Origin: Cymodocea nodosa
Taxonomy: Eukaryota; Streptophyta; Magnoliopsida; Alismatales; Cymodoceaceae
Direction of reading: 5' to 3'
NCBI GenBank assembly: GCA_036874045.1
Contig: JAZBRI010000003.1
Coordinates: forward strand, 4,290,501 to 4,354,500
Length of the DNA: 64,000 bases
Positions 1 to 64,000 of the stretch are shown piece by piece. The notes beneath the pieces were generated by a model. The model was not told the DNA's origin. It worked only from the letters and a program-made list of their open reading frames with translations, and ran no database searches. The translations under genes and the position numbers were made by a program. Each line of letters starts with the position of its first letter. Position 1 is the stretch's first letter.

Positions 1-2194
1 CTGCCCCTATTATTGCATCTATATGCTCCCCTCCAGAGACAGCTATACAATAAAACACAAAAGTTTACAACAACAATAATCTAAACCATAATCCCAATAT
101 GTGGGATCAGCCACATAAATCCTTTTCTTTCAAATATTTCTATCTATTGTCAAGTCTTCGGTAAAATATTTTCTTGCAATATTTTAGATCTACCTCTAAT
201 TTAAAACACAAAAGTTTACATGTAAAATAAATTTTCCATTAGAGTCCTTTGCCTAACTGATCCTGAGCAAAATATATAAAGAATACCCAAAGGATCACAA
301 AGAGATCAGCATTTATTCTATTAGGACATGTCAAATTTCAGTGAACCACTAATTTTGAGGGACTGAATTAGCTATTTTGGCCCATCGGTTTAAAAGGATT
401 AAGGATTTATGCTTCCTAAGACATCACATTGTTTAAGGAAATCTAAATGCTTTTCTTGAGTGGTAAGGGATCCAAATGCTGCTTGCATAAGAAAAATCCA
501 TTTGAACAAAGGAAAAAATGAAGAACTAGACATTATCTGCATCTATGGTGTATCCATCCACCAAATCATCTACTACCCTATCATGATAACAAGTTGGATA
601 CCCAAGTTTCAGCATAATACTAAAGCTCCAAAGGATCCAAATCAATGGAAACCTTGACATTTGGGCACTCAAAGTAATTAATTAGCTTCTTTAAATTTGT
701 TTATATATGTTTATTCATATCAAAAATTAAAATAAACATTAATAATTAATATTGCACATTGATATACCTACTTTGAACTTAAGAAAGCATTAATGTAAAC
801 TGTTGAGATATAGAAGAAAATTTTGACAACAAATACGATAAACACAGTATTTATAATTACATAGAATTTAAACTTGTAAAGCCAACGCTCAATAACAATG
901 CAAAAGGTCTAAATCATAACAAATATGTAATTAAGGTAGAAAATACTCTCAAAGTGCTATATAAAACAGTGAATCCTTGCCAGATTTATAAATGGATCCA
1001 CCAAGGATATAGTTAAACAAAAAATGGGTTTGGGCATCAAAATGCCCAGAGCCACCATGTTTTGAACAAGATTTCCACCAAAACCTATTTTTCAAGTACA
1101 ATATATGAAGCCAACTCATATTAGATGATGCTCTGGGACTATTATTTTCTTTTCCTTTCCTATGTTTGTAGCCCAGTGTGATTTACATCAATAAATTTTC
1201 ATGATTGCTTGATAAGAACAAGCACAACATTGAATTTTCAATGAAAAACTACTTTGCCATCCAACAAGGACAACCACAACAAACAACAAAATAAATTGTG
1301 TAAAATGTAGATATCTAACTTAAAAACAATTAACTATAAGTAAAAAGGTCTATATTTAATACTCACACACAAATATAAAATTTGTTCCACATGTCAATCA
1401 ACAAGTACTCCATGTTATTCCTAGATGATATTATTGATTCATTATCTTGTCTTAAAATTTCAAGTCGAAATTTGAAATTTTTGGTCATTTTTTGTAAATT
1501 TCTATCACTTGAACAAACTTCCACAAACATTTCCACCAAAGTCTGACACATTGCCATAGAACTAAAATCCAACATAAAGCCAAAGCTAAGTTCCATGTTA
1601 ACAAGCAATACCTAGAACTTTTCATTAAAACCTCTTGTTTTGTTATGGGGGAGAAAATCCTCGTCAAAATTACTGAAATTACAGGTTAAGGTGTGATTAG
1701 AATTTTTCACTGACACCACTTAATCTTCAAATTGTACTTGTTTGGGTGTTCCAGGTGATGCATTAAAGAAGTTCTAAACAATAACATAGAACGGTTTTAT
1801 TAAGTAAAAGGTACATACAACAGATTGACATTCCTCATTCAAAAGGTACAACAGCAATCAATCAAATAATGCTTTCAGTCCACCAGGTTGGGTCAACCAT
1901 ATTAATCATTTCCTTCCATTTATTCCTAACTATCACTGGATCTTACATTAAATTATGTAACTTTAAATATTTTTATGCTATTTCTAATCAAGCATATTTC
2001 CATTCTTTGTAGCTGGAATGCTAAAACTTCAGAGGGTAACACCAGAGAAAAGGCAGCAAATCAAGCAGAAAGGAAGCAAAGAAAGAATTCCTTTCATCCA
2101 GGAACTTGCAGTACATCAAAAAACATGATAAAAATACAAAGCATATATACTTGCCTACGTAAGAATCCTTTTCAAAAGAACAACTAACACTAAC
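1..2194 (-). other. DCL1 intron 5, incomplete
   Basis: After the donor site at 2194-2193 (exon 5 ends in phase 1) I find no reading frame matching the next conserved DCL1 block (end of the helicase insert and helicase C domain) down to base 1. The intron is therefore longer than 2.19 kb. The stretch is AT-rich. A short minus-strand frame at 1363-1608 resembles no known domain. Confidence 0.6.
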
Positions 2195-5100
2195 CATGGC
2201 CATTTGGTAGTTCTCCTTCTTCAACTTCATCATTGTTTTGTCCATCATCTTTCATAACTTCCCCTTCAGAATGCCTATCAGCAACAGCTCCCTCAGACAA
2301 TTGGCAATGCAAAAGATCCACTACCTTCTTTAAGTATGATTCTTGAAACTTGACATCAAGCTGATAATTTGCCCTTTCATCATTCTGTAATGCCTCCAAG
2401 AATGAAAGTGCAACCTACACAATTACACAACCAAACATTAAGGTAGTCAAGATTTTTTCCTTTTTCTAATAGTGGTAGTCAACAAATTAATTGAGATAAA
2501 TAAAAATACTGCTACGAATGCAACATATATATCAAAAGTACCTTGTATGCACACCACTGTCCTAATTCACCCAATGCATAATTTATTGCCCTCAATTTTT
2601 GAATCAGGTTAGCAGCTCCATCACTTTCAGTTCTCTCAGAGACACCATAGATCAGGCGTAATTCTTCCTTAGATCCAGCATCTCTTGCACCCATGAACTG
2701 CCACTTTGTTTTTCTTGAGCTTAAATGTGCAGCTTGCTCAACTTCAAGCTCCATTTGTTTAATCTGTTCATGGAAGGACCACATGGTAGCTGCTTTGTCA
2801 TATTCAACAAGTATCTCTGAGGGCATTGGAACATGTTTTTCCAACTCCTTGCGGTCTTTTATTGTGCAAACAGTGGAATTAAGTTTAGTTTCAAGATTTT
2901 GAATCTTAATAGCACAATCTTCCTGGCTAGAAACTCCTTCACCAGACAACAGTTGATCAACAAAGAAACAGTCAGATAAAAGAATATACTGGAGACAGCA
3001 GCCCAGACCGAAATTAACTTATCAACAAGATGGAGGTTGCTATGGATAAAATACAACTTCTACCTTTCAAATTAACAGGAGAAGCAGTCATGCCAAAGAC
3101 AGATGGTCTCTTGTCCTTCGAAGTTGTATGATAAAATTCAGACATTACCAATGAATATGGATGTTTCTTCACAGCATGATGGCACTCATCAAGAATTAGA
3201 AGGTGAATAGCATCCATCTTTATTATACTGTGCCTCAGAATGTTCAACAGAATTTGAGCTGTCATAACTAACACCTAAAGAGCAGTTGTTATCATGATTA
3301 GTTCCTTTTGCAAAAATGGAATGGCAGATTCAGACAGAAAAGCATTTGTCACATTCTTAATTATTAAATACAGCCAAGATTCTAACTTCTAATGAATACC
3401 TATTTTCAAAAATAAGAAACTCTGTATGCTAAAAAATCATTACCCACCATTATTTTTACTAAGCCTGGCTAGTTTCTCAAAGGGCCGGCACAAAGTTTGA
3501 TATTGAGTTGTAGACTTTCTATGTAGCATCCTATTTGGATCATCAATATTATGGTAGAATAAGGTTGAGGCTTAATTTGATCCAGATTATAGAGTTTAGA
3601 TTATGCATAATTAAAATAATGAACATTCAATGTGGTGAATAAAATTGATTCAAATTTGAGTTAATGTAGATATAGTCTACATTACACATTTGATTATGAG
3701 AAGAAAAATAAATTATTTTACAATAATCTCACAATTGGACAAAATGTGTATTATAGGATTATGCACTCTATAAATAAAAGTTACTGTACATAATCCCTTG
3801 ATTTTTCCGTAATATTTATTACCATTGCTATTTGTCTCAAATCACTATCACAACAATAATTGTATAATCCAAGTGTCTCATATCAGAACAAACAAGTCCG
3901 AATTTAATATCCATAATTTGCAATTTCATGGCAAGGCATGGAATTTCTATCTTCCAATTTTGACCACAATTCAATTTTGTTTTCACGCCAACCCTCCTGC
4001 ACCCATTGTTGCACAGTATATTTAGCACATTGTTGGTAACTTCCCATTTCAATTCAACTTGCCAATCATCTCAACTATTAACTTCCCCCCGATTAAATTG
4101 AGCAATAAAAAATAAACACAAACTCCTATATGGCTGCCTGTTACTTTCAAAACTTTATAGCATGTACGACCATATAATTAAACTACAGTTTCATGTCAAA
4201 CTTGGATCCAATGAAAATGAGACAAACTAATCCATGTAAACAGACTAAAGCTATGAACTTCTGGCTTGAATCTTTAGTAAATGCAAAAAGAAATAATTTA
4301 TTTGTTAAACATTAACATGACATTAAAAGTGTCACATACAATCAAAAATAATGTGACTGAAATACAAGAAATTATAAGAAAAGCATATCATCAATGTAAA
4401 AGCAAGAGAACCTCAAAAAAAGGAAAATATTCAAAAAATGTAAATTATACCAATAACATAGATCAGAATGTTGACTAAGAAAACATTGCTAGATTCAAAT
4501 TATTTACTTTAAAAATTTATATCTAAGCAAGAAAAACTAAAAGAAATGAATAACCCAAGAAAAACTAGAAAACTACCTTATACATTGAAAAGGGGAGGAT
4601 GAACAAGGTATTTCCTGATGCAACAAGATTGGTGGTGAGAAAGGGGTAGAAATGATCATCACTAGCTGCTAGAAATGCCGGTCAGAAGTTGCAAACGTAC
4701 TGGTGAAGAAGGGAAGTGAATAAGAATGAAAAAAGGTGGAAAGAAGAGAATAGGAGAGAAGAACTCTAGAATAAACAGGACCTGAAATTTTGTCCAATAT
4801 ATGCAAATTTTGATTGACACGTGCACCTCACATACAAAAAACATTCCACATCTGTCAACATGGAAATAAATGTTGATTGGAAATATACACATTTACTGTG
4901 CCACGAATATGGAAACTGTGTTAGCAAAATTTCTTTGATGCATGAAAGGTGAAATCCATGTCAAAATGCATACAACACATTTCCATCAACCCATGGAGTC
5001 ACCATAAAAAATGTAAAATTCATAAAAAAGAACTTTCAAACAGAAACATCTTGAATCCCTGATCAATTTAATCATATTTAGTGAGCAACGATAGCATACT

Positions 5101-8100
5101 CCATTTACAAACAAAAAAGGAAGTGCAGTGGAAAAAAGAGAAGTAAAATAAGGAAAAACAAATTTTCTTTGTTAATAGCCCCAGATCAATCAATTAAATA
5201 CTAATATAACAGATGTGATTCTTGTCAACCATTAAACCCTCTCTTTCCATCAAATTTCAGCAACCAATCAATTAATTAAATCCCCAATCCCTGATAGGAT
5301 GGAATGGTTGGTTAAAGGAGTGGAAGACATTCTCAGAACTAAAAAAATGACAATTATTCAATATGTTGATGACACTAATTGTAATATTCCAACTCAAAGC
5401 CAATTAGCGTTAAGTAGAAAGATTCTTTATATATTAGCTTGCATTCAGTTTCTACACTATTAATGTAGAACAATTCCAACATTCACCCTCATTTATGGAT
5501 TATTTTATGCCTACAAATGTCATTGTTTTAAATCAAATGAATGTGCATAAACTTACTCTAATACCATATGAAATTCTGACTCAAAATTAATTAACATTGA
5601 GTAGAGAAATTCATCATATATTAGCCAAATTCAGTCTTCACACTATCAATATAGGACTATCCCAAAACTAACATCTGTGAAACCTCTATAGAGCAGCTTT
5701 TGAATCTTAAATTTCTCAAAAGATGTTTTGGAAAGAAATCAAAATTGAAAGTGAATTTCATAAAAGTGCATTGATGAGATACATGTGAAAAATGATCAAA
5801 TAATGTCTTGGGCTATGACGGTTAAATGCAAATGATATCTGGGTCGACCACTTTCCAACAGATGTCCAAGAAGAAAAAAATTGACAACTCCTATGCAAAA
5901 CTTGGACAAAAAACTGTGGGTGGAAGTCTAAGTTTCTGAGTTTTTGTAGTCACTTGATAATATGAAGCTGCCTTATTTTGTGGTACTTAAATATTTTTAT
6001 AAGCATTCAACTTGATTATTCCAAGGGAAGCATAGTGTTGACACAAAGGAAGTATGCATTTAATTTATTACAAAAGATAGAACTCTTAGGTTATAAACCT
6101 CAAAGCACACCAATAGAACCTTAATCCTCCCTACTAGAATTATTCTTCAAAGCCTTTAAGGAACCTTGGACAGTATAAACGACTAATTCAGAAGTTGGGC
6201 TACTTGATAGTCATGAATCTAGATATTATTATGATGCCAACCTTCTCAATCGATTCATGCATGAGCCTAGGATAATTTATAAACAAGGTGCACTTTGAGT
6301 ACTTGCTTATGTCAAGAATGTTCCAAGAAAAGGCCACATGTACAAGACACATGATCATTTGTAAATTGAAGTTTTTTCTGATTCAAACTATGCAAGCAAT
6401 AGACATAATAGAAAGTCCACTTTAGGTTTTTGCATATATTAGGGGAATTCTGGTTACAAGGCACAACAAGAAAAAAAAGTTGTATGCTGATCCAATGCTA
6501 ACATTGAGTATTGTTTCATGACTCAAATCTCCTATGAGATGATGTAGCGTAGACCTCTTTTGCATGGGATTGGGTTTGCTATTCAAACTCCTGTGGCCAT
6601 GCATTACAACAATCAAGTTACACTCTTTGTAGCCAATAATCCAACTTTATATAAGCATACCAAACACAATGAGATGGATTGTCATTTTGTTCATGACAAG
6701 GTGATGTATGACGTGATCTCTACATTGCATATCCAATCTTTGGACTAACTTGCATAATTACTGAAAGCTTGAGTGCTGAGGTATTTGGGACTCTCTTTGT
6801 GCCAAGTTGGACAAATTGAACTCTTGGCTCCAGCTCCAACTTGAGAGAGAGTGTCAGTCATATATTAGATGACTTATTATAAGAGTTGTCTATCATTAGA
6901 TTAATGGGTAAATGAATATCTACTTATCTTCATGTACATACATTAATTCATTCTCTTCCTCTCCACATTAATAAATTGTCCAATCTATATCATATGCATC
7001 ACATCCAAGACCTTTGGCCTTTAATGACTTATCCATAGATTATCTGGATTCAATACTTCACTAGTCAATATATATATATTCAATATATATAAGTTCCATT
7101 AAAGAAGAATGGTCATCAAATCTTCAATCATGTGGTGACATGGATTACAAAGAAGGCATTTGGTTCCACATTATGTTTTGGATCTTACTAATTAATTTCA
7201 AAGGCATGGCTATCAATTCCGACTTCCCCCTTCTACATAATGTTTTTACAACTTAAACTTTGATGCAAAAAAAAATTGAATGATCAATTGGAAAATGCTA
7301 AAGTTCTATTTTGTCAAATGGTCATCTCAATTTGTGCAATGGTGGATGCCATGTTTGATTTAATTACTCCAAGTAGCTTGATCTGTGCAATTGTGCATAG
7401 TCATGTATCACAAATGTTAGTCTGTTCTTATAAATGACCTTAATAAGAAAAACAAGTCAACAAGTATAAACACAAACTAACAATGATTCAACAAATATCA
7501 TGAAAAGAGTTCAATTGTTTGTCATGTCTCACCTGCTTAGTTTCAAACTCATGTTGCCACCTTCGGTAATCCCAAAAATCTTGGCCCATTTCACCACAAT
7601 AATGGCCAACCCAAAAACCAGTTCTTTCACGAATAACTTCAGCTTGCTGGAGAAACAATTTGGAAACAGTGATCCAAACGCACAAACATTTTAAGAAGAA
7701 GAGCTGGGCACAGGTGTGTGTACTATGTTATACCTGATAAACAAGAGGTACTTTGGGTACCAAAAATATGGCAAGCATCTTTTTGTTCTCTGCAAGCATG
7801 CGCTCACCAACAGATTTGATGAGGAGGACGGCTATGAGTGTCTTACCTGCTCCTGTCTCCAAAAAAGCAATTGTATTTTTCTTCTTTGCTTGCTCCAGTA
7901 CATCAAGCTGATATTTCCGTGCCTTCTCCTCGGCAGGCTGGACCTTCTTTTCCTCCAGTTTTTTCTCTGCGTTTTTAGGAGAACTTAGCTTTTCCAGCTT
8001 TGAGTTCTTGTCATTTTTATGATTTTCTGCATGCCATGAACCTACCCGAAAAACCAGATTCCCGGAGCAGTCTCTCTCCCAAAAACCCCTATCGTCCCTT

Positions 8101-8711
8101 CCCTTCCAGACCCTATCTCTTCCGCTCTTCCTGTCACTCCTGCCCCAATCCCTTCTCCTCTTCCTGCTATAATCTTTTCTCATCTCCCCCTCTTCCCAAT
8201 CCCAAGGCCTCCTCGTACTTGAGACAAATACTCCACTCTTCTCCTGGAAGTTCCTTAGAGTCCTATCAAGGGTGTGGGCTTGATTATTATTGGCACGTGC
8301 CCTTTTGTTGAACCTCTCAGATTTCTCTCCCACAGTATCCAACGACTTTTTCTTGGAAAGTCCTTCGCCATCCTGCCTCTCAACGACACCGTTCCCACTA
8401 CCTGCATCCGTCTTTCCGGAATCAGGTCCAGCAATCCTACGTAACTCGTCCAGTTGCATTTCAGATTGCTGTATCAGTTCAGCACGATACAAGCTAGAAT
8501 CAACAGCAGTCACAGGTGCCAAACTACGGTTGCCATCAATTGTATTGCCAAACGATTTCCCATTCTCAAAAAGCCGGCCGGTAGCACAGCTAATAGCAGC
8601 CGGAGTGTTGCAATCGGAGAACGGGATGCCGTTGTCGTCGAAAGAATCAAAGCAGTAAGAAATGGCAGAGCCTCCCAATGGATGTGGCTCACCGCCCATC
8701 TTCAAAACCAA
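2195..8711 (-). CDS. DCL1: DICER-LIKE 1, N-terminal part (five exons; gene runs off the left edge)
   Basis: Nuclear RNase III that cuts miRNA precursors. Exons on the minus strand: 8711-7734, 7646-7533, 3274-3064, 2936-2542, 2414-2195; all junctions are GT-AG and the frames join, giving 639 residues of a protein that is usually about 1,900. Residues 1-265 are poorly conserved, with a Lys/Arg/Trp-rich stretch at about 165-225 (probable nuclear localisation). The DExH helicase follows: motif I ETGAGKT near 285-291, motif II DECHH at about 393-397, motif III TASP soon after, then the helicase insert region with the conserved [11 protein letters not shown] block. Close similarity to Arabidopsis DCL1 from about residue 265 onward supports DCL1 rather than DCL2-4. 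PAZ, RNase III and dsRBD exons, and the known miR162 site, lie outside the window. The start is the first ATG of the frame; ATG at 8699 is a possible alternative. Intron 3 is 4,258 bp and holds copia debris. Confidence 0.95.
5388..5672. repeat. Two diverged repeat units inside DCL1 intron 3
   Basis: Two roughly 95-bp segments at about 5388-5484 and 5579-5672 are clearly related. Both have CTCAAA near the start, then TAGCNAA, a TTTCTACACTAT/CTTCACACTAT block, and AATGTAG or AATATAG followed by an ATTCC/ATCCC block. A third relative is visible near 14540-14640. They look like pieces of a dispersed LTR-type repeat. Confidence 0.4.
5990..7010 (+). mobile_element. Degenerate Ty1/copia 3' end in DCL1 intron 3
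   Basis: Reading the plus strand across stops and frameshifts gives the C-terminal reverse transcriptase segment ([25 protein letters not shown]-like), the RNase H segment ([19 protein letters not shown]) and the closing block with [20 protein letters not shown] (about 6630-6700). A purine tract GAGAGAGAGTG near 6843-6853 precedes an LTR-like start at about 6853. The element is antisense to DCL1 and is not coding-competent. Its LTR start resembles the one at about 22915, so the two insertions probably belong to one family. Confidence 0.8.
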
Positions 8712-9300
8712 GCATAAACAACAATAATAGCAGTAACCATGAATACAAATAAGGAAAGAAAGAAACTTGTGAATAAATATAGAGTTTAATCAATAACTAA
8801 TAATAATCAACGTGAAAGGGAGAGGAGAAGAAGGAAGGAGCAGTGAAGGAGGAGAAGAAAGGAGTGGCGGACATAGACCGTAGGAAGAAGTGAAAAGGAG
8901 GCGAGTCGGAGTGGGAACAAAAGGAGTGTCTGAGGCTGATGTGATGATGGATGGGAATCCCAGCCCTGTCGGGCGCTTTAGTCTTATTCCGTAGCCCTAG
9001 GGAGCAACAGCTACTGGACGGAAAAAAGAGAAGATGGAGAGATTCTGATTCTTCAACGGTCTATCAACGCAACTCCAACTTTTTCCTCCTTCCCACCCTC
9101 CACTCCGTGCACTCTCTACTGTCAAAACCTCCCCGTCACTCTCGCCACCACCACGTCGTCCGTATGCTCTATCCGCCGCGGCGGGTGGTGGCCTGCAACA
9201 CCAAACACCAGACGTCAACCGCCGCTTTAAGACGATAAAAATATACAGGGAGCGAATCACCGCTTCCTAACACGATGGTCCCCAAAGGATCCGTCAAATG
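8712..9300 (-). promoter_or_regulatory. DCL1 5' leader and promoter region
   Basis: This is the sequence directly upstream of the DCL1 start. A purine-rich stretch (8810-8940, GGAGGAGAAGAAAGGA-like) is CT-rich on the gene strand, as in many plant 5' leaders. No TATA box could be assigned with confidence. The GC-rich part up to about 9240 is probably still leader or core promoter. Confidence 0.35.
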
Positions 9301-12300
9301 GATCCGAATCCGACAATCTTAGTCTGACCCGACACGATAACCCGACATTTCCTTCTTATCGATGCATTCTGTTTAGATTCAACCTATGCTTGTGCATTTG
9401 ATACTGTACTGTTGACTAACGTTACCCGGTATTGTGAATCTTGTCGAGCGACCATTTGACCGTGAGAGTACAACTTGGATCGCATTTGTACAAGCTATTG
9501 TAGGTCTCATTCTTTACGACAAGCACACGTTACGCTTCACGGTAAATAAAGAGAGCATGCAGTCAGTGTACTTCCCATTGTTGATTGAAAGAATGGCCTT
9601 TTAACAAATTCCATATAAGAGTTGCAAGAAAAAGACATGTTTGTCTGCGTCTCTCCCTCCGTATCAACGAGTGACCTTCAACAACCTTGTGCCCATGATA
9701 GAATCACAACAACTCCAAACTTTCTTCACTTTCTCTATCCTGAAATTCTCAAGATTCACAAATCCAAACCGTGTAGTTAGAGTAATGCTTGATCATGTAA
9801 TGCAAAAGGCAAATCACACACTTGACTTGCAAATCACTCAAGGTTGCCACAAATTGCACACCTCATTCACAAAATCACCTGATGCTACCACTACTAGAAG
9901 AACGACATTGCCACAAATTTTTTAAATATAAGTTTTTATTTTTATTTTCTTATAATACTATAATAATGTTTGATATGAAAATATAACAACATAACATAAC
10001 ATAACATAACACACTTAGATTGTAAGTCATGCCTGGACCACTCTATCGAAAGTTTGAGCAAGACATGAATAATGTTAGACATAATCTAATTTAGGCTCAA
10101 CTAGCACGTTACGTCATGATTGACATATATATAACTCGAGCCAACACGCTCAGATCTGAGATTGACATACATAAACAATTTGGTCTAACACCATTCACGT
10201 CGATATTTTTCACAGAATTTAGTCAAAATATCTTCAATCGCTTCCAAGTGAAACTTCCCTTACAATAGAATGAGGTAGGAGGATCAATGTGTGCTGATTT
10301 ATCCAATTATTCTTGCTAGCGTCGATCCAATGTCATCTCTAAGGTCACAATCTACTCTTCCCAAGTCTAGAAAACGTTTGGGAGCATAAAGAGAGAGTTA
10401 TTTGATGGTTGTTTCATGGTGGGGTAGGATTTGATTAGCTTGTGGGTATGGATTGGTATGTAATAAGTCTTGAGTGATTTTCCACAAATGAAACCAACTA
10501 ATCTTGTGCCCTTGATGGGCACTCAATCCACATGCCTAGGAATGAGGAGTGATATGCCAAGATTGAGGGAGAAGCAGGAGAGGCTTCTCCAAGGATGGGG
10601 ATGACCTAAATTGGACAACCTACTCATGTACAAGGCTTGACTTGTAAAACAAATTGGTTGGCAGAATCCCTCTAATGTTTAAGTTAGAACTTGGTGGAAA
10701 AATATCAAGTTATAGGAAGTGGTTAAGATGGGTTTACCTTTTAATTTATGCATATTAAAAGTAAGGGGAAGGGATGATTACCTTTCAGAACTTTTATTGT
10801 GGTTGGGATGAAATCATGTGTGCTCTGCTCTTTATAGAGAGAGAAATGATGATCATAAGAGAAAACCAATACTTTGCTGAAAATGTTCACAAAGGGAGAG
10901 TTACAAACCATAACAATTTTTTAGGTTGAAATATAAGGGCACATAGAAGATCAGGAATGGTAAAACTTTTTCCAATGAAATGGAACAACAGAGCTTAGGT
11001 CAATCCAAGGCCTATTGTATGCCTCCTAAGGGTTGAAATTTTCTCTTTGGAGCCCGTTAATCGAATCACTTAAAAGTGTGTTGTGGGTAATATCTACATT
11101 AGGATGAATACCAGATAACCATGCATGGATAAACATGTACATCATGTTGAATGACATTCCCAAGTCTATGATATAGAAATTATTGTTGGTTTTACTGAGA
11201 ATGTCATATCAAGACCATTTGTCATTTGTGTACAGTTCTTACCAAATCAAAAAGATCAGAACTTAACAATCTAGAATTGCATCCATATGAGATCTTAGAA
11301 TTAAAAACTACCAAGATACTCCTACCAACATTAATAGAATGATTAGTGACAAGTGAGAATGATAGAAGACTGATTGGCCAACAAAAAGGAAATTTTCGTG
11401 GTCAGCTTAAGACAGGCATTATATATAAAGCCCAACCAGCAGATGATGCCTTTATGGTAACATGCTGAGTCAATTGAAGACCACCAAACTTGTCCCAACA
11501 TCTATCAAAAAATCACCACCACAAGCATGACATCAAATAGAAGTTGACATTGAAGATTGCTAGGGAACAATAGTTGGTGTAGAGGGGGAGATGCTTAAAG
11601 CTCTAGAAGAGATCAACCGTGACAATGAAGTTGCCTCGACATCTAAAGTTTGCAAAAAAAAAAATGTAAAACAAGTTCTAAATTGAGAGAAAACAAAAAA
11701 AAAAAACACCTAAGGAACTGATATAACATCTTAAAGAGATCAACCATTGATATGCCTCCATCTTATCGAGAAGAGCCCAAGGGAAGTGACAGGGTCATTG
11801 AGCTAAAAGACCAGCCTAGTGTAGGATGATGGACTAATATGGTTCACAAACCCTAAAAATATAAAGTTCAATGTATCCTTCTAAACTAGAGCATCAAGAC
11901 TTCTCTAAAGACATCCCCCCATGCTATTTGCAAATCATGAAATAATTTAATCATCAAAGCAATCTTCATGGGTACAAATAATAAGAAATGTTATTTGTGC
12001 ACGTATAAGAAATGACAGGAATTCTAAGGTATTTGTACACTCATAGGAAATGACAGAAAATATATTATTTAAAATATTCAACATTACATTTTAAATAATA
12101 AATATTATAATTTGAAAAATAATATTTTAAATAATGTAATATATATTAACAATTTATAAAATAAAGATGTAACATGTAAATTAAAAATAACAATTTAATT
12201 GTTTTCATTAATAAACAATTTATAATCAGATCTTAATAGTAAGTTTTCAAATGTCTAGTGTATTATATTATATTATATTATATTTTTACATTGGACATTC

Positions 12301-13750
12301 GATGATTTTTTTTTCTTATCTTGTGAAATCTACTGCAAAATACTTATTTTTATCATGTTCACATCATGGATACAAGAATCTTGTGTAATACACCAAACAC
12401 CTGGTCCAAATTATCAGATAAATCAAAAAAGGCACTAGACCAACTTGACATAAAGTATGAAGCATAACACATCTTTCTTAAAAAATCTATAACTTCTTCT
12501 ATACTTATTTAATGAAAATCAATAAAATTGGTAGAGTTGGAAAGCTAATTAATTGATCTTTCAAACAAAATCAAGCGTTTGAAGGTTCACAATGCAGTTG
12601 CTATACAATATTTCAACAACCGTGCATAAACAAATTATTCTGCTAGGAAGTATATTAAACACAAATAATAGTGTGTTTCATTACATTTGATCCATTTATC
12701 AATCACAACATTTTTTTTTTCACTACAAAAATCAAACAACAATTTAAGCCCAAAAAAATGCAATCAATCGAAACTATCAGAAATGGGGCGACAAAAAGCA
12801 AGCAAAGGCAATGACGCGGATGAGGACCCAGACGAGGACTCGTAATTTTCTCTTGTAAAGGCTACAACGAAATGGGGTGACGACGACCCCGACGAGGACA
12901 ACTACGAGCGTTGCAGAGGGATTTCAGGCAAGTGGAAAAATGAGTTCTTTAGATGTTACAAGGAGGGAAGTCTACAACAAACGATGACAAACAAGCATTG
13001 CATAGCTTCGAACGGACGACAACTACTACTACGAGGGCGTCAACAAATTGGGGGTTTCAGATGAAAAGGGCTTTCCAAGCGTTTCAAAGGAGGAGAGAGG
13101 GAAAACGAAAATTTTCTTTGTATTTATACTAAGGAATTAATTTCCCTTATGCACAAATAAGAGACGAGAAATGATTTTCCCTCGTTTCTTCTTCCTCCAT
13201 TTCCCATAGTTTCTCCCCTACGCAAAACCCAAAAAGGATCTTATGTAAGGTGTTCGATCATGTAATGGACACCTAGGAAGATCTCAAGGGCTAAATATAA
13301 TTAGAGATAATTACATCCATTAAATTTCATAGACGTACAACTAAGATTTATCACCTACGAACTCGAGATCCAAGATAGGGTGATCTGCTTATCCATAATT
13401 AAGGTAAATCTATGATAACACAATCTAAACAACGTTGAAAATGAAAACAGATCTAAAAATATTCTAATTTCCACAAAATCAGGGATCCACATATACGATA
13501 AAGAAAGGACACACAAGGAAGACACCCAAATGAGCATAACTAAGGGTTGACCTGATAGATGTCTAAAAAATGGCTAAATTCATGACTAAAAAGGGACACC
13601 GAGGGAAACAGGAATAAAAAAATCTGTAGATAAAAAGTCCAAAAGCGGCTTCCATAATAGGAGATGACCAAATAAGAACCAAAAGCCGGAGACGACAATG
13701 CCACAAGGTGGAAACGACAGTGGGTTAAGACTTCTTATTAAATTTAAACA
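9301..13750. other. Spacer between DCL1 and DHODH; no gene seen
   Basis: Only short accidental frames are present. It holds a pentanucleotide (ATAAC) run at about 9991-10010, a TATAT-type run near 12259-12282, and a locally GC-richer patch at 12780-13090 with no recognisable protein. The 11000-11700 stretch has the look of decayed retroelement sequence, but I could not identify a domain. Confidence 0.5.
9991..10010. repeat. (ATAAC)4 microsatellite
   Basis: Four consecutive ATAAC units lie in the spacer upstream of DCL1. Confidence 0.8.
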
Positions 13751-13935
13751 CTAAGCTCTGGTAACATAAGGGATTAGAGAAAGAGAATAAAATTTTTTAT
13801 TCGTAAAAGTAGATTAAATATTTATAGATGGGTCTTACGATTATATCTAATATATAGATATTCAATAATCCATATAATTATGATAACCTATGGAACAATA
13901 TCATACTAATAATACCTCAATCAAATAATATATCA
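13750..13935 (-). mobile_element. Possible copia LTR and primer-binding-site remnant downstream of DHODH
   Basis: On the minus strand the order is an LTR-like segment starting TGATATATTATTTGA (near 13935), ending near 13761, then TGTTACCAGAGC. The last motif resembles the initiator-tRNA primer site TGGTATCAGAGC of copia elements. No internal coding part is recognisable to the left. The element would sit about 60 bp downstream of the DHODH stop codon. Confidence 0.3.
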
Positions 13936-13995
13936 GCACTTTTCCAAAATATATTTGCAATAAAGGATGAAATTATCGCCAAAACAGGCCCATTT

Positions 13996-16900
13996 TTATC
14001 TGCAATCTGCCCCAATTGCTTCTTGAATAGATTTGTAACCATCTCTCCTCAAACATTCAGCTAATTCTCCCTGTGGACAAAGAAGCAATAAAGTAAATGC
14101 GAGCTCTTCAAGCACATACTTACAAAACAAAGTGGATGAAAAAAATTTGAAAGAGCAAATGCATTCTCCAGTATCTCTATTTTACGTTTTGCCATGATTA
14201 CTTAGTCAAAGAAGCCTAGAAAAATCTTGATATTGGAATGTGCAATTTGATGAAAAATCCATCTCTCATCCAACATAAATGGGACACTTTTAACATATAA
14301 CGAACAAAGTAATATTGAAGGTAAAAAATGAGAGCAAATCCATTCTTCAATGCCTACTTTATGTTTCAAAAAGGACTGCACACTAGTCAACTAAGAAAAG
14401 CTCAGACAGTGCAATATGATGGCCAATCTATCTTTCATCCAAAATAAGTGGAGCCCTTCAATTACATCATTAGAACCGAGGTTTAGACTAGTTCTATATA
14501 TTGGTAAAAGTCAGAGATTTGAAGTTACAGATATATAGACTACATTAAACATAGAACCGAATATGAATTGAGAGATTTATCGATTGACAATTGTGTCATT
14601 TTTACATTATCAATGTTGGACTGTTCTCACACCCTTCCTTGCTTATGGCCTTATATGAATACATGCAGACTTGTGTCCATTAATATAGATCCCTTTTGAC
14701 TGTGATACCATACTGACTTGCTGAGGGAAAGAAGCAAGATTAGATTATGCTAATAGAGGTCTACGAAATTAAAAGAAATAAAGGTATGTCTAAGATTATG
14801 ACTCGGATTGTTGTTATTATAATAATAGATTATGCTAATAGAAATTACAAACCAATGTATAGAGTCCTCTAATAACCTAAGGTATATGAATATCCATTTA
14901 CAATTAACATGATTAACACTTAATTTCTCAACATTATCACCACAAGGCATAGAACAAAACCGAGTCAAAAACATTTTGCAGAGCTACATTTTGAGCATAC
15001 ATACTAATATTTGATTCTGTTACCTTTATTTGAGGAATTATTGCAGGCCCACCATAAGCAAATGATGTGTAAATTTGCACAAGAGAAGCACCAGCACGTA
15101 TCTTTTTATATGCATCTTCACCACTGCATAAAACAAATACACAAGAACATTATGTTTCTGCAGTTCAAGAAGTGAATAGATCCATGAAATATTATTAGGC
15201 CAGCAAACTACCTGCTAACACCACCACAGCCAATAAGAGGTATCTTCCCCTGTCCAAGTATTAGTTATTTGAGAAGCGTGTCAGCCATTGTAAAAAAGAT
15301 ATATGGAAACAAGGCATAAGGTAATGCAAAGAGAGTGGGATGAAATGATAGAGCATTGCTGCTGAAGGAAAGTCTCAAGTAAAACAATGGGACAGGGCCA
15401 TACTTAGAGAGGCCTTCAGCTAGGAACCATAAGGAAATTAGGTATTTTAGGTCTAGCTTTATTTTAAAATCCAGATCCTAATCTAATCTTGTGCTCCTTC
15501 AACCTCGTAATCATCTTTGAAGCAAACCACATCTAATCTCATGTAATTATGTTTATACGATTTTTTGGTGTATTTTAAGCATTTACAATCTGATTATCAA
15601 AATTGTACATTTATTTGGCATACTATACAACATTTATTATAATTTTCATTATCTTTTTTATTTACAGAATCTCTGCATCATAATTTCATATTTTCATTAT
15701 ATTACATAATACAGACTAACATCTAATTTAGTGATATTTTAAATTTATACATATATTTACTATGCTTACAACTTTCATTATGCATTTCATTAAAAATCTG
15801 TGCATCCCTTCTTTACATATTTACAGAATATTACATAAATTTCAACGGCATCTGATTTGATTGTGTTATGCATATGTTTAGCATATTTTACATAATCATT
15901 ATAGTTTAGACATGCACACAATTGCACATACACATGCATGCTATGATACCCTAGTGACTAGTGCCTAGGTTTGCTTGGTGGATCCATAGCATATCAATAT
16001 CATACATATATGACACTCTAACACTATAATTTCCCATATTTGTTATGAGTTGGGCCACAATTGCATGTTTTTGTGACCTACATCAATATATTATTGGTTA
16101 TAGTTTGCCATTACATATATAATTAGTATTTTCTTGTTATGTATCATAAATGTGTTTTGCTATTAAATTTTGATGCATACACATGCACATACACGTGTGC
16201 ACACACACACATACATACATACCTACAAACTTTATATGTCCTCAGAACAAAAAACTATTGGTGCAAGGTTCTGCCTAAAATAGAAATTCAAGTCAATAAT
16301 TATTAAATCTATTCAATTTTCAAATCTAGGAATAATTATGCCTACAATTAAAAACAATCAACCTATCAAGATACAAATTCAAATTTGTTTCTAGTCTTGG
16401 TCAGAGACCAATATGTACTTGGAAGTCCAACAAAAAGGGAAAGTAGATGTTTTATTCATATGATGGAGGTAACCAATTTGTTCTTTGAAAGTCCTTGGAA
16501 TAAGACAAATGATCATAAAAGATAGGAGATTCAAAAGAGATAATACATTGTGTAACTTGGAGGAAGCCATTGACATCAACCTCTAATCCCAAAACTAACA
16601 CAAGAAAGATCATACTGTCACTGTCCTACCCTAACGATATCATCCACAGGACTTTTGGTTGAGAGGCCCAAGTGGAACGTTTTATCATTAGTTTTCTGTT
16701 GTTGTTTAGGGTAGGATATTGGGATTTAAAGCACATACAAACAGAATCAAATTCCTTGCTGAATTAGTACATATAATGTCTAGCCCTAAGGCATTTGAGA
16801 AGCATAGCCTCCAATGCAGCACCAATAAAATACACCATATGTAGTAATTTGAACAACGATAAGAAAAAAAAAAAACCTGATACAAGTTAACATTTACCCG

Positions 16901-19900
16901 AGTTAGGAGGTACATCTCCTTCAGAACATTTGTGGACATATCAAATAGTGGATTCCCACTTAGCCCACCACTTTCTTTAGCCAAAGGATTGCTCTGTACA
17001 GAATCAGGTCTGGAGACTGTTGTATTTGATATTATCTGCAGCATTCAAAAAACTAATATAATAAACAAAGTAAACAGGATCTTGCACCTATTTGAAAAAC
17101 AAATACACCAGAGGAGGTTTAATTGGAAGGAATCTAAGAGAACACTAAAAATATAGAAATAGAGGGAGGTTGAAATGCTTAGTTTATTCCCCATTTATTA
17201 GCATACGATCTTCCAAATCATTCCCACAGAAGGAAAGTAATTTCTGGAAGATGTCTTACAGCTGAAACAAGTACCGCATAAGACATCTAGCCTAGATACC
17301 GACCCATTCTTCTACCAATGAATGGCCACTTTCAATGTAAAGTAACAAGCAAATGATATGCCTATTGCACCTAAAAGCAATGCAATGTAAGAAATCCAAC
17401 ATAGATGCTAAACCATTGTTCTGCTGATGAATGCATATGTTCATTATAAAGCAATAATATATGATATTCATTGGTAAAAATTAACTTCCTATACATATTG
17501 GTGAATTTCTCACTATTTCAGTGATAAATTTAATTCAATACCAAGTCCAAATTCCACCTGCTAAGTTTACTATGAGCTGTATCCTTTTTGCCAATATCAA
17601 ACTCAAGGGAAAAAGGTGCAGCAATGTCAAGACAGAGATATTAAACAAATAGATAGGTAGTAAACAAAAGCAAGATCTAGATTAACAAAGGAAAAATGAC
17701 TTCCATGTCGTCCACTCATCCCTGTGACTAACAGCTCCCTAAAGTTGAACCAACGATGAACCCTCCAATATCCTTGAATATTCAGAGCATGCAAATAAAG
17801 AAGGCAAAATCAAATAGAATAAGTAATTCAACTATGTTATCAAAAACACGATAGGAAACAAAATGAAATATACTGCACTTTAGCACATACAACCATCAAA
17901 CCAGACAAAACAACTTCGGATACATATCCACAATCTTCATTGATAAAATGATAACAGAAGCATTTGACAACATTTACCAGTCCATCCAAGCGAAGGGAGG
18001 CTGCAACCTAGACAAAGCAGGAAATCACAGAGATTATATGCAAGTTTCAAAAGATTTGATTGTTTATTGAAATTATCAAATGACAATTTGTCGATACCAT
18101 GGCTATATCTTCAAGATCCTGCTTAGACAAGTCCGGAGCAATTTTCACAAGCAATGGTGGAGGACCCTCTTCTGCCCACTGCATTTCATCACGAGCAGCC
18201 TGTACCTAATGATGAGAAACATAGAAAAAACAAATGATGTGATATTAGAATTTCAGATGTCACAAGTAAATAGCAAGTCAGTAACCATAGGAGGAAAAAC
18301 CTTCTTGATAAGATCTTTCAATTGTTTCCTTCCTTGAAGTTTACGCAAACCAGGAGTATTTGGTGAAGAAATGTTTATGACCTGCAAGGCTACAGGTGTT
18401 CAGTGCAGTAGCACAGTCGTTTAAGAATACTTGAAGTTACACGGACAGACAAAATCAGGCAACTCGTCTATGCTTCGAGAGCATTTATTGAAGTCATTTT
18501 TGGTGGCAAATAGAGGATGACTAGCACCTAAAGATATGTCAAATATAACTGTTTTAATTTCCTTTGAATAGACCACAAAAATATAACTGGCCTTGAAAAC
18601 ATGTTAACCACTGTGAACAAGAATCCTAAGAAAAAAAGCTAGAAACATAGTAAAACATCTTCCTGTGCTTATTGCTTTCATTAATTTTAGGTCGGCCAAG
18701 CACCTTCCCCAACATACATTATGCTTAAAGTTTTTCCAGCCAGACTCTAGTCAGTAGCATAATTTTCATATGGGTGGAACCAGACAAGGGAGCCAGAATA
18801 TTGTGGCAGATCTGAATCATATGCCCAAAAGAGTATCATGAACTAACTTCAAGTTTAGAAATCAGGCAATAGTTATTTGACACTTTCAAACAAGGAATCC
18901 AACATCAACATATCTTGGTAACATATAGGATGTCAGTCTTGATGAGGGATGACATGGTTATGTGCGAATATCAGTCAGATCAAGTTGAATGAAATGTTGA
19001 CCATGTCAGTAGATATTATCCAACTCATCATGTTTTGTGAACAGCTGGAACTCAGAGCATTGACATTGCCCATATATACCAAACATGTGACCCTTCTGTC
19101 CACATGTCTTCCATCCCCATTTGTCTACTCTTTCTTTCTCTCCACACCCAACTTGGACCCTCATTTTTCTGGCTGCCAGTGCCGCATTGGAGGTGTTACT
19201 TTTTGCCAGAGCTGCTGATTTGCTGGTGCTACTACCAGCCTACTGTTGCTGATCTGCTGCCGGCTGGTATCTGTGCTGGTGCTGCTGCTGAGTTTTTATA
19301 TAGCTTTAAAAGATAGGTATTTAATTTTACATAGTTCACAGAAAAGATTGTAGCACTATCAGCTTCTTCCTGACCTCCATCCAACCTCACACATCCACAT
19401 CTAGTTGGGCAGGTAAATTTCTATCGTATGGTGGGAAAATAGCATTAGTAGAGCAGTTCTTACAAATCTGCTATTTCATTATTTGTCTTTGTTCAGAATG
19501 TTAGATGTGAAGACAGTCAGTTAAATCACTAAAGACAGTTGGACTTAACCAAGAAGTGTTGGTCAATTCAAAGAGAAGTTTCAATTAAACCAAAGAGGAG
19601 ACTTAGTTACACCAAGGAAGAAGTGACAGTTGAACAACTGGACAAAAGACAATCAAACTGAAGGAAGTATTGACTAAATCGATAATTGGAGCAAACAACA
19701 GTAGTGGTGTCCAATGAAAGTGCACCGCACCGAATGTTCAATGCTACAATAAATCTGTCAGAGTCTCCGTTAATCAAACATCAAAGGTAGCAGAAAACTT
19801 CAGAATTGTAATAGACATTGTCAAAGTGATTTGTCTGGTGGCAGTGTACCAGATAGCCGATGGTATAGGCATCATTAGATTGATTTGTCTGATAGTGTTT

Positions 19901-22900
19901 GATTAGACAAACAAGATGTCTGTTAGTTCAAGCATCTTCAAGAGTTCAATCATACTGATGGAGTGTTTGATTATACTGAAGAGAAGCTTGGTTATACCGA
20001 TGGTGTATTTGGTTAGACCAAAGATTTAAGTATTGCTGGCCGTTAGATGTGGAGTCCATAGTTGAAGTCAGGCAATGATTTTCAAAGATTGCAGGAGTAT
20101 TTCTATAATCTGTTGTAAAAGATAGTGTAACCCTAAATGTATCCTATTTAAAGAGGTTGTAACCCATTGTTGTAAATATGTGTACGACATTTCTCCCAAA
20201 GTATGCATCACCACTAGAGACAATCATAATGGGAGCTAACATCACCATAGACATAAGCTACTACCAAATCACATATATTCTTGTATCAATGTGTACATGA
20301 TATTCATCTCTTCTACCATTATTCTTTGATTCAATCTATGTGAGAGAATGCTTCCACTTATCGATACATGAGTGGTACCGAAGTCTCACCATTGCAAGTG
20401 ATCCCAACACAGAATTCTAATTTCAATGGCAAATCATCTAGAGCAGATTCCACAATAATTCTTGCCAGAGAGGGTTTCTAGTATTTGGAAAGCGGTTCTT
20501 GAGGAAGATGATATTATTAGGTGTGGTTCAAAGTTTGTTGTTGGGAATGGGTGTGGAGTTGGCTTTTGGGGCAATATTTTGGTTGGCAGGGAAGAGAAAC
20601 CCAAAGAAATGGGTCCTTTAACAGATCTCTGGGGAGGATTGCCATGGGAAAACCACGGAAGAGTTAGTTCTGTTGGTGCCAAAGAGGATGACTTTGTTGG
20701 ATATGACAACTGGTTGGAAGACTGCTGCAATAAGACATAGATACTCACTGGAGAAGACATATAATACAGAAACAACAAATATGGAAGGAGAGAATCTCGT
20801 TGAAGCAGAAATTTTGGTTGATATAGAAACCCAGGACTCAGGGGATGTAGTAAAGGAAAGTTCCCAAACTGTTAATTTCCTACAAGACAGCAAAAATCCA
20901 AATCAAGGCAATACCCATCCAGTAGACAGTGATTTTGACCAGAAAGAGAGAGAAAATTTGGGATTAGATGGAGGAGGTTGTTATAAAAAAGTTCAAAATT
21001 CTAATGATCCCCAATCCCCTGATAGTTCCATAATTCAATCCATGTGGACTATTAGGTGGACGTCCACATGCTAGGCTCTTACTCTCTTAGATCAAAGGAA
21101 GAAAATTATGTTGAGAAAAAATCATGTTCGTGGGACCAGTACAGCAGCAAAAGAAAGGGCCAGTGCATCCATTCTTGAAGCTAAAAATGGGATGGACTTG
21201 GGCTTCATTGGATGTCGAGAACATGAAGGACTAGGGGCTAGGGAATGGCTGTAACCCAACAGACTAAGCAGAGACCCAACAAATAGAGGTAAGAGGCATG
21301 GAAACCCAACAGATGAAGAATATTGATGTCTCATTCCCAGGGTCAGAAGCAGAATTCGCAGAAATGAAGACAGACTGATCTTTCATCTACAGAAGAGGCA
21401 GGAGACATTCAGCATCAACCTCTGAAGGGGAAGCCGTGGTTCAAGATGACAACTATGGATAAAGAAATGGAAACCTTAAGATCTGTGGAACATGAAACTT
21501 AGCAACTTGTTCTACAAGGGCAAGTGTAGTTACTTACAAATGGATGTATACTATCAAATGCAAATCAAATAGAACAATGGACTGTTACAAAACTCATTTG
21601 GTGGCTTGAGGATTTACTCAAATATATGAGAAACATTTTCCCTAGTGGCTCATCTCAACTCCATCTAGGTGCTATAATCCATAGCCATCGATCAATCATG
21701 TAAGCTAGTTCAACTAAATATGAAGAGCACGTTCCTATAGTAAGCATTTATGAAGCAAGTTCCAAGGTATGTTACTCAAAGGAAGAATTTGATATTCAAA
21801 CTAAAGAAGACGATCTATGAATTCAAACAAAGTCTACAAGCATTGTTTGAAAAATTCAATAGTGTCATGACAAATACAAGCTTTTGTCAATGTGCAATAG
21901 GCCACTCTATGTTTTACAAGAAGACAGATGGAGACTATATAATTTTGGTGGCCTATGTTGATCATATGTTGTTGACAAACAATAATACTGCAACCATTTC
22001 TAACACCAAGGAGTACTTAAAGAGATATTTCATCACAAAAGGCATAGGTAAACTCAAGTAATTTTTGGAAATTGAATTTGCATATTCTAGAAGAAGAATG
22101 GCTTTGACACAAAAGAAACATACACTTTACTTGTAGCAAGAGATAGGACTCCTAGGTTGCAAACCTAAAAATTCACCAATAGAGACTAATCCCCCCTTTA
22201 AGACAATTCATCAAAACTTGTAGAGGATCTAAGATAGTATAAAAGATTGATTAGAAAATTGATCTACCTAACAATTAGGAGACTAGATAAAGCCTGTATA
22301 GTTAACCTTCTCAGTCAATTCATACAAGAGGCATGACCACTTGACAACACTTGTATATAAAAGGCACCCAAGAGCCAAGAAGAATTCATTGACAGAGACC
22401 TCTTCATATACTTGCTTATGTCTAGAATGCACTGAAGGGAAGTCTTGTATATAAAAGGCACGACCATTTGTTGATTAAGGCATATTCTGACTCTAGTTAT
22501 GTAGAAGATATAGGTGATCAAAAGTCAACTTATGTTAGTACGAATCCACTCACTTGACAAAGTAAGAAACAAAACATGGTTTCAAATCTAGTGTTAGAAT
22601 AGTGTACTGATCCATGGCCTAGGCTTTTTGGAAGATGATGTAGCTTAGATCACTTTTACATGAGTTTCAAGTCTTATTCCTATGTACTACGGCAATCTTC
22701 ATAGCCAACAACCCTATGTTTCATGAGTGCACTACAGATATCAAATATAGTGACCCTATGTTCCATGAGTGCACTACAGATATCAAATATAGTGATGAAG
22801 AGTTGGATATCTTCATCAAAGGCTTAGATATCAACATGTTTAATAGTTTATGTAATAAGTTAGGTATGATAGATAGATAGATAGATAGATATGTTCTATC

Positions 22901-25900
22901 TTGAAGGAGAATGTGAGAGTATCATTTTTTTTTTTTTTTGATCCTCTAGAATTATCCATAGAGGTGATAACATATGAGTCTCAATGGACACTCAAATGGC
23001 CTAGTATCCAATGAGGCGAATGCTTGAAGGAGGTCTTGCTAGGCCTCAACATGGTAGATTTCTCGAAGTATCGCGTACTTTGTCTCGCAAAGATTTTCAA
23101 CTAGTTGGAAGTACCTAAAGTGACCCTATCCACCAACTTGATTGAGATTACTGACTGAGGCAAGACTCGCAATATTGGCACGTGAATTGAGTAAGTGGTG
23201 CACACACCTATAGCTTGTCAGTACTTGAGCAGAGCCAACACTATTGCTCATAGACATTACATGAGAACTTCCCAGATGGTCACCCATCCTGGTTCTGCTC
23301 TCGCCAAAACACAGTTAACTCTAGAGTTCTTACAGAAGTCGATGCTTGGTAGTAGGTGTAAATGCAATAGATAAATCATGGTTGAACTTTAATGTATCAT
23401 TTAGGTCATTAGATAAATGGGTAAATAGATATCCGATTACATTAAAGTTCAAGTACACATTCTCTATATAATGTACCCCCTTTTGTTGCTAATGATGGAT
23501 TTCATTTTCCGTAATTCTTCTTTTCCATGCAATAAATGCAAAATAAATAGTTTTAGAAAATATTATCATGAATTGCACAGATGTACATGCAAGATTTTTA
23601 AGTGGTAAAATAATTTTTTTATCAATTGCCAATATCACATTGAGGATACCATTGGAAATATCAAGGTTTTTGGAGTTTTATTACATGAAGAAATCTTAAT
23701 GTCATAAAAGGTTAGTAAAAGCATGATTACCATATACAACTTTTTAAGAAAAAGGAGAACTTTTAGGATTGTTGCAGTCAAGAAATTTTCATCTACATAT
23801 TACACTCACCCAAAAAGTCAAATTTGTTGAGAGATTAAATTTCAAAGACAGATGCTAAAGAAGATAACACAAAAGATGGAAAACCATTATTTATTATCAA
23901 TCCATAAATGATTTCCAGAAAAATATTCATGTAACCAGCCTAAGTACTAACTTATGATGATGAGAAATAGTTGATATAAAAGCTGAAAACTATTGAGAAT
24001 CACCAAGAAAGAATGAAAATCTTACAAGATAATCTGCATATTGAGATAGAGTATGAACTCCTTGAACGTAATCGGCAGCTGCATCTACACTTGTCTTATT
24101 TTTGCCAATATTTACTCCAAGAATACCAGGACCTGCTTTTCCTCCTTGCTTAACATTGCTGTTAGAGGTTTGAGAAGTAGAGGTTTCTTCCATCTTTCTT
24201 TTACCATGTTGGGCACCCAGTCGTTTTGCAACTACAACAATGCCTTCACTATTAAAGCCGCAGCGGTTGATGACAGCACTGTCAATAGAAACATCAAACA
24301 ACATCTAATTCATTCTTCATTTCAAGCTTAAAAGTGCAACAGCTAGATTAACAAAATGGCCATAATCCAGAAGCACTTACAGTTCAATAAACAAAGAAAC
24401 TTCTACTTACCCTTCAGAGCGCAATCTAAAGATGCGAGGCTTTGGGTTACCCTCTTGAGGAATAGGGGTCACTGAACCAACTTCTATAAATCCAAAACCT
24501 AAACCTAACAAACTTTCAACAGCTTCAGCATTTTTATCAAAACCAGCGGCAAGACCTATTGGATTACGAAACTTCCGACCCCATACTTCCAACCCAAGAA
24601 TTGGTGGATCTGGCCTCTTCTCCCTTGGGATAAGCCCACGAGATGAAGCTAATATTGCAAGATTATGAGCAGTCTCTGGATCCAGTAATGCAAATGCTGG
24701 ATTCAAAAGCTTGGAAGAATTAAACAGCCATCCACTGCATAATCATTAGAAAACATCACAAAAGTAGCCGACAGGGTAATGACAAACAATTGTTGCTTTT
24801 TTTAGTAATAAAAAATCGTGTATTCATTAAACAAGAGAAAAAGTAAAAGGTGAGAGGTGATGGGAAAATGGAGAAAAATAGAGGAAAGGAAAACAAGGAG
24901 GTGGTGGAATGAACAAAATAGGAAGAGGATGCATGCACATAACTATCCAACTTAGATAAAGATTCAGATTGATATTAAATATGAACTTGAACGTTATGTC
25001 TACATTTATATTTTGCATTGATGTAAAAAATGGAAAAATAGCTGTGCAAAATCTGTTTGAGCAATTTTTAACCCAAACTGTTTAGTTTTTAAAGAAATGG
25101 AGAAAATGGTTCGAAAAAATGCATTTTCCATGTAAATAGACATTTTCCCATTTTCTACGTTTTGGATGTTACTATTTAAGTTGTTGTTGTTGACATGATT
25201 TTAATGTTTGATATTTTACATTTTTTTCTTAAACTTTATTTGCATTTTTATATAGTTATTTACGTTTAAGGACTTATTAGTAACTAATAAATATACATAT
25301 TCAAAATATATATTTTGAATTGTGATATTTAATTGAATAAAAGTTTGTTTTACCTAAGTAATCTACAATAGTGATGATTGTATAGATGCAAGTATATTTA
25401 TATTTATCTTTTATTTATCTCATTTCAAAAAATTCATGTTTAAACCCCCATTTAAAAAAAATAATTTCCAATCCATATAAATGTTGATTTTCCATTTTTA
25501 TAACATTGATATTTTGAAGTCTAAAAAATTTGAACTACAATATTTTTTTAATTGATTTTTCACTTTCCTAACCATTATTATCTACACGATTAGGTTATTT
25601 AGGTGTTATTTTGTTGTTAAGTACATAAGTTATGCTTCATTTTTAATCCATTGACTTGTGAATAAGTGGCAATTACACATGCCAATGCCATCCTTTTTCG
25701 ATTATATTACATGTGAATGAATTATAATTTTTTTTATTCATTTAATTTAATAATTATTTCTTATACCTGATATTATATATTTATATCTATATTTTTATGT
25801 TTTAAAGTTTATGTTTCTCCAAAAAACTATTTAAGTCATCATTTTTTTATAAATAAATGGTTTTAGACTTTGTTGGCCATAAAGCATCAATGGAATGATG

Positions 25901-26717
25901 AGATTTTAGAAAAAGCGCATGCTATCATGACTCAACGCCAAAATGGTGTACCAAAAGGTAGCCTCATCTGCGGTACTCACGTATGCTCCTCCAGCGATGG
26001 CTAGACCAATCATAGTTCCAGTCAGCAGTGTTCCCTGCAAAAGCAATTAGAAAGTCGTTTCACACATTTCACAAATAAATAAATACATTTAGACGTGAAA
26101 CAAGACAATAGAATCTGAAGATCTTAGAACCAGATAAAGAAAAATAAACAAAGCAAAATATGTGGAATGCATTTAAGAGAGATAAGGAGATTGAATGTTA
26201 TTAAACATCTCTCAGTTATTAAAAATGCGACAGACAAGGTACGGATATAGATGGGAAAAATCCGATGGAGAAAGACCTCACCAATGTAGGGGTGTTGGGG
26301 AGGATTATGTACACAAACTAAGCAGGGACGTCGAAGTTACTAGACTCAATTGAACAATGTAGAAAAACCAAGGACCAAGAAACTCGTAAAATAGAAAAAA
26401 TAAAAAATCCAGTATCACCCACAGGCCACGGTTGCCAGAGGAAAATGCCAAATTCTACAATGCCCACACGCTACCGCCATACAATTTAACGAGCAAACAG
26501 ACAAAAACCGAAGCCAAAACATCAATCAATTGTGAAAAAGCCGTACCATTCTGGAGTGAGGAGGTGGCGGAAGCCGTGGTGGGGCAACCTTGGGCACGGT
26601 TCCAGAAGCGCTATAGAACAACCTAGTTTCGGCGATGCTAGCACCCGCAACAACAAAAGGCCTCGTCTTCCGAAACAAGGCATCCTTGAGATAACTCCCC
26701 AGGAGCCTTCTCGCCAT
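13996..26717 (-). CDS. PYRD: Dihydroorotate dehydrogenase, mitochondrial (class 2), complete
   Basis: Oxidises dihydroorotate to orotate in de novo UMP synthesis, passing electrons to ubiquinone at the inner mitochondrial membrane. Eleven exons on the minus strand: 26717-26547, 26034-25952, 24734-24411, 24278-24026, 18381-18301, 18205-18098, 18007-17978, 17035-16898, 15249-15212, 15123-15024, 14070-13996. They encode 466 aa, close to the 460 of Arabidopsis PYRD. Residues 1-50 are Arg-rich and acidic-poor (targeting presequence); a hydrophobic helix at about 60-78 is the membrane anchor. The FMN barrel follows: [54 protein letters not shown] with the catalytic serine of class 2 enzymes, [39 protein letters not shown]. 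All motifs are intact. Exon 7 is only 30 nt and exon 9 only 38 nt. Intron 4 (18382-24025) is 5.6 kb and full of retroelement debris. No neighbouring pyrimidine gene is present. Confidence 0.97.
16177..16225. repeat. CA/CATA simple repeat in DHODH intron 8
   Basis: An alternating purine-pyrimidine run (ACACATGCACATACACGTG, then ACACACACAC and CATACATACATAC) lies between exons 8 and 9. Confidence 0.8.
19499..20365 (+). mobile_element. Probable copia 5' LTR with primer-binding site in DHODH intron 4
   Basis: The segment begins TGTTAGATGTGAAG and ends shortly before TGGTACCGAAGTC at about 20373, which resembles the initiator-Met tRNA primer site TGGTATCAGAGC. It contains the block TTTAAAGAGGTTGTAACCC and a CTATGTGAGAGAATGC end typical of LTR R/U5 regions. 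The boundaries are approximate, and no paired 3' LTR was found. Confidence 0.4.
20440..20740 (+). pseudogene. LINE reverse-transcriptase C-terminal fragment (zf-RVT-like)
   Basis: The plus-strand frame reads [19 protein letters not shown], then [17 protein letters not shown]. This resembles the segment after the reverse transcriptase in plant LINEs (xxIGNGxxIxFWxDxWLG). It is short, lies between two copia-like parts, and loses the pattern after about 20600. Confidence 0.4.
21480..22915 (+). mobile_element. Degenerate Ty1/copia pol (RT and RNase H) in DHODH intron 4
   Basis: The reverse transcriptase region is partly open at 21750-22061: [19 protein letters not shown] corresponds to the copia LKKALYGLKQAPRAWFEKF block, and [13 protein letters not shown] to the YVDDML active site, with the second Asp changed to His. 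Downstream come [12 protein letters not shown]-like and [17 protein letters not shown] (RNase H) and the closing [15 protein letters not shown] block. Stops and frameshifts are frequent. A purine-rich GAAGGAGAATG at about 22905-22915 marks the polypurine tract. It is antisense to DHODH. Confidence 0.8.
22711..22794 (+). repeat. 42-bp in-frame tandem duplication in the copia remnant
   Basis: The unit starting ACCCTATGTT occurs at 22711 and again at 22753 with one substitution (TTTC versus TTCC). It duplicates 14 codons ([14 protein letters not shown]) of the closing RNase H block. Confidence 0.9.
22925..23365 (-). mobile_element. 5S rRNA-headed, poly(A)-tailed short element, copy A
   Basis: On the minus strand the element starts at 23365 with GCATTTACACC and continues with a segment alignable end to end with plant 5S rRNA. 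The box-C part GGATGGGTGACC is intact, AGTTAA marks the A-box, and GGCGAGAG and GGGAAGTTCTCATG follow. A body of about 320 bp has no coding potential, and the element ends in a 15-base A run (T22925-22939 on the plus strand). It lies inside an older copia LTR: plus-strand flanks AGAGTATCAT to the left and ATGTATCATTTAGG to the right show where the LTR was split. A clean long target duplication is not visible here. The alternative is a piece of the LTR-type element Cassandra, which the A-tail argues against. Confidence 0.75.
23366..23530 (+). mobile_element. Right part of the copia LTR split by copy A
   Basis: TCATTTAGGTCATTAGATAA and GGGTAAATAGATATC match the LTR start at about 6870-6930 in DCL1 intron 3 (TCATTAGATTAATGGGTAAA). 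It continues to about CATGCAATAAATG, where recognisable similarity ends. Confidence 0.5.
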
Positions 26718-27984
26718 ATTGGAGCACGAAAAGCCCTAAGACCCAAGTGCAGAGCAAGGAGGAGACGATTTTAACTACACTCGCTGGTTACACGGCCTGT
26801 TTCCCCACTTTTGTTGGATGAAAAGAAGGAAGAGGGCGAGTCGGGAGGGGTCGATATTGAGGTGAAAGCGGTGGAGTGGAGAGGAAGGAGCGCCGGAAGA
26901 AACCTGCGACTGCCGACAGCTTGTTGGGGGCCGGAAGGAACACAGCGCACGGGAAGAGTGGAGTAGCTTTTGCGGCGCGGCGCCCCCCCCTACGGCTTTT
27001 GGAAGCAGGACGTGGATCAAGTGAAGCGTTGCACGGGCAAGAATTCTACTGCGCTTAGGTTAAAATCGATTTTGCATACGAAAAACAGCTTTTGAAATCT
27101 GACATTTTTTTTATTTTTTTCTTAAATATGTTTACTTGTAATTTAAATAATAAAATGCATTATTCTGTAAACTAGAATATATAAACACCTCAATACACAA
27201 AGCAGATCGCATCATCATAATACAAACCAAAACACCTTATTTTACAAAATATAACATTCTGAAAAATAGAACTATAAAATGGAGAAAATATTAGATATAC
27301 AATATTATTAGAATGTCATGAAATAGCGACGTAACAATCACGATTTCTCAGTTTCAGTTGTAAATTAATTTGAATAAGATAAACCGCGTGCATATATATA
27401 TATATATATATGCTGAATTTATAATTTTTTGACTTATTAAAATGATTATGTTATCGATTAGTTTTTCGCCAAAAAGTTAATTTTTACTTGTGTCCGACTA
27501 TGATAGCGAAATATTGAATTTTAAGAGTTTTGTGCGGAATAATCAATGATCATCTAATTCCAATGTATAATATTTACGTAATGTTAAGTTACCGTGTTAT
27601 ATTATTTAGTCATGTAAGCTAAGGTTTGAACCTATAAATTATAACTATAAGTTATCGAGTATTTATAAGGTACAAATATTAACTAATATCATATTGAAAT
27701 TTATAAGTTCCATGAAACAATATTACATTAAAATTAATATGTACATATAAATAGCTAATAAATGTAATTTATCAGATATTCATTTATAAATTTAATAATA
27801 ACTTATGATTTCACACGTGAAAGGCACATGCGTCCACGGGTCCATCTCCAACGGCTACATAGAAAAACCCCAGCCGAGACAGCGAGGCCACTACCGTTAA
27901 CGCACAGTCCGGTCACACTTCGACCTCCTCTGCCGGATTTCGACCTCCTCCGCCGGATTTCTCGTCTGCCCTCTGCTGTATCCG
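26718..27984. promoter_or_regulatory. Divergent intergenic region between DHODH and IST1-like
   Basis: The two genes are transcribed away from each other with 1,267 bp between start codons. The flanks are GC-rich (26760-27000 and 27830-27984, probable leaders) and the centre is AT-rich, with an (AT)10 run at 27392-27411. The IST1-like leader holds a 20-bp tandem duplication (TCGACCTCCTCYGCCGGATT, about 27919-27958). A C run (GCGCCCCCCCC) sits at about 26980-26990. No core promoter element could be assigned safely. Confidence 0.5.
27392..27411. repeat. (AT)10 microsatellite
   Basis: A perfect dinucleotide run lies in the middle of the DHODH/IST1-like spacer. Confidence 0.9.
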
Positions 27985-30900
27985 ATGCCTATGGGAGCCA
28001 ATGCTCCTGTCGCAGCAGCAGCAGCCTGCTTGAAGAAGCTTCTGGGTATGGGAACCACTCTACTCGGCAGAGGGTTCAGGTCCTCCAAATGGTAAGGACA
28101 CGGACACGGACCAGGACACCGTGTGTCTCGCTTCTTTCCATTATTGGGCTTCACCTTCTTGGCTCCTATGTTTTTTGATGGTGGGGGGGGGTTTTGTGTT
28201 GGTAGCAAGACCGAGTTGAAGCTCGCAACCGCGAGGATTAAGCTTCTGAGGAACCGGAGAGAGACCCAGATCAGGCAGATGAGAAGGGACGTCGCCATGC
28301 TCCTCGAATCTGGGCAGGATTCCACTGCTAGGATAAGGGTATCACTTCTTTCCATGGTTCTTGCTTTTGTTCCCATGTAAGATGTGAACAGGGGCAAGTT
28401 TCGATTTTTTTTTTTTTTCAATAAAAAGAGAGGTTGGTTTGGGAGGGTTTTCTGTGTTACTTTTGTTGGGAGGGGTTTGGTTATTTTGCTGATGGGCAGA
28501 AGGATGCCTTTGTCAATTTTTGATATTTTCTTTTGCGTTTGCTTTCTTACGCATGTTCATTTCAAGCGATTCTACATACCTTAACATTTTTCACCTTGTT
28601 TAATTGTCTTGTTGAGATGAGAATGAACAAATCTACATCTAATGTGATCAACGTCACGATTATTCCTTTAAAAACATAAATCACTAGAGGTTTTGTTGCA
28701 TACCCTTTGATCCAAGGGTGAGATCAAATTTTCCCTCATCTAGGTAAAGATGTGATTGATTTGTATTCTACATGTTTGTGTATGTATAGGTAAGCAAACC
28801 ACACGTCTGTTGAAGAATCCACGTGATACATGGTGGATTGGAATTCACTATTGTGGTGTTGCTTGATACATACCAAGCTAGACTTAGCCATTGAACATCA
28901 AAACCAGTAATGTTTAAGCCTTATAACAACATTACAAAGAAAAAACAAGGCAAAAAAGGAAAGGAACAATAACTACCAGCAAGACTCTCACTAAGTTGTA
29001 TTGGGATTTCTCTCACTAAGTAAATAAACATATGTAAGGCTTTCAAGAGAGCATAGACCCCCTTGCAAAAAGAGGTATAGTTGACATGGTATTTGAATGT
29101 TATTTAAGTCAAGGGTTTGGTTTGCAACTGTTGGATCAAAACTACTTAAGAAGGAGGGTGAATTAAGCTTTTTATACCTTCTTTTTGAACTAGTTACAGT
29201 TTGTGGAGAATTAAAACTATTTAACAAAATTCTTCAAAGCATGCAAAAACAATTTATAATTAAAGTACACAAAAAACTTTTATAGTGATTCCTCAAATCA
29301 GGTACATCTCACTCTTCAAGTTCTACTCAAGAATCCATTATGCACTTGGAGTTTTTTTTTTTACTCCACAACCTAGTGTTACACCATTACTTTCCTTAAC
29401 TTGGCACCGATCACAGTAGAAGGACAAACACCACATTACAACTAACAAAGCACTTACTCAATTCAATCTACCTAAACACCACGAATCAACAAGATGCAAT
29501 ACTTGTTTTGTTTGTGTAAACACTATGAAGAACCTCTTATTCAATGTTTAATTTTCACAAACTAACTAAAAACACTTTTTGTTAGTTTCATCCTCTACTT
29601 ACAACCTAAGTGGAATGAGTTTTGTAAATCTTTAAAATCTTGAGAAAAGTTTTGATAATTAAAACATTAAAATAATAAATGTTTTTCTCAAAAATGTGAA
29701 AACTTCAATCGAATTGGAAAAACTAAAACGTAAAACTTTTGACTTCACACTTCTCTAAGAATTGATCTACAAAGCTCTCTCGATCAACAACTCCTATGCA
29801 AATACTTTGGTGTTGTGTTAGGGTGCTTACGATCTCCTCAACATTAGTATGTATTTATAATCATGTATTCTCATACACAATCGAATACATGTTCAATCCA
29901 CAATCTCTAGTCTTTTATCCACAACTGTGGAAACGTAGGTTGATTGTTATTTTTCCCATAATTCTGAAACTTTCGTTTAATTTAAATTTTGATTTTGAAA
30001 TTAGACATTCATTGTGTCTTTTGACTTTGGTCAACACTAAACTCTTGTAAAGTTTCTCATGATAATGTTCCTAAAATAAATTCCTGCAAAACTAACTCTC
30101 ACAAAATTTGTTAGACAAATAAGGAACAATAATTATAAAATCATAAGATAAAGTCCTACAAGAATCTTTATATTTATGTCCGTGAAATTTGTTCAAACGT
30201 AACAAAATTATTCTATTACATTTGGACTTATTTTAAATCAAACCATCAATCTCCATATACATAAGAGTTAAACACAACAGATTAACTTCATTAAGTTTAC
30301 ATAAAGTCCACATGTACATGTCCAAGTGTACAAATGTTAAGTACAACAAACTAACTTCATTGAGTTTAAGCAAATAGCACAAGCACACATAAGTGCATAA
30401 AGATAAGCACAATAGATTACCTTCGTTAAGTTTACATAAACACCACAAGTACATCATGAAGTTTAAAATTTAAACACAATGAACTAATTTTGTTGAGTTT
30501 ATGTGAACACCACAGATTTCTTATAACAGTTATATCTAAACACAATGAACTAATTTCATTAAGTTTACACAAACATTACAAACTTCTATAAAATTCACAC
30601 AAAGCTTAAACACAATAAACTAACTTCATTATGTTTAAGTAAATATTACAAGCCTTTGTTGAGTTTACCTAAACCTTATGAACTTATTTTGTTGGGTTTG
30701 CCCTTGTTAATTTTTACATACAGATTCATAAAGACAGTTTTTTTAGCTTTAGTTTCAAGTCATATCAAAATTAAAATAATATTTATCATCATCAAAACAT
30801 AAGATCCGTAATAACAACTATCTTCTAGGCAAAAAGACACCTGATTTTTTTTGAAATATATGATAGAAGGAAATTGCAGCAGTGTAGCCTTCTTGGAACT

Positions 30901-32970
30901 GCATAGTGTAATGATGCTTCGAAGGGCTACTTTTCATTGTAAATTTGTTATAAAATTTAGTCGATTGCCAACTATTTCAATTCATTTTTAAGAAGTTAAT
31001 TGTTTTCTACCTGAGCCAAAGTCCATTGTTTAGGTATTTCTAATTATTTCTATTTAATGACTTGTTTATTGATTTGATCTGTAGGTTGAGCATGTTATAA
31101 GAGAGCAAAATATTCTTGCAGCAAGTGAAATCATTGAACTTTTCTGTGAATTAGTGGTAGTGCGACTTTCAATAATTGCAAAGCAAAGGTAAAGATATAT
31201 TTTTTTTGTGCTGGTAATTAAATTGATGGATTGTTTCTAAGTGCTTTTTTTTCTTTTTATTTAGGGATTGCCCTGCCGATCTAAGAGAAGGGATATCTAG
31301 CTTAATATTTGCAGCTCCAAGATGCTCAGAAATTCCGGAACTTTTAAGAATTCATGACATTTTTAAACAGAAGTATGGGAAGGACTTTGTTGCTGCTGCT
31401 ACAGAATTACGTCCTGATTCTGGTGTGAATCGCTTGGTATAATGCTATCATGCCTTCACTCTATTTTGTTTCACAATCTGTTATCATTTATTCTTCTAAC
31501 AAAATCAGTGGTTCTTCTATGATCCTGAAGACTGAAGCCAATGTCCTTTGCATCAAATTTATCACAGTATCCATTAAAGTTATAGTTATCTATATGAAAA
31601 TGTAATAATAGACTACAGTCATGTCATTGTTGGTGTGTTTGGCTAGGCTTCTTCATTGAAATGATTGGCATCTCTTTTTTACCGTATTTTTGGAAATGAC
31701 CGACATCTTTTTTCTTTCTGGAAGCTCATTGAAAAACTATCAGTTAGAACACCTCTTGGTGAGGCAAAGTTGAAGGTCATGAAAGAAATTGCAAAGGAAT
31801 ACCAAGTTGAATGGGACATGACTGAGTCTGAGAATGAATTACTGAAGCCACTGGATGAAAAAATAGTGAGATATACTTTCCATCTACTGTACCGATTATC
31901 AGTATGGTATTACTTTTTGATTATTTATCTTATCAAGGATCTTTTTTGATCCCTATGCAGAGTGGACCAAGGACATTTATTGGTGCAGCTAGTGTACCTG
32001 TGAAGTCTACTGTTCCTCAAAGGGATGGTTCTCTCAATCAACATGAATGGAGGTCCTTTTGCAGTCATTGTGAATAGTGATTCTTACGTTATTCTGTTGC
32101 TCAGAATCATTGATTAGCATTTGTTGGTGTAGATCTTACGATGATAAAGAAAGCAGTGGGAAATTTCGGGGTGTAGATCTTCAGGGCTCTATTTCAGCCG
32201 CCCAAGCAGCAGCAGAGTTGGCAGAGAAAGCAGTTGCTGTGGCCCATGCTGCAGCACATCTTGCAAGGCAAACACCCTGTCAAGTTGAAGAGAGGCCTAG
32301 TTTCCCTAGCACCGTTGGGTATCCTGACAGATATTGTGGAAAAAAGAATGAAGATACATTAAGACCATCGGTCGTCAATTCAGTAGCACAGTCAAATCCC
32401 ACCCATGGCAACCTCTCAACCATGTCCAAGTTGGCTGACCCAAACAGCAACACTAATGGTGGTGTTGGAGCTCCAACTAATCAAGATGCAAGGCCTGTGC
32501 AGATGGAAGATGGCAGGCTCAATCGTTATAATGCAAGAGTGAGGGATACTGATATAAAATTTGATGACTCGGATGGCTTAGAATCAGATTGTGATGATGA
32601 GCCAGAAGCAAAAATGTATGATGAAGGAGAAAGCCATCCACCTCCTACTTGTTGCCCTCCACCACGACATTCATCACATCCTAATGATCTTGATGATGAT
32701 CAGAGAGGCGGTGCAGATGACCTTAATAGAACACATACATTTGATAAAAATTCTTGGGTTTTTCCCACGAGACTGGACCGTGAAGAAGTTAACCATCCAT
32801 CTCAAAACTGGCCTCCTGCAATTCCTTCCAATGACCTTGACGACAGAATTTGTACCGATGATTCTGGTGTGAATAAGACAGATCAGAATTTTCGGGTTCA
32901 TCCAAAATTACCAGATTATGAGAAGCTTGCTGCACGTTTTGAGGCACTCAAACTAAGAAGGTTCAGTTAA
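27985..32970 (+). CDS. ISTL: IST1-like protein (ESCRT-III associated, regulator of Vps4), complete
   Basis: IST1-family proteins bind CHMP1 and the Vps4-LIP5 ATPase and modulate membrane scission at multivesicular endosomes. Exons: 27985-28091, 28206-28338, 31085-31188, 31265-31436, 31725-31865, 31961-32052, 32133-32970; 528 aa. The IST1 domain covers about residues 10-195: LGRGFRSSKCK start, KLATARIKLLRNRRETQIRQ helix, IIELFCELVVVRLSIIAKQR, DLREGISSLIFAAPRCSEIP, LLIEKLSVRTPLGEAKLK and QVEWD. The C-terminal half is Ser/Asp/Pro-rich and disordered-looking, with an Ala-rich helix at about 270-296. The last 18 residues contain DYEKLAARFEALK, which fits the MIM1 consensus (D/E-x2-L-x2-R-L/F-x2-L-K) used to bind MIT domains. 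The exon 6 donor (AG|GTCCTT) is weak. Intron 2 is 2.7 kb with a minisatellite. The start ATG, followed two codons later by another ATG, fits the conserved N-terminus. Confidence 0.93.
30268..30690. repeat. Minisatellite of about 67-bp units in IST1-like intron 2
   Basis: Six units begin near 30270, 30339, 30404, 30472, 30538 and 30608 (spacing 65-70 bp), with a seventh partial one at about 30655. Each has the core ACACAATRAACTAAYTTCAT followed by TAAGTTTACATAAACA and variants. The repeated core gives the false minus-strand frame with recurring LCKLNEVNLLCL. Confidence 0.85.
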
Positions 32971-34316
32971 AGATATGCCTGCCTGCCTGCCCATACAGCA
33001 GGTCGATCGGACGTCTGATTATTATTGTATTGCAGTTTCCTGTGATGATATATTACGAGTTATGAGTCTTAGACAAGCATTACAATCAAATTCCTTGAAA
33101 ACTTTAGAAGCCGTGAAATCTTCAGGTATCTTCATATTTTCAATGGGGCATTCTTTTGTTATGCGTAAGATTTTGGGATGTATACACCATACAGACAGTT
33201 TTTGAGATCTTTAAACTTCAGATTACCATTAATACAAATGTTTTGCAACATTTTTATCCTATCTTCTCTGCTGCTCTCATGATTCATTGATGTCACTCCC
33301 ACACACTTTCTTTTATATTTGGAAACAGTGAAGGATTAAAACAAGTCTCTGCACGTACGTTCTCTTTTATATTTCTAAACCATGAAGGTTTTTTTTAGAC
33401 TTGTGAGTTGTGTGATGAAGTGTTTTATTTGGAGTCCTTGCGATATATGTCCAAAACTCCTGTTAATTCCCACATATCACACTTGATCATCAGGTTGCCA
33501 CCGCAACAATATCCACATATGACACACTAGACCTTAAGAAGGTTGAGTGCCTCCGAGAGAGGAGTCTGAATGTCTCAGATAAGGTTGAAATCCTAATTAA
33601 ATTTAGTGTGAATTGTGTGTTAAATATATTTAGTTCGTTTTCCAAATTGTTATTGCTTCTTCTCATATTTTCTATAATTGTTGTTGTTGAACGATACACA
33701 ACAATTTTAGATATAATAGGAATGGTTCGATGTTAACTGATATAAAGATTAAATCTAGGTTAACTTATGATAAGTCTTTTTATTCATTGTCAATTGATTT
33801 TGAGATAAAAGTTTATATGCTAGAGTGCAAGAATGGTCCCATAGTAATTGATATCAAGACTTAATTTGAATTAATCTCTCTTACTTACTTATCTTCAATT
33901 ATTTTTGATATGGAATTTTACTGTATTTAAAGTTAATACTCTAAAAGCCTAGCGTTGATTTCTCTTTTCTCTTGATTACTTCAACTTTTCAATGTCTATC
34001 TTGCATCATCATCCATTGTGCTCCATATTCTTTTCCATCGTTGCCGGTTACTTTCAGAGAGTCCTTCCTTTGACATCCGTCAAGACCCAACGAGAGAAAT
34101 AGGGAGAAAATAATTTTGAGACCTTTTAAGGAAACAAGGGATAGGCCTCTCTCTCTCTCTCTCTCTCTATACCAATCATAAGAAACCCAACCACACTGAT
34201 GAAAAATATTAAAAAAACTCCCATGGCCACAAATAATTTTAGAGACGAGTACAATAAACACAACCTAGTTTGGAAAGATACGATCATCCGTTGATCAATA
34301 ATAATGTTAAAAATGA
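32971..34316. other. 3' flank of IST1-like and spacer
   Basis: Contains the presumed IST1-like 3' UTR (to about 33260). Two diverged segments of about 100 bp (33730-33830 and 33840-33930, both with ACTGATATNAAGA/ATTGATATCAAGA starts) suggest an old duplication. A (CT)n run lies at 34147-34169. No gene seen. Confidence 0.5.
34147..34169. repeat. (CT)n microsatellite
   Basis: A pure CT dinucleotide run of about 11 units. Confidence 0.9.
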
Positions 34317-34700
34317 TTTTTTTTTAATTTTTTTTTTTATCTTTTAAAAATATCTATGAAATTGATAACATATAAGTTTTAATATACATTTAAAGGTATA
34401 CACTAAAAATATCTAAGGAGACGAAAATTTGTAAGAGGTCTTACTAAATACTAACATGGTAAATTTCTCTAAGTATCGTGTACTTTATTCTGTAGAGATT
34501 TTTAACTAGTTAAAGGTACCTTAAGTGACACTATCCACCAACTTGATTAAGATTATTAACTGAGTCAAGTCCGATAATAATATTTGACATGTGAATTGGA
34601 TAATTGATGTACACATCTACAATTTATTAATATTTGAACAAAATCAACACTACTATATAACATGAAATGACATCTATTAGTCTTACCTCTACATCATCTA
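34317..34700 (-). mobile_element. 5S-headed short element, copy B (decayed)
   Basis: The plus strand from a T-rich tract (34317-34338) onward matches the body of copy A in the same orientation: ACATGGTAAATTTCT for ACATGGTAGATTTCT, CTATCCACCAACTTGATT identical, and AATCAACACTACTAT for AGCCAACACTATTGC. Most differences replace G or C by A or T, as expected from deamination of methylated DNA. The 5S head is too decayed to prove beyond about 34660, so the right boundary is uncertain. Confidence 0.65.
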
Positions 34701-35509
34701 CTCATGGCCCTTCCTAAGACTTCAATGCATCACCATGACGAGTAAATTACATGACACCAGTGCGTACGTGCATACAAATGTTAACATTGAGAGGACTTGT
34801 AGAAGACTGACACAAATTAACGTCACTTCCCAGATTAAAGACGATCTTCAACGGGGAACCCTCCTTCTCCCTTACCATCGTCCATTCTTGTCGTCAACCT
34901 CAGTCAATCGTTGAACATTGAAGATCTCAGCATCAAGGAAGTAATCAACTTCTCCAGTCGTAGATGGAAGAATCCAAACACGCACCCGCACGGTGCCACC
35001 ATCGGTCTGAGTCTATTGCTGCAGCAGGTGGTGGTGGTAGAAGCCGGTGTGGATTTTTCTTCTCTCTGAAAGAAAGAAAAGCGACATTCACGGGTCAGAA
35101 CGGACCATGAAGTCATCTTTCCCCGTAGGCGCGTGGGCGGCTGGTGCAGCACAAAATTGACCGATGCCGGACCGCAGTCAAACGATTACTTCTGCGTGAG
35201 GCGACAAAACATATATATATATAGATATATAAAAGAAAATCCATACGTAACTACTCATCTTTCCGAGAACGATCGAGGTGGTGCGTCGTCAATACGCTAG
35301 AGCATGTCGTCAGCGAAGATGACCGATTATTAATCATGTACGTGTGCAAGGGTCCCCCGATCGACCTATATAACAGATACATGATAGATAGGTGAAGGTG
35401 ATAGATAGATAGGTAGATAGGTAGGTAGGTAGAAAAATATAACCCCACTGATGCGGGGGGAATAATATATAACCCCACTGATCATTGGAGCATAACGTAC
35501 TGCAACAAG
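34701..35509 (+). promoter_or_regulatory. Upstream region of the LHT8-like gene
   Basis: Includes a GATA/GGTA tetranucleotide run at about 35391-35432 and the direct repeat ATATAACCCCACTGAT (about 35437-35452 and 35467-35482). ATAATATATAACC at about 35461-35473 could serve as a TATA box 40-50 bp before the start codon. A GC-richer patch at 34850-35160 has no convincing reading frame. Confidence 0.35.
35391..35432. repeat. GATA/GGTA microsatellite
   Basis: GATAGATAGATAGGTAGATA followed by GGTAGGTAGGTAG, just upstream of the transporter gene. Confidence 0.85.
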
Positions 35510-37588
35510 ATGGAGAAGGACACGGTGCCGATATTGGTCGGGAAGGAGCACAGCTCCGTCGCACTTCCACCGACGGCAACCGAAGCGATCGCGGCGCCGC
35601 CCTTCCACCTCAGGTACTCACCGTCCCTCCCAGCCACCCGCACCGGCCAGAACCTCTACGCGCCTCAACTGCCGAGGAGCCGAACGTCCTGGACGACGCC
35701 CGGGCACGAGCAAGGGGGCTCGGCTCCCCACCACCCGACTCCAGCCGTCCAGCCAGTGCTGCGCGCCATCAGCAGCCTGCGTGAGTACGTCGAGGACTTC
35801 AACCGCGTTACTACGTCTCCGACGGCCGCCAATTCCCTCGACGACTGGCTCCCCGTGACGGAGAGGAGGAAGGGCAACGCCTTCTTCGCCGCCTTCCACA
35901 CCCTTTGCTCCGCAATTGGGTTCCAGACCTTGCTCCTGCCGGTGGCCTTTGCCGCGCTTGGGTGGTGAGATTTTAATATCAATCAAATATTCAGCAAGCT
36001 AGATTGGGAAATAAATTAACCAAATGCATGCATGTTGATGTTGATGTTGATGGATCAAATTAAGGTTTTCGATCCACTTATATATATATACATACATGAT
36101 CCGGTAACGGAAATCTTGAATATTATATTACATACATGATTTTGCAGGACGTGGGGGGTCTTGTGCTTCTTGGCCTTCTTCTTCTGGCAGCTGTACACCA
36201 CCTGGATTTTAACTAGACTTCATGAAGAAGACGTCCGAGGAACCCGCTACAGCAGATACCTCCATCTTTGCTCCGTTGCTTTTGGTATAATTTAATATGG
36301 TATACTATAATATACTATTATACGATCTATTCTACGCACGCTTTAATAAAAGTAAGTACGTGCGTGCGTACGTCGCTGCACTTCTATTTTGATCGTGCAG
36401 GCGCGAAGCGTGCGAAGATGCTGGCGAAGTTTCCGATAATGTACCTCTCCGGCGCGACGTGCACCACGCTCATCGTCATGGGCGCCGGCAGCATGAAGAT
36501 CTTCTACGAGATATTGTGCGATTCGTCGTGCACCGCGGGGCACCTCACCGGCGTCGAGTGGTACCTGGTCTTCACCGGCATCGCGGTCATCGTGGCCCAG
36601 CTTCCCAACCTCCACGCCATGGCGGCTGTGTCCTTCGTGGGCGGCGCGATGGCCATCAGCTACTGCACTCTCATCTGGGTCTTGTCCGTGGCGGCGGGGA
36701 GGCCGGAAGGGGTGATCTACGAGCCCGGGAAGGGTAGGACGGAGGTGGGCCGGTTTCTTGGCATCGTCAATGCCCTGGGACTCATAGCCTTCGTCTTCAG
36801 AGGACACAACCTGGTGCTGGAGATTCAGGGAACGATGCCGTCGAGCCAGAAGACTCCCTCCCACGTCCCAATGTGGAGGGGCGTCAGAATCGCCAACGTC
36901 CTCGTCCTCCTCTGCCTTTTGCCCACGGCAATCCTCGGCTACTGGTCCTATGGCAACCTGGTATACAAATATTTGTTATATATGAGCAATATATATATGT
37001 GTGTGTGTAGGATCATTAACCAGTAGTTAGTTAGTAATATTATGCACGTACGTACAGATACCACGCTCGGGGCTCCTGTCGGCGCTACACAAGTACCACG
37101 GCGACGACGTATCGAAGGCGGTGCTGGGCCTGACGACTGTGCTGGTGGTGATCAACTGCCTCACCTCGTACCAGATCTACGCCATGCCCGTGTTCGACAA
37201 CTTGGAGATGGCGTACGTGAGCAAGCGCAACCGCCCGTGCCCGAGGTGGCTTCGGTCCGGCTTCCGCCTTCTCGTCGGGGGGCTCACCTTCTTCATGGCC
37301 ACGGCCTTCCCATTCCTTCCCGACCTCGGCGGCCTCATCGGCGCCGTCGCGCTGCCGGTCACGCTGGTGTACCCCTGCTTCATGTGGCTCGTGATCAAGA
37401 AGCCCAGGATGCGGAGCGGCATGTGGTACACCAACTGGGGCCTTGGCGTCCTCGGCGCCGTCCTCACCGTGGTCTTGGTCGCTTGCGGGCTGTGGAATTT
37501 GATATACACCGGGGTCCGTTTCAGGTTCTTCAAGGCTCAGTTGGACGCCAAGGCGGATTATATCGGATCCACAAGTGCGAATATTTGA
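35510..37588 (+). CDS. Lysine/histidine transporter-like (LHT8-type) amino acid permease, complete
   Basis: Member of the AAAP/ATF family of proton-coupled amino acid transporters in the plasma or endomembrane; the substrate is not predictable from sequence. Exons 35510-35964, 36148-36284, 36401-36960, 37058-37588 give 560 aa. Residues 1-115 are a hydrophilic, Pro/Thr/Ser-rich N-terminal tail, as in LHT8 (AATL1-type) proteins. The transporter core follows with hydrophobic helices from FHTLCSAIGFQTLLLPVAF onward, and includes TTWILTRLHEE, GVEWYLVFTGIAVI and GLIAFVFRGHNLVLEIQGTM. The RGHN form, where other LHTs have AGH, together with the MPSSQKTPSHVPMWRGV block, points to the LHT8 subgroup. 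Later come YQIYAMPVFDNLE and a C-terminal helix pair. The start is at 35510; an upstream overlapping frame from 35485 lacks the family pattern. Exons are markedly GC-rich against AT-rich introns. Confidence 0.93.
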
Positions 37589-39451
37589 GAAGCTACCCGC
37601 CCACCCGACCCAAACCATTCATTTTATCTGGTGTCTGATTTAATTAAAACACTTCTTCTTCTTCTTGCGATAAATTGCTGTATAAATATACATATATATA
37701 TATATGCATATGCTGCCGAAAATCAGTCGGACAGGGAGCATTTTTCACCTTTAATAAAGATAAGAAGTGGGATTTTATAGCGGCAAATATTGTTAGTGGT
37801 AGTTTCAATTTTTTATTGTCTAATTGCATAGTCAAAGAAAAGGACTTGAGACTAAAAACAAAGGACACGTTTCCTTCATATAAATTCCTTGGAATACAAG
37901 CGACAAAAAGACGCTTCCTTCATCTTTATAAAATAAAAGAACTGTACAAGTAATTTCCTTGGTCTTTACTAGAAAAAGATGAAGTTTTTCTTCATGGGCC
38001 TCTTCACCTAAAAAGTTTAATTGTGGACAGGGAACAAGTTCCCCCTGCAATATCCACAATAATATTTATTTGTCGTGTAAATTGACAACCACATTCACGC
38101 GTAACATACAAAACTGAACACATCACAATTCAATCCACAAGTAAAATATTCACTTTTCTTTCACAATGCACCCACAATTCACATTTTCAATTCATACTTC
38201 CATTCACGGTGCACAATGTATTCATAATTTCATTCATAATGCACAGATATATATTCACATTCACAAAGTCGTACATTCATACCAAATATCCAATTCCATA
38301 ATATATATATTCTAAAAGTGCACAAACTTTTTACAGTAGTCTACCTACATTGGGTTACATCTAATTTTGAAGTCTCCTCCCACTTGCTTTGAACCGATCT
38401 TACTTTGAACCAAGACCCAATTGTCTTACACTTTCCCTTGGCTATTCTCCTTACCAATCTTACTTTCGGCTCTTCTAGATACTCCTCACGACCTTACAAG
38501 AAACTCTTGAAGTTTTGAAGATAAGAATGAAAGCACGCTTAATTATGAGCTAGGTTAGGGAAAATCAATGAATTCACAAAAAGAAATGAGAGAAATAATA
38601 AGTATTGTTGAGAAAATAAATGAACACTCTAAATAAGGGGTATTGATTGTAGCTCAAGAGAGTGTTTTATAGTAAATTTATAGTTAGGAAATCTCTTCCA
38701 ATTCCTAGATAGTTTTTGTCTAACAGTTGAGAAATTGGCATACCAATTTTTCAAATCAACACGCCAATCCTCCTAATGATTAGAGGATCAATGTATCAAT
38801 CTCAGAATCAATTTATCAGAGAGCCCCTTGACTTTGGTTAACACACATTTTGGCATATCAATTTTGATTAGCATGCCAAAGTACCCTCCAGCCTTGAAAA
38901 CAGTCTACCGACCCATTTTTGTTATGTATAACCAGTAATAATGGTTTAGAGAATACTTCTCTCAAATGCACCAGAAATCCTAGATCGATATCATAAAATG
39001 TGACCCTATGTACTTGGAACGACAGAATTTTTTTGAAATGGGGTAACAACAGGAAATGATAAATTATAAAAGTTGATATACTAATGCAATAGAACTTCAT
39101 GTAAAAGAAACATGTACAATTCGATACCAGGTATTCGACATATGAAATGAACATTACACACATGCCATTGAAGAATAAACGTAAAGTTACACAATTCGAG
39201 TTTCGTCGTAATAAAATCGTTATGGGAATTGCATTGAATTGGAAAAACAACAAACACGCGCATGACATTAAAACAAATAGTGGCATAAAGGAGATGACGT
39301 TAGGAATAACACATATCAACACATATTCCAGACTTTCATCATTGATGTCATATTTACTATTGCAAATTAATCAACAACACCGAAACCATCATCATCAAAT
39401 TCAGAAAAAGAGAGGATAAGGAAGGACCATTAGTCACCTTTCAACCCTACT
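37589..39451. other. Convergent spacer between LHT8-like and CHMP1
   Basis: Holds both 3' UTRs and AT-rich sequence. A (TA)n run lies at about 37687-37706, and 38080-38290 is low-complexity with many CACAATTCA/TTCACA motifs. No gene seen. Confidence 0.5.
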
Positions 39452-40063
39452 CTATCCCCTGGCCTTGAGCTCCGCAAGCCTGCGCGAAAGATCGTCCTCG
39501 TCCACCTTCTCCTTCTCCTTCCCAGCGATGACATGTGCGGACGCCTGCGGAAGACCGACCGACACCTCGAGCCCATAGTCATCGGCGACCTGCTGCATCA
39601 AGCTACTCACGTCCGCCTCGGGCGTGGAGAGGCTGGTCGACCCGGCCATGGAACTCTCCATGAACTCGGCCTGCACCTCCATGTTCACGAACTGCTTCTC
39701 GAACTGATCCATCGTCTCGGACATCTTCTGCAGGTTCCCGGTAGCCAATGACGTGTTGAGGGACTTGACGATGTTCCCCATGGACTTGCCGACAGCCTGC
39801 ATCTTGGCCTGGGTGTCGAGACGGGCGACAACGGCGTCGAGGCGAGAGGCGAGGCGAAGGTAGTTGAGCTGCTCGCTCCTCTTTCGGATGGAGTTCTCGG
39901 CGTAGATCCTGGCGCCGTCCATGTTTCCCTTCTCGATGGCCTTCTTGACCTTGAGCTTCTCGGACTTCTCCTCCTTCTCGCACTTGCGGGCCTGGCGCTG
40001 GAGGGATTTCGCCGTGAACTTGAGGTCCATAATCTGGTTCATGAGCTTCTCCGTGTTCCCCAT
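39452..40063 (-). CDS. CHMP1: CHMP1 (ESCRT-III, Snf7 family), intronless
   Basis: ESCRT-III subunit of the CHMP1/Did2 class. It acts with IST1 and Vps4-LIP5 in sorting membrane proteins into multivesicular bodies. A single exon encodes 203 aa, the normal length. The N-terminal basic helix ([19 protein letters not shown], then [12 protein letters not shown]) and the coiled-coil core ([20 protein letters not shown]) are typical. The acidic C-terminus ends in [14 protein letters not shown], a textbook MIM1 motif. The coding sequence is GC-rich. A telo-box (AAACCCTAG on the minus strand, about 40096-40104) sits about 35 bases before the ATG. It converges on the LHT8-like gene and lies 6.5 kb from the IST1-like gene, whose product it is expected to bind. 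Confidence 0.97.
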
Positions 40064-40095
40064 GCCGATCGAAGGTTTCGGTTTTCGAATAATCG

Positions 40096-40104
40096 CTAGG
40101 GTTT
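40096..40104 (-). promoter_or_regulatory. Telo-box in the CHMP1 leader
   Basis: AAACCCTAG on the coding strand about 35 bases upstream of the start. Telo-boxes are common near the start of broadly expressed plant genes. Confidence 0.5.
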
Positions 40105-41256
40105 TCGTTCGATCGGGGATTTGGGAAGAGGAAGAAACAGGGTTTTCGACGGGACACCGTTCGAAATGCGGTGACTGCGATACGCAACTGGTGATGATCT
40201 GTTACATGTGGATCTTTCGGGTCATTGACCCGGATCCGCGGCCGAGCAGTTGATCTTTTTCTTTTTTTTTTTTCGGCGAAAACCGTGGCCGGTCGACAGA
40301 TTATAGTTTAAATCTTCTGAAAATAAAAATTTCAAAATACATGGAAAATACCTTAACTTTGAAAAAATATATATTCCAGACGGAAATTAACTTCCATTTA
40401 TCAGTAAAGCTTTAAGTAGCATGTAAGAAAAAAGGCCTCTATTAAGGTCTCCTTGGGACGTCATCTTAAAAGCCTTGAATTTTTGCATAGATGTCGTTGA
40501 CGTGAGAATTTTTAATAATACTTTGTAGTTTTTTTTTTTTTTTAATTGTAAAATGTAAATACAATTTTATTTTGATCGATTTTCAAAATTTTTAATTGCT
40601 GCTCGTCAGACTGTGGGAGTTTTAATTGTTAGCTATTGCAAATGAATTTTTAATTATGTATCATGCTAATCATGGAGTTCATTTCAACATTTAAGTGATT
40701 GAATATTGATCATTTGTTTTTTTTTGGTAATCTCAGAGTTTTCATATAATCGAAGTATGAATAACAAATAAACTGAAATGAGCAGTTGTGATGTGGGAAC
40801 ATGTTGATTTTTCATGAAGGAGCTGAAAAAAATTCATGTTACATTTTGAATCAAAGACGTTAATTAAAAACGATTGGCCAACGCCAAGAGTTTGGGAAGA
40901 GTGAAGGGGACAATTGGCGTGTTGGAGCAGTGAACCAGGCAAAAGAGATCTCTTCTCCATGTAATAATAATAAAACAAAAGATGCAGCAGTAGCAGTAGT
41001 CGTCCTCAGGACTTGCAAGACAAATAGATGATATAAATTTAACAATGCAACCAGATGAGAAGGACTTGGAAACAGGGTTGGCAGGAGCTTCTGCTTTGAT
41101 ATAAAATGGTTCGGCAATCTAAAATATCTAAAGAAGCCGCAAACCTGTGGACACCACCCATACATGGCAATCGTTTAAATTATTGCAAGAGTCGTACCGA
41201 TTTTGCAAGAGAGACTGAAGTGTGAATCTGGGTTTACTGACGCCGGTTTTTGTGCA
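40105..41256. other. CHMP1 promoter side and ERD2-like 3' flank
   Basis: Tandem arrangement: CHMP1 is transcribed leftward from 40063, and ERD2-like ends at 41257 on the same strand. A GC-rich patch with GACCCGGATCCGCGGCC (about 40228-40244) is followed by AT-rich sequence with T runs. No further gene seen. Confidence 0.45.
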
Positions 41257-44226
41257 TCACACAACTCCTGAGGGAAGTCGCACCAGTAATTGGCCGCTGA
41301 CAAGACTGAAGCAGAGAAAAGGAGAGCAGATGGTGAGGAGGAAGAGATGAGGAAATAATAAATATTTCATCCACCAGTTGAGAAAGTAAAGAAAAGTCTG
41401 AACGATATTATATTGATCCTGCGCTTACCTTTTCACGTAATAGTAGCAAAAATCAGCAAGGATAAAAGTCTGAACGATTTCAGAGAAGATGACCATCAGA
41501 GGCCACAATCCCGAACCCATTACTGTCAGCAGGCGTCCATGGCTGTCCAAAACCTGTCAGATTAAATGAAAAAAGAAAAGGAACATTTCAGCATAATAAT
41601 GTAAGATGCAGATGAAATATATATAGAATACAGTAGTGGTTTCTGTCTCTAAAGATACAATTTGCTTTTGTGGAATCAAACCTTCAGGACCCAATTTGCA
41701 CAGCTCAGAAACCTTGCAATTCCCAGGGCAAACACATAATGTGCCGTGAAGGGCTCGACTATCTGCAATAGGAAGCCATGGTTAGTGGCAGAATTGTCAT
41801 ACCAACATTTCCTACAAATGGAGTTCTCCGGGACCTTGGCGTTTTGCATCAAGTGAAGCTGGGGCAGCACAGAAACAGCTTCCAGGTATACACAGAATGC
41901 CCAGAGAATTCTGTTCACAATGAAATCGGGGGTTGAGGGGTGAATGACGAATGCCAGAGCAGCGCAGGGCATTACCTACAGGGCACAAAATCTTGTCGTT
42001 CAGTGGAAATGTGTTGAAGCTAAACCAAAACGCATTTTTCTACACTGTTTTTTTTTGAACCAAGTCTTCCCTTCCTCCTTTACATTCAAAAAAAAGTAAG
42101 TAAGGAATAGAATATAATATAATATAATGGTGCTGTCATCTTTTCTTTCTGTTCTTTGTTCACTGTGTGTCTTCCTCAAATGATTACCACCATGCATATA
42201 TTTTCAAGTTCTACAAAGGTGGTTATCAAAGCAAATATTGGAAGAAGATGAGCATAGCTTACCACAAAATAAATTTCAAAAGTATCTTGATCCTCCATGT
42301 AGGTAGACTTGAAACTGAAGTGAAACATGTATATAACCCACAAGGTGGTGGCCAGAGTAGCCGTGTCAAGCAGCGTGTGTATGTCATACTCCATTACAAA
42401 GCTACAGTACAGTCTGACTGCTAGAAATATTGCTGTCAACTCTTGAGACTTGAGGGAGAGACCTGCAATGTGCAGATGATTTAGACGAAAGTGAAGACAT
42501 GAGAAATATGAATAGTTAAGTAAAACGTTAAATGATCATGACAGAATCAAAAGACTGTCAAATTCTCAGGAAGCTTTGACAAGCCCAAAGGGAGGGGCAC
42601 CAGGAAATATAGGTGGTCTATACGATGACACCATTGATTCCATTAGCTAATACAATATTTCTTCTAAGTTCTAAACTAAAATCTCACACCTCTAGAATTT
42701 GCCAAATTGTGGATTACAGGTTACGCATTAGCTAGTTGCCCATTCTGTAGTTTTATAATTTTATATCATATATATATAAAGATTATAAGAATCTCTAACT
42801 TACAGCTTAACATTAAACTTAAAGATATTATCTAATATTTTAGATATGCTATACGTGGTATATTTGGAAGATATTTATTTGTAAAATATTATCTTTACAA
42901 TTTTAGATTTTTTTACTTGCATATCATTGAAAAAATTAATAATTACTTATATCACATTCAAAATTTGCATTTACTTGCATGGAATTTAAAAAATCTTCAT
43001 TTCACTTTGATGTTGTCACTATTACCTTTGATACATTAATCACAAGGTTACGAATTGTGAATTTTTAATGGTGTGCAAATAGATATAAATTCTTGGGAGA
43101 CATACAAGTGATTATCAAATGTTTTGATAGCATGTCGGTAAAAAATCCTATAATTTTAGCAAATGTATGAATTAAAACAATGCTTACGTGAATTTCTAAA
43201 TTTAAATTAGTCCATAAAGAATCTTAAGTGATCTATGAAAATGATTGAACTTGACTTCAACCTGCTTGCCTAGTTTAACTCCACCTTAACTCATTATTAA
43301 AATTAGGTCGGGTCGGGTCAAGTACTTGGAAAAATAGATCATAATAACTCAACACGTCACCCATTATCTGTCAGTCACGGGTTCAACCCCTCTAATTAAC
43401 TTGATTATTCATATATTTGTATTTATTATCTATTTAAAATGATCTTACCCATATCCCTTTATCACCCAAAAACATGATTCGGATAATAATGAATAATTTT
43501 TTATTACCCATATCCATTAAATAAAATGGAAAATGGGTAAACAGATACAATTTAATATCCCTAGCTACACTACCTTCGAAAACACCTTTTTGGTAGAAAA
43601 CCAATTTTCTGAGAATGTTACAGCAGAATGGCAATATTAAACACGACCATAATCAATATAGTCGAAAGAAACAAGTTCTTGTTGAATTCTCATTCTCTCT
43701 CTCGTATATTTTTATTTACAATTTTGTCAGAATAGGCATGTGCGTAAAACGGACGAAGATGGTTTCGCCCAACCCGACGACATGACCAGAATCGGGTTTG
43801 AAGGTGATCGGGTAACAGGGTCGGACCTCTCACCCCTGCGATAAACCCGTTTAAACGACCTTTGAAGTCGTTACGGGCGGGAGGAGATGAACGCCATCGT
43901 CCATCGTCTATTCGTCTTCCTCCTCCTCCAGATTATATATAAAAATGGATGAATCTGGAGATGAGAAAGGAGAAGAGCAGGGGAGATTTCGTACCGGCAG
44001 AAGTGTTTTTCTTGGTTAGCTTGTAGATGAGAACGGAGATGCCGATGGCGTGGCAGACCTCGGCGGCGACGTATAGGTTGTTTTCATCGTGGACGGCGAG
44101 CCTGACGATGATGAGGGCGGCCATGCCCGAGACGACGCTGAGAAAGGCCTTGACCTTGGGCGGCTGACGCTTCACCCACGCCACCGCCGTGGTGACGGTC
44201 GTCTTACTCGATCCGTCGCGGACCAT
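41257..44226 (-). CDS. ERD2-like (ER lumen protein-retaining receptor family), complete
   Basis: Seven-helix Golgi/ER membrane protein of the plant ERD2-like branch, related to the K/HDEL receptor; whether it binds HDEL ligands is not shown by the sequence. Exons on the minus strand: 44226-43995, 42462-42263, 41975-41835, 41762-41682, 41553-41429, 41305-41257; 275 aa. Conserved blocks: KVKAFLSVVSGMAALII, LVYKLT-like LIYKLTKKNTSAG, LSLKSQELTAIFLAVRLYCS, EYDIHTLLD, WAFCVYLEAVSVLPQLHLMQ, EPFTAHYVFALGIARFLSC, and ILADFCYYYVKS before the C-terminal tail. Exon 5 could end at an in-frame stop (41427-41425), but that stop overlaps a strong donor AG|GTAAGC, and exon 6 restores the family C-terminus GQLLVRLPSGVV. 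The exon 3 donor is the weak AAG|GTCCCG. The 72-nt intron 41763-41834 is open in frame. AAACCCTAG lies at 44251-44259 on the plus strand, just upstream of the start. Confidence 0.93.
43270..43600. repeat. Degenerate GGGTCGGGTCA-type repeat in ERD2-like intron 1
   Basis: TCGGGTCGGGTCAAGTACTT is followed by an AT-rich part with several ACCCATATCC motifs. It resembles dispersed GGGTC-rich plant repeats. No terminal repeats were recognised. Confidence 0.3.
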
Positions 44227-47200
44227 GGCGTTCCTCCAGCACACGCGCACAAACCCTAGCGGTAGTAGAGGAGGAGGAGGAGGACGGGGGAGAAGAGCCG
44301 AGCCAGAAGGGTCCAGGAGATGAGGACGAGGTCAAGTCGTGAGGGACAAGAGTTACGGTAGATCATTCATATACAGCACGGCAGCAGTTGTGGTACACCA
44401 ACGTGCGTTCCATCGTGATTCCTCGGTTCCGTTCGCTTCTCTCTGCTTGTTTCCCTTGTAAGTAAATAAATGGTACGTGTTATAGATTGATGTTTGAATC
44501 TGAGTAGACTAATAAACAGGCGATAAAATTTTTAGTGTGGTGCCCACGTTCTACTTACTAATTAATCAAGTGAACATTAATCTAAAGAATCACAACCAGC
44601 AATCTCGAATCGTGATGTGCAGTCTAATGATTGAGAGTTGTACTCACGATGTACGTGGATGATTAAAAATAAAAAACAATCCCTTAGATGTTAAGGTCAA
44701 CAACAAATTTGAGGATGTGAGATTTTAGGGAGGCATTGGGTGTGCGAAGAGGGAGGAGAGACGAGACTTCCATGGTAAAAAGGCCGTGATATCCGGATGT
44801 CGTTGCACAAGTGGTGTCACGCACTGTAGATCCTTACGGGCTCACTTTGATGGCGTCCGGTGCATGGGCAAGATCATGAGCTATGCACGTGACGATTCAC
44901 GTGTAGAAGAGGCAAAATGTGTCTCATGCAACTCACACAAGTATATAATGTTATTCATCTTAAAATTAATTAATAATAAATAAAAATATTTATCCTATAT
45001 TAAATCAAATCTTATACTTGCATTTATTGATGGTTACAGAAATTTAGATAATCATAAAAGACCAGAGAAGAATGGACGGAGAAAACTTTTTCTGGGGTAA
45101 ACAATAATTCACGAGTAAACTGTCAAATTCGATTCATTATTCATATAAATTTGTGAAGGCAATGGCCACCGACCGTACAAGTTAGAGGAGCTATAGGACT
45201 GGAAATTCTCTTTCGCAGCAGCCTGTAGAGCATTGCCTGAAAGCATAGCTTCTATCTATATGATCACGTATTGGTTGGATTTTACTAAGAAAGTGATTTG
45301 TCTCTCTATGATAATGTTCCACTCTTTAGAAGAGGACACAAATCCTCATGAATCGAAGAGGCATTTGTTTATTTATGACAGACTTAAAAAAAAAAAGTAC
45401 ACATGGTTTCATACTTCATACAATACAGAACGTTAAATTTGTCCGTCAACCACGGGTGACTTCTGCGGGAGATTCAATGCCACTATTTTCACGGTCTGAC
45501 GACGAGCATGAGAGACGTTGGCTCAACTAGGTTATGACATGATGTTGTGTTTAGCCTTGGACAAGCATTTCAAGGATTAGAGACCTGAAAAAGAATTGCT
45601 GCGACATAAACCAACAAAAGCTCAAGAAATTGTGTCGCCATCATGAACAAAAATTATCGTCCCTTTTTATTCCCAACCCCACCCAATTCGCATAGTATCC
45701 CACTTTACATTAAAGCATCATAATGAACTTGTTTTTAGTGGTCAAATTTTGATAGACAACAAAACAATACCTCAAATAAATATATTATTTTTTATGATGA
45801 GTGTGTGTTTGAATATTTTTAATTTATTTACAAGACGATTGATTTATTCTTGAATAAGTAGTCATTTAAATAAAATTATTTTTCTTACATGTCATAATCA
45901 AAGTGATGGATTTGCTTCTTACAACAAAGACTAGTGAAAATATGCTTAGGTTTATTCCAATATTTACCGACCACAAGTGTCAAAAGTGGCCGAACAACAA
46001 GAGCCGATTTTTCTTTCTTGTAGACATTATCAATAGCTGCACCAATCATGAGAAGTGGAAGGGTCCGGAATTGGATTACACCACATCCAACTAATCAAAT
46101 AGAAAATTCAAATTCTACAACAACGTAGCGAAACCGAACAACTAGAACGAATGACAGAATAAATTTTAGTGCAATTAAAAAGGAAACGGACAAGATAACC
46201 CAGCTTGGCTTGACCATTAATTACTTCAGAGCTTCATTACAATGAACTCCGATACCTATTAAAGAGAGCAGAGAGCAGAGGTAGCAGCAAATCTTCCAAC
46301 ATTAATGGTATTACACTACAGCAAATGTCATGATGTCATAATCACCAAGTACAATAACACAAGATACCCATGGAACATTAATGGTGAAAATAGGTATAGG
46401 ACCCATCCAAGTAGAATCTCAATCAATAATCATGGACACAGTTGCCATATCAACTCATTTTGGGTAGAAATTGGTTGGGTGATCACAAAGAAATCTCTTT
46501 ATTATGCCATTAATGATTAGATTTCCTTTATGAAGCTGGAATCATAAAACTCAATAAGTTTCTTGGTGGCACCACCTAAAAAGCCAATATTTTATTTTTA
46601 AAATTTCAAAATAATTATATAATTAATTAATCAATAGTATAATCTACTACATATTTAAAGTTTCAACTTAATCTACACTACATTCGTTGAGTTTTTTCAG
46701 TCAAAAGACAAATGATTAGAAATTTGATAGAAAAATATTGAATTTTAAGACTTTTAGATTAAGGATCAATATTTATTTAAGTAAAATTTCAAATATGTAC
46801 TTATAAAATCTCAACCTCTCATATTTTTATAAGAAAAAATTAAGATGCCACTAGTATCACCACCAGCCAGGAATTTCAACTTTGCACACATGCACATCCA
46901 CGCTTACATGTGCACCTGCACACACACACTAGAGCAAGTATCTTTTCTTAATGGTTAACTTCTATTATTTTCTATTCATTGGATAATGTTATGATCACTG
47001 CATTGTAAGATAGAAAATTACATCAGACAGGATTTGATATAAGACAGTAACTTGCATATAAGTACGAATATACATTAATTTGTATATTTATGAAGTATAT
47101 ATTTATGGGCAGTAATATATACCATATAGCATAATGTGAACGTTGGGTATCAGACATTCTTTGTTGGCTTGGTGATGGAACCTGCAAAAAATATAAGTGG

Positions 47201-48007
47201 AATTAGATGCTTTATTAAAAAAGAATTTTATTCATTGGATATTTTAGTTTTATTGTTGATAATGTAATTGGTAATACATGCATTGCTCAATGTCGTATAA
47301 TATGGATTTTCTGCTTGTTGAATTGTTTTGATATTTTCTATAAATAAGAAATTCTTTATCACTAGTGTTAATGCACATTCTTTGATATATTTAGGTATTT
47401 CCTATCACACATTTAATTGAAGTTCTTTTTGAAGAATAACGTTTTTTTAAATGAAATAAATTTCTTACACGTAAAGGTACATTATATATCATCTCAGGTA
47501 TGTTGGGGCGATCTTGTTAACATTTCCAAAGATTATGCCATTCATTTGTCTAGAGGAATCACACATAATATAACAATGTTTAAGGGAGAATTGCTTTTAT
47601 AGATACATTATGTATGTTGGACATGAAGCAAAATTCTGTATCAATTTGTAAATTAAGTGTTATAATTCATTTTATAGATGATAATTCATCACGTGATTTG
47701 CATATAACACATTTATCTAAGCCATAAATCATCTTTTTTTTTCATATTCTACTTTCCTCGTATCAAAATCTCTGAGGCATGCTTCTAATCAAAACTATTA
47801 TGTGGTGGTGTGATCATTGAAATATTTTATATTTCGAAAATATTTGGACACTTATCCTGCCATGTTTTTATTTTTTGCCAAATGATTTCACGTTACAGGT
47901 GTTAGATATTTGTGGATGCATAAAATCAATTTTTTAAACTTGAATATGTAAATGTCTACTCCACAGCAGTTTCTGCTAACCCAAAAGAAAACACCTTTGC
48001 AATCACA
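44227..48007. other. Spacer between ERD2-like and the retroelement stack
   Basis: The first 300 bp are GC-rich leader and promoter of ERD2-like. The rest is AT-rich with short accidental frames and an ACACAC-rich run near 46880-46930. The gypsy 5' LTR should lie at the right end, but I could not delimit it. Confidence 0.45.
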
Positions 48008-49807
48008 ATGACATTTAGGGTTTCAAAGAAAGACATTGACAGGAAGAGCACAATGATGAGGGAAGAGGTTCTGATACATGGCAATGACATCCGACAACTG
48101 TTTCACCAGTTCAACATCAAAAGGGATGAAAAACTCTCTTCATCCAACCTCTTCATGTGCATGAGAAGCTTCGGGAATGAATTGTCCATTGAGGATTCTG
48201 ATGAATTTGTTGGGTGCGTTGAATTCAAGGGATCCATGGGTTTGAGGACTTCACTGTGGTGAATGTCCATGTTGAACATATGCCTCAGCCCCTCTCCATG
48301 GTGGAGAAGAGGACCGAATCCATTGGCAATTGCAGTGGAGGGAGAGAGGGTTGGCCAAACAAGGTCACTCTGGAAGGAATTCTTCCTCAATCTTCACTCA
48401 AACTAATCTTCCTTCTATACAGTGATGCCTCAACCTTTCGTCATTATCAAGCTAAGTTTGAGAGATATTGAAACAGGTGACAGGGCTCAAGAAGACATTG
48501 CAAGCATCTATGTGAGCAGTCTCAAGGAGGAAATTATGGTGGAGGTTCAGATGATCAAAGCTACCAGCCTAATGCAAGCTATAAGGGTGGCCTGACAGTA
48601 CAAGAAGTTGCAATGAAACAACTGTGGCAACTGATGGGGTGGACCATCTGGAAACAAGGAAAGCGTACCTCAAGAACATATTCAACAAAAGTGGAAAGTA
48701 AGATTAGGGGACAGCAACAGCCTTCACTTAAAATTCTTATTCCCACTAAGACAAAAGAGAGAAAGGAGAAGAATTAATGTTGTAATTGTGATGAGAAATT
48801 GCACATAAGCCACCGATGCAAAGCACAATCCCTTTTCTTGGTGCAGGTAGATTGGGATACAGAAGAGGAAGATGATGAAGCCAACATCAGACGGTACTCA
48901 AACAATCAAGAGACAGAGTGAAATAGATGGTGGTGTCATTTCTATGCATGTCATATCCAGATCAGTGGATCTGAGGAGGATGCAGATTTAGGTTGAAGTG
49001 AATGGAAGAGGGTGTTATTGATGACAGATGATAGGAGCATACACAGCTTCCTAGAACCAAAGGTGCTTGCACTGTCATTATATGATGACTCCAGCATTAC
49101 AAGTAAGGTGACCATAGCAGGAGGAGGTCAGTTGGAGATTGTAGCCATCAAAATCTTGTATTAGTTGTGGACCAGGGAGTTCATATGGTGGTTGAGGTCC
49201 AATTTAGGGGCATAGGCCTATATGACATTGTGTTGAGAGCTCAATGGTTGCAAACGTTGGGAAACTTCCGTTGGAATATTGAGCAAAAAATTCCCAAATT
49301 TATGTGACCAGGGAATGAGGCAGAATGGTGGGGGTTAAACCCACCGGTGGTTGCAAGACGTCTTGATGGGGAAGATGTAAAACTTCGTGGGGAGGCTAGT
49401 GATCAATTGATTATTTATGTAGTTGGTTAAGGAGACATAATGGATGAGGAGAGAGGAGGTTCTTAAGGCCAGGAGAAATTTGCAAAACTTATTAAAGGAA
49501 TTTAAAGACTTATTTGATGAACCAAAGGTATTACCTCCGAAGAGGGATGATAATCATCGGATTCATCTCAAAGATGAGGGTAAGGTGACATCAGTACCTC
49601 TGCATAGGTATGCTTACTTTCAAAAAATTGAAATTGAAAAGGAGTTTTTGGAGGCAGGGATTATTAGATTATCAACAAACCCATTCTCTTCACCAGTGTT
49701 ACTGGTGAGAAAGAAAGATTGTTCATGGAGGTTTTGCATGCACTGTGAGGAGCTTAATCAACACACAATCAAGGACAAATTTCCAATACCAAGATGGATC
49801 AGCTATT

Positions 49808-50096
49808 AGACAAGGCAACCTGTTAGCGGATTTGCTGGCCAAGCTAGGATTGCAGCATAAGAAGAAAGCTGTGATATACGAAAATGAATAGCCACCAGAT
49901 TTTAGATCTCATATGTTGTTAAATAGTTGGGGAATCCCCACTCTGTGAGTTACGTAACTCTCTTTGCCTATGCTCTGCTGTTTTCTATGTTTGAGTGAGG
50001 TTTTGACTTGGTTTGTTTCACCTTATTTTATCTCCTGTTTTCTTGTGTCCCTGCCCCATAACAGATCAGGGGTTTCCGTAAAAAGAAAAAAAGGGT
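49808..50096 (+). mobile_element. 5'-truncated LINE (289 bp) in the gypsy reverse transcriptase
   Basis: The insert is flanked by the 11-bp direct repeat GATCAGCTATT (49797-49807 and 50097-50107). Removing insert plus one copy restores the gypsy codons for KMDQLLDGLS. The insert starts with RQGNLLADLLAKLGLQ, the C-terminus of a plant LINE RNase H domain, and after a 3' UTR ends in an A-rich tail (AAAAAGAAAAAAAGG). It is a different family from the long LINE to the right, judging by its 3' UTR. Confidence 0.85.
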
Positions 50097-50399
50097 GATC
50101 AGCTATTGGATGGATTGAGCAAGTATGATACTAATCTAAGTTGTATCCATAGCCCAGTTATCATCAAATTAGTGTGAATGATTAAGAGATATATACTCAC
50201 CAATGCATCCTCAATCTTCCAAGTGATTACAAACAACCTGTTTCAACTGTAATTGAAGAAATTTTTATTAGTATTCTTCAATGATAATATTAATTTACAT
50301 TAGGGATTGGGGAGCACACCTACAGCATTTGAGAAAGGAACATTAGGAACTATTTTTTCCTCAATAAGACTAAATACACATTTGGAGTAACAAAAGAGG

Positions 50400-50788
50400 G
50401 TGTTTGTGGCCTTGGAAAATAGGGGAAAGGAAAAACTGGAAAAAATTTTGGCGATTTTCCTGGCATTTGTGCATCCAGAAAATCCGAAAAAGATTCTCCT
50501 AATCCACCAACAGAAGACAAAGTTTGCCAGATTTTTAACCTTCCAGCCTAGAAATTCATTTTCGCCTATTGAGGGTTGGGCTTAGGGGTGATTAAATTAA
50601 GTTATTAGAGTTTAAATTGAGGATAAAAGATTTAATTGAAGATGTATAAACATCCAAATTCAATTTCTAATATTTTCTGTTAAATGCACAAACACCAAAA
50701 AATGACAAAATTGACATAACTTTTCTTTTCTTTTTTCTATCATTTTTCAAATTTTCCTTTTCCTCTATTTTCTAGTGCACAAATGGGC
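50400..50788. mobile_element. MITE-like insert with terminal inverted repeats in gypsy RT/RNase H
   Basis: The left end (GTGTTTGTGGCCTTGGAAAA, then TAGGGGAAAGGAAAAACTGG) and the reverse complement of the right end (CCCATTTGTGCACTAGAAAA, then TAGAGGAAAAGGAAAATTTG) match over about 45 bp with scattered differences. The interior is AT-rich and non-coding. The gypsy protein pattern is broken on exactly this stretch. A target duplication could not be identified, so the superfamily is open. Confidence 0.55.
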
Positions 50789-52490
50789 TTTATAGTAAAT
50801 TACTTGAGTACATTGTCTTTTCAAGAGGAGTTAAAATAACTCAAGCGAAATTTCAATGTGTGGAAGAGTGGCAAGTGCTTAAAAGCATCCATGCTTAAAG
50901 AAGATTTTTGGGACCCTCACAGTTACAACATGTGCTTTGTGACATCTTATGGGTCAATTATAGCACCATTAACAACCCTAAAGAAAAATCAATTCAAATG
51001 GATACCTTAAGCTACAAAAGCATTCAAAAAACTTAAGATAGCACTGGTTATCACTCCTGTCCTCACTCTATTGGATTTTGACAAGGAGTTTGTCACAGTG
51101 TGTGATGCCATGGAGGTGGGAATGAGAATTATACTAATGCAGAATCAGAAACCAAATGCATATGCAAATCAAACTTTCAAGCCAATACAAACAAGCACTA
51201 TCTACCTATGTTTGGAGATGGAGGTAGTACTTGCTGTGACAAAGATTCACAATAAGAACTGACCAGAAAAGACTAATGTACTTGTTAGAGCAGAAGATAT
51301 CAACACCACAATTTATGGTAGAAGTCACTAGTGAAATTGTTGGGGTTTAACTTTCACATCAAGTTCAAGAGAGAATCAGCAAATAACACTGCTGGTGCTC
51401 TCTCACAAATGGAGGAACAAGAGAAGTTGCTGGCGGTGTCATTTGTTCAGCCCATATGGATCAAATAATTGAAGATATCCTACCAACATGAGGACCCAAA
51501 GCAACAATGGAGCAATGGAAACAGTGGTGATTGGATGCCACCAAATACCAACCAAAGGATGAAATTTTCTATTACAAAGGGCATACTGGATATGTTTGGA
51601 CATACCAACAAATCAAAAAAATTCCTGGTTCTTGACAGGAATGGAGAGAAATGTTAAATATTTTGTTCGTAGGTGTGAAATTTGTCAACAAATGATGTTT
51701 GAGAACATGTTTCCAACAGGCTTACTGCAGCCTGTACCAGAGCTCATACGGGAGGATATCTCAATGAACTTCATTGGGGGATTGCCACTCCCTAGGAAAT
51801 TTTCAATAACTTATGTGGAGATATCAAAATAGGCTCATTTCATGGTCGTGAAACATTCATACACAGCTGAAAGCATCATTCAAGTTTTCATTGATAATAT
51901 TGTTAAGCTTCATACTATCCCAAATATATTATCTGACTATGACATCCTCTCTCTGAGAAAGTCCATTAAGGAACTGTTTACATTTGTTGGGTCAAACTTG
52001 AAGATGAACACTGTCTATCATCCTCATTCAAATGGCCAGACGGAAGTGGTTTATGACGGCAGAGATGTATTTACATTGCTTCTGTTCTGACCAACCCAAA
52101 GAGTGGGTGGATTGCCTTTCCTAGGTGGAGTATAGCTACAATACGAGCTTTCACACAGCCACTGGTACCAGTCCATTTCATGTTGTTTATGGAAGTAGTC
52201 CTCCATCCATCATCACATTATACGAAGTACACCTTGAGAGATAGCTATGGCTAATGCTCTGAGAGATGGGGACCAATTTTGAAGCATTTCAAAGAAAAGA
52301 TTGTCAAGCTCAATAAAGTATGAAGCACTACATTGCCCAAAGGAGTGAGCACCAATTTTAAGCGGGTGATTGGGCTTATTTACACCAGCATCCTTTTTTT
52401 TTTGGCAAAACCTCAGTCTATTTAAGGGCTGGTGGCCTAAGGAAGAGAGCTCCAAAACAGAGAAAGAGGATACAAAAGATAGGAAGGGGT

Positions 52491-53099
52491 TCAGCGACTA
52501 CTAATATTAGGAATTCTGAGCAAGTTTATTTGACAAAACAGGCAGGGGTTTGCCAGGAACTCTCTAAAATGGTAGAACATCTGTCGCTGGCTAGCTTTGA
52601 TGCCCTGTTGCACAAGAGAGTTGGCTCGTACATTGTCTTCCCTTAGAATGTATTGTAAGGAGTGAACTTGGCTAACAAGATGACCTATGCCCGAGCTGCT
52701 TTTGAATTGCTGGAGAAGGTTGTAGAGGTGAAGTGAGTATGTTTCAATTTCAAGCTCAGTCAAGTGGTAGCCCCGTTCAAGGTAAATGGTGAGTCCACTT
52801 TGCAATGCTTGGAATTCTGTCGTGAGGACATTGGCTTGACCATATGATTCAGAGAAGGCAACTACCTCACCTCTTTTGCAGAGGACTCCTCCACCTGCTG
52901 CAGCTTCAACCAAAGTTACTGCCCCATCTGTGTTTAGCTTGAGATGTGTTCGAGAAGGCTTTTTCCAAACTATCCAATTGATCCATGCTTTGACTGGGGT
53001 TAGCTGATTAAAGCCCACCACCTGTAGAGCCTGAAGGTCTTCAGGTTTACATTTGGTGTTCAGAAAAGATTTAGTAAAACCCACCAGTGCAGTTTCCAC
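52491..53099 (-). pseudogene. LINE RNase H domain, open frame of 202 codons
   Basis: RVT_3-type RNase H. Asp in LNTDGA and Glu in TTEFQALQSGL fit the active-site pattern, and EIETYSLHLYNLL occupies the position of the usual E-x-DS motif (Asp replaced). REDNVRANSLVQQG replaces the usual REgNxxADxLA motif. The catalytic set is therefore incomplete. Confidence 0.75.
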
Positions 53100-56000
53100 T
53101 CTATAGATGATGTCTTTAAAGGAGTCTCTCTTCTTTTCGTAGATGACATAACATCTTTCTTTCCAGCACTCCTAGAGAAGGCTAGCAACTAGGAATTTGC
53201 AAGCATTGACTTAAGAGGGATTAGCTTTAACAGAACAAGGTTCTTTGGGCGAAGCATATCCATTCCATTTGGCTGGAAATATTACAACTGAGATCCAAAA
53301 TCTGGATAGGATGGCCTAGTCTCCTTCAAAACATAAGTGGTGTTCAGAGTCCTCCAGGTGGAAAAAAACAGAGCATTTGCATTTGAAAGCCAAGTGAAAT
53401 CCTTTTCTTTGGAGATTGATTTTGGTAAACAAAATGGAATGGAAAAGCCTCCAGAGAAAAAAGGAGATTTTAGTAGGGAGGAATTTGCTCCAAAGTCCCT
53501 TATTCCATCAATGAGGCCTTCCCTTCTTCCAGATGGAATCCCATGTAGATTAAGTGGAGTGGTCGCCTGAGGGTAAGCCGATCCAAGAAATTCATCCTCC
53601 AACTCATTGACGTGGTTGAGGTTGGACCAGATCTCTTGAGTAAGGGGGTGCAGAAGATGTAATTTGTCAAGCACCCTAGGATCTGCAGCAACCTCAATAA
53701 CTGTTATCTAGTCATATCCAACACAAGGGTTGATGATATCTGCAATGATTCCAAAGGGTAGCTAGTGATCATTCCATAAACCAATGTTCCCTTTACCATC
53801 TATCCAAAAGGAGTGAGCAATATTGTGCGAGGCATTTTGAAGGGCATTCCATGTCACAGGTTGATGCCTAACTTGCTTATTGAAGGTAACACCATATTTA
53901 GAAGAGATGACTTCAACCCAAAAGGTCCCTTTTTGATTAGACGTTAGGCTATCTTCATTCTCGAAGGTTAACATGAATTCTTTGAAGTCACAAATGCCTA
54001 ATCCCCCTTCCTCCCTTGGCTTGGTAATGTTACTTCATTTGATCCAATGAGCCTTGTTAGCGACCCACAGAAATTCAGTGAAAAGGAAATGAAAGCAATC
54101 AAGCACCCCTACTGGAATGTTGAAGGAGCACATCAAATGGATCAGCACACTGGCAAGGACATGCTATAAGAGGGTGATCATAGCACCCAATGATAAAATT
54201 TGCTTTTCCACCTCACCAACTTGGCTTGTATTTTGTGTGTCATGTCTTCAAAGTAGATCCCTTTGGCCCTTCCTTTGAAAAGAGGACAACTAAGGTAGTG
54301 GAAAGGGAAAACCCCCCCTTGAAAACCGATGAGGTCTTTTATCATGTTTTCTCTTTAACTTGAGAATTTCTTGGGAGCCACAAAGAAGCTCGTGTTGGGA
54401 TTAACTTTTTTCCCAGAGAAGTGTTGGTACTCCTAAAGGAGTTGCAAGACTTCTTTGATTCTACTCTCCCATTGATGAAGAGAATGGCATCATCTACAAA
54501 AAGAAGATGAGAGACAAGATGGTTTCTAATATCAGTGTTGTAAGGAGTGACTCAACTAGATGTGATTAGACAATGGAGATTTCTACTCAATATCTCTTCC
54601 ATGATGATGAAGAGATAAGGTAAGAGAGGGTCTCCTTGTCGAAGCCCTTGAGATGCTTCAAAGAAGTCAAAGGATCTTCCATCTATGACTACAAAGAAGA
54701 AATTTCCTTCCACACATTGTTTGAGGAGATCAATAGAAGGAAGCAAGAATCCAAACCTCCCAAGAACAACCCAAATTGCAGTCCACTCTAAGCTGTCAAA
54801 TGTCTTTTCCATATCCAAGTTGAGTATGATGTTGCCCTTTGTATCCATTATTGATATTCTGATCAAGCTCTTGAGCAAGGGCAATAATGTCTACGATGCT
54901 CTAGCCTTCCACAAAAGCACCTTGTAAAGATGGTATCATTTGAGGGAGGAGATTGGTAAGCCTCTTGACTAAAATCTTAACAATGACCTTATATCTAATG
55001 TTACAAAGGCTAATGGGTAGGAAGTCCTTAAATTCCCTCGAGCTTTCTTGTTTGGGAATTAGTGACATGAAGGTAGCTTTCCAAGAGCTGTCTAGCCATC
55101 CACCACAAAAGAATCCTTATACGGCCTGAGTCAAGTCTTTAACCACAATATCCTAGCAATTTCTAAAGAAATCTGCCATGAAACCATCTAGTCTAGGAGC
55201 ATGATCCTTTTCAATAGAGAAGATCACAGCATGGACTTCTTCCAAGTCAGGGACAACACAACATGCACTATTTTCTACTTGGCCAGTCACTTCCAAGAGA
55301 ATTTGAGTGAGGGGGATCATATAATGGGATCCTTCCGATGAGAGTAGATGAGCAAAAAAGACCTTTCCTGTTGATCAGACTTCCTCCATAGAGATGAAGT
55401 TGTTATATGCAATTAGAGCCCCATACCACTTTGCATTTCTCCTTCTATTTATGATTTTGTGAAAATAAGCAGTGTTTTTGTCACCTCCAGTCATCCATTG
55501 AATGCAAACTTTTTGGGCTAGGAACACAAATTTCTACTGATTGCATTTTTCCAGCACTGCTTTAGTTAATTCCAATCATGAGTAGATATCCTTATTTCAA
55601 TCTGATTGCAATGTAGTTCCAGTTGGCCAATCTCTCGTAGCAATTTCTCCCTATCTTGATCAACATGGCCAAAGACCTGCATGTTCCATCTTTTGAGAGT
55701 AAGCTTCAAACTATACAACTTCTAGCTCAATCTGGAAATAGGACAAGGGTCAGAAATGCTATTCTAAGTACTGGAAACTATGTCCTGGAAATCTTCATGG
55801 AAGGTCCACATCCACTGGAATCAAAAAGGAGCTCCTCCAGCCCTGGTAGAGTTAGTAAACTTAAGGATCATAGGGGAGTGGTCTGAATAAACCCAGGGAT
55901 GATAATGCACTAGAACCTTTCGGTGACTGCTATCCCAATTGCTCATCAAAACCGTGTCTAACTTTTGATAATGTCTTTCACAACCTTGGTGATTGTTGCA

Positions 56001-56162
56001 CAAGGAGAGGGAGTCACCAACATAGTATGTTTCCTCTAACCCAATCTTGTGGATGAGCTCATTAAATTGACATGCTCCAGCAATATTCAAGGGGCCACTA
56101 GAGAGGATTTCCTTTTTGTTCCTGACAGTGTTAAAATCTCCACCAAGAATCCATGGAAAGTT

Positions 56163-56242
56163 GGAAAATTGTTATTGGTAGGGAAAAGTTCCTCCTATAA
56201 GGGGTGACGATTAGGGAAATTGTTATTGGTATGGCAAAGTTC
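56163..56242. repeat. 51-bp tandem duplication in the LINE, later split by copia
   Basis: Unit 1 is 56163-56213 (GGAAAATTGTTATTGGTAGG to ...GACGATTA). Unit 2 begins at 56214 (GGGAAATTGTTATTGGTATG) and continues beyond the copia element at 61122 (CTCCTATAAGGGGCAACAAT). The copia insertion lies inside unit 2, so the duplication is older. Confidence 0.8.
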
Positions 56243-56513
56243 TGATGAATGTGCAAGAAGGAGAAAAATGACAATTGATTTTTACGTGATTCCCAAGATT
56301 GGTATGTCCATAAATGCAGGGTTAGCCTACCTTGTTCTTTCCTTTTTGTTTGTTAGATATTACAAACACCCTCATAACCCCATTTTATATGAGAGACCTA
56401 ATTAGGATTTTCACAATAAACCACTAACACAAAAAAAGAAGTCATACAAGGATCTTAGTAAGATCCGTTTATCCGATTACATGAGTCTCCACAAACACAC
56501 ACAAGACTTAACA
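56243..56513 (-). repeat. Copia 3' LTR
   Basis: 271 bp, TG...CA type: on the minus strand it starts TGTTAAGTC at 56513 and ends ...CA at 56243. It shares GTTCTTTCCTTTTTGTTTGT, ATTACAAACACCCTC and ACACACACAAGACT with the other LTR. Confidence 0.9.
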
Positions 56514-58250
56514 ATCTCCCACATGGAGACTCATGACTTCAGATAATGGCAAACTGGATGACCCTTTTCTACATCAAATTTCTCCCTTTTCAATCAACAA
56601 GGAGATTAACTAAAGCCATGCATAACCTTAATTTTTGAAGATTCATCACCTTTGTGAACATATCAACAGCATTCTCCGTTCTAGCTATCTTCAAAAGGTT
56701 CAAGCTTCCTTCAACAATTTGTTCCCTCACAAAATGAAAATGCATCCTGATGTGTTTTAATCTTGAATGGAACTTGAGGTTTCTTGACAAGTAAATAGTA
56801 CTTTGATTATCACAAAATAGAATACTCTGATTCTGTTTATAACCCAACCCTTGAAGAAGATTTTCAAGCCAGATTTTTTCTTTAACTACTTTTGAGACAA
56901 CAACATATTCTACCTCTATTGTAAAAAGAGTGACAAGACTTTGAAGCTTTGATCTCCAACTAATTGCAGTCCCACCAATGCAAAATACATAACCAACAGT
57001 GCTACGACTACTGTCCATGTCTCCTCCTAAATCTGAATCACAATAACCTTGTAGGATTACAAGATTTTTCTTGAAGCAAAGACTAACCTTAGGAGTTGTT
57101 CTAAGATACCTTAGAATCTATTTAATTGCCTCTCAATGTTCCAAACCAGGATCTAACATAAATCTGCTAACCACTCCCACTACATGGGAGATATCTAGGT
57201 GAGTGCAAATCATAGTGTACATGAGACTGCTCACTACTGAAGCATATGGAACCTTGGCCATTTCAACCCTTTCTTCTTGATTTTTAGGTCTTGCTTTCTT
57301 AGAGAGCTTAAAATGACTACCCAAAGGTAAGTCGGTAGACCTGCGGTTAGGGATATTGAACCTATTCAACACCTTTTCAAGGTATTTATGCTGATCTAAC
57401 TTCAGAATTCCATCAAATCTATTCCTAACAATTCTCATACCCAAAATTTACCTTGCCTTCCCAAGATTTTTCATATCAAAGGCCTTGGATAGCTCTCCCT
57501 TGAGTTCCTTGATCTTGTTGATGTTGGCACTAGCAATTAACAAGTCATCAACATATACAACCAAAATTATATAACAGTCCTTGAAGTGTCTAATATAACA
57601 ACAATAGTTTGACTCACACTTCTTGAACCCAATTCCAACAATAAAGGAATCAAATTTCATATACCAATGACATGGAGCTTGTTTCAAGCTATAAAGGTTT
57701 TCTTCAGCCAACAAATGAGCTTTTCTCCACTCTTAGAAATTTCATAGCCTTCTAGTTGAAACATATACAACTTTTCATCCAACTCTCCATGGAGGAAGGT
57801 TGTTTTGACATCCATTTTGTTCAAGATATAAATTTTCAACTGCAACTATACTCAAGATGGCTCTTATAGTTATAATCTTGACAACCGGTGAAAAAACTTC
57901 AATATAGTCTAGATTATGAATTTATTAAAATCCCTTAACAACTAGTCAAACTTTATAAAACTTTCGAACTCTTGAGTCCTCTTTTAATCTGAAGACCCAC
58001 CTATTTTGTAAGGCCCTTTTACCATTGGGTAAGACAACTAGTTTCCAAGTTCTATTCTTCTCCAAATACCTCATTTCTTCATTCATTGCAAACTTTCACT
58101 AAGCTGCATCACCCTGCTTGCAAGCTTTCTGAGTAAGACTCTGGTTCCCCACCATCTATGAGGAGAAGATAGTTGAATGAAAGAGATGGATCCAATCTTT
58201 CTAAAGGTTTGGAGACTCTTAAGGATCTTCTAAGTGGTGGAATTACAGGT

Positions 58251-58811
58251 GCATTTACACTTACTATCAATCACTCTTTTGTAAGAACTCTGGAGTTAAA
58301 TGTATTTAGGTAAAAGTAGTACCAGGATGAATAACCACCTGAGAAGTTCTCGTATAGTGTTCATGGACAATAGTGTTGGCTCTACTTAGACATAAACAAG
58401 CAGTAGGTGTGTGCATCTACCTAACCCACATGTCGACATTGCAGGTCTTGCCACTGTTAGTATTCTCAATCAAGTTGGTAAATAGAGTCACTTAAGGTAC
58501 CCCCGACTAGTTGGGAATGTTTGGGAGACAAATTGTATGGTACATGAGATCAAATTCTAAGAGAGCGCTATTCTAAGTACCTATGAAAGCCTACTCTTGC
58601 AAGCTTTCACCTTTATAGATAAACCTGATGTATACTAGGCTTTTTAAGTGACCATGAAGTGTCACCCATTATCAACTACATGGATACTTCTGATGTTCAT
58701 CAGACTGTTTAAGTATCTATGGAGTGTCACCTGTTATCACTTATATGAATACTCTTAGTGTTCACCAAGTTATTTGAGTGTTCATGAAGTATCACATTTA
58801 AAAAAAAAAAA
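58251..58811 (+). mobile_element. 5S rRNA-headed, poly(A)-tailed short element, copy C (full length, target duplication)
   Basis: Begins GCATTTACACTTACTATCAA and aligns through AGAACTCTGGAGTTAAATG, AGTAGTACCAGGATG and GAGAAGTTCTCGTAT with the whole of plant 5S rRNA. The body (58370-58560) matches copies A and B. The tail carries two to three imperfect repeats of about 65 bp (each with AGTGTCACC and GTTATCAC) and a 12-base A run (58800-58811). Direct repeats flank it exactly: GTGGTGGAATTACAGGT (58234-58250) and GTGGTGGAACTACGGGT (58812-58828), 15 of 17 identical. A-tail plus long target duplication means LINE-type mobilisation, that is, a SINE. Confidence 0.85.
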
Positions 58812-60892
58812 GTGGTGGAACTACGGGTTCTTGAATTTCTTCATCTTTCTTTGAGTCAATGCCATCAGTATCAGATTCATTGTTCTCATCAAAGCCAATT
58901 TTAATTTCAAACATTAAGGTTTTCATGTCGAACACCACTAAATCCTATTTTTCTTCCAACTAATTTTCATCTTTGTATTTACAAAGCTTGTTTTCACAAA
59001 AGACAACATCTTTAACTCTAAAGACTCTTTTGGTTTCTTCATTCCAAAATTTGAAACCAAAATAATCTCTTCCATAACCAATAAAATAGCACTTCTATGC
59101 TTTGAGATCTAATTTATCCCAGTGAGCAGCATCAAGATGAGTGTAAGCAACACATCCAAAGACCTTTAAATAAGAGTAATCTACCTTCTTTTTAGTCCAC
59201 AATTCCTCAAGTACCTTGAAACCAATTCAAACTGAAGGACCCTTATTGATAAGATAGGCTACAGTGTTCATAGCCTTAGCCCAGAAGGTTTTTAAAAATC
59301 CAACATGTATTCTCATGCTTCTAGCTCTCTCATTTAAGGTGTGATTCATTCTTTCAATCATTTCATTTTGTTGTGAGTTGCTAGAGACTATTCTAAGCCT
59401 TCTGATTCCATTTTCTTCACAATAACATTTGAATTCTTTATTGTAATATTCACCTTCATTGTCAGACTTGATACACTTCACCTTTAACCCCACTAGATTC
59501 TCAACTTCAGCCTTCTATTTTCTAAAAATTGAAAAGACTTCAACTTTTCTTTATTGAAATACACCTAGACATTTCTAGTATTATCATTTATAAAAGTGAC
59601 ATAATATAAAGAGTCAATAATGGATCAAATAGAGGTAGGTCCCCATACATCTAAGTTAATGAGTTCAAGTTTGTTAGGCTTCAGATTGTGACCTCCTCTT
59701 GAAAAGCTTACCTTCCTTTGCTTTCCAAAGATGCAGTCTTCGCATGTTTCTAGTTCCTTAGTTTGCAATTTAAAAATTTTATCTTCAGTTACAAGCATCT
59801 TCAAACCCTTCTCATTAATGTGTCCCATTCTCCTATGCCATAGAGTGGGATCACTATTACTACCCACTGTTGCAATAGAATCATTATCTTCATTTGAAGT
59901 TAAGTACAGAATGCCTTTCTTGATGCCTTTAGCAATTGCTCGAACTCCTTTAGAAATCTTCCATCTCCCACTGCCAAAGACAATGTAGTAACCATTGTTG
60001 TCCAACTAGCTCATGAAAATGAGATATTTGGCTAAACCTAGAACATATCTAACATTCTTCAACACCCAAGGACCCTATTTTAGTGTCAATATGAACATCA
60101 CCTTCACCTAAGACATCTAAAGCTAGATTATTGGCAAGATAGACTTTCTTGACATCTATAGCTCTATAGTTGCAAAGTAGTTCCTTCTTGAAGGTTGAAT
60201 GAAAAGAGACTCTTGAATCAAGTACCCAAGAATTTATAATGCTGACAACACAATAAACTAAGGCATCATTTGACCCATTACAAACTGAGTGTGCATCACC
60301 TTCAGATTTGCCTTGTTTCTTTTTGGGAGCTCTGCATTCAGACTTGAGTGACCTCTCTTATCACAGTTCCAACAAACCACATTCTTTCTCCTCTTACTAT
60401 GAGCCTTTGATTTTGATCTTTGATTTTAATCTTCCTCTGTTGCCATTTCTATTTTGATGTCTTCCCCTGCCTTCCACGTTAAGAGCTAAAGAGGAAGACT
60501 CCCCAGTTGCTCTTCTTCTAATGTCTTCATTTAAGATAAGATCTCTAATGTCATTCATCTTGAGCTTTTCTTGCCCAAGTGAGCCACTAATGCTGGTTAC
60601 CATGGTTGACCAACTTTCAAGAATGGAAGATAACAAAATCAGACCTTGAACTTCATCATCAAGGTGATAGAAACTGAGTTCAACTATATTAACAAGGTGT
60701 TTACCTCATCAACATGATTTGAAACACAAGCACCTTCATGCATTTTTAAATTGAAGAGCTTTCTCATTAGAAAAACCTTATTGGAAGTAGAGGATTTTTC
60801 TTATATGTTGGATAATGTCTTCATGAGATCAATTGTTGTTTTAACCTTAGCAATATTGAAGGCTACATTTCTTGCAAAAGTCAAACGGACAA

Positions 60893-61116
60893 TCCCAAGA
60901 GTTTGTACATCCACGAATGCACAGTCAGCCTGCCTTGTTCTTTCCTTTTTGTTTGTTAGATATTACAAACACCCTCACAACCCCATTTTATATAAGAGAC
61001 CTAATTAGGGTTTTCACAATAAACCCCCAACACAACAAAAGAAGCCATACATAGATCTTAGCAAAATCTGTTTATCCAATTACATGAGTTTCCACAAACA
61101 CACACAAGACTCAACA
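60893..61116 (-). repeat. Copia 5' LTR (inner end truncated)
   Basis: Matches 56290-56513 at roughly nine bases in ten by eye. The outer end TGTTGAGTC is at 61116. Similarity stops near 60893, where gag-like sequence begins directly, so about 45 bp of LTR and the primer site are missing. Confidence 0.85.
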
Positions 61117-63300
61117 AGTTCCTCCTATAAGGGGCAACAATTACTAATTTGGCAACAAGCATAAACAATAGTGAATAGGAATTTGAAGACATCAAGAAGG
61201 GTGATCCAACAAGATATGGTCTGATCTAACATAGTAATGGGGAAAAGCCAAATTTTATTGGAAACACTGTTAGGAAGCTATTTGGGCAAGCAAATCTAAT
61301 CAACAATCATTTGGCCTCTTTAAAGGTTCCAACACAACAACTAACTGCATGTTGTTCATCTGAATTTCCTCTTTGAGGTGAGTTTGAGAGGCCCTATTCC
61401 TTAGGCCTCTGCAGTTCCAAATGATAAGATTCATGATGAAAGAAAGGTCTCCTTAAGGAGGTTAACAATTGGCTAAGGAGATTTCCTCCCCTCCATGTTC
61501 TCTCTTAGAGGAACTTTGTTTTTGTCAACTGTAGGATTTATTTCGTGAATAGGTTTTGTGGATACTTAGGTTGAGCTTCATCTTCCTTTGAGCGATGGCC
61601 CAGTCCAATGCTAACAAGTTCTAAATTGCTAACAGTCTCTAACGGTAGTTCTGTGATCATCGGCTCATCATGTGGCTCCTCCTCTCTAGAGTCATTTTCC
61701 ATGTCAACCCAGAATATTCAAGGGAGTGGGCCATTTTTGCTGAGCTGGTTAGATTGGTTGTCTCGAGGGGCTTCAGGATTTATCTGATTCTCCATTGTGT
61801 GCTGGTGAGAAGTCTCATTTTCCTTTAGTCCTCTATCATCTAAAATGTGGTGTTGGTGTTGTTTCCGGTCTTTTTGGGTTTCCTCTTCTTCCTATGGACT
61901 TCCATCCACTCTGTGGTAGCAGCCTTGCTTAAGGGGTCACTACTATTTTAGGTGTTCTCCTAGTCATTCACAAGATTGGATGTATCTCCTAAAGTGCCTA
62001 TTGCATTCTGTTCTGGAATAAACCTACCAATTGGCAACCTAGTCGAAGGATTATGGACTTACAGCAAAACTCAACTTGATGACCAATTTTGAAGCATGAA
62101 GAACAAAACCTAGGTTCCCAAGGGTCATATTCAATTGGTTGTGTGATCATCTCATGTCTATTTTAAATTTGGACTAATCAAGGGAGTGGCTTGGAGAGGT
62201 CCACTTCTATGCAAACTATTATTAGCCCTGGTCACGTGAAACATTGCATATCCTCATGGAGGCACAAGAAGCAGCTTGACATCCCTATGATAGACCTGAT
62301 AGCACTAGGTGTCAGCAAATGAGCTCTAAAGGAGGGGTTTGTGCAGCAAAATTGAACAGAAATGAAAATAATTTTCATCCCATTTCAGTAGGTTAACATT
62401 TATGTACTGACGAAAAATATTTATGATGTAAGGTTATTGATAAATGATATATAAAGATCTATTTATAATATTATATAACTTGTTAATTAATTAATATAAT
62501 TAATTAATTAATATAATTAATTAATTAATATAATTAATTAATTACATTTTAACTAATTACTTTAATTCATTAAACTTAATCAATAAATTAATTATAAATA
62601 ATTATATTACATTATTATTGTAAACAAATATAAATTTTAATTCTATCATAAGCACAAACATCATCTAATTTTCAAATTCTATAAAATTCAAATTTCGTCA
62701 AAATTCAAATTTTACTAGATTGAATTTCGAGTGTACAAACAAATCTTAAATTTCAAAAAGTAGACCTATGCCAATGCCTAAGGTGATTCGAGGTCAAAGA
62801 AGAAGAAAGGTGACCAATGTGAGATAAGCATCTGCTTTCCTTTAATCACCTAAAAACCTGTCACGTATGCTTTGATAAAATCCTCCTTATTCCTAAATCG
62901 TATGAGGATATACCTAGAGTCAAGGGCAACAAGTAAGAAGCCCTCCTTGAAGGGAAGGGCAAGCTTCATTTCAGCAAGGATATCCATCATGAAGGGCCGT
63001 TGGAAGCTAAACCAACTAACCAAAGTCTAGGAGAAAGCCCCAACCAGCTGTGTCACCTCCTCCAAGGAGAAGGAGGTGATTTGTTCTCCATTTTCAGATA
63101 CCAGAGCACACACAGGTATGTCAAGAAAGTTGAAGACACCAATGTTTCCTTCAAAGTTGTTGCAAAGGAAATGAAATGTTCTTTGGGGGCTCTCAGGTTA
63201 GGGGTTTTCATAGTCAAGAAGAGGAAGCGAATGAATGAACCAAGTGGGCTGCCCAGAAGGGAGGAGCCCCACCCAATTTGACACTTACATAACATGATTA
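61117..63300 (-). mobile_element. LINE, 5' half: ORF1 and start of endonuclease
   Basis: The minus-strand ORF2 start is ATG at 61434-61432, followed by NLIIWNCRGLRNRAS, the plant LINE endonuclease opening. ORF1 lies to its right: IRFRNKEDFIKAY (about 62930-62880) and RAHLLTPSAIRSIIG (about 62320) represent the DUF4283-like domain, CIEVDLSKPLP lies near 62200, and an intact zinc knuckle CSSCFKIGHQVEFC near 62110-62060. Stops are present. The 5' end is not defined and could be anywhere from 63250 to 63700. Confidence 0.8.
62350..62790. repeat. AT-rich insert with 17-bp tandem repeat in LINE ORF1
   Basis: A non-coding, very AT-rich block separates the two halves of the ORF1 DUF4283-like domain. 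It contains nearly four copies of a 17-bp unit (TTAATTAATTAATATAA, about 62483-62546). The ends were not resolved and no inverted repeats were identified. Confidence 0.5.
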
Positions 63301-64000
63301 AGACACATTAGTTGCCCTCCACAATCGGTTTGGCAATCTGTGAGGCTAAAGTTGCACATCAGCGTGACCCTATTCTTTGCTCAAGAAACCACATATCCCT
63401 TTCTTCCCTTCACCACTGAGAACTGCAAACCAAGGGCTGGTAGATGAACTATGGATGACAACACGTGCATGCAAATAGGAAACAGTTGAAGGTTCCACCA
63501 CTAGACAAGGAGAGAAGAGAAAGACATCATCATCAGCGGAGACAATGTTTGGGGAGGAGGGTAGAGCTATGCTTCCCATATGTATGGGGAATGGACAATC
63601 GAAATTTTTTGGAGAGAGATGGTAGGGAGGGAGAAGTGATGAAAGAGGAGACGCAAGATAGAATGAACACAGAACTTAGGGATCCACCATCAACATCGTA
63701 ATAAGATGATGACACCCTGAAAATAAAACAGTAGAGTACAACCTCCTATATATGGGAACACAAACTTAACCAATGAAATATCTAATACCTAACTATAACT
63801 AACCAACTAAGATGCATATAAAGGTCCATTTAATCTAATTAGACCCATTTATTCTCACAGAAACACTGGTACTGTCAAGCTCCCATGTTTAAGGTAGTTA
63901 AAGAAATCTTGTGAAGATGGAAATCATTGTCAAGTGGCAATTGAATTTTCAAATCAAATTACTTTACCTATTACAATGTATATGGCATTTGACAATTTTA
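63301..64000. other. LINE 5' leader or LTR-like sequence, unresolved
   Basis: 63370-63690 is CT-rich on the minus strand with no recognisable domain. From about 63700 a block with CCTATATATGGGAACACAAA could be an LTR core with a TATA motif. No continuation of the gypsy integrase or chromodomain was found, so the gypsy 3' part probably lies further right. Confidence 0.3.

Follow-up and report, generated by a model that had tools for sequence, protein, structure and literature searches.

A SINE family with a 5S rRNA-derived head in Cymodocea nodosa and its enrichment near chromosome ends

Three copies of a repeated element in the window

The 64,000-nucleotide stretch of Cymodocea nodosa DNA that we analyzed (the window; contig JAZBRI010000003.1) contains three copies, designated A, B, and C, of a repeated element (Table 1), along with gene fragments that carry Snf7 and amino-acid transporter domains. 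Copy C entered a decayed Copia-type element that has a gag_pre-integrs domain and is bounded by an LTR-like pair. A decayed L1-type LINE is also present, and no resemblance was seen by eye between the 3′ end of this remnant and that of the SINE described below. The three copies contain no open reading frame of at least 110 aa, and next to copy C and copy B we observed no second copy placed like an LTR partner.

Table 1. Positions of the element copies, their parts, and other elements in the window
Feature	Position	Strand	Remarks
Copy C, whole element	58247–58811	+	
5′ target-site duplication, copy C	58234–58246	+	GTGGTGGAATTAC; two preceding As may belong; family start and duplication test
5S rRNA-derived head, copy C	58247–58365	+	Alignment to 5S; family heads
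Presumed box A, intermediate element, and box C region, copy C head	∼58293–58350		Approximate placement of boxes
Unique body, copy C	58366–58799	+	Dispersed repeat
∼65-bp sub-repeats, copy C	58607–58795		3′ part of body; blastn
A-tail, copy C	58800–58811	+	12 A
3′ target-site duplication, copy C	58812–58824	+	GTGGTGGAACTAC; 1 mismatch
Copy B, full-length, second subfamily	22925–23369	−	5S head at high-coordinate end
A-tail, copy B	22925–22939		15 A
Copy A, decayed, without 5S head	34319–34655	−	Begins at element nt ∼124
Copia-type element, decayed	56291–61117	−	Entered by copy C
LTR-like pair of Copia-type element	56291–56514 and 60893–61117		∼225 bp, 88.9% identical
L1-type LINE, decayed	52394–56300	−	Reverse transcriptase and RNase H-like domains
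Short A run of LINE remnant	52394–52403		

Copy C is composed of a head, a body, and an A-tail between the two halves of a 13-bp target-site duplication (TSD) with a single mismatch (GTGGTGGAATTAC and GTGGTGGAACTAC). The initial annotation had placed a 17-bp duplication directly against an element that starts at 58251; the duplication and its abutment to the element hold, but its length and that start do not. The family start, AGGTGC, puts the beginning of copy C at 58247, so its duplication comprises the two stretches given in Table 1. Counting two As that are continuous with the tail would extend it to 15 bp, and a length of 17 bp includes four bases that belong to the element. The poly(A) tail was borne out, and the body proved to be a dispersed repeat with ∼65-bp sub-repeats, within a head-body-tail unit common to the family. 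Tandem Repeats Finder, run over 58000–59000 with a score of 30, reported no array; the sub-repeats appear in blastn instead. The first three bases of copy B are unlike the family start, and no clear TSD was found for this copy. Copy A begins almost exactly at the body, as would a 5′-truncated copy or a head-less relative.

The heads were compared with an approximate plant 5S reference sequence, using 500 shuffles per copy. For copy C, the best local alignment covered 5S nt 40–109 with 53 of 70 positions identical (score 55; best shuffle 25), and for copy B it covered nt 40–111 with 58 of 72 identical (score 74; best shuffle 24), these identity counts being worked out from the alignment scores. 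Copy A gave no match to plant 5S (score 16; shuffle maximum 27). Against the Rfam 5S model, which has a cut-off of 38 bits, copy C fell short at 20.8 bits (E = 0.11 in a 651-base scan, which also gave a chance-level snoRNA match of 12.7 bits), and a 14-kb scan that included copy C returned nothing at E ≤ 0.1. Matches to the 5S model were obtained at E ≤ 0.1 for 16 of 20 copies of the B subfamily, four of them above the cut-off and reaching up to 42.9 bits, and the loci of the D and E variants yielded nine matches at E ≤ 0.01 in seven loci, six above the cut-off, with a best score of 49.0 bits. The less decayed copies match over model positions 1–120. The 5S-like character first attributed to the copy C head is thus upheld by alignment scores above those of the shuffles and by the full-length Rfam matches of younger copies.

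A dispersed family with the anatomy of a SINE

The genome searched comprised 374.6 Mb in 28 contigs. The copy C element as a query returned 653 first-look candidates, of which 40 were scored (72–100% identical); copy B returned 950, with 40 scored including itself (81–100% identical); and a C-subfamily consensus, built from 35 C-type copies that are 71–89% identical to it, returned 1052, with 40 scored. A 29-bp head motif, allowing up to three mismatches, had 398 matches in the genome and none in the backward control. These candidate and motif counts overlap and give no total copy number. Copy C is thus a member of a SINE family whose copies number in the hundreds in this genome and have in common a 5S head beginning at 5S +1 and A-tails, as the SINE reading in the initial annotation had anticipated. 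A full copy has one to three of the ∼65-bp sub-repeats in the 3′ part of its body, as read from lengths and matches, and head, body, and tail are joined in the same way across the aligned copies, with the TSDs outside the whole unit. Exact scans for family motifs gave no match in viral contigs or in a separate set of genome contigs, as expected for a plant repeat. Contig C17 carries an rbcL-like frame of 402 codons whose PDB matches are Rubisco large chains, the best entries being presumably from plants.

The host's own 5S genes are arrayed on contig C1, where all 47 scored matches (of 10838 candidates) are located. The element start AGGTGC aligns with 5S +1. When aligned with one of these genes (L045), the heads of the B, C, D, and E types were identical at 87 of 115, 84 of 114, 90 of 116, and 91 of 116 bases, respectively, the D head being derived from seven copies and the E head from two. 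The similarity is strongest at nt 40–108 (56–60 of 68–69 identical) and weaker in the 5′ third, nt 1–39 (22–25 of 37). The B and C consensuses differ at 4 of 115 positions in the head and at 59 of 312 in the body (Fisher P = 2 × 10−5); a head that changes less than the body would be predicted if the promoter has to be preserved in source copies. We also observed that the E heads, found at contig ends (L122:208–325 and L123:137–257), have CCAAAGTT and CTCTTGGGAAGTCC in common with the host's own 5S genes, as if heads track changes in the host 5S. The L045 gene itself differs from the approximate plant 5S reference at 16 of 119 sites, by eye chiefly through C-to-T and G-to-A changes, and folding of the D head predicts a 5′ hairpin that is not predicted for the host 5S.

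TSDs were scored in the flanks of the copies, with a score of at least 10 taken as clear and with flank pairs from different copies as the control. Clear TSDs were found in 19 of 37 copies with the 5′ end reached in a first set, which includes window copy B with its 3′ end mis-set, versus 1 of 1332 control pairs, and in 14 of 21 B copies versus 2 of 420 control pairs. With copy B counted once, 33 of the 57 pooled copies have TSDs of 10–23 bp (controls, 3 of 1752) and 24, window copy B among them, have no strong TSD. The variable TSDs and A-tails looked for in genome copies are therefore present, and the duplications are not of 5 bp. The base that precedes the 33 TSDs is C or T in 29, A in three, and G in one (pyrimidine excess, P = 0.005), and 21 of the 33 begin with AA, compared with a background of 17% for flank positions that follow a non-A base (P = 2 × 10−9); the leading As are not separable from the tail, although the excess over background is still large. 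On the sense strand, the rule is thus pyrimidine|AA, which corresponds to TTT/R on the nicked strand. The target rule of the L1 endonuclease is similar, and this resemblance suggests that the SINE is probably mobilized by L1 machinery. TTTT is absent from the B, C, and D consensuses (the last built from five units), as a pol III transcript needs, with a chance by shuffling of 0.18 for B and 0.08 for C, which is weak alone.

On the basis of its 5S head, copy number, TSDs, tails, and target motif, we consider it very likely that copy C is one copy of a SINE3-type, non-autonomous, non-LTR plant retrotransposon, probably transcribed by pol III and mobilized by L1. The 5′ head would be a captured 5S rRNA gene that still includes the internal type 1 pol III promoter region, and the element is, judging from its sequence, probably transcribed by pol III. 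The RNA would begin at 5S +1, pass through the body without encountering a T4 terminator, and end in the A-tail; an L1-clade LINE would take this RNA by its A-tail and nick the target at TTT/R. Target-primed reverse transcription would then generate the 10–23 bp duplications, sometimes with the 5′ part missing.

Two other origins for the family were weighed against the SINE3-type reading. In one, the family would be a Cassandra-type TRIM, or its solo LTRs, with the 5S domain inside the LTR. Its A-tails and 10–23 bp TSDs stand against the 5-bp duplication of Cassandra, and its 5S sequence is located at the very 5′ end rather than in the middle of an LTR. Cassandra is nonetheless the known plant element with a 5S sequence (excerpts of PMC10853983), and pairs of copies 416–470 bp apart at contig ends looked like LTR pairs at first; however, the spacers of the contig-end pairs that were read consist of the A-tail and CCCTAAA repeats. 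Paired LTRs had been named as an outcome that would argue against a SINE, yet a second copy was present at the position of an LTR partner, within flanks of 1.5 kb or 0.5 kb per side, in only 2 of 42 loci (L014 and L025), both of which are near contig ends in tandem clusters. A standard 24-bp C-box had four single-mismatch matches in the genome: contig C1 carries two, within or close to the 5S array, and the other two belong to SINE units at contig ends; this pattern would miss more diverged Cassandra copies. The anatomy of the element, with its 5′ 5S sequence, A-tail, and long TSDs, contradicts a Cassandra element or a solo LTR, and we regard this origin as highly improbable. Even less credible is the chance joining of dispersed 5S pseudogenes to flanking repeats. 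The heads are 5S-like and the genome has a 5S array, but the identical head-body-tail join recurs in aligned copies with the TSDs outside the unit; these shared boundaries rule out a chance fusion, and the heads are common to the family rather than peculiar to copy C. A tRNA-headed plant SINE was also rejected, as Rfam scans of the copies recovered 5S without any of the tRNA families.

Position and orientation near contig ends

The 5S-headed SINE is strongly enriched near chromosome ends, an association that the initial annotation did not contain. Among the best 100 of the 398 head-motif matches, a sample in which the one-mismatch matches run as far as contig C17, 21 are situated no more than 60 kb from a contig end, spread over 12 ends, compared with 0.67 expected for the 96 matches on contigs of known length. 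The telomeric matches are clustered and not independent, so that a P-value for this enrichment overstates the independent evidence. All 21 are of the D variant, and 20 have their 5′ end toward the tip, the exception being on contig C3. Within 100 kb of a contig end, 22 of the 24 matches in the same sample are oriented tipward, and the interior matches of the sample lean to one strand (43 plus versus 29 minus). A junction pattern composed of telomere repeat CCCTAAACCC followed by the element start AGGTGCATTTACACC, with up to three mismatches, had 22 genome matches and none in the control. Near contig ends were 21 of these, at 13 different ends (20 within 50 kb and one at 109 kb), all with the 5′ end outward; the remaining match is internal and has three mismatches.

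Of ten contig ends that were fetched, five have TTTAGGG arrays (C1 right, C6 right, C15 right, C17 left, and C18 right) and five read N (C7, C10, C13, C19, and C21 left); among the 13 junction-bearing ends, five are shown to be telomeric and three read N. On contig C1, the terminal array starts at ∼28.860 Mb, and SINE units lie ∼13–21 kb inside it. Some of the youngest members of the family are embedded in telomere repeats. Loci L122–L125 contain 5S-headed units that are surrounded by CCCTAAA repeats and have their 5′ end on the side of the contig end, and in the loci read the head-body-A-tail units are spaced by 8 to 57 bases, mostly of CCCTAAA-type repeat. Contigs with SINE units inside such repeats at their ends are C1, C2, C6, C7, C14–C19, and C21. 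TSDs are unreadable inside telomere repeats. The element is not bound to telomeres, because D copies with TSDs are present at ordinary sites: L126 is flanked by TTCAATAACAG and TTCATTAACAG, and L127, which by eye lies inside an older antisense copy, has TTCAAAGTTCT twice.

Each TTTAGGG unit contains TTT/A, and a nick there results in the orientation seen. Telomeric TTT/AGGG repeats would thereby offer an L1-type nick site every 7 bp, and an inserted element would then have its sense strand in the CCCTAAA strand, its A-tail pointing to the centromere, and its 5′ end to the tip; priming from the chromosome 3′ end would give the same orientation. We tentatively entertain, as a real possibility short of an even chance, that this is a plant SINE that homes to telomeres, in which a 5S-promoted RNA would be used by an L1-clade machinery whose TTT/A nick preference fits the TTTAGGG repeat, and new copies would repeatedly arrive in telomeric DNA with their 5′ end tipward and build subtelomeres, much as insect telomere retrotransposons do but without coding for protein.

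A competing account, compatible with the SINE reading itself, accepts the 5S-headed SINE as real and attributes its telomere link to subtelomeric duplication or exchange of a few insertions; we hold it to be a possibility, though less likely than not. Subtelomeres recombine, several subfamilies occur in the contig-end clusters, and the two L125 units have A-tails of the same length (21 A) and 96.8% identity, as local duplication would give. In contrast, the two neighboring units of L124 share only 91.1% identity, less than the 93.9% between one of these units and L126, an internal copy on another contig; this pattern favors separate insertions. The spacers between telomeric units also vary by cluster, from 8 to 57 bases, and C-type and D-type copies are both present in telomeric clusters. 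These features lead us to infer repeated insertion into telomeres over exchange between chromosome ends, and both processes may act. Insertion into telomere repeats in a fixed orientation is characteristic of TRAS1 and SART1, telomere-repeat LINEs of insects, and of Zepp from Chlorella. The telomeric units of C. nodosa likewise have a fixed orientation in telomere repeats; however, TRAS1, SART1, and Zepp encode proteins, whereas the SINE is non-coding and also inserts elsewhere.

Relation to known elements and significance

SINE3 elements have been described from vertebrates and some insects (excerpts of PMC7245038), and one report describes a 5S-headed SINE from a fungus (excerpts of PMC5063351). 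The C. nodosa family resembles SINE3 elements such as HaSE3 and SINE3-1_TC in its 5S-derived head, body, and tail, its non-autonomous nature, and the conservation of the promoter region, and it differs from animal SINE3 in its plant host, poly(A) tail, L1-like target motif, and enrichment at contig ends; the animal families have been assigned to CR1, I, or RTE machinery (excerpts of PMC7245038). As in plant tRNA-derived SINEs with poly(A) tails, there is an A-tail and a probable L1 partner (excerpts of PMC3747384), but the head is derived from 5S. Plant L1 machinery is thought able to mobilize poly(A) SINEs, for which the tail alone may suffice (same excerpts). Cassandra likewise is a plant retrotransposon with a 5S-derived internal promoter; it is an LTR element with the 5S sequence in mid-LTR (excerpts of PMC10853983), whereas the family described here has an A-tail and long duplications, and no LTRs were seen. 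AnnoSINE sorts plant SINEs by a tRNA, 7SL, or 5S head, and the available excerpts of its description name no plant 5S family (PMC8825457). In the open-licence literature searched, we found no plant 5S SINE and no telomeric plant SINE; the accessible parts of PMC8312256, PMC11490119, PMC7852121, and PMC6410037 held nothing on plant 5S SINEs.

The family is a plant 5S-headed SINE, a type reported mainly from animals. It has been speculated that Cassandra arose from a SINE3 that inserted into an LTR (excerpts of PMC10886601); if plants truly lacked 5S SINEs, this proposed ancestor had no plant example, which the present family, with its hundreds of copies, provides. Plant SINE3s of this type may represent the sort of ancestor that has been suggested for Cassandra. 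Oriented as they are within telomere repeats, the units suggest that a non-coding element accumulates at chromosome ends, and in a plant with ordinary TTTAGGG telomeres the targeting of telomeres by plant L1 machinery becomes directly testable.
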